Shown here: piece after piece, positions 1 to 64,000 of the stretch
Layout: every line of letters starts with the position of its first letter
Numbering within the stretch: the stretch's first letter is position 1
Source of the DNA: Thermotoga sp. Mc24
GTDB lineage: Bacteria; Thermotogota; Thermotogae; Thermotogales; Thermotogaceae
Assembly: GCF_000784835.1 (NCBI RefSeq)
Contig: NZ_JSFH01000002.1
Span: 1 to 64,000 of the forward strand
Length of the DNA: 64,000 nucleotides
Direction of reading: 5' to 3'
The notes under the pieces: generated by a model
Seen by the model: the letters and a program-made list of their open reading frames with translations, nothing else
What the model was told of the DNA's origin: nothing
Database searches by the model: none
Made by a program: the position numbers and the translations under genes

Positions 1-1
1 G

Positions 2-496
2 GGAGGTCAGCTTCAAAGAATTTCCATCGCAAGGGCGCTTCTCACGAATCCTTCTCTTCTTGTCGCAGACGAACCCGTCTCGATGGTCGACGCTTCTTTG
101 AGAATGTCGATCGTGAACCTCTTCAAGGATCTCAAAGAACAGTACGGTGTGAGCGTGCTCTACATCACCCACGATCTCACAACGGCCTACTACGTCTCTG
201 ACAGAATCGCCGTCATGTTCAGAGGAAACATAGTGGAACTGGGACCTGCAGAGAAAGTTCTCATGGAACCAAAGCATCCATATACCCAGCTTTTGAGGGA
301 ATCCGTTCCAGAACCGGATCCGAAGAAAAAGTGGGACATCAGGATAAAACTGTCCGAGACAGAGCAGGCAGAGTATCTGAGACAGGGCTGCAAGTTCGCA
401 GGAAGATGTCCAAAGGCCATGGATATATGCAGAAAGGAGCCTCCTCCATATTTTGAAGTAGATGGTGTGCAGGTGAAGTGCTGGTTGTATAAATAA
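2..496 (+). CDS. Oligopeptide/dipeptide ABC transporter ATP-binding protein (C-terminal part)
   Basis: Cut by the left window edge; the visible frame begins at base 2. It starts inside the ABC signature ([13 protein letters not shown]) and continues into Walker B ([12 protein letters not shown]) and the H-loop histidine (YITHD). The tail has the Cys-containing extension of Opp/Dpp ATPases ([15 protein letters not shown] ... VKCW), known in the family as the oligopeptide-transporter C-terminal domain. It would power import of a peptide or, as often in Thermotoga, an oligosaccharide through a two-ATPase Opp-type porter whose other subunits lie to the left. The stop is 25 bases before the beta-glucuronidase start, so co-transcription is likely and a glycoside substrate is plausible. 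The substrate itself cannot be read from this fragment. Confidence 0.9.
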
Positions 497-521
497 TTAA
501 CAAAGTTTGGGAGGGATGTAA

Positions 522-2216
522 ATGTTGAGAAGCCAGAGGAATGCAAGAAGACAGATTCAAGTCTTGATTGGTATCTGGTCCCTTGAAGTGAACGGGGAGG
601 AAAGGCCCATCGCCGTTCCTGGAAGCTGGAATGAGCAGTACCAGGATCTGTGCTACGAAAAAGGACCCTTCACCTACAAAACCACCTTCTACGTTCCAGA
701 GGAACTTTCAAAAAAACACATCAGACTTTACTTTGCTGCCGTGAACACAGACTGCGATGTCTTCCTAAACGGAGAGAAAGTGGGAGAGAATCACATTGGA
801 TACCTTCCCTTCGAAGTAGATGTGACAGGGAAAGTGAAACCTGGAGAGAACGAACTCAGAGTGGTTGTTGAGAACAGGTTAAAGGTGGGAGGATTTCCCT
901 CGAAGGTTCCAGACAGTGGCACGCACACCGTGGGATTCTTTGGAAGCTTTCCACCTGCAAACTTCGACTTCTTTCCCTACGGAGGAATCATAAGACCTGT
1001 TCTGATAGAGTTCACAGACCACGCGAGGATACTTGACATCTGGGTGGACACGAGTGAATCTGAACCAGAGAAGAAACTTGGAAAAGTGAAAGTGAAGATA
1101 GAAGTCTCAGAAGAAGCGGTGGGACAGGAGATGACGATCAAACTTGGAGAGGCAGAAAAAAAGGTCAGAACATCTGACAGATTCGTCGAAGAGGAGTTCA
1201 TCCTCGAAAACGCCAGGTTCTGGAGCCTCGAAGATCCGTATCTTTATCCTCTCAAGGTGGAACTCGAAAGAGACGAGTACACTCTGGACATCGGAATCAG
1301 AACGATCAGCTGGGACGAGAAAAAGCTCTACCTGAACGGGAAACCCGTCTTTCTGAAGGGCTTTGGAAAGCACGAGGAATTCCCCGTTCTGGGGCAGGGT
1401 ACTTTCTATCCACTGATGATAAAAGACTTCAACCTTCTGAAGTGGATCAACGCGAATTCTTTCAGGACCTCTCACTATCCTTACAGTGAAGAGTGGCTGG
1501 ATCTTGCCGACAGACTCGGAATCCTCGTGATAGACGAAGCCCCGCACGTTGGTATCACAAGGTATCACTACAACCCAGAGACCCAAAAGATAGCAGAAGA
1601 CAACATAAGAAGAATGATCGACAGAGACAAGAACCATCCCAGCGTGATCATGTGGAGTGTGGCGAACGAACCCGAGTCCAACCATCCAGACGCGGAGAGT
1701 TTCTTCAAAGCCCTTTATGAGACTGCCAAAGAGATGGATCGAACACGTCCCGTGGTCATGGTGAGCATGATGGACGCACCAGACGAGAGGACAAGAGACG
1801 TGGCGCTGAAGTATTTCGACATCGTCTGTGTGAACAGGTACTACGGCTGGTACATCTATCAGGGAAGGATAGAAGAAGGACTTCAAGCTCTGGAAAAAGA
1901 CATAGAAGAGCTCTATGCAAGGCACAGAAAACCTATCTTTGTCACAGAGTTCGGCGCAGATGCTATAGCCGGCATCCACTACGACCCACCTCAGATGTTC
2001 TCCGAAGAGTACCAAGCAGAGCTCGTTGAAAAGACGATCAGACTTCTTTTGAAGAAAGACTACATCATTGGAACGCACGTGTGGGCCTTTGCAGATTTCA
2101 AGACTCCTCAGAATGTGAGAAGACCCATTCTCAACCACAAAGGTGTTTTCACAAGAGACAGACAACCCAAACTCGTTGCTCATGTACTGAGAAGACTGTG
2201 GAGTGATGGTGATTAG
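522..2216 (+). CDS. uidA: Beta-glucuronidase, glycoside hydrolase family 2
   Basis: A 564-residue GH2 enzyme releasing beta-D-glucuronic acid from glucuronides, in the cytoplasm (no signal peptide). An N-terminal jelly-roll sugar-binding domain (PIAVPGSWNEQY, then FLNGEKVGENH near residue 85) and an immunoglobulin-like domain precede the TIM barrel. The acid/base Glu is in WSVANEPES (E383) and the nucleophile Glu in FVTEFGADA (E476), as expected for GH2. Length matches T. maritima TM1062 (563 aa, recalled). A GGGAGGG ribosome site precedes the ATG. Co-directional with the upstream transporter ATPase, so imported glucuronides are the probable substrate. The N-terminal 15 residues look less like my memory of the MSB8 protein than the rest does. 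Confidence 0.95.
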   Translation: MLRSQRNARRQIQVLIGIWSLEVNGEERPIAVPGSWNEQYQDLCYEKGPFTYKTTFYVPEELSKKHIRLYFAAVNTDCDVFLNGEKVGENHIGYLPFEVDVTGKVKPGENELRVVVENRLKVGGFPSKVPDSGTHTVGFFGSFPPANFDFFPYGGIIRPVLIEFTDHARILDIWVDTSESEPEKKLGKVKVKIEVSEEAVGQEMTIKLGEAEKKVRTSDRFVEEEFILENARFWSLEDPYLYPLKVELERDEYTLDIGIRTISWDEKKLYLNGKPVFLKGFGKHEEFPVLGQGTFYPLMIKDFNLLKWINANSFRTSHYPYSEEWLDLADRLGILVIDEAPHVGITRYHYNPETQKIAEDNIRRMIDRDKNHPSVIMWSVANEPESNHPDAESFFKALYETAKEMDRTRPVVMVSMMDAPDERTRDVALKYFDIVCVNRYYGWYIYQGRIEEGLQALEKDIEELYARHRKPIFVTEFGADAIAGIHYDPPQMFSEEYQAELVEKTIRLLLKKDYIIGTHVWAFADFKTPQNVRRPILNHKGVFTRDRQPKLVAHVLRRLWSDGD

Positions 2217-2640
2217 AAGAAGAAACATACTTGACACCAGTGATCTTCTCCAAAAAATGTCTGAGTTAGGCATAGGTATTAAGAAGGAAGGCAACACAAT
2301 TTTTTGGTCGGGACCATATGGAGGAAGAATGAACCCCAATAGTACTCTTGCTGGAAAAAGATCAGTATAATAGTGGAAAGTGATTTCAGAGATTGATAGG
2401 CATATTATCTAGCAGTTTACATCGGAGAATATGGTGGCATGCTTCAATTCATTCTTGATAATAATCATCTCTGGAAAGTTTCTCGTTTTCTTTTTGGAAG
2501 CGAAGCACCAATAGAACCAACTGGACGAACAGGGTTATACATTCAATGTGGGACTTGGTTTTAAAGAGGCAAGAATAATTTCTCCTGTCCTCCTGCAGCC
2601 AGGCAAAGGCCATGAGAATTCCCAACGGCAAAGTCCGATG
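2217..2640 (+). other. Decayed coding remnants, no intact gene
   Basis: No intact gene is visible. Two short open stretches remain: one from an ATG at 2206 overlapping the uidA stop (begins MVIRRRNILDTSDLLQKM, stops near 2370), and one at 2439-2564 (contains FLFGSEAPIEPTGRTG). I recognise neither. Stops occur in every frame and the bases look more AT-rich than the flanks. Together with the broken DJ-1/PfpI gene just downstream this reads as an eroding accessory segment. Confidence 0.5.
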
Positions 2641-2644
2641 ATTA

Positions 2645-2974
2645 TGATGCGCTCATTATTGTAGGCGGTTGGTCTGGAGACGTTTTATATGAAAAAGATA
2701 AGGTTGTGGACTTTATAAAAGCTGTAATGAAGTACCTAGAAAAATAATAGCAACTATTTGTCATGGTCTGATTGCTCTGGCGGTAGCTGATATAGTAGCA
2801 GGTAAAAAGCTTACTGGGTGGTTTGCCTGTAAGGACCCTATCGAAATTATGGGAGTAGAATTTGTTCCAGAACACGTAGCGGTTATTTGTGGTCGTATAG
2901 TCAGCGTCAGAACTCCTCCTGAAATACCAGAATTTGTGGATATTCGCACTGTTACTTTGTTGAATGAGTTTTAA
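2645..2974 (+). pseudogene. Frameshifted DJ-1/PfpI family protein remnant
   Basis: Two frames together give a DJ-1/PfpI-like sequence. The first (SDDYDALIIVGGWSGDVL ... VMKYLEK) ends in stop codons near 2745. The second, starting at about 2737, continues with ATICHGLIALAVADIVAG, the family's nucleophile elbow with its Cys-His pair, followed by KKLTGWFACKDPIEIMG and a natural stop at 2974. One frameshift between the halves breaks the gene, and the N-terminal half is not recoverable upstream. DJ-1/PfpI proteins include proteases, deglycases and chaperones; which kind this was cannot be told. The frame assignment is direct; the family call rests on the GGW and ICHG motifs. Confidence 0.75.
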
Positions 2975-3117
2975 AAGAAAAAAAGATAGTAAACAGTTAA
3001 ACTAAGCCAGTTATTGTCTTAAAAAGCAAAAGTTCTTTCTCACGAAAATAGCTGTGCGTTTTTTTCTGAAAGTTTTTCGAATTATGATAAGAAACTTAAA
3101 ATATGAGGTGAATCTGA

Positions 3118-4425
3118 GTGAAAAAAAGGTTCAAATACAGAACACTCGAAGAGATGCGCTGGGAAGCTATTACGTTGGGAATGGATCTTCCACTGTTGGA
3201 TGATTTCGATGTTTTCAGAGATCCTGTTGATCTTGGTTTAAAGACAATACCGAACAGGTTCGTTGATCAACCCATGGAAGGAAACGACGCACAGCTCGAT
3301 GGAACCCCTGGTCCCCTCACACTGAGACGTTACAGAAGACTCGCCGAAGGTGGAGCTGGTGTGATATGGGTGGAAGCCATCGCCATTTCTAGGGAAGCGA
3401 GGGGAAACGACAGACAACTAATGTTAACAGAAGAAACTGTGAACTCTTTCAGAAGCTTTGTTGCAGAGATAAAAAGTGCTTCCTTGAAAACAAACAACTT
3501 TGAACCGTACGTTGTAGCCCAGCTTACCCATCCTGGAAGATTTGGAAAGAACAGAAAGATTCTCTTCCACGATAAATTCTTGGATGAAAAATACGGTATA
3601 ACAGAAGATTTCCCCCTCATGTCCGATGAAGAACTGGACAGCTTGAAAGAACAGTACCTGAGAGCTGCAAAATTCGCAAAAATAGCTGGATTCGATGCGG
3701 TTGATATCAAAGCGTGTCACAGATACCTTCTTTCCGAACTACTTGCAGCACACACACGCGAGGGAAAATATGGGGGTTCCTACGAAAACAGAACAAAACT
3801 TCTGAAAGACATCGTAAGACTCGTTAGAGAGGAAGTCGAAATAGATATTACCGTGCGATTGAACCTTTCTGACTTCATTCCTTACCCATACGGATGGGGA
3901 TCGACAGAAGAAGGAACACTCGATTTCACAGAACCTGGAAGACTTCTGAAAGAACTGGAAGAACTCGGTGTGAAAATAATCAACGTGACCGCTTCCACAC
4001 CGTATCTGAAACCTCATATAAACAGACCGTATGATGAAATGGGAAAGTACAATCCCCCTGAGCATCCCATCGTTGGAGCCATGAGACTTCTGAACCTGGC
4101 GAAACTGGCCAAAGAAACTCTTTCAAGAACGCTCGTTGTTGCGAGCGGCTTCACCTGGTTCAGACAGTTCGCACCCTACGTTGCAGCCGGTATGCTGAAG
4201 AACAGCTGGTGCGACCTTGTGGGTTTTGGAAGAATGACATTCGCTTATCCAGACTATCCAAAAGACATACTGACAAAGGGGGAACTCGATCCGAAGAAGG
4301 TCTGTATCACCTGTAACAAATGTGCAGAACTGAAAGCCGCGGGAGAAAGCTGTGGTTGCGTTGTCAGAGACAGTGAAGTGTACCTTCCCATATACAGAAA
4401 GATGGAGGAGAACAAGAAATCATGA
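3118..4425 (+). CDS. Old-yellow-enzyme type NADH:flavin oxidoreductase with Fe-S cysteines
   Basis: A 435-residue FMN TIM-barrel enzyme of the NADH:flavin oxidoreductase/2,4-dienoyl-CoA reductase type. IPNRFVDQPMEG near residue 50 corresponds to the N-terminal barrel strand. The active-site stretch KACHRYLLSELL (H201) followed by YGGSYENR is the family's HGYL...YGGS.ENR signature with Gly replaced by Arg. Cys396, Cys399, Cys402 and Cys412/414 form the C-terminal cluster site seen in dienoyl-CoA reductase. That protein's fused FAD/NAD domains are absent; instead a separate FAD protein is encoded next, overlapping by 4 bases. The GTG start is supported by GAGGTG 8 bases upstream. First gene of a five-gene operon; the substrate (probably a C=C or enone) is unknown. 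Confidence 0.85.
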   Translation: MKKRFKYRTLEEMRWEAITLGMDLPLLDDFDVFRDPVDLGLKTIPNRFVDQPMEGNDAQLDGTPGPLTLRRYRRLAEGGAGVIWVEAIAISREARGNDRQLMLTEETVNSFRSFVAEIKSASLKTNNFEPYVVAQLTHPGRFGKNRKILFHDKFLDEKYGITEDFPLMSDEELDSLKEQYLRAAKFAKIAGFDAVDIKACHRYLLSELLAAHTREGKYGGSYENRTKLLKDIVRLVREEVEIDITVRLNLSDFIPYPYGWGSTEEGTLDFTEPGRLLKELEELGVKIINVTASTPYLKPHINRPYDEMGKYNPPEHPIVGAMRLLNLAKLAKETLSRTLVVASGFTWFRQFAPYVAAGMLKNSWCDLVGFGRMTFAYPDYPKDILTKGELDPKKVCITCNKCAELKAAGESCGCVVRDSEVYLPIYRKMEENKKS

Positions 4426-6416
4426 GAGAGTCGGTTGTTAAGTTAAACGAACACACCCTGAGAATTTTCTCTCTCAATACTATCGTGGTGGGTTCTGGTG
4501 CTGCGGGTTTGAATGCGGTAGACAGGGTTTTCTCTTTTGGTCAGAAAGATGTGGCACTTTTAACGGACAACCTGAAATGGGGAACATCCAGAAACACTGG
4601 CTCTGACAAGCAAACATACTACAAGCTCACGCTCGCAGGTAATGTACCTGATTCCGTTTATGAACTTGCTGAAACATTGTTCAACGGAGGAAGTATGGAC
4701 GGTGACATCGCACTCGTTGAAGCTGCCCTTTCGGCCCGGGCGTTTTTCAGGCTCGTGGAACTTGGGGTTCCTTTTCCCCATTCGAGGTACGGTGAGTACG
4801 TTGGATACAAGACAGATCATGATCCCAAACAGCGCGCTACCTCTGCAGGTCCTCTGACTTCCTATTACATGTGCGAAAAACTCCTGGAGGAGATCAGAAG
4901 AAAGGGTATAAAGATCTTTGAAGGTTACCAGGCGATTGGTATCTTAACAGACAGAAACGAAGAAAAAACAATTGGTCTCATCGCGCTCGATCTGAACAAC
5001 CTCTATGATCCGGAAAAGAGATACGTTCTCTTCAACGTGAAAAACATAATCTATGCAACCGGTGGACCTGCGGGAATGTTCTATTTCCACTCGGTTTATC
5101 CTCCTGTGCATTTTGGAGCCACTGGTATCGCTTTCGAAGCGGGGGTTATGGGGAAGAATCTGACGGAATGGCAGTTTGGAATCGCTTCCAAAAAGTTCAG
5201 ATGGAACCTGTCTGGTACCTATCAACAGGTCATACCGAGGTACGTTTCTACGGATGAAAATGGAAACGATGAAAGAGAGTTCCTTGAAGAGTACTTCCCG
5301 GATCCTTCCACGATGCTGAACGCCATTTTTCTGAAAGGTTACCAGTGGCCGTTCGATGTGAGAAAGATAAAAAACTACGGTTCCTCTCTGATAGATATCC
5401 TCGTGTTCTACGAAACAGTAATCAAAGGTAGAAGGGTCTGGTTGGATTTCACAAGAAACCCCAGCTGGGGAAGCAAAAACGGGGAACTGGACTTCTCCCT
5501 TCTTGGAAAAGAAGCGTACGAATACCTGAAAAATTCAGGTGCTCTCTTCGGTCGACCCATAGACAGGCTTGAAAAAATGAACAGACCCGCGATAGAAGTC
5601 TATTTACAGCACGGAATAGATCTGAGAAAAGAATACTTAGAAATCGGAGTCTGCGCCCAGCATAACAACGGAGGTCTTCATGGAAACATTTGGTGGGAAA
5701 GCAATCTGAAACATTTCTTCCCGGTGGGAGAAGTGAACGGATCCCATGGAGTATACAGACCCGGTGGTAGCGCTCTGAACTCTGGACAGGTGGGAGGAGT
5801 GAGGGCCGCCCAGTACATAGTAGAGAACTACTCTGGTGATCCTCTGTGCGAAGAGGAAATTCTGGAAGAGGCGAAAGATCAAATCCTCAAAAAAATTGAA
5901 CTGGGCGAAAGTTTTGTGAAAAGAATCACTGGAAAATCCAATGTGTCATCCATTCTCAAAGAGATAAGCGAGCGTTCCATGAGAAGTATGGGTATAGTGA
6001 GATCTCTTGAAGAAGCGAGAAAAGGGAAAAACGAGACCCTCAGAGATTTCAATAATCTGATTGAAAAAGTAGAACTCTCCTCTATAAGACAACTTCCTTT
6101 CGCATTCAGACTTTACGACGTTCTTCTCACACAATACGTGTATCTTTCAGCAGTTGAAAATTACATAGAATCGGGTGGAAAGAGTAGAGGTTCTTACATC
6201 GTTCACGATCCGACCGGAGAACTTCCCATCCCGAATCTACCAGAGATGTTCAGATACAGCCTGGCTGGCGAATCTTTTAACAAGAAAATTCAGAGAGTTC
6301 GTTGCAAAGAAAACAGGTGTGAATTTTTCTGGGATCCTGTGAAGGAAATTCCAAGGGAAGATACCTGGTTCGAAACGGTATGGAATAGCTTCATGAGGAG
6401 AGAAGTTCTCAGATGA
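4422..6416 (+). CDS. FAD-dependent oxidoreductase, fumarate-reductase flavoprotein-like
   Basis: A 664-residue flavoprotein with an N-terminal dinucleotide fold (VGSGAAGLNAV, residues 23-33) and the later FAD contacts typical of the SdhA/FrdA/AprA/NadB superfamily (NIIYATGGPAGMF near 209; FPVGEVNGSHGVYRPGGSA near 430). A C-terminal helical region follows. The start overlaps the preceding OYE-type gene (ATGA), so translational coupling and a physical or electron-transfer partnership are likely. No Fe-S subunit or membrane anchor is encoded nearby, which argues against a respiratory fumarate reductase. The substrate is unknown; a sugar-derived keto or ene compound is suggested only by the two Gfo/Idh/MocA dehydrogenases downstream. 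Confidence 0.8.
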   Translation: MRESVVKLNEHTLRIFSLNTIVVGSGAAGLNAVDRVFSFGQKDVALLTDNLKWGTSRNTGSDKQTYYKLTLAGNVPDSVYELAETLFNGGSMDGDIALVEAALSARAFFRLVELGVPFPHSRYGEYVGYKTDHDPKQRATSAGPLTSYYMCEKLLEEIRRKGIKIFEGYQAIGILTDRNEEKTIGLIALDLNNLYDPEKRYVLFNVKNIIYATGGPAGMFYFHSVYPPVHFGATGIAFEAGVMGKNLTEWQFGIASKKFRWNLSGTYQQVIPRYVSTDENGNDEREFLEEYFPDPSTMLNAIFLKGYQWPFDVRKIKNYGSSLIDILVFYETVIKGRRVWLDFTRNPSWGSKNGELDFSLLGKEAYEYLKNSGALFGRPIDRLEKMNRPAIEVYLQHGIDLRKEYLEIGVCAQHNNGGLHGNIWWESNLKHFFPVGEVNGSHGVYRPGGSALNSGQVGGVRAAQYIVENYSGDPLCEEEILEEAKDQILKKIELGESFVKRITGKSNVSSILKEISERSMRSMGIVRSLEEARKGKNETLRDFNNLIEKVELSSIRQLPFAFRLYDVLLTQYVYLSAVENYIESGGKSRGSYIVHDPTGELPIPNLPEMFRYSLAGESFNKKIQRVRCKENRCEFFWDPVKEIPREDTWFETVWNSFMRREVLR

Positions 6417-6433
6417 GAAGGAGGCAACAACTC

Positions 6434-7651
6434 ATGAAAGAAGTCTCTGTGGTTCTCGTAGGCATCGGGGGTTACGGTAACAAATATGTAGAGTACATAC
6501 TGAGAGAAGGAAGAGAAAAAGGTGTTCGAATATCTGGTGTGGTAGATCCGTATCCACAGAACAGCAGGTTCTATGATGAACTCCGTTCGTTAAACGTTCC
6601 TATGTACAACACACTCGAAGAATTTTACTCTCACCATACAGCAGATCTTGCTATCATTTCTTCTCCTATCCATTATCACTGCGAGCAAACCTGTACGGCA
6701 GTCAGAAACGGAAGTCACGTGCTCTGTGAAAAACCCGCTGCAGCTACTGTAAAGGAAGTAAAAAAGATGATCGAATGCAGAGAAAAATACGGAAAGATCG
6801 TAGCGATAGGTTATCAGTGGTCCTATAATCCTGCGGTTCTCAAGCTCAAGGAGGATATTCTCGCTGGAAAATTTGGAAAGCCGGTTCTTTTTAAAACTCT
6901 TGTCCTCTGGCCAAGAGATACGGCTTATTACAGAAGAAACTCCTGGGCAGGAAAATTGAAGGTGAACAATCGATGGGTTTTAGACAGTGTGGCGGGAAAC
7001 GCTACAGCACACTTTCTGCACAACATGCTTTTCTTGCTGGGTGAAAAAATGGAAGAAAGTGCGTATCCTGAAAGTATAGTTGCGGAGCTCTACAGAGCCA
7101 ACGACATAGAAAGTTTCGACACCTGTGCTTTGAAAATGACTGTGAGAAAGATACCCGTTCTTTTCTTCGCAACACACGCTGTAAAAGAACGTAAAGGACC
7201 TGTTTTTGAATACAGATTTGAAAAGGCCCGGGTCATATGTAATTACCCGGAATATCCTGAAAGTGAAGAGAATCTTCTCGTTGTTTATGAAGATGGCAGA
7301 AAAGAGATTTACGGTCCAACAGATCACGGTAGTATGAGAAAACTCTGGGTTGTGGTAGATGCAGTGAGGGGGCAAAAGGAATTCATCTGTACCCTTGAAT
7401 CGGCCATGGCCCACACAATTGCTATAAATGAAGCACACGTTTCCATGAAAGAAATCCAGGATTTTCCAACAGAACTGAAAAGAGTAGAGGGAGAACCTCC
7501 TCTGATTTGGGTAGAAGGATTAAAAGAGGCCATGGAGAGAGCCTACGAGGAGGAAAAAATCTTTTCTGAACTGAATCTACCGTGGGCGAAGCGTGGTGAA
7601 GAAGTAAAGCTTGAAAACTTCGAGGGGCTCGAAGGGGAGATAACATGCTGA
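6434..7651 (+). CDS. Gfo/Idh/MocA family NAD(P)-dependent dehydrogenase (first copy)
   Basis: 405 residues from the ATG at 6434, chosen over an in-frame ATG at 6413 because AAGGAGG (from 6419) sits at the right distance. The N-terminal Rossmann fold has GIGGYG at residues 10-15. The family EKP motif (CEKPAAAT, K100) supplies the conserved Lys. A C-terminal alpha/beta domain follows (NATAHFLHNML). Such enzymes oxidise or reduce hydroxyl/keto groups of sugars, cyclitols and glycosides with bound NAD(P). It is longer than the usual 330-390 residues. Lies between the FAD protein and a second, divergent family member overlapping it by 7 bases; two paralogues in one operon suggest consecutive or reciprocal redox steps on one compound. 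Confidence 0.85.
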   Translation: MKEVSVVLVGIGGYGNKYVEYILREGREKGVRISGVVDPYPQNSRFYDELRSLNVPMYNTLEEFYSHHTADLAIISSPIHYHCEQTCTAVRNGSHVLCEKPAAATVKEVKKMIECREKYGKIVAIGYQWSYNPAVLKLKEDILAGKFGKPVLFKTLVLWPRDTAYYRRNSWAGKLKVNNRWVLDSVAGNATAHFLHNMLFLLGEKMEESAYPESIVAELYRANDIESFDTCALKMTVRKIPVLFFATHAVKERKGPVFEYRFEKARVICNYPEYPESEENLLVVYEDGRKEIYGPTDHGSMRKLWVVVDAVRGQKEFICTLESAMAHTIAINEAHVSMKEIQDFPTELKRVEGEPPLIWVEGLKEAMERAYEEEKIFSELNLPWAKRGEEVKLENFEGLEGEITC

Positions 7652-8631
7652 AGATATGCGTAATTGGCTCCTCTGGTCATTTCAGATATGCTTTAGAAGG
7701 ACTCGACGAGGAGTGTTCCGTTACCGGAATCGCACCAGGGGTACCAGAAGAAGATTTGTCAAAGCTGGAAAAAGCTATATCTGAAATGAACATAAAACCG
7801 AAGAAATACAACAACTGGTGGGAAATGTTAGAAAAAGAAAAACCCGATATTCTGGTTATAAATACCGTTTTTTCTCTGAACGGAAAGATCCTGCTAGAAG
7901 CTTTAGAGAGAAAAATCCATGCCTTCGTAGAGAAACCCATAGCTACCACCTTCGAAGATCTGGAAAAGATCAGGTCTGTCTATCAGAAGGTGAGGAACGA
8001 GGTTTTCTTCACAGCCATGTTTGGTATCAGATACCGGCCACATTTTCTCACCGCCAAAAAACTTGTCAGTGAAGGTGCTGTGGGTGAAATCAGACTCGTG
8101 AACACACAGAAGTCATACAAACTCGGACAAAGACCAGATTTTTACAAAAAGAGGGAAACATACGGAGGGACCATTCCCTGGGTTGGAATACACGCGATTG
8201 ACTGGATCCACTGGATCACCGGAAAAAAATTTCTCTCCGTTTACGCTACCCACTCACGTCTTCACAATTCAGGCCATGGAGAACTCGAAACGACGGCACT
8301 CTGCCACTTCACATTGGAAGACGAAGTTTTCGCATCCCTTTCCATAGATTATCTCAGACCCCAGGGTGCCCCTACCCACGACGACGACAGAATGAGAATA
8401 GTGGGGACCAAGGGAATCGTCGAGGTCATTAATGAAAGAGTGTTTCTCACGGACGAGAAAGGACACAGAGAAGTACCACTCGTTGAAAAAGGGCAGATTT
8501 TCGAAGATTTCTTGAGGGAAATTCGTGGTCAAGGAAAGTGCATGGTAACCCCGGAAGACTCTATTCTCACCACCGAGATCGCATTGAAAGCAAGACTTTC
8601 AGCAGATACAGGGCAAATCGTTAGGATTTGA
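7645..8631 (+). CDS. Gfo/Idh/MocA family NAD(P)-dependent dehydrogenase (second copy)
   Basis: 328 residues. The N-terminal Rossmann segment starts MLKICVIGSSGHFRYAL, a degenerate glycine motif. EKP is present (FVEKPIATT, K97). The catalytic-domain stretch GIHAIDWIHWITG carries the HxxD pattern that usually positions the catalytic His. Clearly a different subfamily from its neighbour. Start supported by GGGGAGATAAC. Same operon, 12 bases before the transporter gene. Role by analogy: NAD(P)H-linked oxidation or reduction of a sugar or cyclitol; the substrate cannot be assigned from sequence. Confidence 0.85.
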   Translation: MLKICVIGSSGHFRYALEGLDEECSVTGIAPGVPEEDLSKLEKAISEMNIKPKKYNNWWEMLEKEKPDILVINTVFSLNGKILLEALERKIHAFVEKPIATTFEDLEKIRSVYQKVRNEVFFTAMFGIRYRPHFLTAKKLVSEGAVGEIRLVNTQKSYKLGQRPDFYKKRETYGGTIPWVGIHAIDWIHWITGKKFLSVYATHSRLHNSGHGELETTALCHFTLEDEVFASLSIDYLRPQGAPTHDDDRMRIVGTKGIVEVINERVFLTDEKGHREVPLVEKGQIFEDFLREIRGQGKCMVTPEDSILTTEIALKARLSADTGQIVRI

Positions 8632-8643
8632 AGGAGGAAAAAA

Positions 8644-9534
8644 ATGCTCTATACGACGTTCTCGGCGATAATTCCTTCTTTTCTCATAATCCTCATCGGC
8701 TACACTTTGGGGAAAGTTTTTTCTGAAGAAACAATGGGTCTTGCTTCAAAAGTTGCAATCTGGGTCATGGTTCCAACGGTAACGTTTACCTTTATAAACG
8801 AATACACTCCCAGTTTTTCAACTCTTGGAGAATTCGGACTTGGAGTGGCTATTATTTTTGTTATCTTCTATCTTTATTCCAGACTCTTCAAGGAGAAAAA
8901 AGAAGTGATTCACGTCACCGCAGTTACCGCAAACGTTGGCTATTTGGGATATCCTATCCTTCTTTCTTTGTGGGGAGAAGAAGCACTTTCTCTCGGAGTG
9001 GTTTACGCCACCCTGAACATCATCATGTTCTCCGCAGTTCTTCCCATGTTCCTTGGTGAGAAAGTGAACATTAAAAATCTGTTCAGACTTCCTTACGTGT
9101 ACGCTCTGATTGCAGGATTTCTAACCGGAAAATTGGGCTGGAGTTTTCGAGAACTTCCCGAATGGCTTGTAAATGCTATTTTGATGTTGAAGCAATCTGC
9201 CATACCGTACCTTCTTCTTTACGTGGGATTGTCTGTTTCCAAACTGAAACTGGGAAGACATCTTTCGAAGATTGGCGGGATCATCGTTGTGAATAAGCTC
9301 TTCCTTGCCCCCCTCATTGCACTGGTTTTCGCTCTGATTTACGGTCTTGAAGGACTCACAGCCAAGGTTTTCGTGCTGGAAACCGCGATGCCTGCTGCTG
9401 TGAACGCAGTGGTTCTCACTTCTGCCCTCGGTGGAGACAGTGAAACAGTGGGTTACGGTGTTACTCTCACCACTTTCTTTGCCATCTTCACTCTTCCTGT
9501 CTGGGCTGTCATCTTAGAGAGAATATTCAGTTGA
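8644..9534 (+). CDS. AEC (auxin efflux carrier) family permease
   Basis: A 296-residue, very hydrophobic protein with about ten membrane segments in two five-helix halves, starting with an N-terminal segment IIPSFLIILIGYTLGKVF. The second half contains ETAMPAAVNAVVL, similar to the conserved crossover region of the family. Bacterial AEC proteins move small carboxylates such as malate or malonate. AAGGAGG precedes the ATG, 12 bases after the dehydrogenase stop, so it is the last gene of the operon and probably carries that pathway's substrate or product. Direction of transport cannot be told from sequence. Confidence 0.85.
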   Translation: MLYTTFSAIIPSFLIILIGYTLGKVFSEETMGLASKVAIWVMVPTVTFTFINEYTPSFSTLGEFGLGVAIIFVIFYLYSRLFKEKKEVIHVTAVTANVGYLGYPILLSLWGEEALSLGVVYATLNIIMFSAVLPMFLGEKVNIKNLFRLPYVYALIAGFLTGKLGWSFRELPEWLVNAILMLKQSAIPYLLLYVGLSVSKLKLGRHLSKIGGIIVVNKLFLAPLIALVFALIYGLEGLTAKVFVLETAMPAAVNAVVLTSALGGDSETVGYGVTLTTFFAIFTLPVWAVILERIFS

Positions 9535-9539
9535 TATTG

Positions 9540-9785
9540 TCAGCTACCCTGTTCCATAGGAGGCAAGGCTCTCCGCTTCGACCCGTGATAGATCGTAGCC
9601 TCTTTTCGGGTTCTGCCGCCAGAGTACGTTCCACGGGCATGAACTCGGACGGTTCCTGTCCCTATCGTGATGCGTTCCACATGCACTTCACGTCCATTCT
9701 CTAACATTCAAGCCGTGGCATAGCTCAGAAAGAAGTTGTACACGAATCTGGTTAGGATAGATTCTGAATTGTAGGTTCGAAGCAT
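9540..9785 (-). pseudogene. IS605/IS1341-type tnpB relic with internal deletions
   Basis: Minus-strand reading gives fragments of a TnpB (OrfB) transposon nuclease. At the 5' side FRIYPNQ (ending at 9778) is the usual N-terminal motif. Immediately after, in a second frame, RFVYNFFLSYA is the next conserved block. From 9707 to the stop at 9540 a third stretch (VHARGTYSGGRTRKEA ... PPMEQGS) is the typical C-terminal tail. The RuvC and zinc-ribbon core, roughly 300 residues, is missing. It is therefore a shrunken relic, 5 bases after the AEC gene stop and upstream of gldA, marking past insertion activity at this edge of the accessory region. Confidence 0.8.
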
Positions 9786-9902
9786 TTTTGTCACGTCCTT
9801 GTAAAAAATGGAGCCTTTTTTGCAAGTCTTAATAAAAATTTTTCTATACTTCGTGAAAAATTTAACAATTAAAGTTGATAATAACGGTAGGAGGTGATAA
9901 TC

Positions 9903-10997
9903 ATGATAACAACCACCATATTTCCAGGTAGATATGTTCAGGGGACAGGTGCTATCAATATTCTAGAAGAAGAACTTTCTCGTTTTGGAGAAAAGGCATT
10001 CGTGGTGATTGATGATTTTGTGGACAAAAACGTGCTAGGGGGAAACTTCTTCAGCTCTTTCACAAAAGTCAGGGTAAACAAACAGACCTTTGGTGGAGAG
10101 TGCTCAGATGAAGAGATAGAGAGACTTTCAGGTCTTGTTGAGGAAGAAACAGACGTGGTGGTGGGTATAGGTGGTGGAAAAACACTCGATACCGCTAAAG
10201 TGGTCGCCTATAAATTGAAAAAGCCTGTTGTGATTGTTCCAACTATTGCTTCTACAGATGCTCCATGCAGCGCCCTTTCCGTGATTTACACACCAAACGG
10301 GGAGTTCAAAAGATACCTGTTTTTGCCAAAGAATCCAGATGTCGTTCTGGTAGACACGGAGATTGTGGCGAAAGCCCCCACGAGATTTCTCGTGGCTGGA
10401 ATGGGAGATGCCCTTGCCACGTGGTTTGAGGCAGAATCTTGTAAACAGAAATACGCTCCAAATATGACGGGAAGACTAGGTTCGATGACAGCCTACGCAC
10501 TCGCAAGACTTTGCTATGAGACACTTCTAGAATACGGTGTACTCGCAAAAAGGTCGGTGGAGGAAAAGTCTGTCACACCTGCCCTTGAAAAAATCGTTGA
10601 GGCAAACACGCTGCTGAGTGGTCTAGGATTCGAAAGTGGAGGACTGGCAGCTGCACATGCTATTCACAACGGTCTCACCGTTCTGGAAAATACCCACAAG
10701 TATTTACACGGGGAAAAAGTGGCCATAGGAGTTCTCGCATCACTGTTTTTGACTGACAAACCCAGAAAGATGATCGAAGAGGTCTACTCTTTCTGTGAAG
10801 AAGTGGGATTACCTACTACTCTGGCAGAGATAGGACTTGATGGTGTTTCGGACGAGGATCTGATGAAAGTGGCTGAGAAAGCCTGTGACAAGAATGAAAC
10901 AATACACAACGAACCCCAACCTTTGACATCAAAAGATGTGTTTTTCGCCCTAAAAGCAGCAGACAGGTACGGAAGGATGAGAAAAAACCTCACTTGA
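9903..10997 (+). CDS. gldA: Glycerol dehydrogenase
   Basis: A 364-residue NAD+-dependent, zinc-containing glycerol dehydrogenase of the iron-alcohol-dehydrogenase/GldA fold, converting glycerol to dihydroxyacetone. The NAD site is GIGGGKTLDTAK near residue 92. Metal ligands known from the T. maritima enzyme (Asp169, His252, His269, recalled) fit GMGDALATWFEA, AHAIHNGL and THKYLHGEK. The ATG at 9903 is preferred over an in-frame GTG at 9894 because that GTG lies inside the AGGAGGTG ribosome site. Transcribed alone, convergent with the minus-strand operon that follows; the two meet within a few bases. Confidence 0.96.
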   Translation: MITTTIFPGRYVQGTGAINILEEELSRFGEKAFVVIDDFVDKNVLGGNFFSSFTKVRVNKQTFGGECSDEEIERLSGLVEEETDVVVGIGGGKTLDTAKVVAYKLKKPVVIVPTIASTDAPCSALSVIYTPNGEFKRYLFLPKNPDVVLVDTEIVAKAPTRFLVAGMGDALATWFEAESCKQKYAPNMTGRLGSMTAYALARLCYETLLEYGVLAKRSVEEKSVTPALEKIVEANTLLSGLGFESGGLAAAHAIHNGLTVLENTHKYLHGEKVAIGVLASLFLTDKPRKMIEEVYSFCEEVGLPTTLAEIGLDGVSDEDLMKVAEKACDKNETIHNEPQPLTSKDVFFALKAADRYGRMRKNLT

Positions 10998-11097
10998 CCT
11001 TTCTTCTTTTTTTAGTCTTGTTGTTGTCTGCTGCAAGAATCAGACGCCTTCTCAGAAGGTTGAGGGAGTCCGCATACTCATCAGCGAATCTGTCCAT
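10990..11097 (-). CDS. Possible small basic protein or gene remnant (35 aa)
   Basis: A minus-strand frame, ATG at 11097 to TGA at 10990, encodes 35 residues ending in a Lys/Arg-rich tail (NKTKKRRKVK). It begins 40 bases after the stop of the DUF523 gene and runs 8 bases into the end of gldA. The nearest GGAG is 12 bases upstream and part of a small hairpin, so translation is doubtful. It could be the end of a lost gene. I recognise no family. Confidence 0.25.
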   Translation of the reverse strand: MDRFADEYADSLNLLRRRLILAADNNKTKKRRKVK

Positions 11098-11136
11098 GGA
11101 GTTTATCTACTCCAATTTCTTTGACAAATCCCAGTT

Positions 11137-11586
11137 CTACAAATCACCTGGTATTTCTGTTTCGTCCAGTACCTCCACACCGTTTCTTTCCAGAACGAAA
11201 GCGGTAACTCCCTTTCCCGGAACCAATCTTCCGGAAAAACTTCCATCGTAGACGAATTTTTTTCCACAGGAGGGACTTTTAGATTTCAGAATGGCGAGGT
11301 CTACTTTCAGAAGGCGAGCAACCTTGAGGGTGGTTTCCGCGCCTTTCAAAAAATTCTCAGTTCTGTCGCTTCCAAACTCATCGAGAACTCTTTCCTTCCC
11401 GGTCCATCCGCAGCCTCCATAAATCTCACACCGGGGCCTTGGAGTTGGAAGACCACCAAGTTGCTCGGGACAGACAGGTATCAGATCGTGCCTTTCCAGC
11501 AGCGAAAGAACTCTTTCATCTGCTGCTGAACGTCCGTCGTATCTTGTGGGAAGTCCCAGAAGGCACGCGCTTACCAGGATCTTCAT
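11137..11586 (-). CDS. DUF523 protein, 2-thiouracil desulfurase (TudS)-like
   Basis: 149 residues with the three conserved blocks of the DUF523/TudS family: ILVSACLLG...RYDG at the N-terminus, PVCPEQLGGLPTPRPRCEI near residue 40, and LKSKSPSCG near 100. The three cysteines in these blocks hold a [4Fe-4S] cluster in characterised TudS enzymes, which remove sulfur from 2-thiouracil. Cytoplasmic. Its ATG overlaps the stop of the LysM/M23 peptidase gene (ATGA), so it is the distal gene of the minus-strand operon. A role in thiolated base salvage is inferred from the family only. Confidence 0.85.
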   Translation of the reverse strand: MKILVSACLLGLPTRYDGRSAADERVLSLLERHDLIPVCPEQLGGLPTPRPRCEIYGGCGWTGKERVLDEFGSDRTENFLKGAETTLKVARLLKVDLAILKSKSPSCGKKFVYDGSFSGRLVPGKGVTAFVLERNGVEVLDETEIPGDL

Positions 11587-12407
11587 TCTCCACCGGTTCC
11601 TATGAGTTCTTTTTTCAACACCCAGATCTGGTTTGGCAGGTAATTGATCGGATTCACGGCTTTCTCATTCACTCTAACCTCGAAATGAAGGTGAGGCCCT
11701 GTACTCAAACCGGTGTTTCCAACCCTTCCTATTATCTGACCTTTCTTTACGTACTGACCCTCGTATACATCTATTTGGGAAAGATGCCCGTATATGTGTT
11801 CGTAAGAAGCAGATTTTATTTTTATCATGAGACCGTACCCGCCGTTTTCCCCGGCGAACTCCACCACTCCGCTTTCAGCAGCGAATATGGGTGTACCCTC
11901 AGGTGCCGATATATCAATTCCTGAGTGAAAGGAATATTTCCCGGTTATGGGGTGAATCCTCCAGCCAAAACCGGAGGAAATGACACCATAAACAGGCCAG
12001 ATGAAGAATTTCTCATCGTTGAACGCCTTTCCAATGATACTTTCAGGTATGAACAGCTTCTGTCCCGCATATATGGTGTAAGACTTGAGCTGATTCGCTT
12101 CCTTTATGAAAGTAGCGGTTGTGAAGAACCTTTTTGCAATAGTATCGAGGGTGTCTCCTTTTTTTACTGTGTAGAGGTAGCCAGGCGGCTGAGGAATCAC
12201 GATCTCCTGCCCCACTCTGAGATTGTGAGGGTCGAGTCCGGGATTCCAGTCAAGAAGAAGAGAGGGGGAAATCCCAAAGTTGAGGGATATACTGTAAAGG
12301 GTGTCGTTCTTCTGGACCTTGTAATGAATCAGGAAGTAGGATGAGAATCCGTGTACGAAAAAGACAACAAGAAAAAGCAAAAAGAAGCCTCTCTTCATCC
12401 TCCCCAT
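11583..12407 (-). CDS. Cell-envelope M23 metallopeptidase with two LysM domains
   Basis: 274 residues. An N-terminal hydrophobic segment after MGRMKRG (FFLLFLVVFFVHG) is a signal or anchor sequence. Two LysM repeats follow (YKVQKNDTLYSISLNFGI and YTVKKGDTLDTIAKRFF), then a C-terminal M23 peptidase domain with GWRIHPITG, zinc ligands in HSGIDIS and the final HLHFEV. Predicted to bind peptidoglycan through LysM and cut peptide cross-links, acting outside the inner membrane. All M23 metal ligands appear present, so it should be active rather than an EnvC-type activator. Lies 4 bases after cheB and overlaps the DUF523 gene. Confidence 0.92.
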   Translation of the reverse strand: MGRMKRGFFLLFLVVFFVHGFSSYFLIHYKVQKNDTLYSISLNFGISPSLLLDWNPGLDPHNLRVGQEIVIPQPPGYLYTVKKGDTLDTIAKRFFTTATFIKEANQLKSYTIYAGQKLFIPESIIGKAFNDEKFFIWPVYGVISSGFGWRIHPITGKYSFHSGIDISAPEGTPIFAAESGVVEFAGENGGYGLMIKIKSASYEHIYGHLSQIDVYEGQYVKKGQIIGRVGNTGLSTGPHLHFEVRVNEKAVNPINYLPNQIWVLKKELIGTGGE

Positions 12408-12411
12408 CCTT

Positions 12412-13446
12412 TCATACGAGTTCTATCAGCTTCTCAGGTATTTTATAGGCCGGAAGAACGTAATCAGAGTAACCTTCTTCGATCACCGACTTGGGCATTC
12501 CAAAGACGACACATGTTTCTTTATCTTCGGCTATTACCGTTCCACCGTAAAACTTGACCTTGAATGCTCCCTTGGTGCCATCTTTGCCCATACCCGTGAG
12601 AATTACAGCTATCGTTTTGGATTTGTATATCTCCGCTGCTTTGTCCAGGGTGAAATCCACCGATGGCCTCACGTTGTTTATTTTATCAGACTTGTCCAGG
12701 AAGAAAAAAACCTTGCCGTTCTGGGCTTTCAAACCAAGATGGAAGTCCCCGGGAGCGATATAAACAAAACCGGGCTTGACCTCTTCTCCGTCTTCGGCCT
12801 CCTTCACTGTGAGTTCAGAGGTGCTGTCCAGCCTCATTGCGAGCGATTTTGTGAAACCAGGAGGCATGTGCTGGACCACCACTATTGGAGCTGGGAAGTT
12901 TTTCGGAAGGTTTGGGATGATCATGTCGAGCGATCTGGGCCCTCCGGTTGAGGAACCTATAACCACGATTTTCCCACTTACAGCTGGTTTGGTTATGGTG
13001 AGCCGTGAAACCTTCGGCTTAAAGAGGAGAGTGCGTGGATCCACGTTCATCGCCTGTCTGATCTTTTCCAGAAGTTCCGGGGCAACTTGTCTGAAAGTGA
13101 GAGAAACCGAACCGTGCGGCTTGGTGATGAAATCCACCGCACCGTTTCTGAGAGCTTCTATTGTGATCGCCGCGCCTTCTTCCGTCAAACTGCTCACCAT
13201 GATGACTCGTGTGGGGACTTTTTTCATGATGAGTTTCAGCGCTTCAATTCCGTTCAGATTCGGCATTTCGATGTCCATGGTTATGACGTCTGGTTTGAGT
13301 TCTACAGCCTTTTCAACGGCTTCCAAACCGTCTTTAGCGAATCCCACTACCTTCATGTCTGGCTGAGAATCTATGATATCTTTGAGTACCATCCTCATGA
13401 ACGCCGAGTCATCTACCACCAGTACTCTTATCACCCTGTCTGTCAT
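12412..13446 (-). CDS. cheB: Chemotaxis protein-glutamate methylesterase/deamidase CheB
   Basis: 344 residues. Receiver domain first (acidic pair VVDDSAF; phosphoacceptor D58 in ITMDIEMP), then a linker, then the methylesterase domain with catalytic Ser in IGSSTGGP near 164, His in VVVQHMPPGF near 190 and Asp in LTGMGKDG near 285. It removes methyl groups from chemoreceptors, resetting adaptation; a chemoreceptor gene lies at 56-58 kb. A GAGGAGGT site precedes the ATG, and the start lies 38 bases inside the kinase gene upstream, so the two are co-transcribed. Confidence 0.97.
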   Translation of the reverse strand: MTDRVIRVLVVDDSAFMRMVLKDIIDSQPDMKVVGFAKDGLEAVEKAVELKPDVITMDIEMPNLNGIEALKLIMKKVPTRVIMVSSLTEEGAAITIEALRNGAVDFITKPHGSVSLTFRQVAPELLEKIRQAMNVDPRTLLFKPKVSRLTITKPAVSGKIVVIGSSTGGPRSLDMIIPNLPKNFPAPIVVVQHMPPGFTKSLAMRLDSTSELTVKEAEDGEEVKPGFVYIAPGDFHLGLKAQNGKVFFFLDKSDKINNVRPSVDFTLDKAAEIYKSKTIAVILTGMGKDGTKGAFKVKFYGGTVIAEDKETCVVFGMPKSVIEEGYSDYVLPAYKIPEKLIELV

Positions 13447-13891
13447 TTCTGTACCTCCTCATGGAAAAAGAGATTACAGGAAAGAATATCAAAACACCAG
13501 AAACGAAGAACTTGGCAAACGAAGGTTCCCAGGAGAAAAGAGCTTTTCCCAGTATCAAAATACCCACAACCACTGAAAAAAGTGAATACCAGAGAACCAC
13601 ACCGGCCGCTATATCTTTCACGAGCTTTACCGATTCACTGTACTCCTTGAAGAAAAGATCGAGAAATTTTTCCACCACCGTGTTGAGAAGCTCCGCTCCA
13701 ATGACAGAGAATATGGCAAAGTATATCCACAAAAGATCATTCGCACTCAACGGCAAAAAGAGAGAAAAAATAGCCACAACGATCCCTATGAAGAAATGTA
13801 TTTTGAGATTTCTTTCCAGTTTTAAGGCATTTTCTATTCCTTCAAAGGCGTTTTTGAAGGATTTCAAAATATTATTCGAATCCCGCTGCAA
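13409..13891 (-). CDS. dgkA: Diacylglycerol/undecaprenol kinase (DgkA family)
   Basis: 160 residues, integral membrane. A short amphipathic N-terminus (NAFEGIENALKLERNLKIHF) is followed by three membrane helices. The family signature AELLNTVVEKFLDL and the KDIAAGVVL segment (metal-ATP site) are intact. In Gram-positive-type bacteria such enzymes phosphorylate undecaprenol for cell-wall lipid carrier recycling. Start is uncertain: a TTG at 13891 gives the full frame but lies inside the upstream gene's end with no clear ribosome site, and a TTG a few codons later is possible. The C-terminus, after RYRNDRQ, overlaps the cheB start. Confidence 0.9.
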   Translation of the reverse strand: MQRDSNNILKSFKNAFEGIENALKLERNLKIHFFIGIVVAIFSLFLPLSANDLLWIYFAIFSVIGAELLNTVVEKFLDLFFKEYSESVKLVKDIAAGVVLWYSLFSVVVGILILGKALFSWEPSFAKFFVSGVLIFFPVISFSMRRYRNDRQGDKSTGGR

Positions 13892-14474
13892 GCCTCTTCC
13901 ACACCCTCTCTGTTTTTATCTTGAACTGTTTTTCGAACATGTTGTAGCCGAACTCCAAAGCCTTCAGGTTTATGTCCCACAGAGGCCTCCTCACGTGATC
14001 TTTCAGTGCTCTTTTCAAAGAATCGAGCTTCACTATGTTACAAACTTTGGCAAGTACCCCCACCATTATGACGTTAGAAACCATAGCCGTCTTGAATTCT
14101 GAAATGGCCCTTTCTGTAGCGGGTACAAACAGAATCTTTCGGGTTATTCTCTTTACGAAGTCAGGAACGTTCTTCACAAAAGTTTGATCGAGAATGACCA
14201 CACCGTTTACTTTCACCGACTTGTAAAGCTCGTCCATCGCTTTCTGATGAAGAATACACACAATGTCGAAATATTCACTCTCTGGATAGTCTATCGGTGA
14301 GTCGTCGTAAAGCACGTCGCAGTAACTGACATCTCCTCTCACCTGAGCGCTGTAAGACTGCGTTTGGACAACCCATTTACCTTCATAAACGAGAGCCTTC
14401 GCGAGTATCAAACCCGCCAGTATGTTTCCCTGTCCGCTGATACCCGCTATTCGTATGGAAACAGGCTCTGTCAT
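13872..14474 (-). CDS. korC: 2-oxoacid:ferredoxin oxidoreductase, gamma subunit
   Basis: 200 residues of the pyruvate/ketoisovalerate:ferredoxin oxidoreductase gamma domain: IRIAGISGQGNILAGLILAKA at the N-terminus (the GxGGQG-like motif), QSYSAQVRGDVSYCDV near 40, and DQTFVKN. With the beta subunit it belongs to an enzyme oxidatively decarboxylating a 2-oxoacid to acyl-CoA with ferredoxin as acceptor. ATGA overlap with korB. The alpha (pyrimidine-binding) and delta (ferredoxin-type) subunits are not adjacent and are not seen in this window. Confidence 0.9.
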   Translation of the reverse strand: MTEPVSIRIAGISGQGNILAGLILAKALVYEGKWVVQTQSYSAQVRGDVSYCDVLYDDSPIDYPESEYFDIVCILHQKAMDELYKSVKVNGVVILDQTFVKNVPDFVKRITRKILFVPATERAISEFKTAMVSNVIMVGVLAKVCNIVKLDSLKRALKDHVRRPLWDINLKALEFGYNMFEKQFKIKTERVWKRLAAGFE

Positions 14475-15271
14475 TCCATCGCACCTTCTTTTCTGGTCAA
14501 ACGCCTGTAAACAGTCAGAAAGTCTTCTTTTTCTTCCTCACGGAAGATTCCTATCTTTATTTTACCTTCTTCGGGTCGTTCCAGAAAACACGTGTTGTTC
14601 TTGAAGTATTCCATCATCTGATGAGGTTCGGGCATGCCGTTGTACCGTCCAAAGTAGGTGTGACAGTTCGTTAGAACGTCAACAACAGAAATTCCCCGGT
14701 GCTGAAGGGCCTTTTTTAGGACTCTCACCAGGTGATCGTAGTGATAAACGGTACTTCTCGCAACGAAAGTGGCTCCAGCGGAGAGAGCTATCTCCACCGC
14801 GTCGAACGGTTTTTCAAAGGCCCCAAGAGGAGTTGTCGAAGTCTGATAATACTGAGGAGTCGTTGAAGAAACCTGGCCACCTGTCATGCCGTATATCATG
14901 TTGTTGAAAATGACAACGGTTATATCTATGTTCCTCCTACACGCGTGTATGAAATGGTTCCCACCTATCGAGAGAATGTCTCCGTCTCCTCCCATCACAA
15001 CCACTTCGAAATCCGGCTTTGCCAGCTTCACTCCCGTTGCGAAGGCGATTGCCCTTCCATGAAGGGTGTGCAACGTGTTGAAATCGAGGTACCCTGTAGC
15101 CCTCGAGGAACAACCGATTCCAGACACCACAGCCACTTTTTCTTTTGGAAGTGCGAGGTCATCCACGGCTTCCAGGAACGCTTTCAGGACTATTCCGTTC
15201 CCACAACCCGGGCACCAGACGCTCGGCCACCTGCCCGGCCTGAGGTAAGAAATGAGTCTTTCCGTCTTCAC
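14471..15271 (-). CDS. korB: 2-oxoacid:ferredoxin oxidoreductase, beta (TPP-binding) subunit
   Basis: 266 residues. WCPGCGNGIVLKAFLEA near residue 20 carries the Cys pair usual for the beta subunit's [4Fe-4S] site. The TPP/Mg motif is GGDGDILSIGGNHF followed by VVIFNN and YGMTGGQ. Resembles 2-oxoglutarate and isovalerate type beta subunits (KorB/VorB). GTG start overlaps the stop of the dCMP deaminase gene; followed by korC with an ATGA overlap. Substrate preference cannot be decided without the alpha subunit. Confidence 0.9.
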   Translation of the reverse strand: MKTERLISYLRPGRWPSVWCPGCGNGIVLKAFLEAVDDLALPKEKVAVVSGIGCSSRATGYLDFNTLHTLHGRAIAFATGVKLAKPDFEVVVMGGDGDILSIGGNHFIHACRRNIDITVVIFNNMIYGMTGGQVSSTTPQYYQTSTTPLGAFEKPFDAVEIALSAGATFVARSTVYHYDHLVRVLKKALQHRGISVVDVLTNCHTYFGRYNGMPEPHQMMEYFKNNTCFLERPEEGKIKIGIFREEEKEDFLTVYRRLTRKEGAME

Positions 15272-15777
15272 ATCTCATCACCTACAAAGCGAACACTTTC
15301 CACTCCCGTGAACTTGAAGAAGAAATCTGTCAGAGGATCAGGATAATCCTTCTCGTAAACGACTCTCTTTATTCCAGCGTTAACTATGAGTCTTGCACAG
15401 ATTGAACACGGTTTGTGCGTGACATATATGGTAGCACCGTTGACCGCTATACCGAACTTTGCCGCTTGCATCAATGCGTTCTGCTCCGCGTGTAGCGCGT
15501 AGCATATCTCCTGGTGTTCTCCAGAATTTATTTCAAGGTCATCGCGGATACATCCGATTTCGTTGCAGTGGGGAAATTTCGAGGGAGGCTGGTTGTATCC
15601 GGTGGCGAGGATTCTGTGATCTTTCACAATCACAGCTCCCACTTTTCTGTGAACACAGGTCGATCGCTCACTAACCATCCTGGCAATCCTCATGAAGTAG
15701 GAGTCCCAGGATTCTCTACTATCCGGTTTCTTCTCTATTTTCAGATTGTTCAGGTATTCCTCCAGCCTGTCTTTCAC
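15268..15777 (-). CDS. Deoxycytidylate (dCMP) deaminase
   Basis: 169 residues, zinc-dependent: converts dCMP to dUMP for dTMP synthesis. Catalytic HAEQNALMQ and PCSICARL motifs are complete, and a VGAVIVKDHRILATGYNQPP segment and the extra Cys/His insert (PHCNEIGCIRDD) are typical of the ComEB/dCMP deaminase group. The GTG at 15777 (VKDRLEEYL) is chosen, with AAGGGTGAG upstream. The frame stays open to 15873, but that extension runs through a hairpin and two promoter-like boxes, so it is not credible as protein. First gene of the minus-strand operon leading to korBC, dgkA and cheB. Confidence 0.92.
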   Translation of the reverse strand: MKDRLEEYLNNLKIEKKPDSRESWDSYFMRIARMVSERSTCVHRKVGAVIVKDHRILATGYNQPPSKFPHCNEIGCIRDDLEINSGEHQEICYALHAEQNALMQAAKFGIAVNGATIYVTHKPCSICARLIVNAGIKRVVYEKDYPDPLTDFFFKFTGVESVRFVGDEM

Positions 15778-15804
15778 AAACTCACCCTTATGAGATTGTA
15801 TCAC

Positions 15805-15848
15805 AAACAAAAGCGAGGGCTTTACGTGCCCTCGCCTTCTGTAGTATA
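15805..15848 (-). promoter_or_regulatory. Promoter-like -10 box followed at once by a terminator-like hairpin (dCMP deaminase leader)
   Basis: On the minus strand TATACT (15848-15843) is a possible -10 box. A perfect 8-bp stem, GCGAGGGC with GCCCTCGC (15835-15828 and 15820-15813), starts about 8 bases later and is followed by TTTTGTTTG. A second -10-like box, TACAAT, lies just beyond it, near 15800. The hairpin could be an attenuator for the dCMP deaminase operon, or simply an insulating terminator with the real promoter downstream. Confidence 0.55.
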
Positions 15849-15882
15849 ATTTCAATCCCAGACGTCGTTTCAAGGGAGGCCG

Positions 15883-15909
15883 AAAAAAGGGGAGGAGGTT
15901 TCTCCTCCC
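15883..15909 (-). terminator. Terminator after glnB
   Basis: Minus-strand stem GGGAGGAG/CTCCTCCC (8 bp, 4-base loop) followed by TTTTTT, starting 12 bases after the glnB stop. It ends the amt-glnB transcript. Confidence 0.9.
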
Positions 15910-15920
15910 GAAAGGAAACC

Positions 15921-16262
15921 TTATCCTATGGCCTCCCGTCCTCTTTCTCCCGTTCTGATCCTAATGCAATCCAGCAGATCCAGCACAAAAATTTTCCCAT
16001 CTCCTATGTTTCCTGTCCTTGCTCCTTTTTGAATCGCCTCGATAGTTGGTTCAACGAATTCTTCATTGACCGCTATGAGAAGCATCACCTTTTTGAGAAG
16101 ATTCACCTCTTCTACTTCACCTCGATACGTTTCTGTGTATCCCTTCTGTTGACCACATCCAAGAACGTTCATGACAGTCATCTTGTAAATCTGAGCATCG
16201 AAAAGTGCCTTTTTCACATCCGGTAACTTGTGGGGTTGTATAACAGCTATGATCAGTTTCAT
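15921..16262 (-). CDS. glnB: Nitrogen regulatory protein PII
   Basis: 113 residues from the ATG at 16262, where GGAGGTGAC gives a clear ribosome site (a longer frame to 16298 is not needed). Begins [13 protein letters not shown]. The T-loop carries [10 protein letters not shown], with a Tyr near position 51 that is the usual modification site. The B/C loop and C-terminal signature are [21 protein letters not shown] senses ATP/ADP and 2-oxoglutarate and controls ammonium transport and assimilation. Lies 13 bases after amt, the standard amt-glnB pairing, so it probably gates that channel. Confidence 0.96.
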
Positions 16263-16275
16263 ACTGTCACCTCCT

Positions 16276-17583
16276 TCATCTTGTGGTGAAGATTTCAAAA
16301 TCAGCGTATCCTTCCATGCCGTGCTCCTCTATATCCAGCCCCTTCAACTCTATGTCTCTGTCCACCCTCAAACCAATTGTCTTTTTGATGAACCAGAAAA
16401 CAAGGAAACTGGTCACTACTGTCCAGGCAAACACACTGACCACCCCCAGAAACTGAACTCCAAGTTGATGCACTCCTCCTCCGAAGAAGAGTCCGTTCAC
16501 ATCCCCCATCCCGCTTGCAAGAGCGTACTTGCTCTCCGCAAAGAGCCCCACGGCGAGAGTCCCCCAAGCACCGTTGACACCGTGAACGGATATGGCCCCA
16601 ACGGGATCGTCGATTTTCAAAACTTTGTCGAAGAACTCAACCGCAAACACTACGAGCACCCCTCCGATCGCTCCTATGATCAAAGAACTCACAGGAGACA
16701 CCACAGCACACGGTGCGGTGATGGCAACAAGGCCAGCAAGAGCACCGTTCATCGTCATACTCGCATCCGGCTTTCCATATTTTGCCCATACGGTGAACAT
16801 CGCGGCAAGTGCTCCAGTGGCGGCAGCGAGGTTGGTGTTCAATATGATCATCCCTATCGCACCGTTCGTTCCGGCAAGGGTACTCCCTCCATTGAACCCG
16901 AACCATCCAAACCAGAGGATGAAGGTTCCGAGAGCAGCAAGAGGAATGTTGTGCCCTGGAATAGGCATGGGATTCCCCTGACTGTCGTACTTTCCAAACC
17001 TGGGCCCAAGAAGAGCCGCACCTATCATGGCAGCCCATCCACCAACAGAATGAACAACTGTGGAACCTGCAAAATCGATAAAACCTTTCTGTGCAAGCCA
17101 TCCTCCTCCCCAGATCCACCTTCCAACAACCGAATAGATGATTCCTGTTATGAAACCTGTGTAAGCGAGGTACGCGGAAAACTTAGTGCGCTCTGCCATC
17201 GCTCCGGACACAATCGTCGCGGCCGTACCTGCGAAAGCCATCTGAAACATCCACATGGCAAAATCCCAGAGACCTTCTTTTGTGGAGGGATCAAAGGTGA
17301 GAGGATGTTTCCCGAACATAATCCAGTAACCGAAGATGAAGAAGACCACAGATCCGATCGCAAAATCCATGAGGTTTTTCATGAGCACATTCACCGTGTT
17401 CTTTGCGCGGGTGAAACCGGACTCTACCATGGCAAAACCCGCCTGCATGAAGAAGACCAGCGCTGCGGAAATGAGGATCCAGACCATGTCGAGTGACCAG
17501 CCGACATCTGTGACACCGTTCTGGGCGAAACCCACAGAAAGAAAAGCAAGAACTAGCAACAAGGAAAAAACTCTCTTTCGCAT
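16276..17583 (-). CDS. amt: Ammonium transporter Amt
   Basis: 435 residues with a cleavable signal-like N-terminus ([20 protein letters not shown]) and about eleven membrane helices. Family landmarks are visible: [30 protein letters not shown], read in parts, [18 protein letters not shown] as the conserved Amt signature (here [17 protein letters not shown]), and [12 protein letters not shown] with a pore histidine. The cytosolic tail after the last helix ([18 protein letters not shown]) is where PII docks. Strong AAGGAGGTG ribosome site. Transcribed first in an amt-glnB operon, with a 306-bp leader/promoter region upstream. Confidence 0.96.
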
Positions 17584-17668
17584 AAAAACACCTCCTTTTG
17601 GTAAATATGTTTGTTGACTCTTTTAAGATTAATTCTCTATCAATATGATACAAATAAACAATATTCTT

Positions 17669-17724
17669 GAAAAACAAAAAACAAACACCATGGGGTTCGT
17701 TTTCTTGAGGGTACAAACCCCATG
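17669..17724 (-). promoter_or_regulatory. Hairpin with T-rich tail in the amt leader
   Basis: A perfect 9-bp stem, CATGGGGTT/AACCCCATG (17724-17716 and 17697-17689), with an 18-base loop, is followed on the minus strand by GTGTTTGTTTTTTGTTTTTC. It lies 105-140 bases upstream of the amt start. If amt transcription starts further upstream this is an intrinsic-terminator-like attenuator; if amt starts downstream it has no obvious purpose, as nothing upstream reads this way except antisense to tdk. Confidence 0.5.
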
Positions 17725-17778
17725 TTGGATTGGATATTTATTACTAATTTCCGGGAATAAATTTCTGGAGGATTTTAT

Positions 17779-17853
17779 ATGTCTCAATACTATCAATTCA
17801 AAAAACCGCTGTCAATTATGAGAATGTTTCAGTTTGACTGGGAAGATTGTTAA
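17779..17853 (+). CDS. Candidate 24-residue peptide upstream of tdk
   Basis: ATG at 17779 with a well-placed CTGGAGG 8 bases upstream, reading MSQYYQFKKPLSIMRMFQFD and four more residues to a TAA at 17853, 37 bases before tdk. A TATAAT box (17866-17871) lies between this frame and tdk, so it would need its own promoter upstream. Could be a leader peptide or a chance frame; no family is recognised. Confidence 0.35.
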   Translation: MSQYYQFKKPLSIMRMFQFDWEDC

Positions 17854-19625
<1,772 letters not shown>

Positions 19626-19645
<20 letters not shown>

Positions 19646-20303
19646 AACCGATACCTCTCACCGTGTGAATTATTTTCCTTTTAAACCCTTTGTCCACTTT
19701 CTTCCTCAAATTCTTTATATGACTTCTCAAAACATCGGAGAAAACTTCATCATCGAAGCTCCACAGGTGTTCCTGGAGCTCCTCCTTTGTGACAACTCTG
19801 TTTTTGTTCATCACAAGGTATTCCAAAATTTGGTACTCCTTCTTTGTCAAATCTATTTCTTTACCGCCCCTGTATGCCTTTTTAGTGGCTGTATCCAAAA
19901 TCAAGTCACCGCACACGAGTTTTGTGCTTTTGCTTTCGCTTTTTCTTCTGATGAGAGCTCTCACCCTGGCTATGAGCTCTCTGAGATCGAAAGGTTTGGG
20001 AAGGTAATCGTCCGCCCCCATGTTGAGACCCTTCACACGGTACTCTACATCTGAAAGAGCTGTGAGCATCAAAACAGGAGTGTTCACTCCGTTTTCCCTC
20101 ATAGACTTCAGGATCTCCCACCCATCGTGGACGGGAAGCATTATATCAAGAATCACAACATCGAAAGGTTCGTTCAGAGCCATGTACATACCCTCTTCTC
20201 CATCGTAACAAACATCGACGGTGAACATTTCTTTCTTTAAAGCCTCGGCTATCAGATCGGCGAGATCTCTTTCGTCTTCTACCACAAGAACTCTCACGTT
20301 CAT
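19626..20303 (-). CDS. drrD: OmpR/PhoB-type response regulator (DrrD)
   Basis: 225 residues. Receiver domain with EDE (9-11), phosphoacceptor D53 (ILDIMLP), Thr in MLTALSD and Lys in PKPFDLRE; C-terminal winged helix ending VRGIGYVARDE. Matches T. maritima DrrD (TM0399, structure known, recalled) nearly residue for residue. The ATG at 20303 is used; a GTG one codon upstream overlaps the GGGGTGA site. Partner of the overlapping sensor kinase. No target site could be identified nearby. Confidence 0.95.
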
Positions 20304-20371
20304 CACCCCGATTTTTGACCTTGATCAAATTCTATCAGTTTGAACGTGAAAAAAACGTGAAACACCACCCC

Positions 20372-20400
20372 TTGAACTATCCCTGTTCTTGATGTATAAT
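20372..20400 (+). promoter_or_regulatory. Promoter of tRNA-Gln
   Basis: TTGAAC (20372-20377), 17-bp spacer, TATAAT (20395-20400), 12 bases before the mature tRNA 5' end. Confidence 0.9.
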
Positions 20401-20412
20401 TTGAAAGGCCGT

Positions 20413-20486
20413 TGGGAGGTCGTCTAACGGTAGGACGGCGGACTCTGGATCCGCTGGTGGAGGTTCGAGTCCTCCCCTCCCAGCCA
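20413..20486 (+). tRNA. tRNA-Gln (anticodon CTG)
   Basis: A 74-base cloverleaf. Acceptor stem TGGGAGG/CCTCCCA, anticodon stem GCGGA/TCCGC with loop CTCTGGA (anticodon CTG, decoding CAG), T-arm GGAGG-TTCGAGT-CCTCC, discriminator G, and an encoded CCA. Own promoter upstream and terminator downstream, so a single-gene unit. Confidence 0.97.
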
Positions 20487-20490
20487 GAAA

Positions 20491-20516
20491 GGGGATGCAA
20501 TGCATCCCCTTTTTCT
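20491..20516 (+). terminator. Terminator of tRNA-Gln
   Basis: GGGGATGC-AAT-GCATCCCC (8-bp stem) followed by TTTTTCTTT, 4 bases after the CCA end. Confidence 0.93.
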
Positions 20517-20622
20517 TTATCCACAGACTAAATTAATTTTTATGCCATAACTGGAATAATTACACGGATGTTTCATAACAGACTTTTACTTTTCTCAAAC
20601 GAAACAATACTGATACAGTCCT

Positions 20623-20650
20623 TTGATTGAGAGAACACATATGGTATAAA
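20623..20650 (+). promoter_or_regulatory. Promoter of the glutamate synthase operon
   Basis: TTGATT (20623-20628), 16-bp spacer, TATAAA (20645-20650). About 50 bases upstream of the AGGAGGTG ribosome site of the first gene. Confidence 0.75.
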
Positions 20651-20703
20651 TGTTATACACAAGATTTTATATTCATGCTCTTCTCCTTCAGGAGGTGAAT
20701 GCC

Positions 20704-21837
20704 TTGTCCTATGACCTTCCCCGTCTGATACCAGATAAAGATTTCAAAGTCCCATCCGCCTGTGGAGTCTCCGGGATAATGAACACCTCTGGAAAGAGAT
20801 TCAGTGGAAACATGATCGTGGAAAGCATGGCGCTCATGAGAGAAAGAGGAAACGGGCTTGGGGCTGGATACGCTGCGTATGGAATATATCCGGAGTTGAA
20901 AGATCTTTACTGTTTCCACATGCTCTACGACAGCGATCTCGATAAGAAAAATGCCGAAGAATACATAAAAGATCACTACGAAATCATCGAAAGTGAACCC
21001 ATCCCCACCAGGAAAAATCCCCACATCAAGGAAGTCCACATCCTCTGGCGATACTTTTTGAAGCCAAAATTCATTCCTGAAGACATGAGCGAAGAGGACT
21101 TTGTCGTCAGCACTGTCATGTTCATAAACGAAAAAATTAACGGAGCCTTCGTCATGTCCAGTGGAAAGAACATGGGTGTTTTCAAAGGAGTGGGATTCCC
21201 GGAAGACATCGCTGATTTCTACAGAATAGACGAGTACAAGGGTTACATCTGGACCGCGCACAACAGGTTCCCCACGAACACCGTCGGATGGTGGGGAGGA
21301 GCACATCCGTTCGGTATTCTCGACTGGACGGTCGTTCACAACGGAGAAATATCTTCCTACGGTATAAACAGAAGGTTTTTGGAAGCGTACGGCTACAAAT
21401 GTACACTCATGACGGACACTGAAGTGGTGGCGTACCTGGTGGATCTCTTCATGAGACGGTTCGGCTACAGTCCTCAGCTCACGGCAAAGATCCTCGCAGC
21501 GCCTCTCTGGAAAGATATAGACCTCATGCCAGAAGAGGAAAGAAAACTCTACACCGCTTTGAGAATGAACTACGGAGGAGCACTTTTGAACGGACCGTTT
21601 GCCATTATCGTTGCGAACAACAACATGATGATGGGGCTGAACGACAGAATAAAGCTCAGACCACTCGTCGCCGCTACAAAAGACGACTTTCTATACATCG
21701 CTTCCGAGGAGTCCGCTATAAGAGTTGTTTGTCCGGAACCTGATGAGGTCTGGGCTCCAAAAGCCGGTGATCCCGTCGTTGGAGTGCTGAAATCCGCCAG
21801 GAAAACTCAGGTGGTACTGGAGGGAGAAAATGGCTAA
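20704..21837 (+). CDS. Glutamate synthase, class-II glutamine amidotransferase subunit
   Basis: 377 residues from a TTG at 20704, 8 bases after AGGAGG; the frame stays open further upstream, but an earlier Met overlaps the promoter -10 box. [10 protein letters not shown] near residue 18 corresponds to the catalytic Cys region of class-II glutaminases (CGVGF in large GltB). [15 protein letters not shown] and [15 protein letters not shown] supply the conserved Arg and Asn-Gly of the oxyanion site. It hydrolyses glutamine and passes ammonia to the FMN subunit encoded next (8-base overlap). Part of an archaeal-style split glutamate synthase. The Cys is internal here, so processing or an unusual N-terminus is implied. 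Confidence 0.88.
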
Positions 21838-23353
21838 GAGAAAAGTACCCCCCGAATTTGTTGTGGAACGCGATGATTATAAATGTATAAGGTGTCTCGC
21901 CTGTGTGAGGGTTTGTTCCTACGGTGCGAATTTCTACGATGAAAACGCCAACAGAGTGTACACAGAAAACACCAAGTGTGTTGGATGTCACTTCTGTGAG
22001 GCTATCTGTCCAACAGAGGCCATCACGGTTCGAAAGAACGATTTCGACATCAGACCTCTTGCCCACTGGACTCCAGAGCATCTCATAGGCATCATGAAGC
22101 AGGCAGAAACCGGAGGAGTTCTTCTCACCAGCATGGGCAACGACCGACCTTATTTCAGCTATTTCGACCGCATAGTGCTCAACGCGAGTCAGGTGACGAA
22201 TCCTTCGATAGACCCCCTCAGAGAACCCATGGAAATCAGAACGTACATCGGAAGAAAAGAAGAAAAACTGGAAATTGAAGAAGACGAGGATGGAACAGTG
22301 AAACTCAAAACAGAGATCGCTCCTCAGCTCAAACTGGAAGTTCCAGTCATGTTCACCGCCATGTCCTACGGTTCGATCAGTTTGAACGCAATCCTTTCAC
22401 TCGCAAGAGCTGCAAGGACCGTGGGAACCTTCTTCAACACAGGTGAAGGAGGACTCCCGAAAGAACTGAGAGAGTTCAAGGACAACATGATCGTTCAGGT
22501 TGCATCCGGACGCTTCGGTGTGAGTGCAGATTATCTGAACGCTGGATCTGCGGTTGAGATAAAGATAGGGCAGGGTGCAAAGCCGGGTATCGGTGGACAC
22601 CTTCCGGGAGAAAAGGTCACCGAGCCCATATCGGAAACCAGAATGATTCCCGTTGGAACCGATGCTCTCTCTCCCGCACCGCACCACGACATCTACTCCA
22701 TAGAAGACCTGAGACAGCTCATCTACGCCATAAAGGAAGCCACAAGATACGAAAAACCAGTTGGTGTCAAGATCGCTGCAGTCCACAACGTGGCTCCAAT
22801 CGCTGCCGGTGCAGTCAGAGCCGGTGCGGACTACATAGTGATAGACGGTATAAGGGGTGGTACAGGAGCCGCTCCCAAGATAACAAGAGATCACGTCGGA
22901 ATTCCCATAGAATTCGCTGTAGCCGTTGTTGATCAGAGGCTCAGAGAGGAAGGCATAAGGCACATGGCCTCTATCGTGGTTGCGGGTGGAATCAGAAACA
23001 GTGCCGATGTGATCAAAGCGATCGCACTCGGAGCGGACGCGGTTTACATAGGAACGGCCGCTCTCATTTCACTCGGCTGTCATCTCTGTCAGACGTGTTA
23101 CCTTGGAAAGTGTAACTGGGGAATCGCCACCCAGGATCCAAAACTCACAAAGAGACTGAATCCAGAGATAGGCGCAAGAAGAGCCGCGAACCTTCTGAGA
23201 GCCTGGGCTCATGAGATAAAAGAAATCCTCGGTGGAATGGGTATCAACGCCATAGAGTCACTGAGAGGCAACAGGGAAGTCCTCAGGGGTGTGGGACTCC
23301 ACGAATACGAGTTGAAACTCCTTGGTATTAAACCCGCAGGAGAGGCGTGGTGA
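21830..23353 (+). CDS. gltB: Glutamate synthase, FMN/Fe-S synthase domain subunit
   Basis: 507 residues. Two [4Fe-4S] ferredoxin motifs come first ([11 protein letters not shown] near residue 20 and [11 protein letters not shown] near 50), then the FMN synthase barrel with [34 protein letters not shown] and GGTGAAP, all typical of the glutamate synthase central domain, and the Cys motif CHLCQTC...CNWG near 420. Combines 2-oxoglutarate with ammonia and reduces the product to glutamate. The N-terminal ferredoxin fusion suggests electrons arrive by Fe-S relay from the ferredoxin and flavoprotein subunits encoded downstream. Confidence 0.94.
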
Positions 23354-23805
23354 TAGCGGTGAGAAGAATACTTATCAGGGAAGAGTACTGCATGGGATGT
23401 AAGCTGTGTGAGATAAACTGTGTCGCCGCGCAGGTGGAAACGGGAAACCTCATAAAGGTGTACAGATACGTCCCGGAACTTCCCGAACCAAACGTGATAG
23501 TGGAAGAGCACGATTACGTCACTTTCGCACTTCAGTGCAGAAACTGTGATGATCCATCCTGTCTGAAGGCCTGTATGACGGGCGCGATGCACAGAGATCC
23601 AAAAACAGGAGCCATCAGAGTGAATCAAGAAAAGTGTGTAGGATGCTGGATGTGTGTGATGGCCTGTCCCTTCGGTGTGATAAGAAGGAACACGAAAGAA
23701 AAGAAAGTTGCCTCAAAGTGTGATCTCTGTGCCGATAGAGGAACTCCTGGCTGTGTCGAAGGCTGTCCAAACGAAGCGCTCGTTCTGGTTGAGGTGAGAG
23801 AATGA
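23350..23805 (+). CDS. 4Fe-4S ferredoxin subunit of the glutamate synthase cluster
   Basis: About 151 residues, related to the HycB/DMSO-reductase-beta type of polyferredoxin. Cys clusters: CMGCKLCEINC, CRNCDDPSCLKAC, CVGCWMCVMAC and CDLCADRGTPGCVEGC, enough for up to four [4Fe-4S] clusters. Probably shuttles electrons between the flavoprotein encoded next (ATGA overlap) and the FMN synthase subunit. Start ambiguous among GTG codons at 23347, 23350 and 23359; AGGAGAGG lies just upstream. Confidence 0.9.
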   Translation: MIAVRRILIREEYCMGCKLCEINCVAAQVETGNLIKVYRYVPELPEPNVIVEEHDYVTFALQCRNCDDPSCLKACMTGAMHRDPKTGAIRVNQEKCVGCWMCVMACPFGVIRRNTKEKKVASKCDLCADRGTPGCVEGCPNEALVLVEVRE

Positions 23806-25079
23806 GGTACGTGATAGTTGGATCCGGACCAGCCGGTTTGAACGCGATAGAAGCGATCAGAGAAGTTGACAAAGAAGGAGAAATCCTTCTGATCACGGCA
23901 GAGAAATACGTGGGATACTCAAGACCTTTGATCACCTACTTGCTTGGAAGAAAGGTCACAGAGGAGAAGATGTATTACAGAACGGAAGACTATCTGAGAG
24001 AAATGAGGGTCGATATAAAACCCGCTACAAGAGTCGAAAAGGTGATACCAGAGGAGAAAACAGTAGTAACAGACAGCGGAGAAGAAATTCGCTACGACAA
24101 ACTCCTGATTGCCACCGGTGGAAAGCCGTTTGTTCCAAACATAGAAGGACTCACTGGAAAGAAAGGTGTGTTCACATTCACCACGTGGGAAGACGAAGAG
24201 AAGGTAGAAAAGTACATAGAAGAAAACGATGTGAAAGAAGCCGTGGTGCTCGGTGGAGGTCTGATCGGTCTTAAAACAACGGAAGCGCTGATGGAACTCG
24301 GAGTGAAGGTCACCATCGTTGAACTGGCAGACAGGATACTCTCCGTTACCTTCGACAGAAAGGCATCTGAGATCATCACCGAAGCTTTGAAAAAAGAAGG
24401 ATGCAGCGTTATAACGAACGACACAGTGGTGAAAGTGAACGGTGACGACACGGTTTCCTCCGTTGTTCTAAAAAGCGGAAAGGAGATCCCAACAAAGCTT
24501 CTCGTCATCGCAATTGGTGTGAGACCGAATGTGGAATTCCTCAAAGACTCCGGGATAGAAATAAACCGCGGTATTGTGGTGAACGAAAAGATGGAAACAA
24601 ACGTGGAAGGTGTTTACGCTGCGGGAGACTGCACTGAATTCTACGATCTGATAGATGGTCAGAGAAAAACGATCGCCATCTGGCCTGTGGCTGTTGCGCA
24701 GGGAAGAGTGGCTGGCTACAACATGGCTGGGAGAAACGTGAGGTATCCCGGCGGTATCCCGATGAACTCCGTTGAACTCGCCGGTATTCCAACCATATCG
24801 GTCGGGCACTCGAACGTGGAAGACGATGGGTATGAAATCCTCACCTTCGAAGAAGGAAACACCTACAAAAAAATGGTGTTGAAGGACAACAGACTCATAG
24901 GTGCCATCCTTGTGAACGACATAGACAGGGCCGGAATCTACACAGGCCTCATCCTTCAAAAACTCGACGTGTCTTCTTTCAAAGACAGACTACTCGACGA
25001 GAACTTCGGCCTCGTTTACCTTCCAAAAGAGTTCAGAAAGAAGATGCTGGAGGGGGAAATCAAGATATGGTTAGAATAG
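23802..25079 (+). CDS. FAD/NAD(P)-dependent oxidoreductase of the glutamate synthase cluster
   Basis: 425 residues of the pyridine-nucleotide-disulfide reductase fold: FAD motif IVGSGPAGLNA at the N-terminus, NAD motif GGGLIGLKTTEAL near 152, and the second FAD motif GVYAAGDCTEF near 270. No CxxxxC redox pair is seen, and the Cys43 of NADH oxidase/CoA-disulfide reductases is replaced (the sequence reads YVGYSRPLITY). So it is of the rubredoxin/nitrite-reductase-like NADH-acceptor type. It takes the place of GltD by feeding NAD(P)H electrons to the Fe-S subunit. Overlaps both neighbours. Confidence 0.88.
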   Translation: MRYVIVGSGPAGLNAIEAIREVDKEGEILLITAEKYVGYSRPLITYLLGRKVTEEKMYYRTEDYLREMRVDIKPATRVEKVIPEEKTVVTDSGEEIRYDKLLIATGGKPFVPNIEGLTGKKGVFTFTTWEDEEKVEKYIEENDVKEAVVLGGGLIGLKTTEALMELGVKVTIVELADRILSVTFDRKASEIITEALKKEGCSVITNDTVVKVNGDDTVSSVVLKSGKEIPTKLLVIAIGVRPNVEFLKDSGIEINRGIVVNEKMETNVEGVYAAGDCTEFYDLIDGQRKTIAIWPVAVAQGRVAGYNMAGRNVRYPGGIPMNSVELAGIPTISVGHSNVEDDGYEILTFEEGNTYKKMVLKDNRLIGAILVNDIDRAGIYTGLILQKLDVSSFKDRLLDENFGLVYLPKEFRKKMLEGEIKIWLE

Positions 25080-25804
25080 ACGCGAAAGGCCTCCACTACA
25101 AAAAACTGAACGACTTGATCTGGGAAGCGATAGAAAACGGAGAAGAAGAAATAGTTCTGGACAACGTTTGCGGTCAGAGATACATCGGAGCCGGAATCAG
25201 AAAGAAAGTAAAAATAGAAATAAACGGCGTTCCGGGGAACGATCTTGGTGTTTTCATGGACGGTCCTGAAATCATCGTGAACGGAAACGCACAAGACGGT
25301 GTAGGAAACACCATGAACGCAGGAAAAATCGTGGTTCACGGGCACGCGGGCGACATCATAGGATACGCCATGAGGGGTGGACACATCTACATAAAAAGAA
25401 ATGCTGGATATCGAGTGGGAATACACATGAAGGCCTACAAAGAAAATTACCCCGTTGTCGTCATAGGAGGCTTTGCGAGAGACTTCCTCGGAGAATACAT
25501 GGCAGGAGGACTTCTCATAGTGCTGGGACTGGAAAAAGATGAAGATGGAAACATCGCAGGAAACTACGTTGGAACAGGAATGCACGGTGGGGAGATCTTT
25601 CTCAGAGGAACCGTAGAAGAGCACAAACTCGGAAAAGAAGTGAAAATCTTCCAGCCCACCGAAGAGGATATCAACAGGATCAAGCCTTATGTTGAAGAGT
25701 TCTGCAGACTCTTTGACTACGACTCAGAGGAGATTCTGAACGGAGAATTCATCATCCTCAAACCCTACACACACAGACCGTACGGAAGATTGTATGCGTA
25801 TTAA
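25067..25804 (+). CDS. Glutamate synthase GXGXG (alpha-3) domain subunit
   Basis: 245 residues built from repeated GxGxxxG turns of a right-handed beta helix (GNAQDGVGNTMNAG, GHAGDIIGYAMRGG, GNYVGTGMHGG), the C-terminal structural domain of GltB as a separate polypeptide. It probably scaffolds the glutaminase and synthase subunits. Overlaps the flavoprotein gene by 13 bases and ends the operon at a strong terminator. Confidence 0.92.
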   Translation: MVRIDAKGLHYKKLNDLIWEAIENGEEEIVLDNVCGQRYIGAGIRKKVKIEINGVPGNDLGVFMDGPEIIVNGNAQDGVGNTMNAGKIVVHGHAGDIIGYAMRGGHIYIKRNAGYRVGIHMKAYKENYPVVVIGGFARDFLGEYMAGGLLIVLGLEKDEDGNIAGNYVGTGMHGGEIFLRGTVEEHKLGKEVKIFQPTEEDINRIKPYVEEFCRLFDYDSEEILNGEFIILKPYTHRPYGRLYAY

Positions 25805-25836
25805 AAAAGAGCTCCCGGGATTCCGGGAGCTTATTT
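25803..25836. terminator. Bidirectional terminator between glutamate synthase and ROK genes
   Basis: GCTCCCGG-GATT-CCGGGAGC (25811-25830, 8-bp stem) with TTATTTC on the plus side and TCTTTTTTAA on the minus side. It serves both converging operons and overlaps the last codons of the ROK gene. Confidence 0.9.
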
Positions 25837-26946
25837 CACAATATAAGGAAGGTATTTGTCAACAACCGCCCGAGCCGCGCCGAGCATCCAGTTCGCATTG
25901 GCCACCTGAAATTGCACTTCTCCCACAAAATCGCGATTGAATCGAGCTCTAACCATCTCTTCCAAGATCTTGATCATTTCTTCGTTGACCACACCCTCTC
26001 CCGCGAAGAACACCCGAGAAACACCCGAACCCATGATAACGTTCCCCAAGACCACAGAAAAGGTTTTGAATGCCTTTTCGTAGTGCACTTTCACAGAATC
26101 AAAATCCTTTCTGGCTTTTTCTCTCAATTCTTCGATTGTCTGCCTGTACTTTTCTTCTTCGCTTGTGATGAAATCTTCGAAATCAATCTCTTTTCCAAGG
26201 CAAGACTTCAAAACAGCGTACTCTGAAGAATGATACTCCAGACAACCTGTCTGTCCACAGTAGCACTTTCCTTCTGAAGAAGCCAGCATGTGTCCCATTT
26301 CTAAGTGATGAATCCTCTTATCTTTCCAGAGACTCGCACCTATGCCGATGCCGTAGCTCACCAGAAGAAAGTCTGCGTTCACTCTCTGGGAAATTTCCCG
26401 GCAGAGAGCATCCGAATCGTTCATGACGAGGATCCTTTCAAGATCTTTCAGGACTTTCCTTGGATCCCAGTCTTTCACGTTCATCACATGGGAAACGATC
26501 ACTTTTCCTTCTTTCACGATTCCAGAAGAGCAAATACCCACTCCGAGAAGATTTTCACTGTGAAGTTGTTCGATGGTTTCTCTGAGAGCACGAGTATAAC
26601 CGTCGTTGTTTCTCATACCGGACAGAATCTGCACTCTGTGTTCTTTCAAAGGATTCATGCTTGCGTCAAAGAGTACACCCCGTACCTCTTCGCGACCCAC
26701 CTTCACCCCGATCGCGGTGAATTTTTCTGGATTGACTTTCAAAATCTGATATGGTCTTCCTCTCCTCTTCCTGATCTCTTCAAAGACGAGGAAACCTTCA
26801 TCGAGCAACTCGTCGATTATGTAGCTCAGAGTGCTGTGTGCGAGGTTCAAATTGCTGGCAAGCTGGTTTCTGGTAGTTTTTCCATTTCTCAGTATGTACC
26901 TCAAAATCTTTATCTTGTTCTCTCTTCGAAGAAGCGGTGAAGGCAC
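25831..26946 (-). CDS. ROK-family transcriptional regulator (TreR-like)
   Basis: 371 residues. N-terminal winged helix (ILRYILRNGKTTRNQLASNL ... STLSYIIDELLDEGFL), then a ROK sugar-kinase-like domain with an abbreviated zinc site GKCYCGQTGCLEYH. GTG start with GGTGAGAG upstream, 4 bases after the glycosyltransferase stop, so it is the second gene of the treT operon. Expected to bind a sugar effector and repress; from recalled Thermotoga regulon work the orthologue controls trehalose genes, but here that rests on context. Confidence 0.88.
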   Translation of the reverse strand: MPSPLLRRENKIKILRYILRNGKTTRNQLASNLNLAHSTLSYIIDELLDEGFLVFEEIRKRRGRPYQILKVNPEKFTAIGVKVGREEVRGVLFDASMNPLKEHRVQILSGMRNNDGYTRALRETIEQLHSENLLGVGICSSGIVKEGKVIVSHVMNVKDWDPRKVLKDLERILVMNDSDALCREISQRVNADFLLVSYGIGIGASLWKDKRIHHLEMGHMLASSEGKCYCGQTGCLEYHSSEYAVLKSCLGKEIDFEDFITSEEEKYRQTIEELREKARKDFDSVKVHYEKAFKTFSVVLGNVIMGSGVSRVFFAGEGVVNEEMIKILEEMVRARFNRDFVGEVQFQVANANWMLGAARAVVDKYLPYIVK

Positions 26947-26950
26947 TCTC

Positions 26951-28171
26951 TCACCTCAACAGATCTAAGAAGAGTTTCAGATAGTTCTTCAGATGCACCG
27001 TGATAATGAAATTCTCCACCACAGTTTGCCTTCCTTTTTCTCCCATTTTTCTTCTGAGTTCTTCATCCTTTATGAGTTTTACCACGTATCCTGCAAGGTC
27101 CTCTCTTTCCCATGCCAAATAACCATTTTCTCCATGTTTCACCTGTATCTTAACACCACCAACTGGCCTTGCTACGACCGGAACTCTCTTGTAAAGTGCT
27201 TCACTTATGACGAGACCGAAGCCTTCTCTTGTTGCCGTGTGCAGAGCGACAGTCGTGGCCCTCTGAATAGCGTTCACTTCCTTGTTTCCAACACCTTTCA
27301 GGTTCGTGCAGAATTTTATATCTTCGTCCGTTCCAGCGTATCTGAGGACCTTTTCAAAGAAGAACCATCCCTCCGGATCGTCTGTTGCCATGGCGGAAAC
27401 TACGGCAAGCTGAACCTCCGGGATCTCTTTCTTCACCAGTCTATAGACGTCGATGGCACTGAAGAGATCTTTCCATGGATCAAATCGAGCCACAACAGTT
27501 ATCAGAGGCCTTTCCGGGTCTATTTCGAGTCTTTCGAGAGTTTTTCTTATTGTGTCTTCATCAAGATCTCGATTCTTTTCACTCAGGGGATCTATACTCG
27601 GTGGGAAAGCTATGCTCCTTTCTTCCCATCCCTGCGGGAAATACTCCTCAAGATGGAAAACAAGTCTGTCGTATCCCTCCAAATACTGGGAAAATCTCTG
27701 CCAGACCTTCATGTTTGGAGTGGATAGATCTATATGACATCTCCAGATCCACTTTCTGTCGTTCAAATTCACGAATTTTCTCAGAGCTGCTGGTTGGGGA
27801 TCGTGGATCACGAATAACTCTTCGTCCTGGATCAGTTCTGCGTTTTTTCCACAGACCTCTTCGTAAAGGTTCCACTCTTCTTCTGAAATCTCTATATCCG
27901 CACCTTGAAGCGTGTTGTGAAACTTTTTTGTGACGTTGAAGAACTCATCGGGTGCCTCTATGACCCTCCACCTGGCATCCAGACCAACCGATCTCATAAG
28001 CGGAACGAGATTGTGGAGGATTTCGGCAACTCCTCCACCGTAGGCAGTCGCATTGACGTGAAGAACCTTTTTTCCTTTAAGAGGTTCTGCAAGTTTTTTT
28101 ATCTCGTCCACCTCGTTTCCGATTATGGTGCGGTACTCCTCTATGTTTCGCTCTCTCAACACAACATCCAC
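26951..28171 (-). CDS. treT: Trehalose glycosyltransferring synthase (TreT), GT4 family
   Basis: 406 residues, two Rossmann domains (GT-B). VLHVNATAYGGGVAEIL near residue 35 is the diagnostic N-terminal block of TreT. IDPLSEKNRDL near 195, VVARFDPWKDL near 225 and the EREGFGLVISEALY-type nucleotide-sugar site (here REGFGLVISEALYKRVPVVA) complete the family pattern. It makes trehalose from NDP-glucose and glucose, reversibly, in the cytoplasm. GTG start after GGGAGGGATCACC. Followed directly by the ROK regulator. Trehalose is a compatible solute and carbon source in Thermotoga. Confidence 0.9.
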   Translation of the reverse strand: MDVVLRERNIEEYRTIIGNEVDEIKKLAEPLKGKKVLHVNATAYGGGVAEILHNLVPLMRSVGLDARWRVIEAPDEFFNVTKKFHNTLQGADIEISEEEWNLYEEVCGKNAELIQDEELFVIHDPQPAALRKFVNLNDRKWIWRCHIDLSTPNMKVWQRFSQYLEGYDRLVFHLEEYFPQGWEERSIAFPPSIDPLSEKNRDLDEDTIRKTLERLEIDPERPLITVVARFDPWKDLFSAIDVYRLVKKEIPEVQLAVVSAMATDDPEGWFFFEKVLRYAGTDEDIKFCTNLKGVGNKEVNAIQRATTVALHTATREGFGLVISEALYKRVPVVARPVGGVKIQVKHGENGYLAWEREDLAGYVVKLIKDEELRRKMGEKGRQTVVENFIITVHLKNYLKLFLDLLR

Positions 28172-28201
28172 GGTGATCCCTCCCGAATTTATTCGTAACT
28201 T

Positions 28202-28221
28202 GAATTAATACACAATTAATC
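28202..28221. promoter_or_regulatory. Inverted repeat upstream of treT, candidate regulator site
   Basis: GAATTAATACACAATTAATC, an imperfect dyad of ATTAAT arms, 30-50 bases before the treT start. ROK regulators often sit on AT-rich dyads, and the regulator gene lies in the same operon. Only position and symmetry support it. Confidence 0.35.
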
Positions 28222-28294
28222 ATACCACAGGATGGAAATGTTTCAAGAGGTTTTTTCGAGTTAGCGAAAATAAAGGTAGTTTTGAACAATATTG

Positions 28295-28827
28295 TTTTAT
28301 GCATACAAACCAGGTTAGTTCCAATCATTCACAAAGTAGGTGATGTGTGTATCTGGCACTGGAAGATAGATACAGAGTATGCAATTACCGGTAACGAAAA
28401 ATTTCATGCAGGTTTGTGGTACCGGAAGCTATGCGTTAAAAAGGGAATAATGGATGATATGAAGAGACAATATGAAGAGAATTTGTGGTAATCGATGACG
28501 TGTAAGTGCTTTGAATTCGAGAAGTTAACAGTTAACTTCTAACACATTGAGGAATACCTTCTTTCATCTATTTGTGAAACATGGAACTAATCGATTTTTA
28601 CCAGAAACACTCCAAAATGCCCTGACGTAGGTTGATATAATTTATCTTCTGTTTTTTGCTTGCGTTCTTTCATTGTTTGACTATGCAATTATTCCATTTT
28701 TCCAAACAGTACTTGAAGGTGCTCTTTTGTGTGTTAGAATGGTTTATGGAAAGGGAGGATATGGAAGGTCAAAAAACATCTTGCTTTCAGATTGTGTTTG
28801 TGGTATAATTTCTCTTGAACTCAACGG
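28295..28827 (+). repeat. 533-bp inverted repeat, copy A: CRISPR leader and upstream sequence
   Basis: Runs up to the first CRISPR repeat. It matches the reverse complement of 45720-46252 over its whole length with scattered substitutions and the same total length; similarity stops abruptly on the outer side at TTTTATGCAT. The inner ~330 bases are the AT-rich array leader. The outer ~200 bases contain an open frame without a proper start (KVGDVCIWHW ... YAITGNEKF ... MDDMKRQYEEN, stop at 28491), apparently the tail of an unknown gene that was duplicated with the leader. No other gene is seen between 28222 and 28827. Confidence 0.93.
28781..28809 (+). promoter_or_regulatory. Promoter of CRISPR array A
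   Basis: TTGCTT (28781-28786), 17-bp spacer, TATAAT (28804-28809), 18 bases before the first repeat. Conserved in copy B. Confidence 0.75.
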
Positions 28828-31800
28828 GTTTCAATACTTCCTTAGAGGTATGGAAACCTATCTTACAATTCGACCCTCAAACAAAAGAAATCAGTTTCAA
28901 TACTTCCTTAGAGGTATGGAAACAGTAAATTGTCAAGCACATCAGGTGACACCTTTCCATGTTTCAATACTTCCTTAGAGGTATGGAAACACAATTCTCG
29001 AAAAACAGAATGCTCTACCAACACAGGTTTCAATACTTCCTTAGAGGTATGGAAACTGACATAATCGACGGGGTATTTCTCGAAATACTGAGTTTCAATA
29101 CTTCCTTAGAGGTATGGAAACGCTATTTTGTTTCCGAGCGCTTCGATACCTTTTCCAAGTTTCAATACTTCCTTAGAGGTATGGAAACTCTTCGAAAATG
29201 AGCTTGAAACCGATCGATGGCATTGTTTCAATACTTCCTTAGAGGTATGGAAACACTTTTTCCCTTGACTTTTTCCACATATTCTTTTATTGTTTCAATA
29301 CTTCCTTAGAGGTATGGAAACATCACTGCATTCAACTGTAAATTCATTTTCTTTGTTTTGTTTCAATACTTCCTTAGAGGTATGGAAACTAGTCTGAACG
29401 AGATTTTTCCGTGGGCCCCCGAGCCCAGTTTCAATACTTCCTTAGAGGTATGGAAACAATATTCTATTGCATCTACACCCAATGAGATCAAGGTTTCAAT
29501 GTTTCAATACTTCCTTAGAGGTATGGAAACACGAAAAGAAATACGTGCTCGAAGGATTCGACATTGGGTTTCAATACTTCCTTAGAGGTATGGAAACGAC
29601 TGCTCGTGGTAGAGAAGCATACCGTTTTGACTACGTTTCAATACTTCCTTAGAGGTATGGAAACAATTTTTGTGTTAATGCAAGTGCGGGATCGGTAAAA
29701 AGTTTCAATACTTCCTTAGAGGTATGGAAACCTGACAAGGGAAACCTTTTCGTACTGAACTACACGAAGTTTCAATACTTCCTTAGAGGTATGGAAACAG
29801 AGAAGTGATGATCGCTTCACCTTCTGCAACAAAGGTTTCAATACTTCCTTAGAGGTATGGAAACAGGAGTTGAAAAGTAATTCTATCTTTGATCAGCGTG
29901 GTTTCAATACTTCCTTAGAGGTATGGAAACCAGCCACACAGGCGACAAGCACAGAATCTGTTGTTCGTTTCAATACTTCCTTAGAGGTATGGAAACTTGG
30001 CTTATTTGGGAATTATTTGGCTAATAAAGATTGTTTCAATACTTCCTTAGAGGTATGGAAACTACACCCATAATTGCTTGGAAGGTACCAAGGCAAGGTT
30101 TCAATACTTCCTTAGAGGTATGGAAACTTCCTGCACAGTTTTGTTTGTTTCAATTGCATTCTGAGTTTCAATACTTCCTTAGAGGTATGGAAACAAGAGC
30201 TTAGAACAATGCTGTGGGTCGGACTCAAAGTTTCAATACTTCCTTAGAGGTATGGAAACAAGGAAACGTCACGGAAATGGCACTATTTTGCAGAAAGTTT
30301 CAATACTTCCTTAGAGGTATGGAAACTCAAATCTTCATACCAGGCCGGATATACCTTCCTAGTTTCAATACTTCCTTAGAGGTATGGAAACTTCTCCTGC
30401 TTCAATTCTGTCAATCAGCTTATCTACGTTTCAATACTTCCTTAGAGGTATGGAAACTCTTTTTCCTCTCGTTTCTCCTCAGCTTCTTCTGTTCGCTCGT
30501 TTCAATACTTCCTTAGAGGTATGGAAACTTGCTTCCGATGTGACTTTCTGTTCAAATTCTTCAAGTTTCAATACTTCCTTAGAGGTATGGAAACCGGGAA
30601 CAGGAAAAACTACCTTTGTAGCGAGACTTCGTTTCAATACTTCCTTAGAGGTATGGAAACTTGCACCGAAGACGTACATTTTCGATACAGCAGAAGTTTC
30701 AATACTTCCTTAGAGGTATGGAAACTAGAGCTTTGCTTTTCGCCCCTTTGACTTGCTTTTAGTTTCAATACTTCCTTAGAGGTATGGAAACTGGTGTCAG
30801 TTCTTGCAAAAAGTCCCATCATCTCAGTTTCAATACTTCCTTAGAGGTATGGAAACAGACGCTCCGGGCGTGCAGATCCCGTCGTGAAAGAGTTTCAATA
30901 CTTCCTTAGAGGTATGGAAACTTTGCTACATACACACCGGGGGCAGGCATCATTGCAGTTTCAATACTTCCTTAGAGGTATGGAAACCGAAAACACAACC
31001 ATGCGCAATTACGCAGGAGATCGTTTCAATACTTCCTTAGAGGTATGGAAACACCACTCTGAAGGAAGAAGTGTCTATCCTTTCGCCGTGTTTCAATACT
31101 TCCTTAGAGGTATGGAAACATAACACGACGGTTGCGGTTCTGTTTCGTTTTTATGTTTCAATACTTCCTTAGAGGTATGGAAACACAATTTGCATATATC
31201 CGCCGCATGCCTATCGCCGGTTTCAATACTTCCTTAGAGGTATGGAAACGGTTCCTGTCTAATTCCCAATCGACGTATAGAACGTGTTTCAATACTTCCT
31301 TAGAGGTATGGAAACTAGTTCTTCCCTTTTACAAATACATGGAGCACCCCCGTTTCAATACTTCCTTAGAGGTATGGAAACACAGGACCAGGCCCTGTGT
31401 AACCACCTTCCTGTTTGCGTTTCAATACTTCCTTAGAGGTATGGAAACAACCGGCGGGCGACATGGATAAAAATGAACGGAAACGTTTCAATACTTCCTT
31501 AGAGGTATGGAAACGAGATCCAACAAAATATCTACCACTTGCTTGGGACCGTTTCAATACTTCCTTAGAGGTATGGAAACAAGGTGCTTGAGAAGTAAAT
31601 TGTCCTTTGAAGAATAATGTTTCAATAGTTCCTTAGAGGTATGGAAACTGATAATGCACTTGTGGATTATGTTGTGGTGGAGCTACAGAGTTTCAATAGT
31701 TCCTTAGAGGTATGGAAACTCAGTTTCTACTTCTATGCCCACGCCTGGAAGTGGGGTTTCAATAGTTCCTTAGAGGTATGGAAACAATGATTTTTGTGTT

Positions 31801-32456
31801 GTGAATACTTCATAAAATCTAGTTTCAATAGTTCCTTAGAGGTATGGAAACCAGTTACTACCGAAAAGGGATCGAGATTCCAGTAATGTTTCAATAGTTC
31901 CTTAGAGGTATGGAAACACAGAAGTCGCTTGATAGTGGAAATGGACCACGTTTCAGTTTCAATAGTTCCTTAGAGGTATGGAAACAAGTATTCGCTGCGG
32001 TAACTATGAAGTAACATGGGCGTTTCAATAGTTCCTTAGAGGTATGGAAACTGTCGTACTCTTGCTACAAAGCGTGAACGTACTCGTCGTTTCAATAGTT
32101 CCTTAGAGGTATGGAAACCAACCCGGGAATTTGTGATAATATGTGAGTGAAAACCGTTTCAATAGTTCCTTAGAGGTATGGAAACTGGTTGGAGATCTCA
32201 TCTCGTTCGAGGCAGACGTTGGTTTCAATAGTTCCTTAGAGGTATGGAAACCCGTAGTCAAAATCGTAGAAACAGACAAGGTACCAACCGGTTTCAATAG
32301 TTCCTTAGAGGTATGGAAACGGAGTACCTTCCGCTTCTTCCAAGCAACGTGGTAGAGGTTTCAATACTTCCTTAGAGGTATGGAAACTCTAAACCAGTGA
32401 TACGACTCAAAAGCGATAACCTCATTGTTTCAACACTTCCTTATAGGTACAGAAAC
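28828..32456 (+). CRISPR. CRISPR array A: 55 repeats, 54 spacers
   Basis: 30-bp repeats beginning GTTTCAATA and ending AGAGGTATGGAAAC, at 65-70 bp intervals; spacers 35-43 bases, mostly 35-38. First repeat 28828-28857, last 32427-32456. Repeats 1-42 have ACTTCC in the middle, repeats 43-53 (31619-32320) have AGTTCC, repeat 54 (32358) has ACTTCC again, and repeat 55 is degenerate with four changes. The leader at the left and degeneracy at the right fix transcription rightward, so the newest spacers are near 28.9 kb. No cas gene lies in this window; Cas proteins must act in trans. Long frames reading through the array are artefacts of the regular spacing. Confidence 0.99.
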
Positions 32457-32493
32457 ATCCAATTCCGTGAGATATGAGAGCACTATTTCACGA

Positions 32494-32523
32494 AGCAGGG
32501 GAAAACCCTGCTTTTTGTTTTTT
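32494..32523 (+). terminator. Terminator downstream of CRISPR array A
   Basis: GCAGGG-GAAAA-CCCTGC followed by TTTTTGTTTTTTG, 38 bases after the last degenerate repeat and before gpsA. Confidence 0.85.
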
Positions 32524-32565
32524 GTTAAAATTCTTGGGGAATTCTATCTTCGAGGAGGAATGGAG

Positions 32566-33531
32566 ATGAGATTTTTTGTTCTCGGTGCAGGGAGCTGGGG
32601 GACAGTTTTTGCACAGATGCTGCATGAAAACGGAGAAGAAGTAGTTCTCTGGGCAAGAAGGAAAGAGATCGTCGATCTCATAAATGTTTCACACACGAGC
32701 CCTTATGTGGAGGAATCGAAGATCACCGTAAGAGCCACAAACGATCTTGAAGAAATCAAAAAAGAAGACATTCTCGTTATAGCGATTCCCGTTCAATACA
32801 TAAGAGAACATCTTCTGAGACTACCTGTGAAGCCTTCCATGGTGCTGAATCTTTCAAAGGGAATAGAGATCAAAACAGGTAAAAGAGTGTCTGAGATCGT
32901 TGAAGAGATACTGGGTTGTCCTTACGCTGTCCTCTCCGGTCCTTCACATGCCGAAGAGGTCGCAAAAAAACTTCCAACTGCCGTCACACTCGCTGGAGAA
33001 AATTCGAAAGAACTTCAAAAGAGGATCTCCACCGAGTACTTCAGGGTGTACACCTGCGAAGATGTGGTGGGTGTGGAAATCGCTGGAGCATTGAAAAATG
33101 TCATCGCTATCGCCGCGGGGATCCTGGATGGATTCGGTGGTTGGGACAACGCAAAAGCAGCACTCGAAACTCGCGGTATATACGAAATAGCAAGATTTGG
33201 AATGTTTTTTGGAGCGGATCAGAAGACCTTCATGGGTCTTGCAGGAATAGGCGATCTCATGGTCACTTGCAACAGTCGTTACAGCAGAAATAGACGCTTC
33301 GGAGAATTGATAGCGCGGGGATTCAACCCGCTGAAACTCCTTGAAAGCTCAAACCAGGTTGTAGAAGGTGCCTTCACTGTGAAAGCTGTGATGAAGATAG
33401 CCAAAGAAAACAAAATAGATATGCCCATCTCCGAAGAGGTTTACCGAGTCGTTTACGAAGGGAAACCACCTCTTCAGTCGATGAGAGATCTCATGAGAAG
33501 AAGCCTGAAAGACGAATTCTGGGCGAGCTGA
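32566..33531 (+). CDS. gpsA: Glycerol-3-phosphate dehydrogenase [NAD(P)+]
   Basis: 321 residues. N-terminal GAGSWGTVFA NAD(P) motif, SKGIEI near 98, conserved catalytic Lys in VEIAGALKNVIAIAAGI near 175, and AGIGDLMVTC. Makes sn-glycerol 3-phosphate from dihydroxyacetone phosphate for membrane lipids. The ATG at 32566 is chosen, 7 bases after AGGAGG; another ATG two codons upstream is too close to it. First gene of the CRISPR-bounded block; the terminator upstream separates it from array transcription. Confidence 0.96.
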   Translation: MRFFVLGAGSWGTVFAQMLHENGEEVVLWARRKEIVDLINVSHTSPYVEESKITVRATNDLEEIKKEDILVIAIPVQYIREHLLRLPVKPSMVLNLSKGIEIKTGKRVSEIVEEILGCPYAVLSGPSHAEEVAKKLPTAVTLAGENSKELQKRISTEYFRVYTCEDVVGVEIAGALKNVIAIAAGILDGFGGWDNAKAALETRGIYEIARFGMFFGADQKTFMGLAGIGDLMVTCNSRYSRNRRFGELIARGFNPLKLLESSNQVVEGAFTVKAVMKIAKENKIDMPISEEVYRVVYEGKPPLQSMRDLMRRSLKDEFWAS

Positions 33532-33564
33532 TTATTAGACACCGTAATTTCTCTACCTTTGCAG

Positions 33565-33593
33565 TTGAAATTTAATCCGAAAAGTAGTAGAAT
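33565..33593 (+). promoter_or_regulatory. Promoter of the nox cluster
   Basis: TTGAAA (33565-33570), 17-bp spacer, TAGAAT (33588-33593), 45 bases before the nox start. Confidence 0.7.
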
Positions 33594-33638
33594 TGTGAAT
33601 GGAAGATCGTGAAAAATTTCTCTTTTGGAGGGGAAAAC

Positions 33639-34970
33639 ATGAGGTACGATGTTGTAGTTGTTGGAGGTGGACCAGCCGGTCTTGTGGCGGCATTCACCAC
33701 AAAAAGATTCTTTGGAGACAAAAAAATTCTTGTTGTCAAGAAGACCGAGAAAGAAATGGTACCCTGTGGAATACCGTACATCTTTCACACTCTCGGCAGT
33801 GTGGAAAACGACTACATGGGAATTGAAGACCGCTTCAAAGGTGCAGGCATAGATCTTCTGATAGACGAAGTTGTCGATGGAAACCCAGATGAAAAGAAGC
33901 TTTTCACGAAGAGCGGAAAAGAGATTTCTTACGACAAGCTCATCATCGCAACTGGATCTTCACCGAACACACCGAAGATCCCAGGTGTGGATCTAAAAGG
34001 CGTGTTCACCGTTCCAAAAGAGGCCGACTATCTCAAACTACTGCACGAGAAAGTGAAGGATGCCAACGATGTGGTCATCATCGGGGGCGGTTTCATAGGT
34101 GTTGAAGTGGCTGACGAGATCAAAAAGTCCGGGAAGAACGTCACCCTCGTGGAAATAATGGACAGCCTCCTTCCCGTGTCGTTCGACCCGGATTTTGGAG
34201 AACTCGCGAGAAAGGAACTCGAATCGGACAACGTCAAAGTCCTCACAGGAAGAAAAGTAACAGAGATCCTCGGAACGGAAAAAGTGGAGGGAGTAAAGCT
34301 GGACAGCGGAGAAACGATCCCGGCCGATGTGGTCGTGCTCGCAACGGGTTACAAACCGAATTCTGAACTCGCCAGAAAACTCGGACTCAAGGTGACAGAA
34401 CTCGGCTTCATAGAAACGGATGAGTACATGAGAACTTCAAAACCTGATATCTTCGCTGCAGGCGACTGCGTACAGCACAAAGACTTCCTCACTGGAAAGC
34501 CTTCCAGACTTATGCTTGCCTCCGCTGCTGTTTTTGATGCCAGAATTGCAGCGTCCAACCTGTACGGTCTGAAGGTGATCAGAACGAACAAGGGTTCTCT
34601 GAACGCGTACTCGACCGTCATAGGAAGCAAGGCCTTCGGCTCTGTGGGAATAACGGAGAGAATAGCGAAGGAAGAAGGATTCGAAGTTGTCGTTGGAAAG
34701 GCAGAGGCACCAGACAGACATCCTGGAAAGTTCGAAGATACCTCAAAACTCGTGGTGAAACTCATCTTCTCGGAAGACAGCAAGATCCTGCTCGGTGCGC
34801 AGGTGTGCGGTGGAAAGAGCGTCGGTGAGATAGTGAACCTAATAAGCCTCGGCATACAGAAAGGCATCACAGCCAACGATCTGTTCACCATGCAAATCGG
34901 GACCCATCCACTTCTCACATCCGCTCCAACGGTGTATCCATTGGCAAAAGCGGCTGAAATGGTATTATAA
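33639..34970 (+). CDS. nox: NADH oxidase / CoA-disulfide reductase-like flavoprotein
   Basis: 443 residues. FAD motif VVGGGPAGLVAA, single redox Cys43 in VPCGIPYIF (the position of the active Cys in CoA-disulfide reductases, NADH oxidase and NADH peroxidase), NAD motif GGGFIGVEVADEI near 150, FAD motif IFAAGDCVQH near 275 and a C-terminal dimerisation domain. ATG at 33639 follows GGAGGGG. Reduces O2, or a thiol-disulfide/CoA partner, with NADH; T. maritima NOX (TM0379, recalled) makes H2O2. Sits upstream of an AhpD-like protein and Lpd, suggesting a joint oxygen/peroxide defence role in an anaerobe. Confidence 0.93.
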   Translation: MRYDVVVVGGGPAGLVAAFTTKRFFGDKKILVVKKTEKEMVPCGIPYIFHTLGSVENDYMGIEDRFKGAGIDLLIDEVVDGNPDEKKLFTKSGKEISYDKLIIATGSSPNTPKIPGVDLKGVFTVPKEADYLKLLHEKVKDANDVVIIGGGFIGVEVADEIKKSGKNVTLVEIMDSLLPVSFDPDFGELARKELESDNVKVLTGRKVTEILGTEKVEGVKLDSGETIPADVVVLATGYKPNSELARKLGLKVTELGFIETDEYMRTSKPDIFAAGDCVQHKDFLTGKPSRLMLASAAVFDARIAASNLYGLKVIRTNKGSLNAYSTVIGSKAFGSVGITERIAKEEGFEVVVGKAEAPDRHPGKFEDTSKLVVKLIFSEDSKILLGAQVCGGKSVGEIVNLISLGIQKGITANDLFTMQIGTHPLLTSAPTVYPLAKAAEMVL

Positions 34971-34994
34971 ATTTCTCATATGGAGGTGTTGCTC

Positions 34995-35330
34995 ATGGCA
35001 GCGAAAGAAAAGCTGGAACAGATTCAGAAGCAACTTCAGGAGATCATCGGAAAGGCACCTGAGATCGGAAAGTTCGCAGAATACGTTCACATGGCTGAAA
35101 GCACAAAAGCACTCGACACAAAAACGAAGGAACTCATATCTCTTGGAATAGCTGTGGCAGTGAGATGTGAACCGTGTATCGTCTGGCATACGGGAGCCGC
35201 AGTGAAAGCGGGAGCGACAGAAGAAGAGATCCTCGACACAATCAAAGTGGCAGTCTGTATGGGCGGTGGTCCTGCACTCATGTATGGTTTGAAGGCATAC
35301 GAAATCGCCCTCGAATTCCTCGGAAAATGA
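34995..35330 (+). CDS. AhpD-like carboxymuconolactone-decarboxylase family protein
   Basis: 111 residues, all-helical CMD/AhpD domain. RCEPCIVWHTGAAVKAGAT carries the AhpD catalytic CxxC...H (C58, C61, H65). AhpD-type proteins are thiol disulfide carriers or peroxidases, reduced in mycobacteria by lipoylated proteins and Lpd. Located 24 bases after nox and immediately upstream of lpd, so the same relay is plausible here. ATG 34995 chosen after GGAGGTG. A strong hairpin follows the stop. Confidence 0.88.
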   Translation: MAAKEKLEQIQKQLQEIIGKAPEIGKFAEYVHMAESTKALDTKTKELISLGIAVAVRCEPCIVWHTGAAVKAGATEEEILDTIKVAVCMGGGPALMYGLKAYEIALEFLGK

Positions 35331-35333
35331 AAT

Positions 35334-35360
35334 AACCCCTCCCTTTGGGAGGGGTTTTCT
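35334..35360 (+). terminator. Terminator-like hairpin between the AhpD-like gene and lpd
   Basis: AACCCCTCCC-TTT-GGGAGGGGTT followed by TTC. The T-tract is short and the lpd ribosome site begins 2-3 bases later, so it may only reduce read-through or act as an mRNA processing site. Confidence 0.7.
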
Positions 35361-35375
35361 CAGGAGGGAAAGAGG

Positions 35376-36725
35376 ATGTACGATGCGGTAATCATAGGAG
35401 GAGGACCCGGAGGTTACGTCTGCGCCATAAAACTTGTACAGCTTGGAAAGAAGGTCGCACTTGTCGAAAAAGATGCCCTCGGGGGAACCTGTACCAACAG
35501 GGGATGCATTCCAACGAAGGCGATGCTCACAGTCTCTCATCTCATGGATGAAATGAAAGAGAAAGCTTCAAAGTACGGCTTGAAAGTCTCAGGAGTCGAA
35601 TACGACGTTGATACCATAATGAAACACGTTCAAAAGAGTGTGATGATGTCAAGAAAGGGAATAGAGTATCTGTTGAACAAGAACGGAGTTGAAGTCTTCA
35701 AAGGAACGGCCGTCGTGGAAAACAAGAACACGGTTGTCGTCCAAGAAACGGGAGAGAAACTGGAAGCAAAGAATCTTGTCCTCGCACACGGATCCGTTCC
35801 CTCCGTTTTTTCTCCCTTCGATATCGACGGAGTCTGGACGAGTGATGACGTGTTCAATTTGAAAGAATTTCCAAAGTCGCTTGTGATAATAGGCGGTGGT
35901 GTCATAGGTGTTGAATTCGCAACGTTCTTCGGTTCTTTCGGTGTGGATGTGACGATCGTGGAGATCGCAGAACACATCCTCCCTTACGAAGATTCGGATG
36001 TGGCAGAAGAAGTGAAAAAGGCCCTCAAAAGGAAAGGTGTTAAGATCCTGGAAAAAACAAAAGTTTCCTCCCTGAGCAAAGTCGATGACGGCTTTGAAGT
36101 CGCACTCGAAAATGGAGAAACCCTGAAGGCAGAAAAGGTCCTGCTCGCCGCAGGAAGAAAGCCCAACATACCGGAGGACGTGAAGGCTCTCGGAGTGAAG
36201 ATAGAAAAAGGAGTCGTCACTGATAGCAGGATGAGAACGAACGTGGAAAACGTTTACGCGATAGGAGATATCAGAAGTGGAATCATGCTCGCTCATGTGG
36301 CCATGTACGAGGGAATAGTCGCTGCAAAGAACATCGCGGGAGAAGAGGAAGAAATGGATTACTCGGCCGTTCCGAGTATCATCTTCTCCTCTCCGGAAGT
36401 GGCATCTGTCGGTGTGAGAGAAAAAGACGTGAACCCCGAAGAAGTTGTGATCTCCAAGTTCCCGGTTTCTGCAAACGGAAGGGCAAGAACGATGCTTGAA
36501 AACATAGGGTTTGCCAAGGTCATAGCGGACAAGAAGGATAGAACAGTTCTCGGCATGAGCATCGTTTCACCATCGGCTACCGATATGATCATGGAAGGTG
36601 TCATAGCCGTGAAGTTCAGAATGAAAGCGGAAGATCTGGAGAAAGCCATTCACCCGCATCCAACGCTGACAGAAACCATCCTCGGGGCTCTTGAAGGGGT
36701 CTCAGGAAAACCCATTCATCTGTGA
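35376..36725 (+). CDS. lpd: Dihydrolipoamide dehydrogenase
   Basis: 449 residues. GGGPGGYVCAIK FAD motif, redox disulfide C39/C44 in GGTCTNRGCIPTKA, NAD motif IGGGVIGVEFAT near 173, FAD motif VYAIGDI near 295, and the catalytic base in HPHPTLTE near the C-terminus. Oxidises protein-bound dihydrolipoamide with NAD+. No 2-oxoacid dehydrogenase E1/E2 genes lie nearby; glycine cleavage, or reduction of the adjacent AhpD-like protein, are possible jobs. The last 24 bases overlap the convergent glycosylase gene. Confidence 0.95.
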   Translation: MYDAVIIGGGPGGYVCAIKLVQLGKKVALVEKDALGGTCTNRGCIPTKAMLTVSHLMDEMKEKASKYGLKVSGVEYDVDTIMKHVQKSVMMSRKGIEYLLNKNGVEVFKGTAVVENKNTVVVQETGEKLEAKNLVLAHGSVPSVFSPFDIDGVWTSDDVFNLKEFPKSLVIIGGGVIGVEFATFFGSFGVDVTIVEIAEHILPYEDSDVAEEVKKALKRKGVKILEKTKVSSLSKVDDGFEVALENGETLKAEKVLLAAGRKPNIPEDVKALGVKIEKGVVTDSRMRTNVENVYAIGDIRSGIMLAHVAMYEGIVAAKNIAGEEEEMDYSAVPSIIFSSPEVASVGVREKDVNPEEVVISKFPVSANGRARTMLENIGFAKVIADKKDRTVLGMSIVSPSATDMIMEGVIAVKFRMKAEDLEKAIHPHPTLTETILGALEGVSGKPIHL

Positions 36726-37364
36726 TACATGGCAGCACTCTTTCTTTAAAGGGCAGACACCGCACTTCGGAGTTTTGCTGCAAAATTTTTTCGCGTGTTC
36801 CACGATAAGCCCGTGAAACTCCTGGTAAAGACGAACATCCTCTGGATAGTGAGTCATGAAAAGCCTTTGCACTTCGTCGTAGTCGTTCAGTTCGATGTTG
36901 AAGATTCTCTTCAAAAGTCTTCTTGTGTAGCTGTCAACGACGAAAATCGGTTTTTCCAAGGCGTAGAGCAGAATGGCATCGGCGGTTTCTTTGCCGATGC
37001 CTTTTATTTTGAGGAGTCTTTCTCGTAAAATATGTGTTGGAAGATCTCTCAGACGAGATAGATTGTAGTTGTATTCTTTGAGAAATTTCAACAGTGCCTT
37101 GAGGCGCTTTGTTTTGATGTTGAAGAACCCCGCTGGTCTTATGAGCTCTGCTACTTTCTCCTCGGGAAGAGAATCCAGTTCTTTCAGCAGGTTGTTTCCT
37201 TTGACTGCGTTTTTGATGTTTTCCATGACACGTTCAACGTTCTTCCAGTTCGTGTTCTGGGTGAGGATGGCAGTTATTGCGATTTCCTCAGGTGTTCCGG
37301 GCCACCATTTCCCAACCGATCCGTGTATTTCCAGTAACTTTCTGTAGAGTTCTGTCAGTCTCAT
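36702..37364 (-). CDS. HhH-GPD DNA glycosylase with Fe-S cluster, MagIII-like
   Basis: 220 residues. GKWWPGTPEEIAITAILTQN and LIRPAGFFNIKTKRLKALLK match the endonuclease III-like 3-methyladenine glycosylase (MagIII) group. Helix-hairpin-helix KIKGIGKETADAIL is intact, but the endonuclease III catalytic Lys is Glu here (GKET instead of GRKT), while the catalytic Asp remains (VVDSYTRR). So a monofunctional glycosylase is expected. A C-x6-C-x2-C-x5-C [4Fe-4S] motif closes the protein (CSKTPKCGVCPLKKEC). Start ATG 37364 lies 7 bases after a TATAAT, indicating a leaderless mRNA. Confidence 0.88.
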   Translation of the reverse strand: MRLTELYRKLLEIHGSVGKWWPGTPEEIAITAILTQNTNWKNVERVMENIKNAVKGNNLLKELDSLPEEKVAELIRPAGFFNIKTKRLKALLKFLKEYNYNLSRLRDLPTHILRERLLKIKGIGKETADAILLYALEKPIFVVDSYTRRLLKRIFNIELNDYDEVQRLFMTHYPEDVRLYQEFHGLIVEHAKKFCSKTPKCGVCPLKKECCHVSQMNGFS

Positions 37365-37371
37365 ACTTAAA

Positions 37372-37377
37372 ATTATA
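37372..37377 (-). promoter_or_regulatory. -10 box placing transcription start at the glycosylase ATG (leaderless)
   Basis: TATAAT on the minus strand, 7 bases before the ATG at 37364, with no Shine-Dalgarno sequence between. Transcription would begin at or within a base or two of the A of ATG. It lies 16 bases from the divergent nitroreductase ATG, so the promoters face each other across a few bases. Confidence 0.6.
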
Positions 37378-37392
37378 CGGGGGGTGAACCAG

Positions 37393-37893
37393 ATGAGCAT
37401 CATCTACAGGAGAAGGAGTATCAGAAAGTATCAGAAAAAGGATGTTCCGGACGAGCTGGTGAAAGAGATCATCCGTGCCGCCATGCACGCTCCTTCTGCG
37501 TGCAATCAACAACCGTGGCATTTCGTTGTTATCAGAAACGAAGAAACAAAAAAGAAAATCGCGGAGATCCACCCTCATGCACAAATGTCTGCAGAGGCGC
37601 CCGTTGTAATCCTTGTCTGTGGAGATCCCACACTTGAAAAATGCAAAGGCTACTGGGTCCAAGACTGCTCTGCCGCCGTGGAGAACCTTCTTCTGAGAGC
37701 GACAGAACTCGGTCTTGGAGCCGTGTGGTGTGGAGTTCATCCAAGAGAGGAAAGAGTGAAAGCCTTCAGAGAGCTTCTTGGAATACCCGAACATGTCGTT
37801 CCTTTCGCCATTGTTCCTGTGGGATACCCCGCAGAGCAACCTGCCCAGGTGGACAGGTTCAAACCAGAAAGGATACATTACGAAAAGTGGTGA
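37393..37893 (+). CDS. Nitroreductase family NAD(P)H oxidoreductase
   Basis: 166 residues, FMN-binding nitroreductase fold, homodimer expected. SIIYRRRSIRKY at the N-terminus is the phosphate-binding Arg motif; APSACNQQPWHFVVI and GLGAVWCGVHP are FMN contacts. Compact with no insertion, so more like the BluB/FRP-small subgroup than NfsB. ATG 37393 is preferred to a GTG at 37384 that overlaps the GGGGGGTGA site. Substrate unknown (quinones, nitro compounds or flavins). Divergent from the glycosylase gene. Confidence 0.9.
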   Translation: MSIIYRRRSIRKYQKKDVPDELVKEIIRAAMHAPSACNQQPWHFVVIRNEETKKKIAEIHPHAQMSAEAPVVILVCGDPTLEKCKGYWVQDCSAAVENLLLRATELGLGAVWCGVHPREERVKAFRELLGIPEHVVPFAIVPVGYPAEQPAQVDRFKPERIHYEKW

Positions 37894-37962
37894 AAAACAT
37901 TAACAAACAGATCCATATTTTTAGAATCTCCACCAACAATTTTTTGAGATGTAACTAAACAA

Positions 37963-37980
37963 ACCACAATATATTGTGGT
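37963..37980. promoter_or_regulatory. NrdR box upstream of nrdG-nrdD
   Basis: A perfect 18-bp palindrome, ACCACAATATATTGTGGT, matching the NrdR consensus (core CACAATATATTGTG), 39 bases before nrdG. A weaker partner with core CAATTTTTTG lies 30 bp upstream (centre 37941.5), close to the usual three-turn spacing of paired NrdR boxes. The box overlaps the probable -10 region, as expected for repression by NrdR-ATP/dATP. Confidence 0.85.
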
Positions 37981-38018
37981 AAAATCTTAGCAGATCTCAC
38001 CGGAAGGGGGTCCTTCCC

Positions 38019-38570
38019 TTGTATGTGAACCGAATAGGAACTTTCCGGGATCATCCAGATCTCTATGGGGTGTCGGTTTACTTCCAGGGGTGCGATGCGA
38101 AACCAAAGTGCTACATGTGCCACAATCCAGAAACATGGCATCTTTCAGAAGAATACAAAAGACCCGCAGAGGTTGTGACAAAGATCATCGATGAAAAACT
38201 CTCAAGCCTTTTGAAATACTTTCCAAAGGTCACCCTCGTCTTTCTCGGGGGAGAACCCCTCGCACCGTACAACAGAGAAGAGACGCTTTCTCTTTCGAAG
38301 ATGTTCAAGGAAAAGTACGGAGAACGCTTGACGGTAGTGCTGTTCACCTGGAGGCTTCCGAAGGACATCGTAAAAGAGAACCTTCTCAAGTACGTTCAAT
38401 ACGTGGATGAGTTTGTCATGGGAAGGTACCTCCACGCTTATCGTCAAGATGGATTTCCAGCTTCTAAAAACCAGATTCATATTGACAGGAGAACTTTTGA
38501 GAGAATGATAGAAGCAATGTTGAGGAGGGAACACCATGAAGGTTCAGTATTCGTTCGAAAGAGAATTTGA
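38019..38570 (+). CDS. nrdG: Anaerobic ribonucleotide reductase activating protein (radical SAM)
   Basis: 183 residues. Generates the glycyl radical of NrdD by reductive cleavage of S-adenosylmethionine. The cluster-binding region reads FQGCDAKPKCYMCHNPETW: C25, C31, C34, spaced C-x5-C-x2-C rather than the usual C-x3-C-x2-C, with the trailing HNPETW typical of NrdG. VTLVFLGGEPL supplies the SAM-binding GGE motif. TTG start at 38019 is 8 bases after AAGGGGG; that site can fold into a GGAAGG/CCTTCC hairpin. Overlaps nrdD by 35 bases. Confidence 0.92.
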   Translation: MYVNRIGTFRDHPDLYGVSVYFQGCDAKPKCYMCHNPETWHLSEEYKRPAEVVTKIIDEKLSSLLKYFPKVTLVFLGGEPLAPYNREETLSLSKMFKEKYGERLTVVLFTWRLPKDIVKENLLKYVQYVDEFVMGRYLHAYRQDGFPASKNQIHIDRRTFERMIEAMLRREHHEGSVFVRKRI

Positions 38571-40491
38571 AGAACTGATGAGTGATCTTCTTTCCAAGTA
38601 CGGTTATGAGATGTTCCAGATGGACGGCCTCGGCGACCAGCTCGATGTGGTAAAGTTCACAGAAGACTTCGTGAGACGGGGAATCATCGAGTCCACGATC
38701 GACGCAAACGCGAACGTCAGGGTCACAAACATCAGTACTTACTTCATCGAGATATCTAAGCCGCACACGTACCTCTACTCGCTGTACAGGATCTGGCAAA
38801 AGATGAAGGAGATGTTCGGAAAAGAGGTCGCAGACGAGTTTGTTGAAGCGCAGATAAACGGTGCCGTCTATCTTCACGACAGACACCACGCAGCTCTCAT
38901 GCCTTACTGTTTCGCCTACACCCTGCAGCCCATAGTGGAGAAGGGGCTTCCGTTCATAAAAACCATAAAATCCGAGCCCGCAAAGCACCTGTCCACATTC
39001 ATTCAGCATGTCATTCAGTTCGTGATGTTCGCGTCCAACCAAAGCTCTGGTGCGGTTGGACTTCCTGACTTTTTCGTCTGGATGTGGTACTTCGTCAAGA
39101 AAGACCTCGAGGAAGGAATTATTCCTCGCGACAAACTCGACTGGTACATAGAACAGCATTTCCAGATACTCACCTACTCGCTGAACCAGCCCATCAGAAC
39201 AACGCAGTCTCCGTACACGAACTTCACGTACCTCGACAGAAACTACATAAAAGCGATTTTCGAAGGGGAAAGATACCCAGATGGTTCTTTGATCACAGAC
39301 CACGTGGAAGACATCATCGCTCTGCAGAAACACTACTGGGAGTGGGTGTCAAAGGAAAGAGAGCGCCAGATGTTCACTTTCCCTGTACTCACAGCAAGCC
39401 TTCTCTATAGAGACGGCAAGTTCCTCGACGAGGACAGCGCTCGCTTCATAAACAAAATCAACATGAAGTGGCAGGACACGAACTGGTACATCTCCGACTC
39501 AATAGACGCTGTGGCGTCCTGCTGCAGGCTCACATCGTCTACTCAAACTCTGAAGAAGTTCTCACTCTCGAGCGAAGAAGAAGAAAAACTGAAAGGAAGG
39601 ATGAACTCTATCGGTGGATCGGACCTGAACATCGGATCCTTCAAAGTGATCACGATGAACCTTCCAAGAATCGCTCTTGAAAGCGGCGGAGACAGAGAAA
39701 AGTATCTTCAGATTCTCAGGCACCGCGTTCAGCTCATCAAAAAAGCCCTCGCCGCAGTCAGGGAGATCATAAAAGAGAGAATATCCGAAGGACTTCTTCC
39801 TCTCTACGAAAACGGTCTAATGCTTTTGAACAGACAGTACGGAACCATCGGTGTCACTGGTGTCTGGGAGAGCGCCTCGATCATGGGATTGACCACGGAA
39901 GACATCGACGGTCTGAAGTACACAGAAGAAGGAGAAGTGTTCGTAGACAACGTTTTGGACACCATCCGAGAAGAAGCGGAAAAGGGATACCATGAGTACG
40001 GCTTCACCTTCAACATAGAACAGGTACCCGCAGAGAAAGCGGCTGTGACTCTTGCTCAGAAAGACAGATTTCTCTTCGGTGAGAAACAGCCGTTCGAGAT
40101 CTACTCCAACCAGTGGGTGCCTCTCATGGCGAACACGGATGTTCTCAACAGAATCCGCTACTCCGGAAAATGGGACAAAAAGGTGAGTGGAGGAGCGATT
40201 CTGCATATCAACCTCGGAGAATCTTTCAAGACGGAGGAAGAATCCTTCAACATGGTGAAAATGATCGCGGACATGGGTGTAATGTACTTTGCGTTCAACA
40301 CGAAGATCAGCGTGTGTGAGGATGGACACGCGTTCTACGGGGAGAGATGCCCGGCCTGCGGAAAAGCCAAAGTAGATGAATACATGAGAATCGTAGGGTA
40401 TCTCGTTCCGGTTTCCGCTTTCAACAAAGAAAGAAGAGAAATAGAGTATCCCAGAAGACAGTTCTACGATTCGCTGACAATCAGAAGGTGA
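38536..40491 (+). CDS. nrdD: Anaerobic (class III) ribonucleoside-triphosphate reductase
   Basis: 651 residues; reduces ribonucleotides to deoxyribonucleotides under anoxia using a glycyl radical. The radical glycine is G621 in MRIVGYLVPVSAF. A zinc-type CEDGH...CPACG site lies just before it. NGAVYLHDRHHAAL and SSGAVGLPDFF are class III barrel motifs. There is no N-terminal ATP cone, so the activity control site of longer NrdDs is missing. The T. maritima orthologue has a structure in which the expected active-site radical Cys was not pre-positioned (recalled). Translation coupled to nrdG; ends at a strong terminator; likely NrdR-controlled. Confidence 0.96.
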   Translation: MKVQYSFEREFEELMSDLLSKYGYEMFQMDGLGDQLDVVKFTEDFVRRGIIESTIDANANVRVTNISTYFIEISKPHTYLYSLYRIWQKMKEMFGKEVADEFVEAQINGAVYLHDRHHAALMPYCFAYTLQPIVEKGLPFIKTIKSEPAKHLSTFIQHVIQFVMFASNQSSGAVGLPDFFVWMWYFVKKDLEEGIIPRDKLDWYIEQHFQILTYSLNQPIRTTQSPYTNFTYLDRNYIKAIFEGERYPDGSLITDHVEDIIALQKHYWEWVSKERERQMFTFPVLTASLLYRDGKFLDEDSARFINKINMKWQDTNWYISDSIDAVASCCRLTSSTQTLKKFSLSSEEEEKLKGRMNSIGGSDLNIGSFKVITMNLPRIALESGGDREKYLQILRHRVQLIKKALAAVREIIKERISEGLLPLYENGLMLLNRQYGTIGVTGVWESASIMGLTTEDIDGLKYTEEGEVFVDNVLDTIREEAEKGYHEYGFTFNIEQVPAEKAAVTLAQKDRFLFGEKQPFEIYSNQWVPLMANTDVLNRIRYSGKWDKKVSGGAILHINLGESFKTEEESFNMVKMIADMGVMYFAFNTKISVCEDGHAFYGERCPACGKAKVDEYMRIVGYLVPVSAFNKERREIEYPRRQFYDSLTIRR

Positions 40492-42541
<2,050 letters not shown>

Positions 42542-42545
<4 letters not shown>

Positions 42546-43624
42546 CCATCATCACCCTCCTCCAGTTCAAAAAAAAAGAGAACGAAAGAGAGTACTATCC
42601 ACACGATCGGCACTAAAAAGTGATTCGAGTAAATCGTTCTGTATCCGAAAGATCCCCTCAGATAATCCACCAAGTAGGTTGCAGGATTTCCAAGAACAAC
42701 CGCTTTGATCGGCCAAGGAATTCCGGAGACATCGAAGTAAAAACCTCCGAGGAACATGAACACCTGGTTGAACACCTGCGAAGCTGCTCTCAAAGCGGAG
42801 AAGGTTTTGAACAGAGACACCATGAGCAGAGACACACTCAGAAACGTAAGAAAGGAAAGAAGCACACCGCCTAAGAAGGATACATTGATGGGGAACTCTA
42901 CTCCGTACACAAAACGTGCAAAGAGCGTCACAGAAGCGGAAGTGATGGACATGGCAAAAAGTCCGCAGACGACTATGGAGAAAAAGTAGTGATGACCTCT
43001 CAGTGGAGAAGCAAGAATTCTTTTCAAAATTCCCTGCTCTCTGTAGAGAGCGAGCTGATACGGAACAGTGAAGAGGCCGACGGACATCACACCCACAAGA
43101 AGAACGGCAGGAAGAATGTAGTGAGAGTAATTGATAGCCTGCCTTTCTTTTTTTCTGTACTCCACTTCTACCTCCTTTACCTTTCTTAGTTGAAGGTCGA
43201 GCGACTCGAGTATGTTAGAAACAACGTTCGCAAGGACAATGGATTCCTGCCTCTCCGGAGCGTAGAGAATGGTGATCTCCACAGGAACAGAGATCTTCGT
43301 TTTGGAAAAGATGATAGCTTTTGTGAAGAGATTGTCGAAGTTCTCCGGTAGAATCACACAAACATCGATCTTTCCGTATTTGAGGTCTCTTTCAGGGTTC
43401 TGTGTTCTGATGATCTCGATACCGGATGGGAGATGGCTGAACACACTCTCTACCAAACTACTCTCTCCCACAAGTCCTATCCTCAGGTTCATGTTAGAAG
43501 ACATATCTCCGAAGATGGATACGAGAATGAGATAGAGGAGTATTGGAAAAAGGAAATTCCAAAAAAGAACGCTCTTAGTTCTGAAGTAATCGTTTTTCAG
43601 AATGGAAACAACAAGATGCCTCAT
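42542..43624 (-). CDS. ABC-2 type export permease (proximal copy)
   Basis: 360 residues, same layout as the next gene: short N-terminus with KNDYFRTKSVLFW, helix FLFPILLYLILVSIFG, external loop of ~150 residues (YAPERQESIVLANVVSNIL), five C-terminal helices. Only distantly similar to its partner, consistent with an obligate heterodimer. ATGA overlaps on both sides show tight translational coupling. Confidence 0.88.
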
Positions 43625-44484
43625 TCTCTGAGATCCCTGCCTGTGAGCTTCAGGAAAACATCTTCAAGATTCGGTTTTCTTATCACGATGTTTGAAACGT
43701 TCCAATTTTTCAGGAGATCTTTTATGAGTTCTTCTGGGGCATCAGTTTCCACAACGTAGTGGTTCTCTTTTTTCTCCAAGTATCTCACGTTCACGTCCTG
43801 ATCACAGTCAAACTCGACGACGGTTTTCAGCCCGGAAGAGCTTATGAGAGAGGAAGGAGTCCCTTCTGCTATGATCTTCCCGTGGTCTATGATGCAGACG
43901 TGGTCAGATAGTCTCTCTGCCTCTTCCATGTAATGGGTGGTGAGAAAGATGGTCTTTCCAAGATTTTTGAAGTGTTCTATGGTGTCCCATATCTGCCTTC
44001 TCGCCTGTGGGTCAAGACCTGTCGTTGGTTCGTCGAGGAAAACAATCTCCGGATCGTTGATGAACGCCACAGCCACTGCGAGTCTCTGAAGCTGGCCCCC
44101 AGAGAGTGTTTTCACCATTTTTTTCTCTATGTTTTCAAGAGAAAACAATCCCATCACTTCTTTGAGATCCAATCCCGTTCCGTACAGCCCGCGGAACAAT
44201 TTGAGGGTTTCCCAAACGGTGAGGTTTTCAAAAAAGGCACTTTTCTGGAGACACACACCAATTTTTCTCTTCGTTTCTCTATCTAAGACATCCTTTCTCT
44301 CACCGAAATAGTAGATCTCCCCGGAGTCTTTCTTTCTGAGACTTTCGAGTATCTCAACGGTCGTGGTTTTTCCCGCACCGTTGGGTCCAAGGAAGGAGAA
44401 AACAGTTCCACGCTCCACGGTGAAACTTATCCCGTCCACGGCCTTCACGTCACCGTAGTGTTTCTTCAGATCAACGACTTTCAA
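43621..44484 (-). CDS. ABC-2 exporter ATP-binding protein
   Basis: About 288 residues. Walker A LGPNGAGKTTTVEIL, Q-loop near CLQKSAFFENL, signature LSGGQLQRLAVAVA, Walker B IVFLDEPTTGLDPQ, H-loop TTHYMEEAERL, and a C-terminal ~80-residue regulatory extension usual for drug/antibiotic exporter ATPases. The start is ambiguous: TTG at 44484 is used, but CTG at 44493, 6 bases after GGGGGGA, is better spaced. First gene of the exporter operon; its promoter lies close to the terminator of CRISPR array B. Confidence 0.9.
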   Translation of the reverse strand: MKVVDLKKHYGDVKAVDGISFTVERGTVFSFLGPNGAGKTTTVEILESLRKKDSGEIYYFGERKDVLDRETKRKIGVCLQKSAFFENLTVWETLKLFRGLYGTGLDLKEVMGLFSLENIEKKMVKTLSGGQLQRLAVAVAFINDPEIVFLDEPTTGLDPQARRQIWDTIEHFKNLGKTIFLTTHYMEEAERLSDHVCIIDHGKIIAEGTPSSLISSSGLKTVVEFDCDQDVNVRYLEKKENHYVVETDAPEELIKDLLKNWNVSNIVIRKPNLEDVFLKLTGRDLRE

Positions 44485-44536
44485 AATCTCCAGAAAAAAT
44501 CCCCCCTTTGAATGTAATACTACCATACATTGAAAC

Positions 44537-44562
44537 AAAAAAGCGCCCCTCACGGGCACTTT
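44537..44562 (-). terminator. Terminator downstream of CRISPR array B
   Basis: On the minus strand GTGCCC-GTGAG-GGGCGC (44559-44543, one G.T pair) followed by TTTTTTG. 58 bases beyond the last repeat of array B. The plus side also has TTTTG, so it may act both ways. Confidence 0.8.
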
Positions 44563-44620
44563 TGTTTAAAGGATGCATTGAAATTTGTTGAGCTTAGCGG
44601 AGATCATCGATACAAGACAA

Positions 44621-45719
44621 GTTTCCGTACCTCTAAGGAAGTATTGAAACTACTCAGGGATCCAGCAAAATACCTTCCGTTAGCCGTTTCCATACCTCTA
44701 AGGAACTATTGAAACCCTCCACCTTGGGATTGGGATACCTCAAAGGGAATATGTTTCCATACCTCTAAGGAACTATTGAAACCAGAAGGCATGCCATCCT
44801 GGTGTGGATCGCAACAGCAAAGTTTCCATACCTCTAAGGAACTATTGAAACAGGACGAGGAAGAGGAGTTTCTTTACGTTGCAGAAGGTTTCCATACCTC
44901 TAAGGAACTATTGAAACCCGGATGCAGGAATCAGCGCCGTGAAGGATGCGCTCAGTTTCCATACCTCTAAGGAACTATTGAAACTCCAGACATATATCCA
45001 CTTTCGTTTTTGTTCTATTTGTTTCCATACCTCTAAGGAACTATTGAAACCGGCGGCACGGATTGAAGGGGGTACGAGCGTTATGAAAACAGTTTCCATA
45101 CCTCTAAGGAACTATTGAAACCCATGGTAGGACATCATTCAGATTGTGGTTGTCAGAGTTTCCATACCTCTAAGGAACTATTGAAACTTCTTACTACATC
45201 TCTAAGTCCTTCCATAGAACCACGTTTCCATACCTCTAAGGAACTATTGAAACCCTGATGCAGGAACCAGTGCTGTAAAGGATGCGGTCAGTTTCCATAC
45301 CTCTAAGGAACTATTGAAACATAAATATAGCAAAAGTGTCATACCAGTCACTTACTCTGTTTCCATACCTCTAAGGAACTATTGAAACATAAAGCGACGG
45401 TAAAGAAACAGGTAAGACATAGTGTTTCCATACCTCTAAGGAACTATTGAAACCAGAAGAACAGCACAAACTCCTCGACAGACTCATCGGTTTCCATACC
45501 TCTAAGGAACTATTGAAACCATTTACAATATACCTACTCATGATCGTCAGAATTTGTTTCCATACCTCTAAGGAACTATTGAAACGGAGCGATTTGAACC
45601 AGTCTGCGAATTTTCTGAGAGGTGTTTCCATACCTCTAAGGAACTATTGAAACTAGATCTCTCTATATTTCAAAACAATAAAGCAATGGGTTTCCATACC
45701 TCTAAGGAACTATTGAAAC
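44621..45719 (-). CRISPR. CRISPR array B: 17 repeats, 16 spacers
   Basis: Same 30-bp repeat family as array A but oriented leftward: leader on the right (45720 on), terminal repeat on the left. Sixteen repeats are the AGTTCC version; the last (44621-44650) has ACTTCC and one more substitution (GTACGG for GTATGG), the usual leader-distal decay. Spacers 35-41 bases. Two spacers, 44918-44954 and 45254-45290, are variants of one another. No cas genes nearby. Confidence 0.99.
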
Positions 45720-46252
45720 CCGTTGAGTTCAAGAGAAATTATACCACAAACACACTCTGAAAGCAAGATGTTTTTTGAACTTCCATATCCTCCCTTTCCA
45801 TAAACCATTCTAACACACAAGAGAGCATCTTCAAGTACTGTTTGGAAAAATGGAATAATTGCATAGTCAAACAAGAAAAGAACACAAGCAAAAAACAGAA
45901 GATAAATTATATCAACCTACGTCAGGGCATTTTGGGGTGTTTCTGGTAAAAATCGATTAGTTCCATGTTTCACAAATAGATGAAAGAAGGTATTCCTCAG
46001 TGTGTTAGAAGTTAACTACTAATTTCTCGAATTCAAAGCACTTACACGTCATCGATTATCACAAATTCTCTTCATATTGTCTCTTAATATCATCCATTAT
46101 TCCTTTTTTAACGCATAGCTTCCGGTACCACAAACCTGCATGAAATTTTTCGTTACCGGTAATTGCATACTCTGTATCGTTCTTCCAGTGCCAGATACAC
46201 ACATCACCTACTTTGTGAATGATTGGAACTAACCTGGTTTGTATGCATAAAA
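45720..46252 (-). repeat. 533-bp inverted repeat, copy B: CRISPR leader and upstream sequence
   Basis: Reverse-complement counterpart of 28295-28827, of equal length. Contains the same leader and the same truncated frame (KVGDVCIWHW ... GLWYRKLCVKKG), with a few substitutions such as WKND for WKID and an earlier stop. Similarity ends exactly beyond ATGCATAAAA at 46252. The 93 bases from 46253 to the TSUP gene hold only a possible promoter. Confidence 0.93.
45738..45766 (-). promoter_or_regulatory. Promoter of CRISPR array B
   Basis: Minus strand TTGCTT (45766-45761), 17-bp spacer, TATAAT (45743-45738), 18 bases before the first repeat; same arrangement as array A. Confidence 0.75.
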
Positions 46253-46345
46253 TATAATATGTTAAGACAAATATATTTCACACTAACACAAAAGCAAAGA
46301 ACAGAGTGGTAAAATTTTTCAAAACTTTTTTGGAGGTGTTCTGAG

Positions 46346-47074
46346 GTGATCGTTCTTGTGTTCCTTGGGGGTATCCTCGCGGGCTTTTTAAATGTTCTTG
46401 CAGGTGGTGGCTCAATGATCACACTTCCTATCTTAACTGCTCTGGGACTCGGAATAGATGTTGCAAACGGAACAAACAGGATCGCCATAATACTTCAAAA
46501 TCTTGTGGCAATTGAAAGGTTCAAAGCCAAGAAGGTTTTGAAAATAAAAGAAGCGATTCTTGTTGCTTTGCCGGCCATAGTGGGAGCGATTCTGGGAAGC
46601 TCCATAGCGGTTCAGATAGAAAAAGAGATGCTTCAGAAAATCGTAGGTGTTATCTTCCTCGTTATGGCCGTTTCTCTTGTCTGGAAACCCAGAATCTGGC
46701 TTGAGGATAGATTCGTCAAAAGAAACTGGGTTCTCATATACATCGTCTTTTTTCTGATCGGTATCTACGGTGGGTTCATTCAAGCGGGGGTCGGTTTTCT
46801 TCTCATGCCTGCGATCGCTCTTCTTCTTGGATACGAACTGGTCAAAACAAACGCTGTAAAAGTCTTCATCGTGGCTTCTTACAATATAATCTCACTTGTG
46901 ATCTTCATTCTGAACGGAAAGGTGAACTTCCTCTACGGTTTCATTCTCGCTCTTGGGAATATGACTGGTGCGTGGCTCGCTGCCACTTTCTCCATCAAAA
47001 AAGGTGCAAATTGGGTGAGATGGATCGTCTTTACAGCAGTAATCGTGGTTGGAATAAGATACGTTTTTAATTAA
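46346..47074 (+). CDS. TSUP (TauE/SafE) family permease
   Basis: 242 residues with about seven or eight membrane helices. The duplicated family motifs are visible: GGILAGFLNVLAGGGSMITLP-like N-terminal repeat (LAGFLNVLAGGGSMITLP) and YGGFIQAGVGFLLMPAIAL in the second half. TSUP proteins carry sulfite, sulfonates or other organic anions. GTG start with GGAGGTG 7 bases upstream. Followed 74 bases later by pduL; no sulfur genes nearby to fix the substrate. Confidence 0.88.
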   Translation: MIVLVFLGGILAGFLNVLAGGGSMITLPILTALGLGIDVANGTNRIAIILQNLVAIERFKAKKVLKIKEAILVALPAIVGAILGSSIAVQIEKEMLQKIVGVIFLVMAVSLVWKPRIWLEDRFVKRNWVLIYIVFFLIGIYGGFIQAGVGFLLMPAIALLLGYELVKTNAVKVFIVASYNIISLVIFILNGKVNFLYGFILALGNMTGAWLAATFSIKKGANWVRWIVFTAVIVVGIRYVFN

Positions 47075-47148
47075 CTTTCAATCAAAAAGAAATAGAAGTG
47101 TGCCATGATAGAAGATGGAATAATGCATAAAGTGAGGGAGGTGTACCA

Positions 47149-47736
47149 GTGACAAAGAAAGAACCTGGAATAATCGTTGGTGTAAGCAACAGGCATGTCC
47201 ATCTCTCAAAAGAGGACCTGGAGATTCTCTTCGGCAAAGGCTACGAACTCACCCCCATAAAAGATCTCAGACAGCCCGGTCAGTACGCAGCGAAAGAGAC
47301 AGTGACCATAGTAGGACCGAAAGGCGCGATAGAGAACGTTCGCGTACTGGGACCTGTCAGAAGAGAAACACAGGTCGAGATCTCCAGAACGGATGCCTTC
47401 AAACTCGGACTCAGACCCCCTGTTAGAGACTCGGGAGATCTCGAGGGAACACCGGGAATAGTCATCATAGGTCCAAACGGCATTCTGGTTAAAGAGAAGG
47501 GAGTCATCATAGCAAAAAGACACATACACATGCACCCAAAGGATGCCGAACACTATGGAGTTAAAGACAAAGATCTTGTGAAGGTGATCGTTGAAAGCGG
47601 AGACAGAAAACTGATCTTCGATGATGTTCTCATAAGAGTGAGGGAAGACTTCGCACTGGAATTCCACGTGGACACAGATGAAGCGAACGCAGCGATGCTC
47701 AACACCGGGGACTTCGTTTATATCGTGGAGTTCTAA
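47149..47736 (+). CDS. pduL: Phosphate propanoyltransferase / phosphotransacetylase (PduL type)
   Basis: 195 residues. The zinc-ligand motifs of PduL are present: SNRHVHLS near residue 17, AKRHIHMHPKDAEHYG near 124 and the C-terminal HVDTDEANAAM. Interconverts acyl-CoA and acyl-phosphate, here most likely acetyl-CoA and acetyl-P for ATP formation. It lacks the N-terminal encapsulation peptide of microcompartment PduLs, and no shell genes are present, so it is the free metabolic form. GTG start after GGGAGGTG. Monocistronic, ending at a shared terminator. Confidence 0.93.
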   Translation: MTKKEPGIIVGVSNRHVHLSKEDLEILFGKGYELTPIKDLRQPGQYAAKETVTIVGPKGAIENVRVLGPVRRETQVEISRTDAFKLGLRPPVRDSGDLEGTPGIVIIGPNGILVKEKGVIIAKRHIHMHPKDAEHYGVKDKDLVKVIVESGDRKLIFDDVLIRVREDFALEFHVDTDEANAAMLNTGDFVYIVEF

Positions 47737-47740
47737 AAAA

Positions 47741-47765
47741 ATAAAAAGGGGAGCGTTCGCTCCCC
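47741..47765. terminator. Bidirectional terminator between pduL and hsp20
   Basis: GGGGAGCG-TT-CGCTCCCC (47748-47765). The minus side is followed by TTTTTATTTTTTT, a strong end for dnaK-hsp20; the plus side has only TTAC. Confidence 0.92.
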
Positions 47766-48209
47766 TTACTCTTGAACTTCCACCTCGATCACTTTCTTCT
47801 TCCTTTCTTCTTTCTTTGGTACCCTTATCGTGAGAACACCGTTCTTGTACTCTGCTTTGATCTTTTCTACGTCAACGTAGTCTGGGAGTCTGATTGCCCT
47901 TTCGAATTTTCCAGCGCTTCTTTCAACGTAGTAATAGTTTTTGCCTTTCTGTTCTCTTTCGAGTTTCTTTTCACCAGAGATCTTCAAAATGTTCTCTTCA
48001 ACCGTTATTTTGACGTCTTTTCTGTCTATGCCTGGGATTTCTACTTCTATCACTACTTCATCGTCTGTTTCGTACACATCCATGTCTGGTGCAAAGAACT
48101 CCTTAGCGGGTCTGACCTCCGTCCTGAAGAAGTCATCGAAGAGCCTGTCGATCTCCCTCTGGAGTTCCCTGAACGGCCTGAAGATGTCTTCTCTTCTTCC
48201 AAGGAGCAT
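47766..48209 (-). CDS. hsp20: Small heat shock protein, Hsp20/alpha-crystallin family
   Basis: 147 residues. N-terminal arm (FRPFRELQREIDRLFDDFF), alpha-crystallin beta-sandwich (PDMDVYETDDEVVIEVEIPG ... AEYKNGVLTIRVPKKE) with the conserved NGVL, and a short C-terminal tail. ATP-independent holdase forming oligomers. Located 15 bases after dnaK, so co-expressed: holdase and refolding chaperone in one transcript. Confidence 0.95.
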   Translation of the reverse strand: MLLGRREDIFRPFRELQREIDRLFDDFFRTEVRPAKEFFAPDMDVYETDDEVVIEVEIPGIDRKDVKITVEENILKISGEKKLEREQKGKNYYYVERSAGKFERAIRLPDYVDVEKIKAEYKNGVLTIRVPKKEERKKKVIEVEVQE

Positions 48210-48224
48210 CGTGTCACCCCCTTT

Positions 48225-50015
48225 TCACTGGTTCGATGTTTCTCCACCAGTTGCAGATTTGTAGAGGTATTCTCCTATCTTCATACTTTCCTTCTGGAGA
48301 TCATCGAAGAGCATCTTCACTTTTGGTATGTCGTTTCTGTTTATCGCGTCTCTGAGTTCTCTGATCATGTCTTCAAGTCTGGACTTGAGATCCGCTGGTA
48401 TCTTATCTCCGTGTTCTTTCAGAGTCTTTTCTACGCTGTATGCGAGATCGTCTGCTCTGTTCTTGAGTTCGATTTCTTCTTTGAGACGTTTGTCCTGTTC
48501 TTCGTATCTTTTCGCATCTTCTATCATTCTCTTTATTTCGTCTTCGGAGAGCTTGTGTCTTCCTGTGACTACCATGGACTGTTCTTTTCCAGAACCGAGA
48601 TCTTTTGCGGAAACGTGGACTATTCCGTCGCTGTCTATGTCGAACGTGACCTCTATCTGAGGAACACCCCTCGGTGCCGGTGGAATTCCAACGAGTTTGA
48701 AGCTTCCAAGGAAGATGTTTTCCCTCGCAATCGGCCTTTCACCCTGATAGACTCTGATTTCTACTTCGGTCTGACCGTCTTCAACCGTTGTGAAGATCTT
48801 GCTCTTCCTCACGGGTATCTTGGTATTTCTTGGGATTATCGGTTCGAAGAGTCCGCCTTTGACTTCTATTCCGAGTGTTAGTGGTGTTACATCGACGAGA
48901 ACGATATCTCTTCCCTTTGCTCCTTCGGTGCCCGCAAGTATCGCCGCCTGGATCGCCGCTCCGATAGCAACTGCTTCGTCCGGGTTGACGCTCTTGTTGG
49001 GTTCTTTTCCGAAGAACTCCTTTATGAACCTCTGCACCATTGGAACTCTGGTCATACCGCCGACGAGTATGATTTCGTCGATATCCTGTGGTGAGAGCTT
49101 TGCATCGTTCAGTGCCTGTTCGATTGGGCCTCTTGTCATTTCAACGAGATCTCTTGTGAGCGATTCGAAGAGACTTCTGGTGATTCTCATTTCAAGGTGC
49201 AGAGGCTGTCCGCTCGGAGAAACAGCGATGAACGGCAAACTCACATCGGTTTCCATCTTCGTTGAAAGCTCTATCTTGGCCTTTTCGGCAGCGTCTCTCA
49301 ATCTCTGAAGCGCCTGTCTGTCTTCTCTGAGATCTATTCCGTGCTGTTTTTTGAATTCCTCTGCCATCCAGTCGATGAGTCTCTGATCGAAGTCGTCTCC
49401 ACCGAGGTGGTTGTTACCAGCTGTCGCGATGACCTCGATCACACCTTCTCCTATCTCGAGTATGGAGACATCGAACGTTCCACCACCGAGGTCGTAAACC
49501 AGCACTTTCTCTTCTTTTCCAGCTTTATCGAGTCCGTAAGCGAGGGCCGCTGCGGTTGGTTCGTTGATGATCCTCAAGACCTCAAGACCTGCTATGATTC
49601 CAGCCTCTTTCGTTGCCTGTCTTTGGGCATCGTTGAAGTAAGCGGGACAGGTGATGACGGCTTTCTTTATTTCACCACCGAGGTACGCTTCCGCGTCGTT
49701 CTTCAGCTTCTTGAGAATGAACGCGCTGATCTCCTGAGGAGTGTATTCTTTATCGTCTATTCTCACTTTGTAATCAGTTCCCATTTTTCTCTTTATGGAT
49801 TTTATCGTTCGTTCAGGATTGAGTATCATCTGTCTCTTGGCGGGTTCTCCTACGAGTATCTCTCCACTCTTTGTGAACGCAACCACGGATGGTGTGACCC
49901 TGCTTCCTTCAGCGTTCGGTATCACTTCAACTGTACCGTCCGGTTTCATCCAAGCTATAACAGAATTTGTCGTTCCAAGGTCTATTCCCACAACGAATTC
50001 TTTCTTTTCTGCCAT
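48225..50015 (-). CDS. dnaK: Chaperone protein DnaK (Hsp70)
   Basis: 596 residues. Nucleotide-binding domain with [23 protein letters not shown] and [13 protein letters not shown]; substrate domain from about 385 ([11 protein letters not shown]); helical lid at the end. Shows the deletion near residue 80 typical of Gram-positive and Thermotogales DnaKs. grpE and dnaJ are not adjacent; hsp20 is. GAGGAGGTG site before the ATG. A consensus housekeeping promoter lies upstream with no CIRCE element (no TTAGCACTC/GAGTGCTAA pair). Confidence 0.97.
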
Positions 50016-50036
50016 TGTGCCACCTCCTCAGAACCT

Positions 50037-50054
50037 TTTCTCATCCATGAGAAA
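50037..50054. promoter_or_regulatory. 18-bp palindrome at the dnaK transcription start
   Basis: TTTCTCATCCATGAGAAA, two 8-base arms, covering the expected +1 to +15 of the dnaK mRNA. ATGAGA/TCTCAT half sites recur at 50092-50097 and 50119-50124. Either an operator for a heat-shock repressor or a 5' mRNA hairpin. Confidence 0.5.
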
Positions 50055-50083
50055 TTATAGTGAGGCACAGAATGGGATGTCAA
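50054..50083 (-). promoter_or_regulatory. Promoter of dnaK-hsp20
   Basis: Minus strand TTGACA (50083-50078), 18-bp spacer, TATAAT (50059-50054): a perfect match at both hexamers. Confidence 0.9.
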
Positions 50084-50248
50084 GGGGTCGTATGAGAATT
50101 TGTACAAACATATATTCGTCTCATAATGATGGAAATCGAATATATAATTTTTTAGAAACAATATCGTATAGCAAATGAAACTTTTGAATGATAATAACAA
50201 TTCAGATCGAAAGTGAGCTATAATTTGTTCTGTCGGGGAGGGATCGAA

Positions 50249-53200
50249 GTGAAGATCGCGGAAATCTCTTCGAGAAGACCCATAGCCATCTTTATGCTGT
50301 TGACAGCTGTTGTCTTCCTTGGTTTCATTTCGTTTCAGCATCTCAAGCTGGATCTTCTTCCTCAGATAGAGTACCCTTACGCTGTTGTTATAACCACGTA
50401 CATGGGAGCGGGCACGGAAGAAGTCGAAGAACTCGTAACCAAACCTCTTGAAGGGTACATTTCCTCAACTCCGGGTGTTAGAAGGTTCACCTCCATGTCG
50501 ATGGATTCCGTTTCTTTCATCCTCGTCGAGTTCGACTGGAATGTGAAAACCTCCGAAGCCGTTGGAAGACTCTCAAGGTACGTAGATCTTGCCACTCGCG
50601 ACCTGCCAGAGGGTGCGAATCCTGTGGTCGTAGAGTTCGATCCTTCCTTACTTCCCGTGTATGCTTTCTCAACGGAAGATGACTACGAAGATGTCGTGTC
50701 GAAAATCAAAAGACTGCCGGAAGTCGCCAGTGTAGAATTGATGGGAAAACCAGAAAAAATCGTCGAGGTTATACTTGATCAGGAGAAAATAAAACGGTTC
50801 GATGTTGATCCTTCGTTGATAGAGACCATCCTTTCAGGGAATCTCGTTTACCCGTTCGGCTATGTGAGCGATTCTGAAGGAAACATTTACCCCGTTTCCG
50901 TCGATGGCCGGTTTGAGAACATAGAAGATCTCAAAAACACAATCGTTGGTTTCAGGGGAGTGAAATACCAGTCCCTTCTGCAGGGTAAGGTACCGAACAT
51001 ACTCGTTCCCGTGAGATTGAGAAACATAGCCGAGGTTAATATAACGAACGAAAGCGTTCAGGGAGAAGTCAGGGTCAACGGAAAGAAGGCTTCTCTCATC
51101 GCTATCTACAAAAGAAGCGGTGCGAACACCGTCAAAACTGTCCGTGAAATAAAGAGGATACTGAGAGATTCCAAAATAAATTACATAGAGGCCATGAACC
51201 AGGCTTATTACACTGAAAGAGCGATCGACAATCTTCTCAAGAATCTTCTCTACGGCTTCATCGCGGCTTTCGTGGTGGTTTTGATCTTTTTGAAGGATTT
51301 CACGTCAACCATCGTCACTTCGTTTTCCATTCCGCTGTCCCTCACGATCACCTTTGTTCTTCTTTACGCCTTCGGCTTGAACCTCGACACGCTCACGCTG
51401 GGCGGTCTCATCATGGCACTGGGAATGCTGGTGGACAATTCCATAGTCGTGTTTGAGAACATATACCGCCATCGCTCCCTCGGTGATCCAATACCGGACG
51501 CTGCGAGAAAAGGTGCGGGAGAGGTGTGGCTGGCGATTCTTGCTTCCACACTCACAACCGTTTCTGTTTTTCTTCCCATAGTGTTCTTCACAGGTTTTGT
51601 AGTGAGACTGTTCAAGTATTTCGCCATTGCGTTCGTCTTCGCACTTTCTTCTTCGCTGTTCGTATCTACAGTCGTCGTTCCAGCGGGTACAAGGTGGATA
51701 AAGCCAAGAAGGGGAAAACTCACCGAAGCACTGCAAAAGCATTATCGGAAGGCATTGGAATGGTGTTTGAAGAGAAAGAAACTGGTCCTGGTGATTTCTT
51801 TTGCTCTGGTTGCAATCTCCGTGATTTACCTTCTTTCGAAACCTCTGGGTTTTCTCCCGTCTTTCCAGACGAATCTCATGGTGATAGATGTGAAACTTCC
51901 CTCTCAGTCGTCTTATGAAAAAACCACCGAAGCTGTAGAGCAAATAGAAGATTACCTGAACAAACACAGAAACGAGTACAAAATCTCTTCTTTCTACTCG
52001 GAAGTTGGAATAACGAATATCTACTCTCAAATAATGGGAAGGGGACAGAACGAAGCAAGAATAATGGTGAACCTCGGAGGAAGCAGGAGGGAATTCGCGA
52101 AAAACAGAGAGAAACTGAAGAATGCCATCTCCCAGCTGAATATTCCAGAAGCGAAAATAGAAGTTCTTGAGCAATCACAGCAGATATACGAAATTCTGGG
52201 CTATCCTGTGACGATCGAAGTGAGAGGAGATGATCTTTCTCTGATACAGGAAAAAGCAAAAGAAATCTTCGAGCGTTTAAGGGAACTGCAGGAAGTCAAA
52301 AAGATTCAGATAAGAAATTCCTTTGAAAAGGAAGTCCTTCATGTGAAAATAGACCGGAACAAAGCCCTCATGAACGGTGTGGTGACAGGCCAGGTCTTTT
52401 TGGATCTCCAGACCTACCTTCTCGGGAAGAAAATCGGAACACTGAGAACGGAAGAAGGAACACTTCCCATCGTTTTGAAAAAGGCAAAATCTCTATCTCC
52501 CGAAGACTTATCGAAGATTTCGCTTACTGGTCTCAAAGGGGATGTCTCTCTTGGTGCAGTTTCAAACATATCGAGGGAAACACTTCCTTCTATAGTGGAA
52601 CACTCCGATGGAGAACGTGTTGTTTACGTAGATCTGGTGAGTATAGAAGGTTCGATCGGCGAAGTTGCAAAGAAAGTAGAAAATCTTCTAAATGAAATTG
52701 ATCTTTCTGGTGTAAAAGTGGAAATCACCGGACAGAAAAGTTTCATGGACGAAGCGTTTTCGGAGCTTCAGTATGTTGTTTACATAGCGATCGCACTCGT
52801 ATACATGATTCTCGCTGCGCAGTTCGAGTCTTTCACACTGCCTTTCATTATATTCTTCACCATACCCTTCGCTGTCGTTGGGGTTGCCTTCGCGGTTTTC
52901 GTGAACGGATACTCACTGAATGTACCCGTTCTTGTTGGTCTTCTCACCCTTTCGGGAACGGTTGTGAACAACGCCATCGTGATGCTGACAAGAATAGAAC
53001 AGATAAGACAGGAAAAAGGTCTCTTAGAGGCCACACTTGAAGGTGCTCAGAGCAGGTTGAGACCCATCCTGATGACCACCTTCACCACGATCGTTGCGCT
53101 TCTACCAACTGCACTTAGCCACGCAGAAGGATCGGAAATAGAGTCTCCAATATCGTGGGTGGTGATCTTTGGAATGCTTATATCCATGCTGTTCACTTTG

Positions 53201-53251
53201 TTTGTGATCCCTGTGATCTACACTGCGATCAGAAGAAAAGTCAGAGTATAG
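50249..53251 (+). CDS. RND superfamily efflux transporter (HAE type)
   Basis: 1000 residues. TM1 near residue 13-30, a periplasmic porter domain, TM2-6 from about 330, a second porter domain, and TM8-12 at the C-terminus. The TM4 proton-relay motif reads LGMLVDNSIVVFEN, with Asp-Asn where AcrB has Asp-Asp. No adaptor (MFP) or outer-membrane channel gene is adjacent. Start at a GTG after GGGGAGGGA. A TATAAT (50219-50224) precedes it. Probable drug, lipid or small-molecule exporter; the stop overlaps convergent argR by 11 bases. Confidence 0.92.
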   Translation: MKIAEISSRRPIAIFMLLTAVVFLGFISFQHLKLDLLPQIEYPYAVVITTYMGAGTEEVEELVTKPLEGYISSTPGVRRFTSMSMDSVSFILVEFDWNVKTSEAVGRLSRYVDLATRDLPEGANPVVVEFDPSLLPVYAFSTEDDYEDVVSKIKRLPEVASVELMGKPEKIVEVILDQEKIKRFDVDPSLIETILSGNLVYPFGYVSDSEGNIYPVSVDGRFENIEDLKNTIVGFRGVKYQSLLQGKVPNILVPVRLRNIAEVNITNESVQGEVRVNGKKASLIAIYKRSGANTVKTVREIKRILRDSKINYIEAMNQAYYTERAIDNLLKNLLYGFIAAFVVVLIFLKDFTSTIVTSFSIPLSLTITFVLLYAFGLNLDTLTLGGLIMALGMLVDNSIVVFENIYRHRSLGDPIPDAARKGAGEVWLAILASTLTTVSVFLPIVFFTGFVVRLFKYFAIAFVFALSSSLFVSTVVVPAGTRWIKPRRGKLTEALQKHYRKALEWCLKRKKLVLVISFALVAISVIYLLSKPLGFLPSFQTNLMVIDVKLPSQSSYEKTTEAVEQIEDYLNKHRNEYKISSFYSEVGITNIYSQIMGRGQNEARIMVNLGGSRREFAKNREKLKNAISQLNIPEAKIEVLEQSQQIYEILGYPVTIEVRGDDLSLIQEKAKEIFERLRELQEVKKIQIRNSFEKEVLHVKIDRNKALMNGVVTGQVFLDLQTYLLGKKIGTLRTEEGTLPIVLKKAKSLSPEDLSKISLTGLKGDVSLGAVSNISRETLPSIVEHSDGERVVYVDLVSIEGSIGEVAKKVENLLNEIDLSGVKVEITGQKSFMDEAFSELQYVVYIAIALVYMILAAQFESFTLPFIIFFTIPFAVVGVAFAVFVNGYSLNVPVLVGLLTLSGTVVNNAIVMLTRIEQIRQEKGLLEATLEGAQSRLRPILMTTFTTIVALLPTALSHAEGSEIESPISWVVIFGMLISMLFTLFVIPVIYTAIRRKVRV

Positions 53252-53699
53252 ATGAGAGCTTCTCAACTATCTTCTCACAGCTTTCTGGATCGCGCACAGC
53301 AACGAATATGGTATCGTCTCCTGCGAGAGTGCCCACTATCTCGTCTATGTCGAGTCTGTCTATAACCCGAGCGATACCGCTTGCGGTACCTGGTATCGTC
53401 TTTATGACGATGAGATTCCCTGCCCTGTCTATACTCTCAACGAAGGATTTGAAGTTTCTTTTCAGCTCTTTCCATGGATCGATCACAGGGGTTTCATCGA
53501 GAAGTTTGTACACGTAGTTTCCGCTCTCGTCCATGATCTTCACGGCACCTATCTCTTTCAGATCTCGAGCGACGGTCGGTTGAACAGCTTTTATTCCATA
53601 TTTTTTCAGTTCTTCTACGATCTGGAATTGATTACTTATTTTTTTCTCATGTATAATCTTCCTTATCAGTTCCTGTCTTCTCTTCTTTGAAATTTTCAA
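53241..53699 (-). CDS. argR: Arginine repressor ArgR
   Basis: 152 residues. N-terminal winged helix (RQELIRKIIHEKKISNQF ... VQPTVARDLKEIGAVKI), C-terminal trimerisation and arginine-binding domain with PGTASGIARVIDRL and GTLAGDDTIFVAVRD. TTG start at 53699 with GGAGGTG upstream, giving the usual 150-155 residue length; an upstream open extension is not needed. Regulates arginine biosynthesis and catabolism with arginine as co-repressor. Confidence 0.94.
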   Translation of the reverse strand: MKISKKRRQELIRKIIHEKKISNQFQIVEELKKYGIKAVQPTVARDLKEIGAVKIMDESGNYVYKLLDETPVIDPWKELKRNFKSFVESIDRAGNLIVIKTIPGTASGIARVIDRLDIDEIVGTLAGDDTIFVAVRDPESCEKIVEKLSSIL

Positions 53700-53767
53700 T
53701 TGAAAACACCTCCGAAGAACATTTTTGAAAGCATACAACTATATATATAGCATAAATATGAAAAATA

Positions 53768-53782
53768 TGAACAGAAAATTCA
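53768..53782. promoter_or_regulatory. ARG-box-like site upstream of argR
   Basis: TGAACAGAAAATTCA on the plus strand (TGAAT-6-TTCA on the minus). Resembles an ArgR half-box pair but with 6 rather than 5 central bases. Lies 70-83 bases from argR in the argR/kaiC-like intergenic region, so autoregulation is plausible. Confidence 0.35.
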
Positions 53783-53870
53783 ATTTTTATGATGTTGTTA
53801 TCAAAAAAGTAACGTATTGGTTTATCAAACGAAAAAAATGATTGCTAAGATAATTGTGGGGGGTGGGAAT

Positions 53871-54599
53871 ATGATCAAGAAGGTCAAGACGGGAATTCCG
53901 GGGATGGACGAAATCCTTCACGGCGGAATTCCTGAGAGAAACATCGTGCTCATCTCTGGAGGACCCGGTACCGGAAAGACGATCTTCTCTCAGCAGTTCA
54001 TATGGAACGGACTTCAGATGGGGGAACCCGGCATCTATGTTGCACTCGAGGAACACCCCGTTCAGGTGAAGAAAAACATGGAAGTTTTCGGCTGGAACGT
54101 TGATCCTTTTGAGAAGGAAGGAAAGTTCGCCATAGTGGACGCGTTCACTGGTGGAATCGGTGAATATGCCGAGAAAGAAAAATACGTCGTAAAAGACATA
54201 GACGATGTCAGAGAGCTCGCCGAAGTGCTGAAGAGAGCGGTGAAGGAAACACAGGCAAAAAGAGTTGTGATCGATTCTGTAACCACTCTCTATATCACGA
54301 AACCCGCAATGGCAAGAAGTATTATCTTCCAGCTCAAGAGAATACTCTCCGGTCTTGGATGTACATCGCTCTTTGTGAGTCAGGTGTCAGTCACTGAGAA
54401 GGGATTCGGAGGTCCTGGTGTTGAACACGGAGTGGACGGTATCATCAGACTGGATCTTGATGAAATCGATGGAGAGCTCAAAAGAAGTTTGATCGTCTGG
54501 AAGATGAGAGGAACGTCTCACTCGATGAGGAGGCATCCGTTCGAAATAACCGATAAAGGAATCGTCATACATCCTTCGGAGGGGGGTGAAGAAAAATGA
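53871..54599 (+). CDS. KaiC-like RecA-superfamily ATPase, single domain
   Basis: 242 residues. [19 protein letters not shown] leads into Walker [16 protein letters not shown] (near 35) and a Walker B-type strand KRVVIDSV near 145; the C-terminal beta strands are as in KaiC CI domains. Only one ATPase domain, unlike cyanobacterial KaiC with two, and no KaiA/KaiB nearby. The archaeal-type homologues are signalling or regulatory ATPases of unclear function. ATG 53871 follows GGGGGGTGGG. ATGA overlap with the HTH protein gene, so the two act together. Confidence 0.9.
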
Positions 54600-55039
54600 A
54601 ACTCAACTTCAATCCCGTGACCAAAGAGGAGATTCACCAGCTCGAGATCGCTTTGCTCGTTGGTACACTTTTCAGAAAGGAAGTGCTCGAGGAGATCAGA
54701 AATTCTGCTGAGAGGCTCACCTGGGTTGACAGCCTGGCGGTGGCCGCCGGTGCCCTCGCAAGGGCAAAGGCAGGAATGACAGCTTCCGAAATAGCAGAGG
54801 AACTCGGAAGGACAGAAGCAACAATCAGAGAACACGTCAAGGGAGAAACCAAAGCCGGAAAGCTGGTGAACGAAACTTATGAACTTCTGAAGGAAGGAAA
54901 GTTGAGTGTGGAAGGATTGATAGGTGAGGGTATCAAGGTAGTCACTACTACTACTGGTAGTGACGAAAAGCTCCAGGAAGTCAAGAAAGAGCTCGAAGAA
55001 ATCAAACAGAAACTTGAAAGTGTGATTCAGAAACTGTGA
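54596..55039 (+). CDS. HTH protein associated with the KaiC-like ATPase
   Basis: 147 residues. N-terminal helical domain ([19 protein letters not shown]), a central helix-turn-helix ([20 protein letters not shown]) and a C-terminal coiled coil ([20 protein letters not shown]). Resembles the regulator encoded next to KaiC-like genes in archaea. Probably a DNA-binding or adaptor partner of the ATPase encoded immediately upstream. No target site could be identified. Confidence 0.75.
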
Positions 55040-55041
55040 GG

Positions 55042-55064
55042 CGGGGAATCAATCCCCGTCTTTT
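55042..55064 (+). terminator. Terminator after the KaiC-like/HTH pair
   Basis: CGGGGA-ATCAA-TCCCCG followed by TCTTTTG; overlaps the last codons of the convergent MFS gene. Confidence 0.85.
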
Positions 55065-56158
55065 GTGAACAGAAGAACCACTATTCCTCCTGAAAGCACA
55101 GCAAGACCCAGTGTCGAAAACATAAGAGAGTAAGACTTTTCTGCGAGCAATCCCGCCAGGAAAGGTCCGATGGTTGCTCCAAGAAATCTGGCAGAGCTCA
55201 AAAGACCAAGTGCTCTTCCCCTCTGAAGGTAGTGGAATCTTCTTCCAAGAAAATTGTTCGATCCGTTGATGAAAGCTCCAAAACTCGCTCCCAAAAAGGC
55301 ATAAGCCAGCACTGGTGCCCAGTTCTCAGGTATCATCATGAGAAAGGGAACCAGTGAAGACATGAAAATGCCTAGAACACTTATGAATTTCGGATCTGTT
55401 TTTTCAACGAGTTTTCCAAAGAAAAAATGTGATGGTATCTGGATGAGTGGATTCACAGCCGTGACGAAACCTATCGTTGAAGCACTATAATGAAATCTTT
55501 CGTTTAGATAGACAGCTATCAGTGACATGGAGCCGGAAGTTCCCATCTGCCTCAAGAGACTCCCCAGGTACAGTGCCCAGATTCCATGCTCCATTACCTT
55601 CCTTCCAAAATGAAAGTCTTCCTCTTTCTTCTTTTGGATCTTCTCTTCTTTCAACCCGAGAGCAGGAATCACGGATACTGCCACGACTATCGAAAAGAAA
55701 ACAAAAGCGAGTTTCAGATCCATGAACATCAGCAGAAAACCTATGGAAATCCTGCTCAGAAGCATCCCAAGTGAATTTGAAGAGTTGTAAAGTGAAAATC
55801 CAAGTGACATTCTCTTTGCAGTGCTGCTGAGCGCCATGGCAGCGGGAGGATACATTCCGTTGAAGAACGCTATGATCATAGAGACGAACAGAAAAGCAGA
55901 GGGAACGTTTATGACCGCGTACAGAGGATAAAAAGCAGATGCTAGAACGAGGCTCAATATGATGAATACCTTTCTTTTCCCAATTTTGTCCGAAATTCTT
56001 CCCCAGAAAACGTTAGAAAAGGTGTTCATTGCCCCTTGCAAACTGGAAAGGAGCCCTATCATAAAGAGAGTTGCTCCTATTTCTTTCATGCGAAGCTGTA
56101 TCAGAAGATTGAAACTCATGGTGCCCATAGAACGAAAAACATTGGTGAGAAAGAACAT
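55049..56158 (-). CDS. Major facilitator superfamily transporter
   Basis: 369 residues with 11-12 predicted helices. The loop-2/3 motif is FWGRISDKIGKRKVFI, the standard MFS G-x-x-x-D-(R/K)-x-G-(R/K) signature; a second copy in the C-terminal half reads FFGKLVEKTDPKFI. Shorter than most members and starting right at the first helix. Substrate unknown; the sequence is closest in feel to drug or sugar efflux groups. ATG preceded by GGAGGG. Confidence 0.85.
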   Translation of the reverse strand: MFFLTNVFRSMGTMSFNLLIQLRMKEIGATLFMIGLLSSLQGAMNTFSNVFWGRISDKIGKRKVFIILSLVLASAFYPLYAVINVPSAFLFVSMIIAFFNGMYPPAAMALSSTAKRMSLGFSLYNSSNSLGMLLSRISIGFLLMFMDLKLAFVFFSIVVAVSVIPALGLKEEKIQKKKEEDFHFGRKVMEHGIWALYLGSLLRQMGTSGSMSLIAVYLNERFHYSASTIGFVTAVNPLIQIPSHFFFGKLVEKTDPKFISVLGIFMSSLVPFLMMIPENWAPVLAYAFLGASFGAFINGSNNFLGRRFHYLQRGRALGLLSSARFLGATIGPFLAGLLAEKSYSLMFSTLGLAVLSGGIVVLLFTKDGD

Positions 56159-56246
56159 CCTTCAACCCTCCAGCAATTAGTTCGGCATGTGAATTATTTT
56201 ATCACAACAATGAGAAACATCAAACATCAGAAAAATGAAGTGTAGA

Positions 56247-56271
56247 AGAAACCCGCCTGAAGCGGGTTTCT
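56247..56271. terminator. Terminator after the chemoreceptor gene
   Basis: AGAAACCCGC-CTGAA-GCGGGTTTCT, a long stem 27 bases after the MCP stop, with a T/C-rich tail on the minus strand (TTCTAC); can fold on either strand. Confidence 0.8.
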
Positions 56272-56297
56272 AATGAATTTGAAGATCATTTTAAAGA

Positions 56298-58280
56298 TTA
56301 CAATTTAAATACTTCCATCCCTTTTTCTAATTTTTCTGCAATCTGATCCAGTTTATTCATGACTTCAGACAGTGTGTTAACAGCCTTGGCCTGCTGTTTC
56401 ATCGATTCTACGATTTCGCTCATTTGCTCTGCTATTTCTACTATTGATCTGCTTGCGCTGTCCATAGCGCTGCTCATCTCCTCCGCCGCCGCGCTCTGCT
56501 CCTCAGCTATTGCTGCAAGATTTTGGATCTGCGACACTATGCTAGATATTCCTTGAACTATCTTGTCAAACTGGCTCGCTACAACCTCCGCACTGCTGCT
56601 TATGTTCTCCACTGCCTGCACCGTTCCTCTCGTCTCTTCGTTCGCTTTCACCACTTCCTGGCTGATCTGATTCAATATCTGCCCTATTTTTTCCGTCGCA
56701 CTCTTGCTCTCTTCTGCAAGTTTTCTTATTTCATCCGCCACAACTGCGAATCCTCTTCCCGCTTCTCCCGCTCTCGCCGCCTCTATTGCCGCGTTCAAGG
56801 CGAGAAGGTTCGTCTGCTCTGCTATCGAGTTGATCGTATCGAGTATCTGTCCTATGTTCCTTGCGTGTTCGTTCAACTCCTCTACAACACTTGCTGTTTG
56901 TTCTGCCCTGCTTCTTGCCTGTTTTATCATCTCGACTATTTCTTTGATGGCCTTCTCACCTTCTTTTGCTGATTCGCTGACCTGTGTAGATTTTTCTGAG
57001 AGATCCTGAGCTGCTCTGGAAACGTTTTGAGCGCTCGCTGCCACTTCCTCAACCCCACTCGTCACTTCCTGAATCGATGCCGATGTGTTACTCACGTTCG
57101 ATTCTACACTTTCCACCTGTGCCGTTACTTCCTCGATCGTTGAGTTGACTCCCTGAGCTACGGAAGCCACACTTTCTGCGTTTTGTTTTATTTCAGATGA
57201 ATTGTTCTTTATGTTTAAAACTATCTCCCTAAGGGATTTAACCATATGTGTCAGAGCATTTCCAAGTTTTCCAATTTCATCCTTTGAATTGAGCTGGATT
57301 TCGACAGTCAAATCGCCTTCAGCAATTTTATCCGAGATTGATGCCAGGTGTTTGAGTGGCTCTGAAACGTATCTTCTCGACATGAAAAACGCAAAGAATA
57401 TTGCTAAAACCAAAGAAACAAGAGTGATGGTCATAAGAACCACTGTGGATTCTTTCACTTCACTGTAAACGACTTCTTCTGGTACTACGATGGCGTATAT
57501 CCAGCCGTTCGGTAGTTTCTTGTACCCGGTTCTTCTTGGGATCCCATCGAACACGTATCCAAACACGCCGCTCTCTGATCCTGTTTGCCACTTTTTGAAG
57601 AAATTCGTGTCTTTTATGTTTTCGCCGATGTAATCCTTTTTGCTGTGAAGAGTGATTGTACCATTTTCATCAACAAGAGCGCTCATATATCCCTTTTCCA
57701 CACCTTTTTTGAAGAGCTGATCAACCAGTTTTGAACAGTCAAAATCGAGGCCAACAACACCTACAATTTCCTGACCGATCTGAACCGCTTTTGCGATTGT
57801 TATGACGGTTTTTCCAGTTGAGGCATCCGTGTAAGGGTCGGTGATGACAATTTGACCTAGTTTAGAAACTGCATCTTTATACCATGGTCTTACCCTTGGA
57901 TCGTATCCTTCTGGAAGTTTTTGCTCTGGAACCAAATACATTCTTCCATCTTTCAAACCCACATAGACATTCATAACGTTTGGGTAGCTCTTCAGAACTC
58001 TCTCGAACAAGCTTCTCACATCTTCTTCTTTGGTTTCATCGCTGTGCAGATTGATCACACTCTCATCGCGGGAAAGTAAATCCACAAGTTGTATGTGTGC
58101 CTGTAAGAAGTTCCATAGTGCATCGGCGCTCCCTTCCGACTGGATAAGAAGGTTCATATCAGTGTGTTCCAGTATTTTGCTCCTAATTGTTATCATACTC
58201 AAAGTACCAACAAACGTTATACCTGCACCAAGTATCAGCACTAAGATCATGATTTTCCAGAAAACAGGTAAGTTTTTCAC
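56298..58280 (-). CDS. Methyl-accepting chemotaxis protein with dCache sensor
   Basis: 660 residues. TM1 at about 8-30, a periplasmic double-Cache domain ([49 protein letters not shown]), TM2 near 278-300, HAMP, then the coiled-coil signalling domain whose hairpin tip reads [19 protein letters not shown]. No C-terminal CheR/CheB-binding pentapeptide (ends EKGMEVFKL). Cache domains usually bind amino acids or carboxylates. GTG start with AAGGAGGTG; TATAAT at 58308-58303 (minus). Single-gene unit. Confidence 0.94.
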
Positions 58281-58327
58281 GGCAACACCTCCTTTGCGTA
58301 AAATTATAACTGCAGTTCATTGTATTT

Positions 58328-59005
58328 TCATCTGCTACCCGTCTGCCTAGGAACAAGAGACTTTATCCACTCGACAAAAGCGGGATAATTCCTCGTCTGG
58401 ACATAAATTCTTCCTGGGCCTGTGAAGGTACACACCAGACCTTCTCCACCGAAGAGTGTGGATTTCAGGCCACCAAATGTTCTGACGTTCCACTTCACCG
58501 TTCCATCGAACGCCACGACATGTCCTGTGTCAACGGTAAACTCCTCTCCCGACTGGAGTTCTATAGATTTTATTCCTCCAAAAGAAGAAACGGCCACATC
58601 ACCGTGACCAACGAATTTCAAGAGAAATATTCCTTCACCAGAGAAGAATGACTTCAAACCACCGAATGAAACGTCCATTTCCACCGAAGGATCACATGCC
58701 AGGAAAGAAGTCGATTGAACGTAGAGGATGTCTTTCAGAGGTATCACGTCTATATCTCCCGGAAGCTGAGGAGCCAGACCGACTTCACTTTCTCCGCGGG
58801 AGATGTACGTGTTCATGAAAAAGTTCTCCCCGCCCAAAATGGCTCTTTTGAGGGCTTTCCAGACACCTCCCGTTGCTGAAGTGTTAACTTCGATGGGTCC
58901 TTTCATGTAAACCATCGCACCCGGTTCTACCACAACACTCTCCCCAATCGAAAGAAACACCTTCAAAAGAGCGTAGCTACCTTTCAGTACGATTTCGTAC
59001 TTCAC
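58328..59005 (-). CDS. AIM24 / TIGR00266 family beta-barrel-like protein
   Basis: 225 residues from a GTG at 59005 after GGAGGGGAAAG. Glycine-rich repeated segments (VSFGGLKSFFSGEGIFLLKF, VRTFGGLKSTLFGGEGLVC) are the hallmark of the AIM24 (DUF124) double-stranded beta-helix family. Function in bacteria is undefined; the mitochondrial namesake affects respiratory-complex and membrane organisation. Its start lies 29 bases inside the endonuclease III gene, so it is part of the same minus-strand operon. Confidence 0.85.
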   Translation of the reverse strand: MKYEIVLKGSYALLKVFLSIGESVVVEPGAMVYMKGPIEVNTSATGGVWKALKRAILGGENFFMNTYISRGESEVGLAPQLPGDIDVIPLKDILYVQSTSFLACDPSVEMDVSFGGLKSFFSGEGIFLLKFVGHGDVAVSSFGGIKSIELQSGEEFTVDTGHVVAFDGTVKWNVRTFGGLKSTLFGGEGLVCTFTGPGRIYVQTRNYPAFVEWIKSLVPRQTGSR

Positions 59006-59618
59006 CCTTTCCCCTCCTTCTGTAAAACTCACAGTGATTCTTCAGAAAGCACTCTTCACACAGAGGATTCTGCGGTTTGCAGATTCTTCTTCCGAATTCG
59101 ACCATAGAACCGTTGATCGGCCCCCAGAGATCTTCCGGGAGCAATTTCTTGAGGGCTTCTTCTGTTTCTTCCGGTGTTCTTGTCTTCACCCAACCCAGTC
59201 TGTTGCTGATTCTGTGAACATGCGTATCAACCGCGAGGGCAGGTTTTCTGAAACCCACCCACAGCACTATGTTCGCTGTTTTTCTTCCCACACCGGGAAG
59301 TTTGAGCAGTTCTTCCAGCGAATCGGGAACTCTTCCGCCGTACCTTTCCACGAGGATCCTGGATATCTCCACGATTCTCGCGGCTTTTTGCCTGTACATC
59401 CCGGACTCCTTTATCAAATTGTAGAGATCCTCTGGTTTTGCCTTTGCGAGTTCCTGCGGTGTTCTGTAAACTTCGAAGAGCTTCTTCGACGCTTTCTCTG
59501 TGTTCTCGTCGCGCGTTCTCTGGCTCAGGACAGTGGAGATGAGAACTCTGAATGGATCCGTTTCTTTGTGGTTCCTTGGAAATCGCTTCACGATTTCTCT
59601 TGCCAGCTCTTCTATCAA
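58977..59618 (-). CDS. nth: Endonuclease III (DNA glycosylase/AP lyase)
   Basis: 213 residues. Helix-hairpin-helix LPGVGRKTANIVL with the catalytic Lys, catalytic Asp in AVDTHVHRISN, and the [4Fe-4S] ligands C-x6-C-x2-C-x5-C (CKPQNPLCEECFLKNHC). Excises oxidised pyrimidines and nicks the abasic site. TTG start after GAGGTGG. A second HhH-GPD enzyme at 36.7 kb lacks the Lys, so the two are not redundant. Confidence 0.95.
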   Translation of the reverse strand: MIEELAREIVKRFPRNHKETDPFRVLISTVLSQRTRDENTEKASKKLFEVYRTPQELAKAKPEDLYNLIKESGMYRQKAARIVEISRILVERYGGRVPDSLEELLKLPGVGRKTANIVLWVGFRKPALAVDTHVHRISNRLGWVKTRTPEETEEALKKLLPEDLWGPINGSMVEFGRRICKPQNPLCEECFLKNHCEFYRRRGKGEVRNRTER

Positions 59619-59627
59619 AGTACCACC

Positions 59628-60983
59628 TCACAGTTTTTCCATGAGACTCCTGTAAGCAACGTAGGTTTCGAAGAGGTCCGCCTTCGAGGAGATTTCAAAA
59701 GGAGAATGCATTCCGAGAAGGGCAGGTCCCATATCGATCACATCGGATCCTCTCTCAGCAAAGAACTTGGCAATTGTTCCTCCTCCGCCCTGGTCCACCT
59801 TCCCGAGGGTGGCCACCTGCCAGATGACTCCCTGTTCGTTCAGCACTTTTCTCACACGAGCTACAAATTCAGCGTGCGCGTCGTTCGTGGAGTATTTTCC
59901 CCTTGCACCCGTGTACTTCACAAGAGCAACTCCGTATCCCAGTTTCGGAGCGTTGTGAAGATCGTGGACATCTTTGTAAGGAGGATTCACGGCAGCGCAC
60001 ACATCTCCGGAGATGACAGAGGTATTCTCAAGAACTTCATCGAGCACGAACTCCGAATCTTTCGCACCCTGCATTTTCAGAATTTGTCTGAGGGCTTTCA
60101 AGTAGAATCTGGCTTTTGCTCCCGTGTTTCCGTCGCTTCCTATTTCTTCCTTGTCGAAGAAGATCACACCTATCGATTTTTCGGAATTTGCAGACAGAAG
60201 CGCTCGAAGAGCTGTGTAGGCACATATCCTGTCGTCCTGTCCATACGCTCCTATGAGACTTCTGTCTATTCCTACCTCTCTCGGTGAGAAAACAGGAACC
60301 ACTTCTATCTCACCGCTCACGAAGTCCTCTTCGGTGATACCGTACATCTCGTTCAAAATCTTGAGAACGTTCGTCTTCACCGCTTCTTTTTCTTCTCCAC
60401 TGAGGGGGATCGTTCCGGCTATGAGCATGAGGTTTTCTCCTTTGAACTTCTCAGAGATCTTCGCGTCTTCCTTGTCGAGATGCGGAAGAAGATCTGGAAT
60501 CGTGAAGACGGGATCCTCCGGTTTATCCCCTATGTGAATCTCTATCTCCGTTCCATCGTTTTTGAAGAGAACACCGTGTATTTCAAGAGGAATGCTCAGC
60601 CAGTGATACTTCTTTATTCCTCCGTAGTAGTGTGTTTTGAACAGGGCTATTTGTTCGTCTTCTATCAACGGATTGGGTTTGAAATCCAGCCTCGGAGAAT
60701 CTATGTGCGCAACCACAAGGTTCAGACCTCTTTTCAGGTCATCCACCACACGAAAGGCGGCGATGGCTTTTCCCCGGTTCACAGCGTAAACTGTCATGTT
60801 CATGGGATCTCCCGCTAAGTCTCCAAGAGGAACGAATCCTGATTCGTCGAGAATTCTTTTGATTTCTTTCACCGTCATCCTTTCGGTTTTTGCTTTGCTC
60901 ATGAATTCTATGTACTCTTTCGAAAAGGCTTCTATCTCCTTCTTCTTCCTGTGGTGCCAGACGTTTTTCCTTTCCATTTTCAT
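59628..60983 (-). CDS. M18 family aminopeptidase
   Basis: 451 residues, cytosolic dinuclear-metal aminopeptidase. Metal-ligand motifs VVAHIDSPRLDF near residue 92, FFDKEEIGSDGNTGA near 282 (catalytic Glu pair), SGDVCAAVNP near 330 and the C-terminal MGPALLGMHSPFE near 420. Forms large tetrahedral complexes in related enzymes. ATG 60983 follows GGAGGTGG; its A overlaps the mgtA stop (TGATG), indicating translational coupling within a long minus-strand operon (rqcH-mgtA-M18-nth-AIM24). Confidence 0.93.
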   Translation of the reverse strand: MKMERKNVWHHRKKKEIEAFSKEYIEFMSKAKTERMTVKEIKRILDESGFVPLGDLAGDPMNMTVYAVNRGKAIAAFRVVDDLKRGLNLVVAHIDSPRLDFKPNPLIEDEQIALFKTHYYGGIKKYHWLSIPLEIHGVLFKNDGTEIEIHIGDKPEDPVFTIPDLLPHLDKEDAKISEKFKGENLMLIAGTIPLSGEEKEAVKTNVLKILNEMYGITEEDFVSGEIEVVPVFSPREVGIDRSLIGAYGQDDRICAYTALRALLSANSEKSIGVIFFDKEEIGSDGNTGAKARFYLKALRQILKMQGAKDSEFVLDEVLENTSVISGDVCAAVNPPYKDVHDLHNAPKLGYGVALVKYTGARGKYSTNDAHAEFVARVRKVLNEQGVIWQVATLGKVDQGGGGTIAKFFAERGSDVIDMGPALLGMHSPFEISSKADLFETYVAYRSLMEKL

Positions 60984-62308
60984 CAAACCACCTCCGTTTT
61001 GTAAGGCTTCATTTTAACTCCCTCAAAGACAACCTCTTCCCCTGAAAGATTGTGAAACACCTTCAAAGAATGCTGATCATCGTAGAGTCTGTACACAAGG
61101 AACTTGTCCTCTTTGCACAAAAATTCGAGCTTTGCCCGATCGATCCACTGGTTTTCCTTTCTGAATCTCGTCCATCCCAGCGTGTGTGAAAGAATCGAAT
61201 CGGGATCTTTCTTCTGGTATTCCACAGAGACACCAGAGAAAGGCCCGTTGTACGCGGGCCACTTCCAGAAGGTCTGTCCCTCAACGCACATACTCTCATT
61301 CCACGGAAACGGATCCAGAACGACTTCTGTGTTCGGTTTCTGGTAAATTCCTTTCATTCCAAGCTCATCCCCATAGAACACGAGAGGAACTCCCGGGAGA
61401 GTGAAAAGAATGGAAATCGAAAGTTTGATCTTTTCTTTGCTGAAGCCTCCTTCAAAGCTTGCAAGCCTTGACATGTCGTGATTCGAAGTAAAATTCACCG
61501 GGAGGTAGTCTTTGCCGACAACGGCCCTTTCGATCGACTCTATCAGAACTCTTGTGTTCTCTTTCCATACAGCTTCCTTTATACAGTGGGATGTGTCAAA
61601 GTTGAGCATGTAGCCAAATATTCTGCCGTGTTCATCCACCATTCTGGCCTCTGCCCATATTTCCGCGAGGAAGATGCCCTTCAAATCGGAAAGAAAGTAC
61701 TTCCAGAAGCGAACGTTCTGTTCGATCGTGTCCCTCATGTGCTTTGCTGCGTCGAACCTGAAACCATCCACTCCCATATCAAGAAGGTGGAGAACCAGCT
61801 TTTTCATTTCATCGAATACCTGTGGGTTGTCGTAGTTCAAATCGGGTGAAAAAGGTCCAAAGAGTCCTCTGTAGAACCTTCCATCTTCCAGGGGATGCCA
61901 GATCTTTTCTCCATCCCACTCTCTTCTCTCGTCCAGATCCGTCTCTTTGTTTGCCCATACGTAGTAATCTCTGTAGTGTGGATCTCCTTTCAGCGCCTTC
62001 TGGAACCACGTGTGGAGAAAGCCTGTGTGATGGATGGGAAGGTCAAGAACGACTTTTATTCCGCTGTCGTGGAACGCCTCGAGCATCTCTTTGAACTCTC
62101 TCACGCTACCGTACTCAGCTTTGAAAGAATAAAAATCCACCACGTCGTACCCGTGAAAAGATATGGAGGAAAAAACAGGCATGAGCCAGACAAAGTCAAT
62201 CCCCAGTTCTTTCAGGTAGGAAACAGCGTTTTTCAATCCCCTGAAATCTCCCACACCGTCGAGGTTTCCATCCCTGAAAGATCTCACGTAGATCTGATAG
62301 CCTATCAT
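60983..62308 (-). CDS. mgtA: 4-alpha-glucanotransferase (GH13)
   Basis: 441 residues, same length as the structurally known T. maritima 4-alpha-glucanotransferase. GH13 (beta/alpha)8 barrel: region I DLPIHHT, region II GFRFDAAKH (nucleophile Asp near 186), region III IFLAEIWAEA (acid/base Glu near 216) and region IV NFTSNHDMSR (Asp near 278). Transfers alpha-1,4-glucan segments between maltodextrins, in the cytoplasm. Starts 4 bases before the rqcH stop (ATGA overlap). Confidence 0.96.
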   Translation of the reverse strand: MIGYQIYVRSFRDGNLDGVGDFRGLKNAVSYLKELGIDFVWLMPVFSSISFHGYDVVDFYSFKAEYGSVREFKEMLEAFHDSGIKVVLDLPIHHTGFLHTWFQKALKGDPHYRDYYVWANKETDLDERREWDGEKIWHPLEDGRFYRGLFGPFSPDLNYDNPQVFDEMKKLVLHLLDMGVDGFRFDAAKHMRDTIEQNVRFWKYFLSDLKGIFLAEIWAEARMVDEHGRIFGYMLNFDTSHCIKEAVWKENTRVLIESIERAVVGKDYLPVNFTSNHDMSRLASFEGGFSKEKIKLSISILFTLPGVPLVFYGDELGMKGIYQKPNTEVVLDPFPWNESMCVEGQTFWKWPAYNGPFSGVSVEYQKKDPDSILSHTLGWTRFRKENQWIDRAKLEFLCKEDKFLVYRLYDDQHSLKVFHNLSGEEVVFEGVKMKPYKTEVV

Positions 62309-63954
62309 CCCTCTATCCTCCTTGGCTCAACAAGAATGGTTTTGTAGTTCGTGTATATCACCATACCGGGTTTGAACCCCTTAGGTTTTCTTACATATTT
62401 TATAAACGTGTAATCGACCGACACTTTCCCGGAGTTTTTTCCCTTCGAGTAACCGGCTGCGAGACTCGCCGCATACTCCACGACTTCCTGAGGCACCTCC
62501 TTTCCTTCTGTCTTCACCACAACGTGAGCTCCCGGCATTTCATGAGCGTGGAACCACAGGTCCTCCTTCGAGGAAGTTCTCACGAGTTCATCGTTCTGTT
62601 TGTTGTTTCTTCCTATGAGAATTTTGAATCCGCCGTAGTACACCTCTCTGAAACGGGTTTTCTTTGATTTTTGTTTTTTCGTTTTCCTCTCTTTCAGGAG
62701 TCCAAATTCTCTCATTTCTTCTTCTATCTCTTCGAGTGTTTCCAGATCTTCCGCGTCTTCGATCGTCTGCCACAGCTGATAGAGATACTCTTTTTCCCGC
62801 TGTATCTCTTCGAGCCGTTTTTCTACCTGTTCTTTCTTTCTCTGCAGTTTTTTGTAGGTATTGTAGAACTTCTGAGCCGTCTGGGCAGGATCTTTTCCCA
62901 CATCCACAACGATCTTTTCGTTTGTCTCCCAGTCCGTGAGTTCGACCTCTCCGGATTTTCCCTTTATACTCCAGAGGTTCTGAACGATGAGATCGCCGAG
63001 TTTTTTGTATCTTTCGGCTTTCTCTGCTTCGGAAAGTTCCCTCGAAAGTTTTTCTTCAAGATCCTCCAGATCTTCAATTCTATTCACAACCACTTTGATA
63101 AAACGATTTTTGGTGTTTTCAAAGGTGGATTTTTCTTCTTTCCATCTCACAAATTCGTTGATACCCTCGGAGGGTTTTTCAAAGTACCTTTCTTTGGGGC
63201 CCAGCATGGTGAACCTGAAGGCAGAAACTTCCACAGGGTGTGAAGCTTCGTAATAAACAAACACCCCCGGGAGTTCCAGCTCCTTTTTTATCTCCTCAAG
63301 AACTTCGAGTATCTTCCCTCGATTCACAGACCTCCACGGAGTATTCAGCTCGTAGCCGGTTCTGTGGATCAACTCCTCCACGGAGGCGGGAGAAAAGCCT
63401 TCAAGAAGTGAAAGGAGAACGTTTCGAATCGTTTTTTCACTCTCTGGGGGAAGTTCTTTCAATTCAAAAATAGATAACTTTCCAGAGGGAAAAATCACGA
63501 ACTCCCTTCCGGGGAGGATTTCTCTCTTTTTCGTTACAATGCGTCTGTGTGCGTCAACGATTCTCCCGTCTCTGACCAGTATCATGTTCGAGTGGATCCC
63601 CATTATTTCGATGTAGAGATCTTTTTGAACGATTCCCTCTATCTCATCGAATTTCTCGAAGGAAAACCGCAGTGTTCTGTCCATCCCAATTTGTTCTACC
63701 TTTAGAAGTTTCGCACCTTTCAGTTCCTTTCTCAGAAGCATCGTGAACGAAGAGGGCATCTTCTCCGATGCCTCTTCTTTTTCAGCGATCGTTACATGGG
63801 AAACATCGGGTCTCAAACACACCCGAACGGTCGCACTTCTGAAAAGAAAATAATAATCAACCGTTGTTGGTTGATAGATCTGCCTCAAGTGTTCTCCTTC
63901 GAGTTCCTTTAACTCTCTGACTGCTTTGTGCAGAAGCAACCCATCGAAGGGCAT
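62305..63954 (-). CDS. rqcH: RqcH / NFACT family ribosome quality-control protein
   Basis: 549 residues: NFACT-N domain with the DR pair (IGMDRTLRFSF, D92-R93; needed for Ala-tailing in B. subtilis RqcH), a helix-hairpin-helix middle region, a long coiled coil (about 290-440, e.g. KKLQRKKEQVEKRLEEIQRE), and NFACT-R at the end (DLWFHAHEMPGAHVVVK). Binds stalled 50S-peptidyl-tRNA complexes and adds C-terminal alanines. Older annotations call it fibronectin-binding. First complete gene of the operon, 2 bases after the preceding stop. Confidence 0.93.
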   Translation of the reverse strand: MPFDGLLLHKAVRELKELEGEHLRQIYQPTTVDYYFLFRSATVRVCLRPDVSHVTIAEKEEASEKMPSSFTMLLRKELKGAKLLKVEQIGMDRTLRFSFEKFDEIEGIVQKDLYIEIMGIHSNMILVRDGRIVDAHRRIVTKKREILPGREFVIFPSGKLSIFELKELPPESEKTIRNVLLSLLEGFSPASVEELIHRTGYELNTPWRSVNRGKILEVLEEIKKELELPGVFVYYEASHPVEVSAFRFTMLGPKERYFEKPSEGINEFVRWKEEKSTFENTKNRFIKVVVNRIEDLEDLEEKLSRELSEAEKAERYKKLGDLIVQNLWSIKGKSGEVELTDWETNEKIVVDVGKDPAQTAQKFYNTYKKLQRKKEQVEKRLEEIQREKEYLYQLWQTIEDAEDLETLEEIEEEMREFGLLKERKTKKQKSKKTRFREVYYGGFKILIGRNNKQNDELVRTSSKEDLWFHAHEMPGAHVVVKTEGKEVPQEVVEYAASLAAGYSKGKNSGKVSVDYTFIKYVRKPKGFKPGMVIYTNYKTILVEPRRIEG

Positions 63955-63955
63955 A

Positions 63956-64000
63956 TCAATCGACCTCTATACCGAATTTTTCTATGATCTCAAACACTTT
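63956..64000 (-). CDS. C-terminal end of an unidentified gene
   Basis: The last 14 codons and TGA of a minus-strand gene running in from the right edge (ends VFEIIEKFGIEVD). The stop is 2 bases before the rqcH ATG, so it is the upstream member of the same operon. Too short to identify. Confidence 0.6.
   Translation of the reverse strand, partial: KVFEIIEKFGIEVD

Follow-up and report, generated by a model that had tools for sequence, protein, structure and literature searches.

The window, a 64,000-nt stretch of DNA from Thermotoga sp. Mc24 (positions 1 to 64,000 of contig NZ_JSFH01000002.1), carries on its minus strand a CRISPR array, array B (44621..45719), of 17 repeats and 16 spacers. Sixteen of the repeats are exact copies of the 30-nt unit GTTTCCATACCTCTAAGGAACTATTGAAAC and one, at the left end, is degenerate. 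There are eight arrays with this repeat in the host genome (1.82 Mb), with about 200 spacers, and the same repeat occurs in six related genomes of the genus. The repeat and the TM-type cas families mark the genome as Thermotoga-type. The only cas1 gene found belongs to a type I-B locus (G000:C7) encoding Cas8b/Csh1 of the TM1802 family, Csh2 (Cas7), Cas5h, Cas3, Cas4 and Cas1b, i.e. the cas8b, cas7, cas5, cas3 and cas1 genes by which type I-B is recognised, followed by the type III-B genes cmr1-6. The type I-B1 system of T. maritima has the same genes, with a TM1802-type Cas8b, Cas7, Cas5 and Cas3 (PMC13199841). As to the polarity of array B, its right flank (45720..46000, minus strand) is conserved beside the other arrays of the genome and in five of six related genomes (73-99% identity), degenerate repeats and the spacers common to relatives are found at the left ends of the arrays, and the PAM side is consistent with a leader at the right. 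Together, these features point to a leader on the right and to transcription from the minus strand; with this polarity, the guides would be the reverse complement of the window's plus strand and the spacer at 45254 would be the later of the two discussed below.

Two spacers of array B are variants of one another. The earlier spacer, no. 5 from the left (44918..44954, minus strand), and the later one, no. 10 and nearer the leader (45254..45290, minus strand), are both flanked by exact 30-nt repeats and are identical, ungapped, at 31 of 37 positions, as a previous sequence-only reading had correctly located and described. Its judgement that such a likeness is unlikely by chance was borne out as well: in a scoring of all pairs among an initial set of 198 spacers from this genome, the pair reached 19 compared with best scores of 3-4 in three shuffled sets, and the binomial chance of 31/37 identity is about 1e-13. 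Counted along the guide, the differences are at positions 4 (in the seed), 14, 17, 20, 24 and 35. That reading had also assigned most of them to third codon positions of one frame, and four of the six do fall there, but the frame it had chosen is antisense to the gene (third positions coincide on both strands). In the true frame the other two differences are conservative amino-acid changes. A neutral simulation gave P = 0.19 for at most two amino-acid changes and P = 0.015 for equally conservative ones; by itself, the codon pattern is weak evidence and would not decide on in-array copying.

The protospacer was located in three IMG/VR contigs of one tailed phage (3300034520_000137, 3300033985_000248 and 3300033998_000311; L010, L011 and L021), with 33/37 identity to the earlier spacer and 35/37 to the later one, while the top identity in 990 control scans with shuffled spacers was 0.68. 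These contigs were first retrieved with a degenerate DNA pattern derived from the peptide that had been read from the spacers, DAGISAVKDAL. The suggestion to search viral sequences for this peptide was thus rewarded at the level of DNA, but the gene runs on the opposite strand, and the peptide belongs to its antisense frame. What the gene encodes at this site is (S/T)ASFTAL(I/V)PAS, in the form of SASFTALIPAS and TASFTALVPAS in the spacers and SASFTALVPAS in the phage, and the variation between I and V at that residue is also seen in homologues. The product is a tail-tube protein (PF18906, Phage_tube_2; E = 1.8e-38, 133.1 bits vs a cut-off of 27), and the contigs encode in addition a terminase, an SPP1-type portal, a capsid and a tape-measure protein. 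The tail-tube protein is 67% identical to that of Marinitoga camini virus 1. The same tail gene order is shared with this virus, Marinitoga camini virus 2 and Marinitoga phage MPV1 (tail-tube identity 64-67%); these infect Marinitoga, whereas it is in Thermotoga-type genomes that spacers against the present contigs occur.

Within the host genome, four further spacers match this phage, as do spacers of two related genomes, one of them at 35/35. In the window, matches to it are found in array A, on the plus strand: one spacer (30792..30826) matches the start of the gene directly after the tail-tube gene at 33/35, with its protospacer 57 bases from that of the pair, another (30988..31022) a minor head gene at 32/35, and a third (31382..31418) the tape-measure gene at 30/37. 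A second family of phages (L069-L071; IMG/VR 3300034759_000323, 3300033999_000254 and 3300034524_000141) is matched by two further minus-strand spacers of array B, no. 13 (45454..45489, 36/36 to a head-morphogenesis-type gene), which is inserted flipped, with TCA at the opposite side, and no. 15 (45586..45623, 36/38 to a long tail gene). Both uncultured tailed-phage families have dozens of matching spacers in Thermotoga-type genomes, many of them exact, and on these grounds we assign a Thermotoga-type host to both.

No phage with exactly either spacer allele was found in these searches, and a second pattern in the correct frame gave only the same three IMG/VR contigs. Relatives in IMG/VR with 80% capsid identity (L025-L029) have no close copy of the site (21-25/37), neither the array region nor a related phage had a DNA match in INPHARED, and no homologue of the tail protein was found in GTDB contigs. 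Prophages of the same genus (7 genomes) or family (14 genomes) were also weighed as the source, but this origin was discarded, since neither tail nor capsid homologues turned up there in a search run without a positive control. We infer that the source phages carried exactly the two alleles recorded in the spacers.

A natural PAM could be derived from the 41 spacers that match the two phage families at 80% identity or above. NCA, mostly TCA, was present on the guide's 5' side of 24 of the 41 protospacers, compared with an expectation of about 6%. In the known phage allele, TCA stands beside the site of both spacers, which supplies the shared PAM that the earlier reading had proposed to look for in the flanking bases; the earlier spacer's guide starts as PAM-TCA|TGAGCGCATCC.... 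For T. maritima type I-B, a 2026 in vitro study determined a YYD PAM and a seed comprising positions 1-5 and 7 (PMC13199841). The natural TCA fits YYD but is narrower, coming from 41 natural protospacers rather than from an in vitro measurement, and the T. maritima seed includes position 4, at which the pair differs (PMC13199841). Given this difference, each guide is probably restricted to one phage allele and, by the T. maritima seed rule, should fail on the other. The known phage allele pairs perfectly with the seed of the earlier guide and is mismatched to that of the later guide. The seed difference would make the guides non-redundant. Given transcription from the minus strand, both are sense with respect to the tail-tube mRNA, and the antisense orientation needed by type III-B (Cmr) is lacking. 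With a 5' PAM within YYD at their site, they would hence be usable by type I-B only, through putative DNA interference.

With the invader and its gene identified and a PAM common to both spacers, the central claim of the earlier reading, that diverged relatives of an invader twice supplied a spacer from one and the same site of a protein-coding gene, is well supported. The rival reading it had itself named, that one spacer is an in-array duplicate of the other that then mutated, is very improbable. Duplication does take place in this genome, where spacers 20 and 21 of another array (L013) are adjacent, identical and 38 nt long, which reflects either the recent duplication of a repeat-spacer unit or an artefact of assembly. 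Spacers can also drift in place: the oldest, terminal spacer of L012 differs at 5 of 37 positions from that of the orthologous arrays L032 and L044 of related species, with nearly identical flanking DNA, a difference that possibly reflects decay in place. This example, however, lies at the decayed trailer end. In array B, the spacers neighbouring the pair are unduplicated, and all six changes are confined to the spacer while the flanking repeats are all exact (P = 0.003). Furthermore, the known phage allele is a mosaic of the two spacers, with the later spacer's letter at four of the six differing positions, the earlier spacer's at two and no private letter. If one spacer were a mutated copy, the chance of matching the phage letters in this way would be 2.8e-6 with the earlier spacer as template and 2.5e-3 with the later one.

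Whether coinciding sites call for a special mechanism depends on how often they are expected. We identified five same-site variant pairs in this genome, including one in opposite orientation, and PAM-limited sampling by about 200 spacers predicts 5.4 to 1.8 pairs for one to three phage families of 35 kb, with P = 0.62 to 0.035 for at least five (the number of families being assumed). Among the 17 same-orientation variant pairs of seven genomes, 11 share the PAM-side end and 5 the distal end, which is what measuring spacers from the PAM would produce. The coincidence of sites can thus be attributed largely to the PAM and to about 200 spacers drawn on few phage families. Of the two modes of acquisition that the sequence-only reading had deduced from the pair, site bias survives in the sense of PAM limitation but not in any other; priming is not called for, since the observed five pairs are compatible with the roughly 2-5 expected. 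The mapped phage stretches leave room for somewhat more, as uniform PAM sampling predicts about 0.26 same-site pairs of this genome there and four of the five pairs fall within them, so that conserved motifs, hot spots or priming may add a modest clustering beyond the PAM. Part of this excess is accounted for by detection, because low-identity matches concentrate in a conserved region of portal and head genes (KS p = 0.016), unlike the evenly spread high-identity ones (p = 0.71); same-site pairs are easier to see in conserved genes.

These data also bear on the two special mechanisms. Priming, in which the earlier guide would have bound a mutated phage imperfectly and redirected Cas3 and the adaptation proteins to install an updated spacer at the same site, could draw on several features of the pair: the alleles differ at seed position 4 and five others with the PAM intact, the earlier spacer is the older by array order, Cas3, Cas4 and Cas1 are encoded in the type I-B locus, an array A spacer matches only 57 bases away, and the mapped stretches hold more same-site pairs than the 0.26 expected. 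Nevertheless, we regard it as rather unlikely, given that the genome-wide count agrees with the PAM-only expectation, that the second phage contig has its high-identity matches evenly distributed (KS p = 0.71) and that same-site pairs occur across species too, where priming by an older spacer cannot apply. Moreover, priming usually yields spacers around the primed site and not at it. The more specific scenario of a memory update, in which an outdated guide would steer re-capture at the same PAM after the change at seed position 4, seems doubtful; if true, the five pairs would mean that the arrays keep, for single sites, successions of outdated guides and their replacements. A true acquisition hot spot beyond the PAM, set for instance by local sequence, free DNA ends or replication, would fit the finding that, on the mapped stretches, pairs sharing or overlapping a site are modestly more frequent than uniform PAM sampling predicts, but the clustering in low-identity portal and head matches and its absence from high-identity ones are what detection bias predicts, which makes such a hot spot quite improbable.

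We consider it highly likely that the two spacers were captured separately and at different times, each from its own diverged allele of a single protospacer set by the PAM within the tail-tube gene; chance re-sampling under the PAM is enough for this. A tailed phage infecting Thermotoga-type hosts would have supplied the protospacer in its two alleles, and the type I-B machinery would have cut the spacers beside TCA and inserted them next to the leader. Once a phage allele had lost seed pairing with the earlier guide, it could have been re-sampled at the same TCA, with the later guide being added. Priming may have helped this re-sampling, though it is not needed.

Two spacers taken from one site of related invaders beside the same PAM amount to repeat sampling, for which there is a precedent. 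In type I-C and I-F arrays of Legionella pneumophila, older and newer spacers target the same or overlapping sites of the element LME-1, the older ones with PAM or seed mismatches and the newer ones with a perfect match, which the authors read as repeated invasion, possibly with priming (PMC5071653). There, the target element was in hand and matched the newer spacer perfectly (PMC5071653), whereas the known phage allele of the Thermotoga pair lies between the two spacers and agrees with the older one in the seed. Double sampling of one site is, given this precedent, nothing new in kind, and it was largely to be expected. What the pair does reveal is which phage was sampled and which sequence tag directed the two captures; two uncultured families of tailed phages are linked to Thermotoga-type hosts, and the natural type I-B PAM obtained along with them agrees with the 2026 in vitro study (PMC13199841). 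On a practical matter, the pair offers a ready set of two guides for testing the relation among seed mismatch, re-acquisition and priming in a heat-loving bacterium. In addition, comparing the count of same-site pairs with the number of PAM sites separates ordinary PAM-limited re-sampling from a special mechanism.

Other same-site spacers were noted. L012 spacer 18 and L013 spacer 9 (C8 of the genome), from different arrays, cover one portal-gene site between the same two ends, though in opposite orientation (28/38), and L013 spacer 22 and L016 spacer 16 form a variant pair (32/36) encoding AFEWIPWLGDK and VFEWIPWLGDK. No phage with this peptide was found in IMG/VR; patterns for two pairs besides the one in array B did not lead to a phage.

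TCA lies distally instead in seven of the 41 protospacers (0.8 expected; p = 1.6e-5), so about 17% of spacers have apparently been inserted flipped, even though the genome carries a cas4 gene. Where NCA was missing from the guide side, 16 of 17 spacers were antisense to phage genes, compared with 10 of 24 where it was present (Fisher p = 7.5e-4 at an identity of at least 80%; p = 0.05 at 95% and 0.0095 at 75%). This association was computed with fixed gene strands, as an ORF-based table miscalls one spacer owing to a longer spurious frame, and it vanishes when the PAM is defined as YYD. Since type III-B needs antisense guides, the bias would fit a use of PAM-less or flipped spacers by that system and hints, post hoc and from a small sample, that they may be retained for RNA targeting by the co-resident type III-B effector. 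One set of repeats apparently serves both effectors here, as in a survey of repeats shared by DNA- and RNA-targeting effectors; in that survey the PAM was selected equally in shared arrays, whereas here there is also a PAM-less subset that is almost always antisense.
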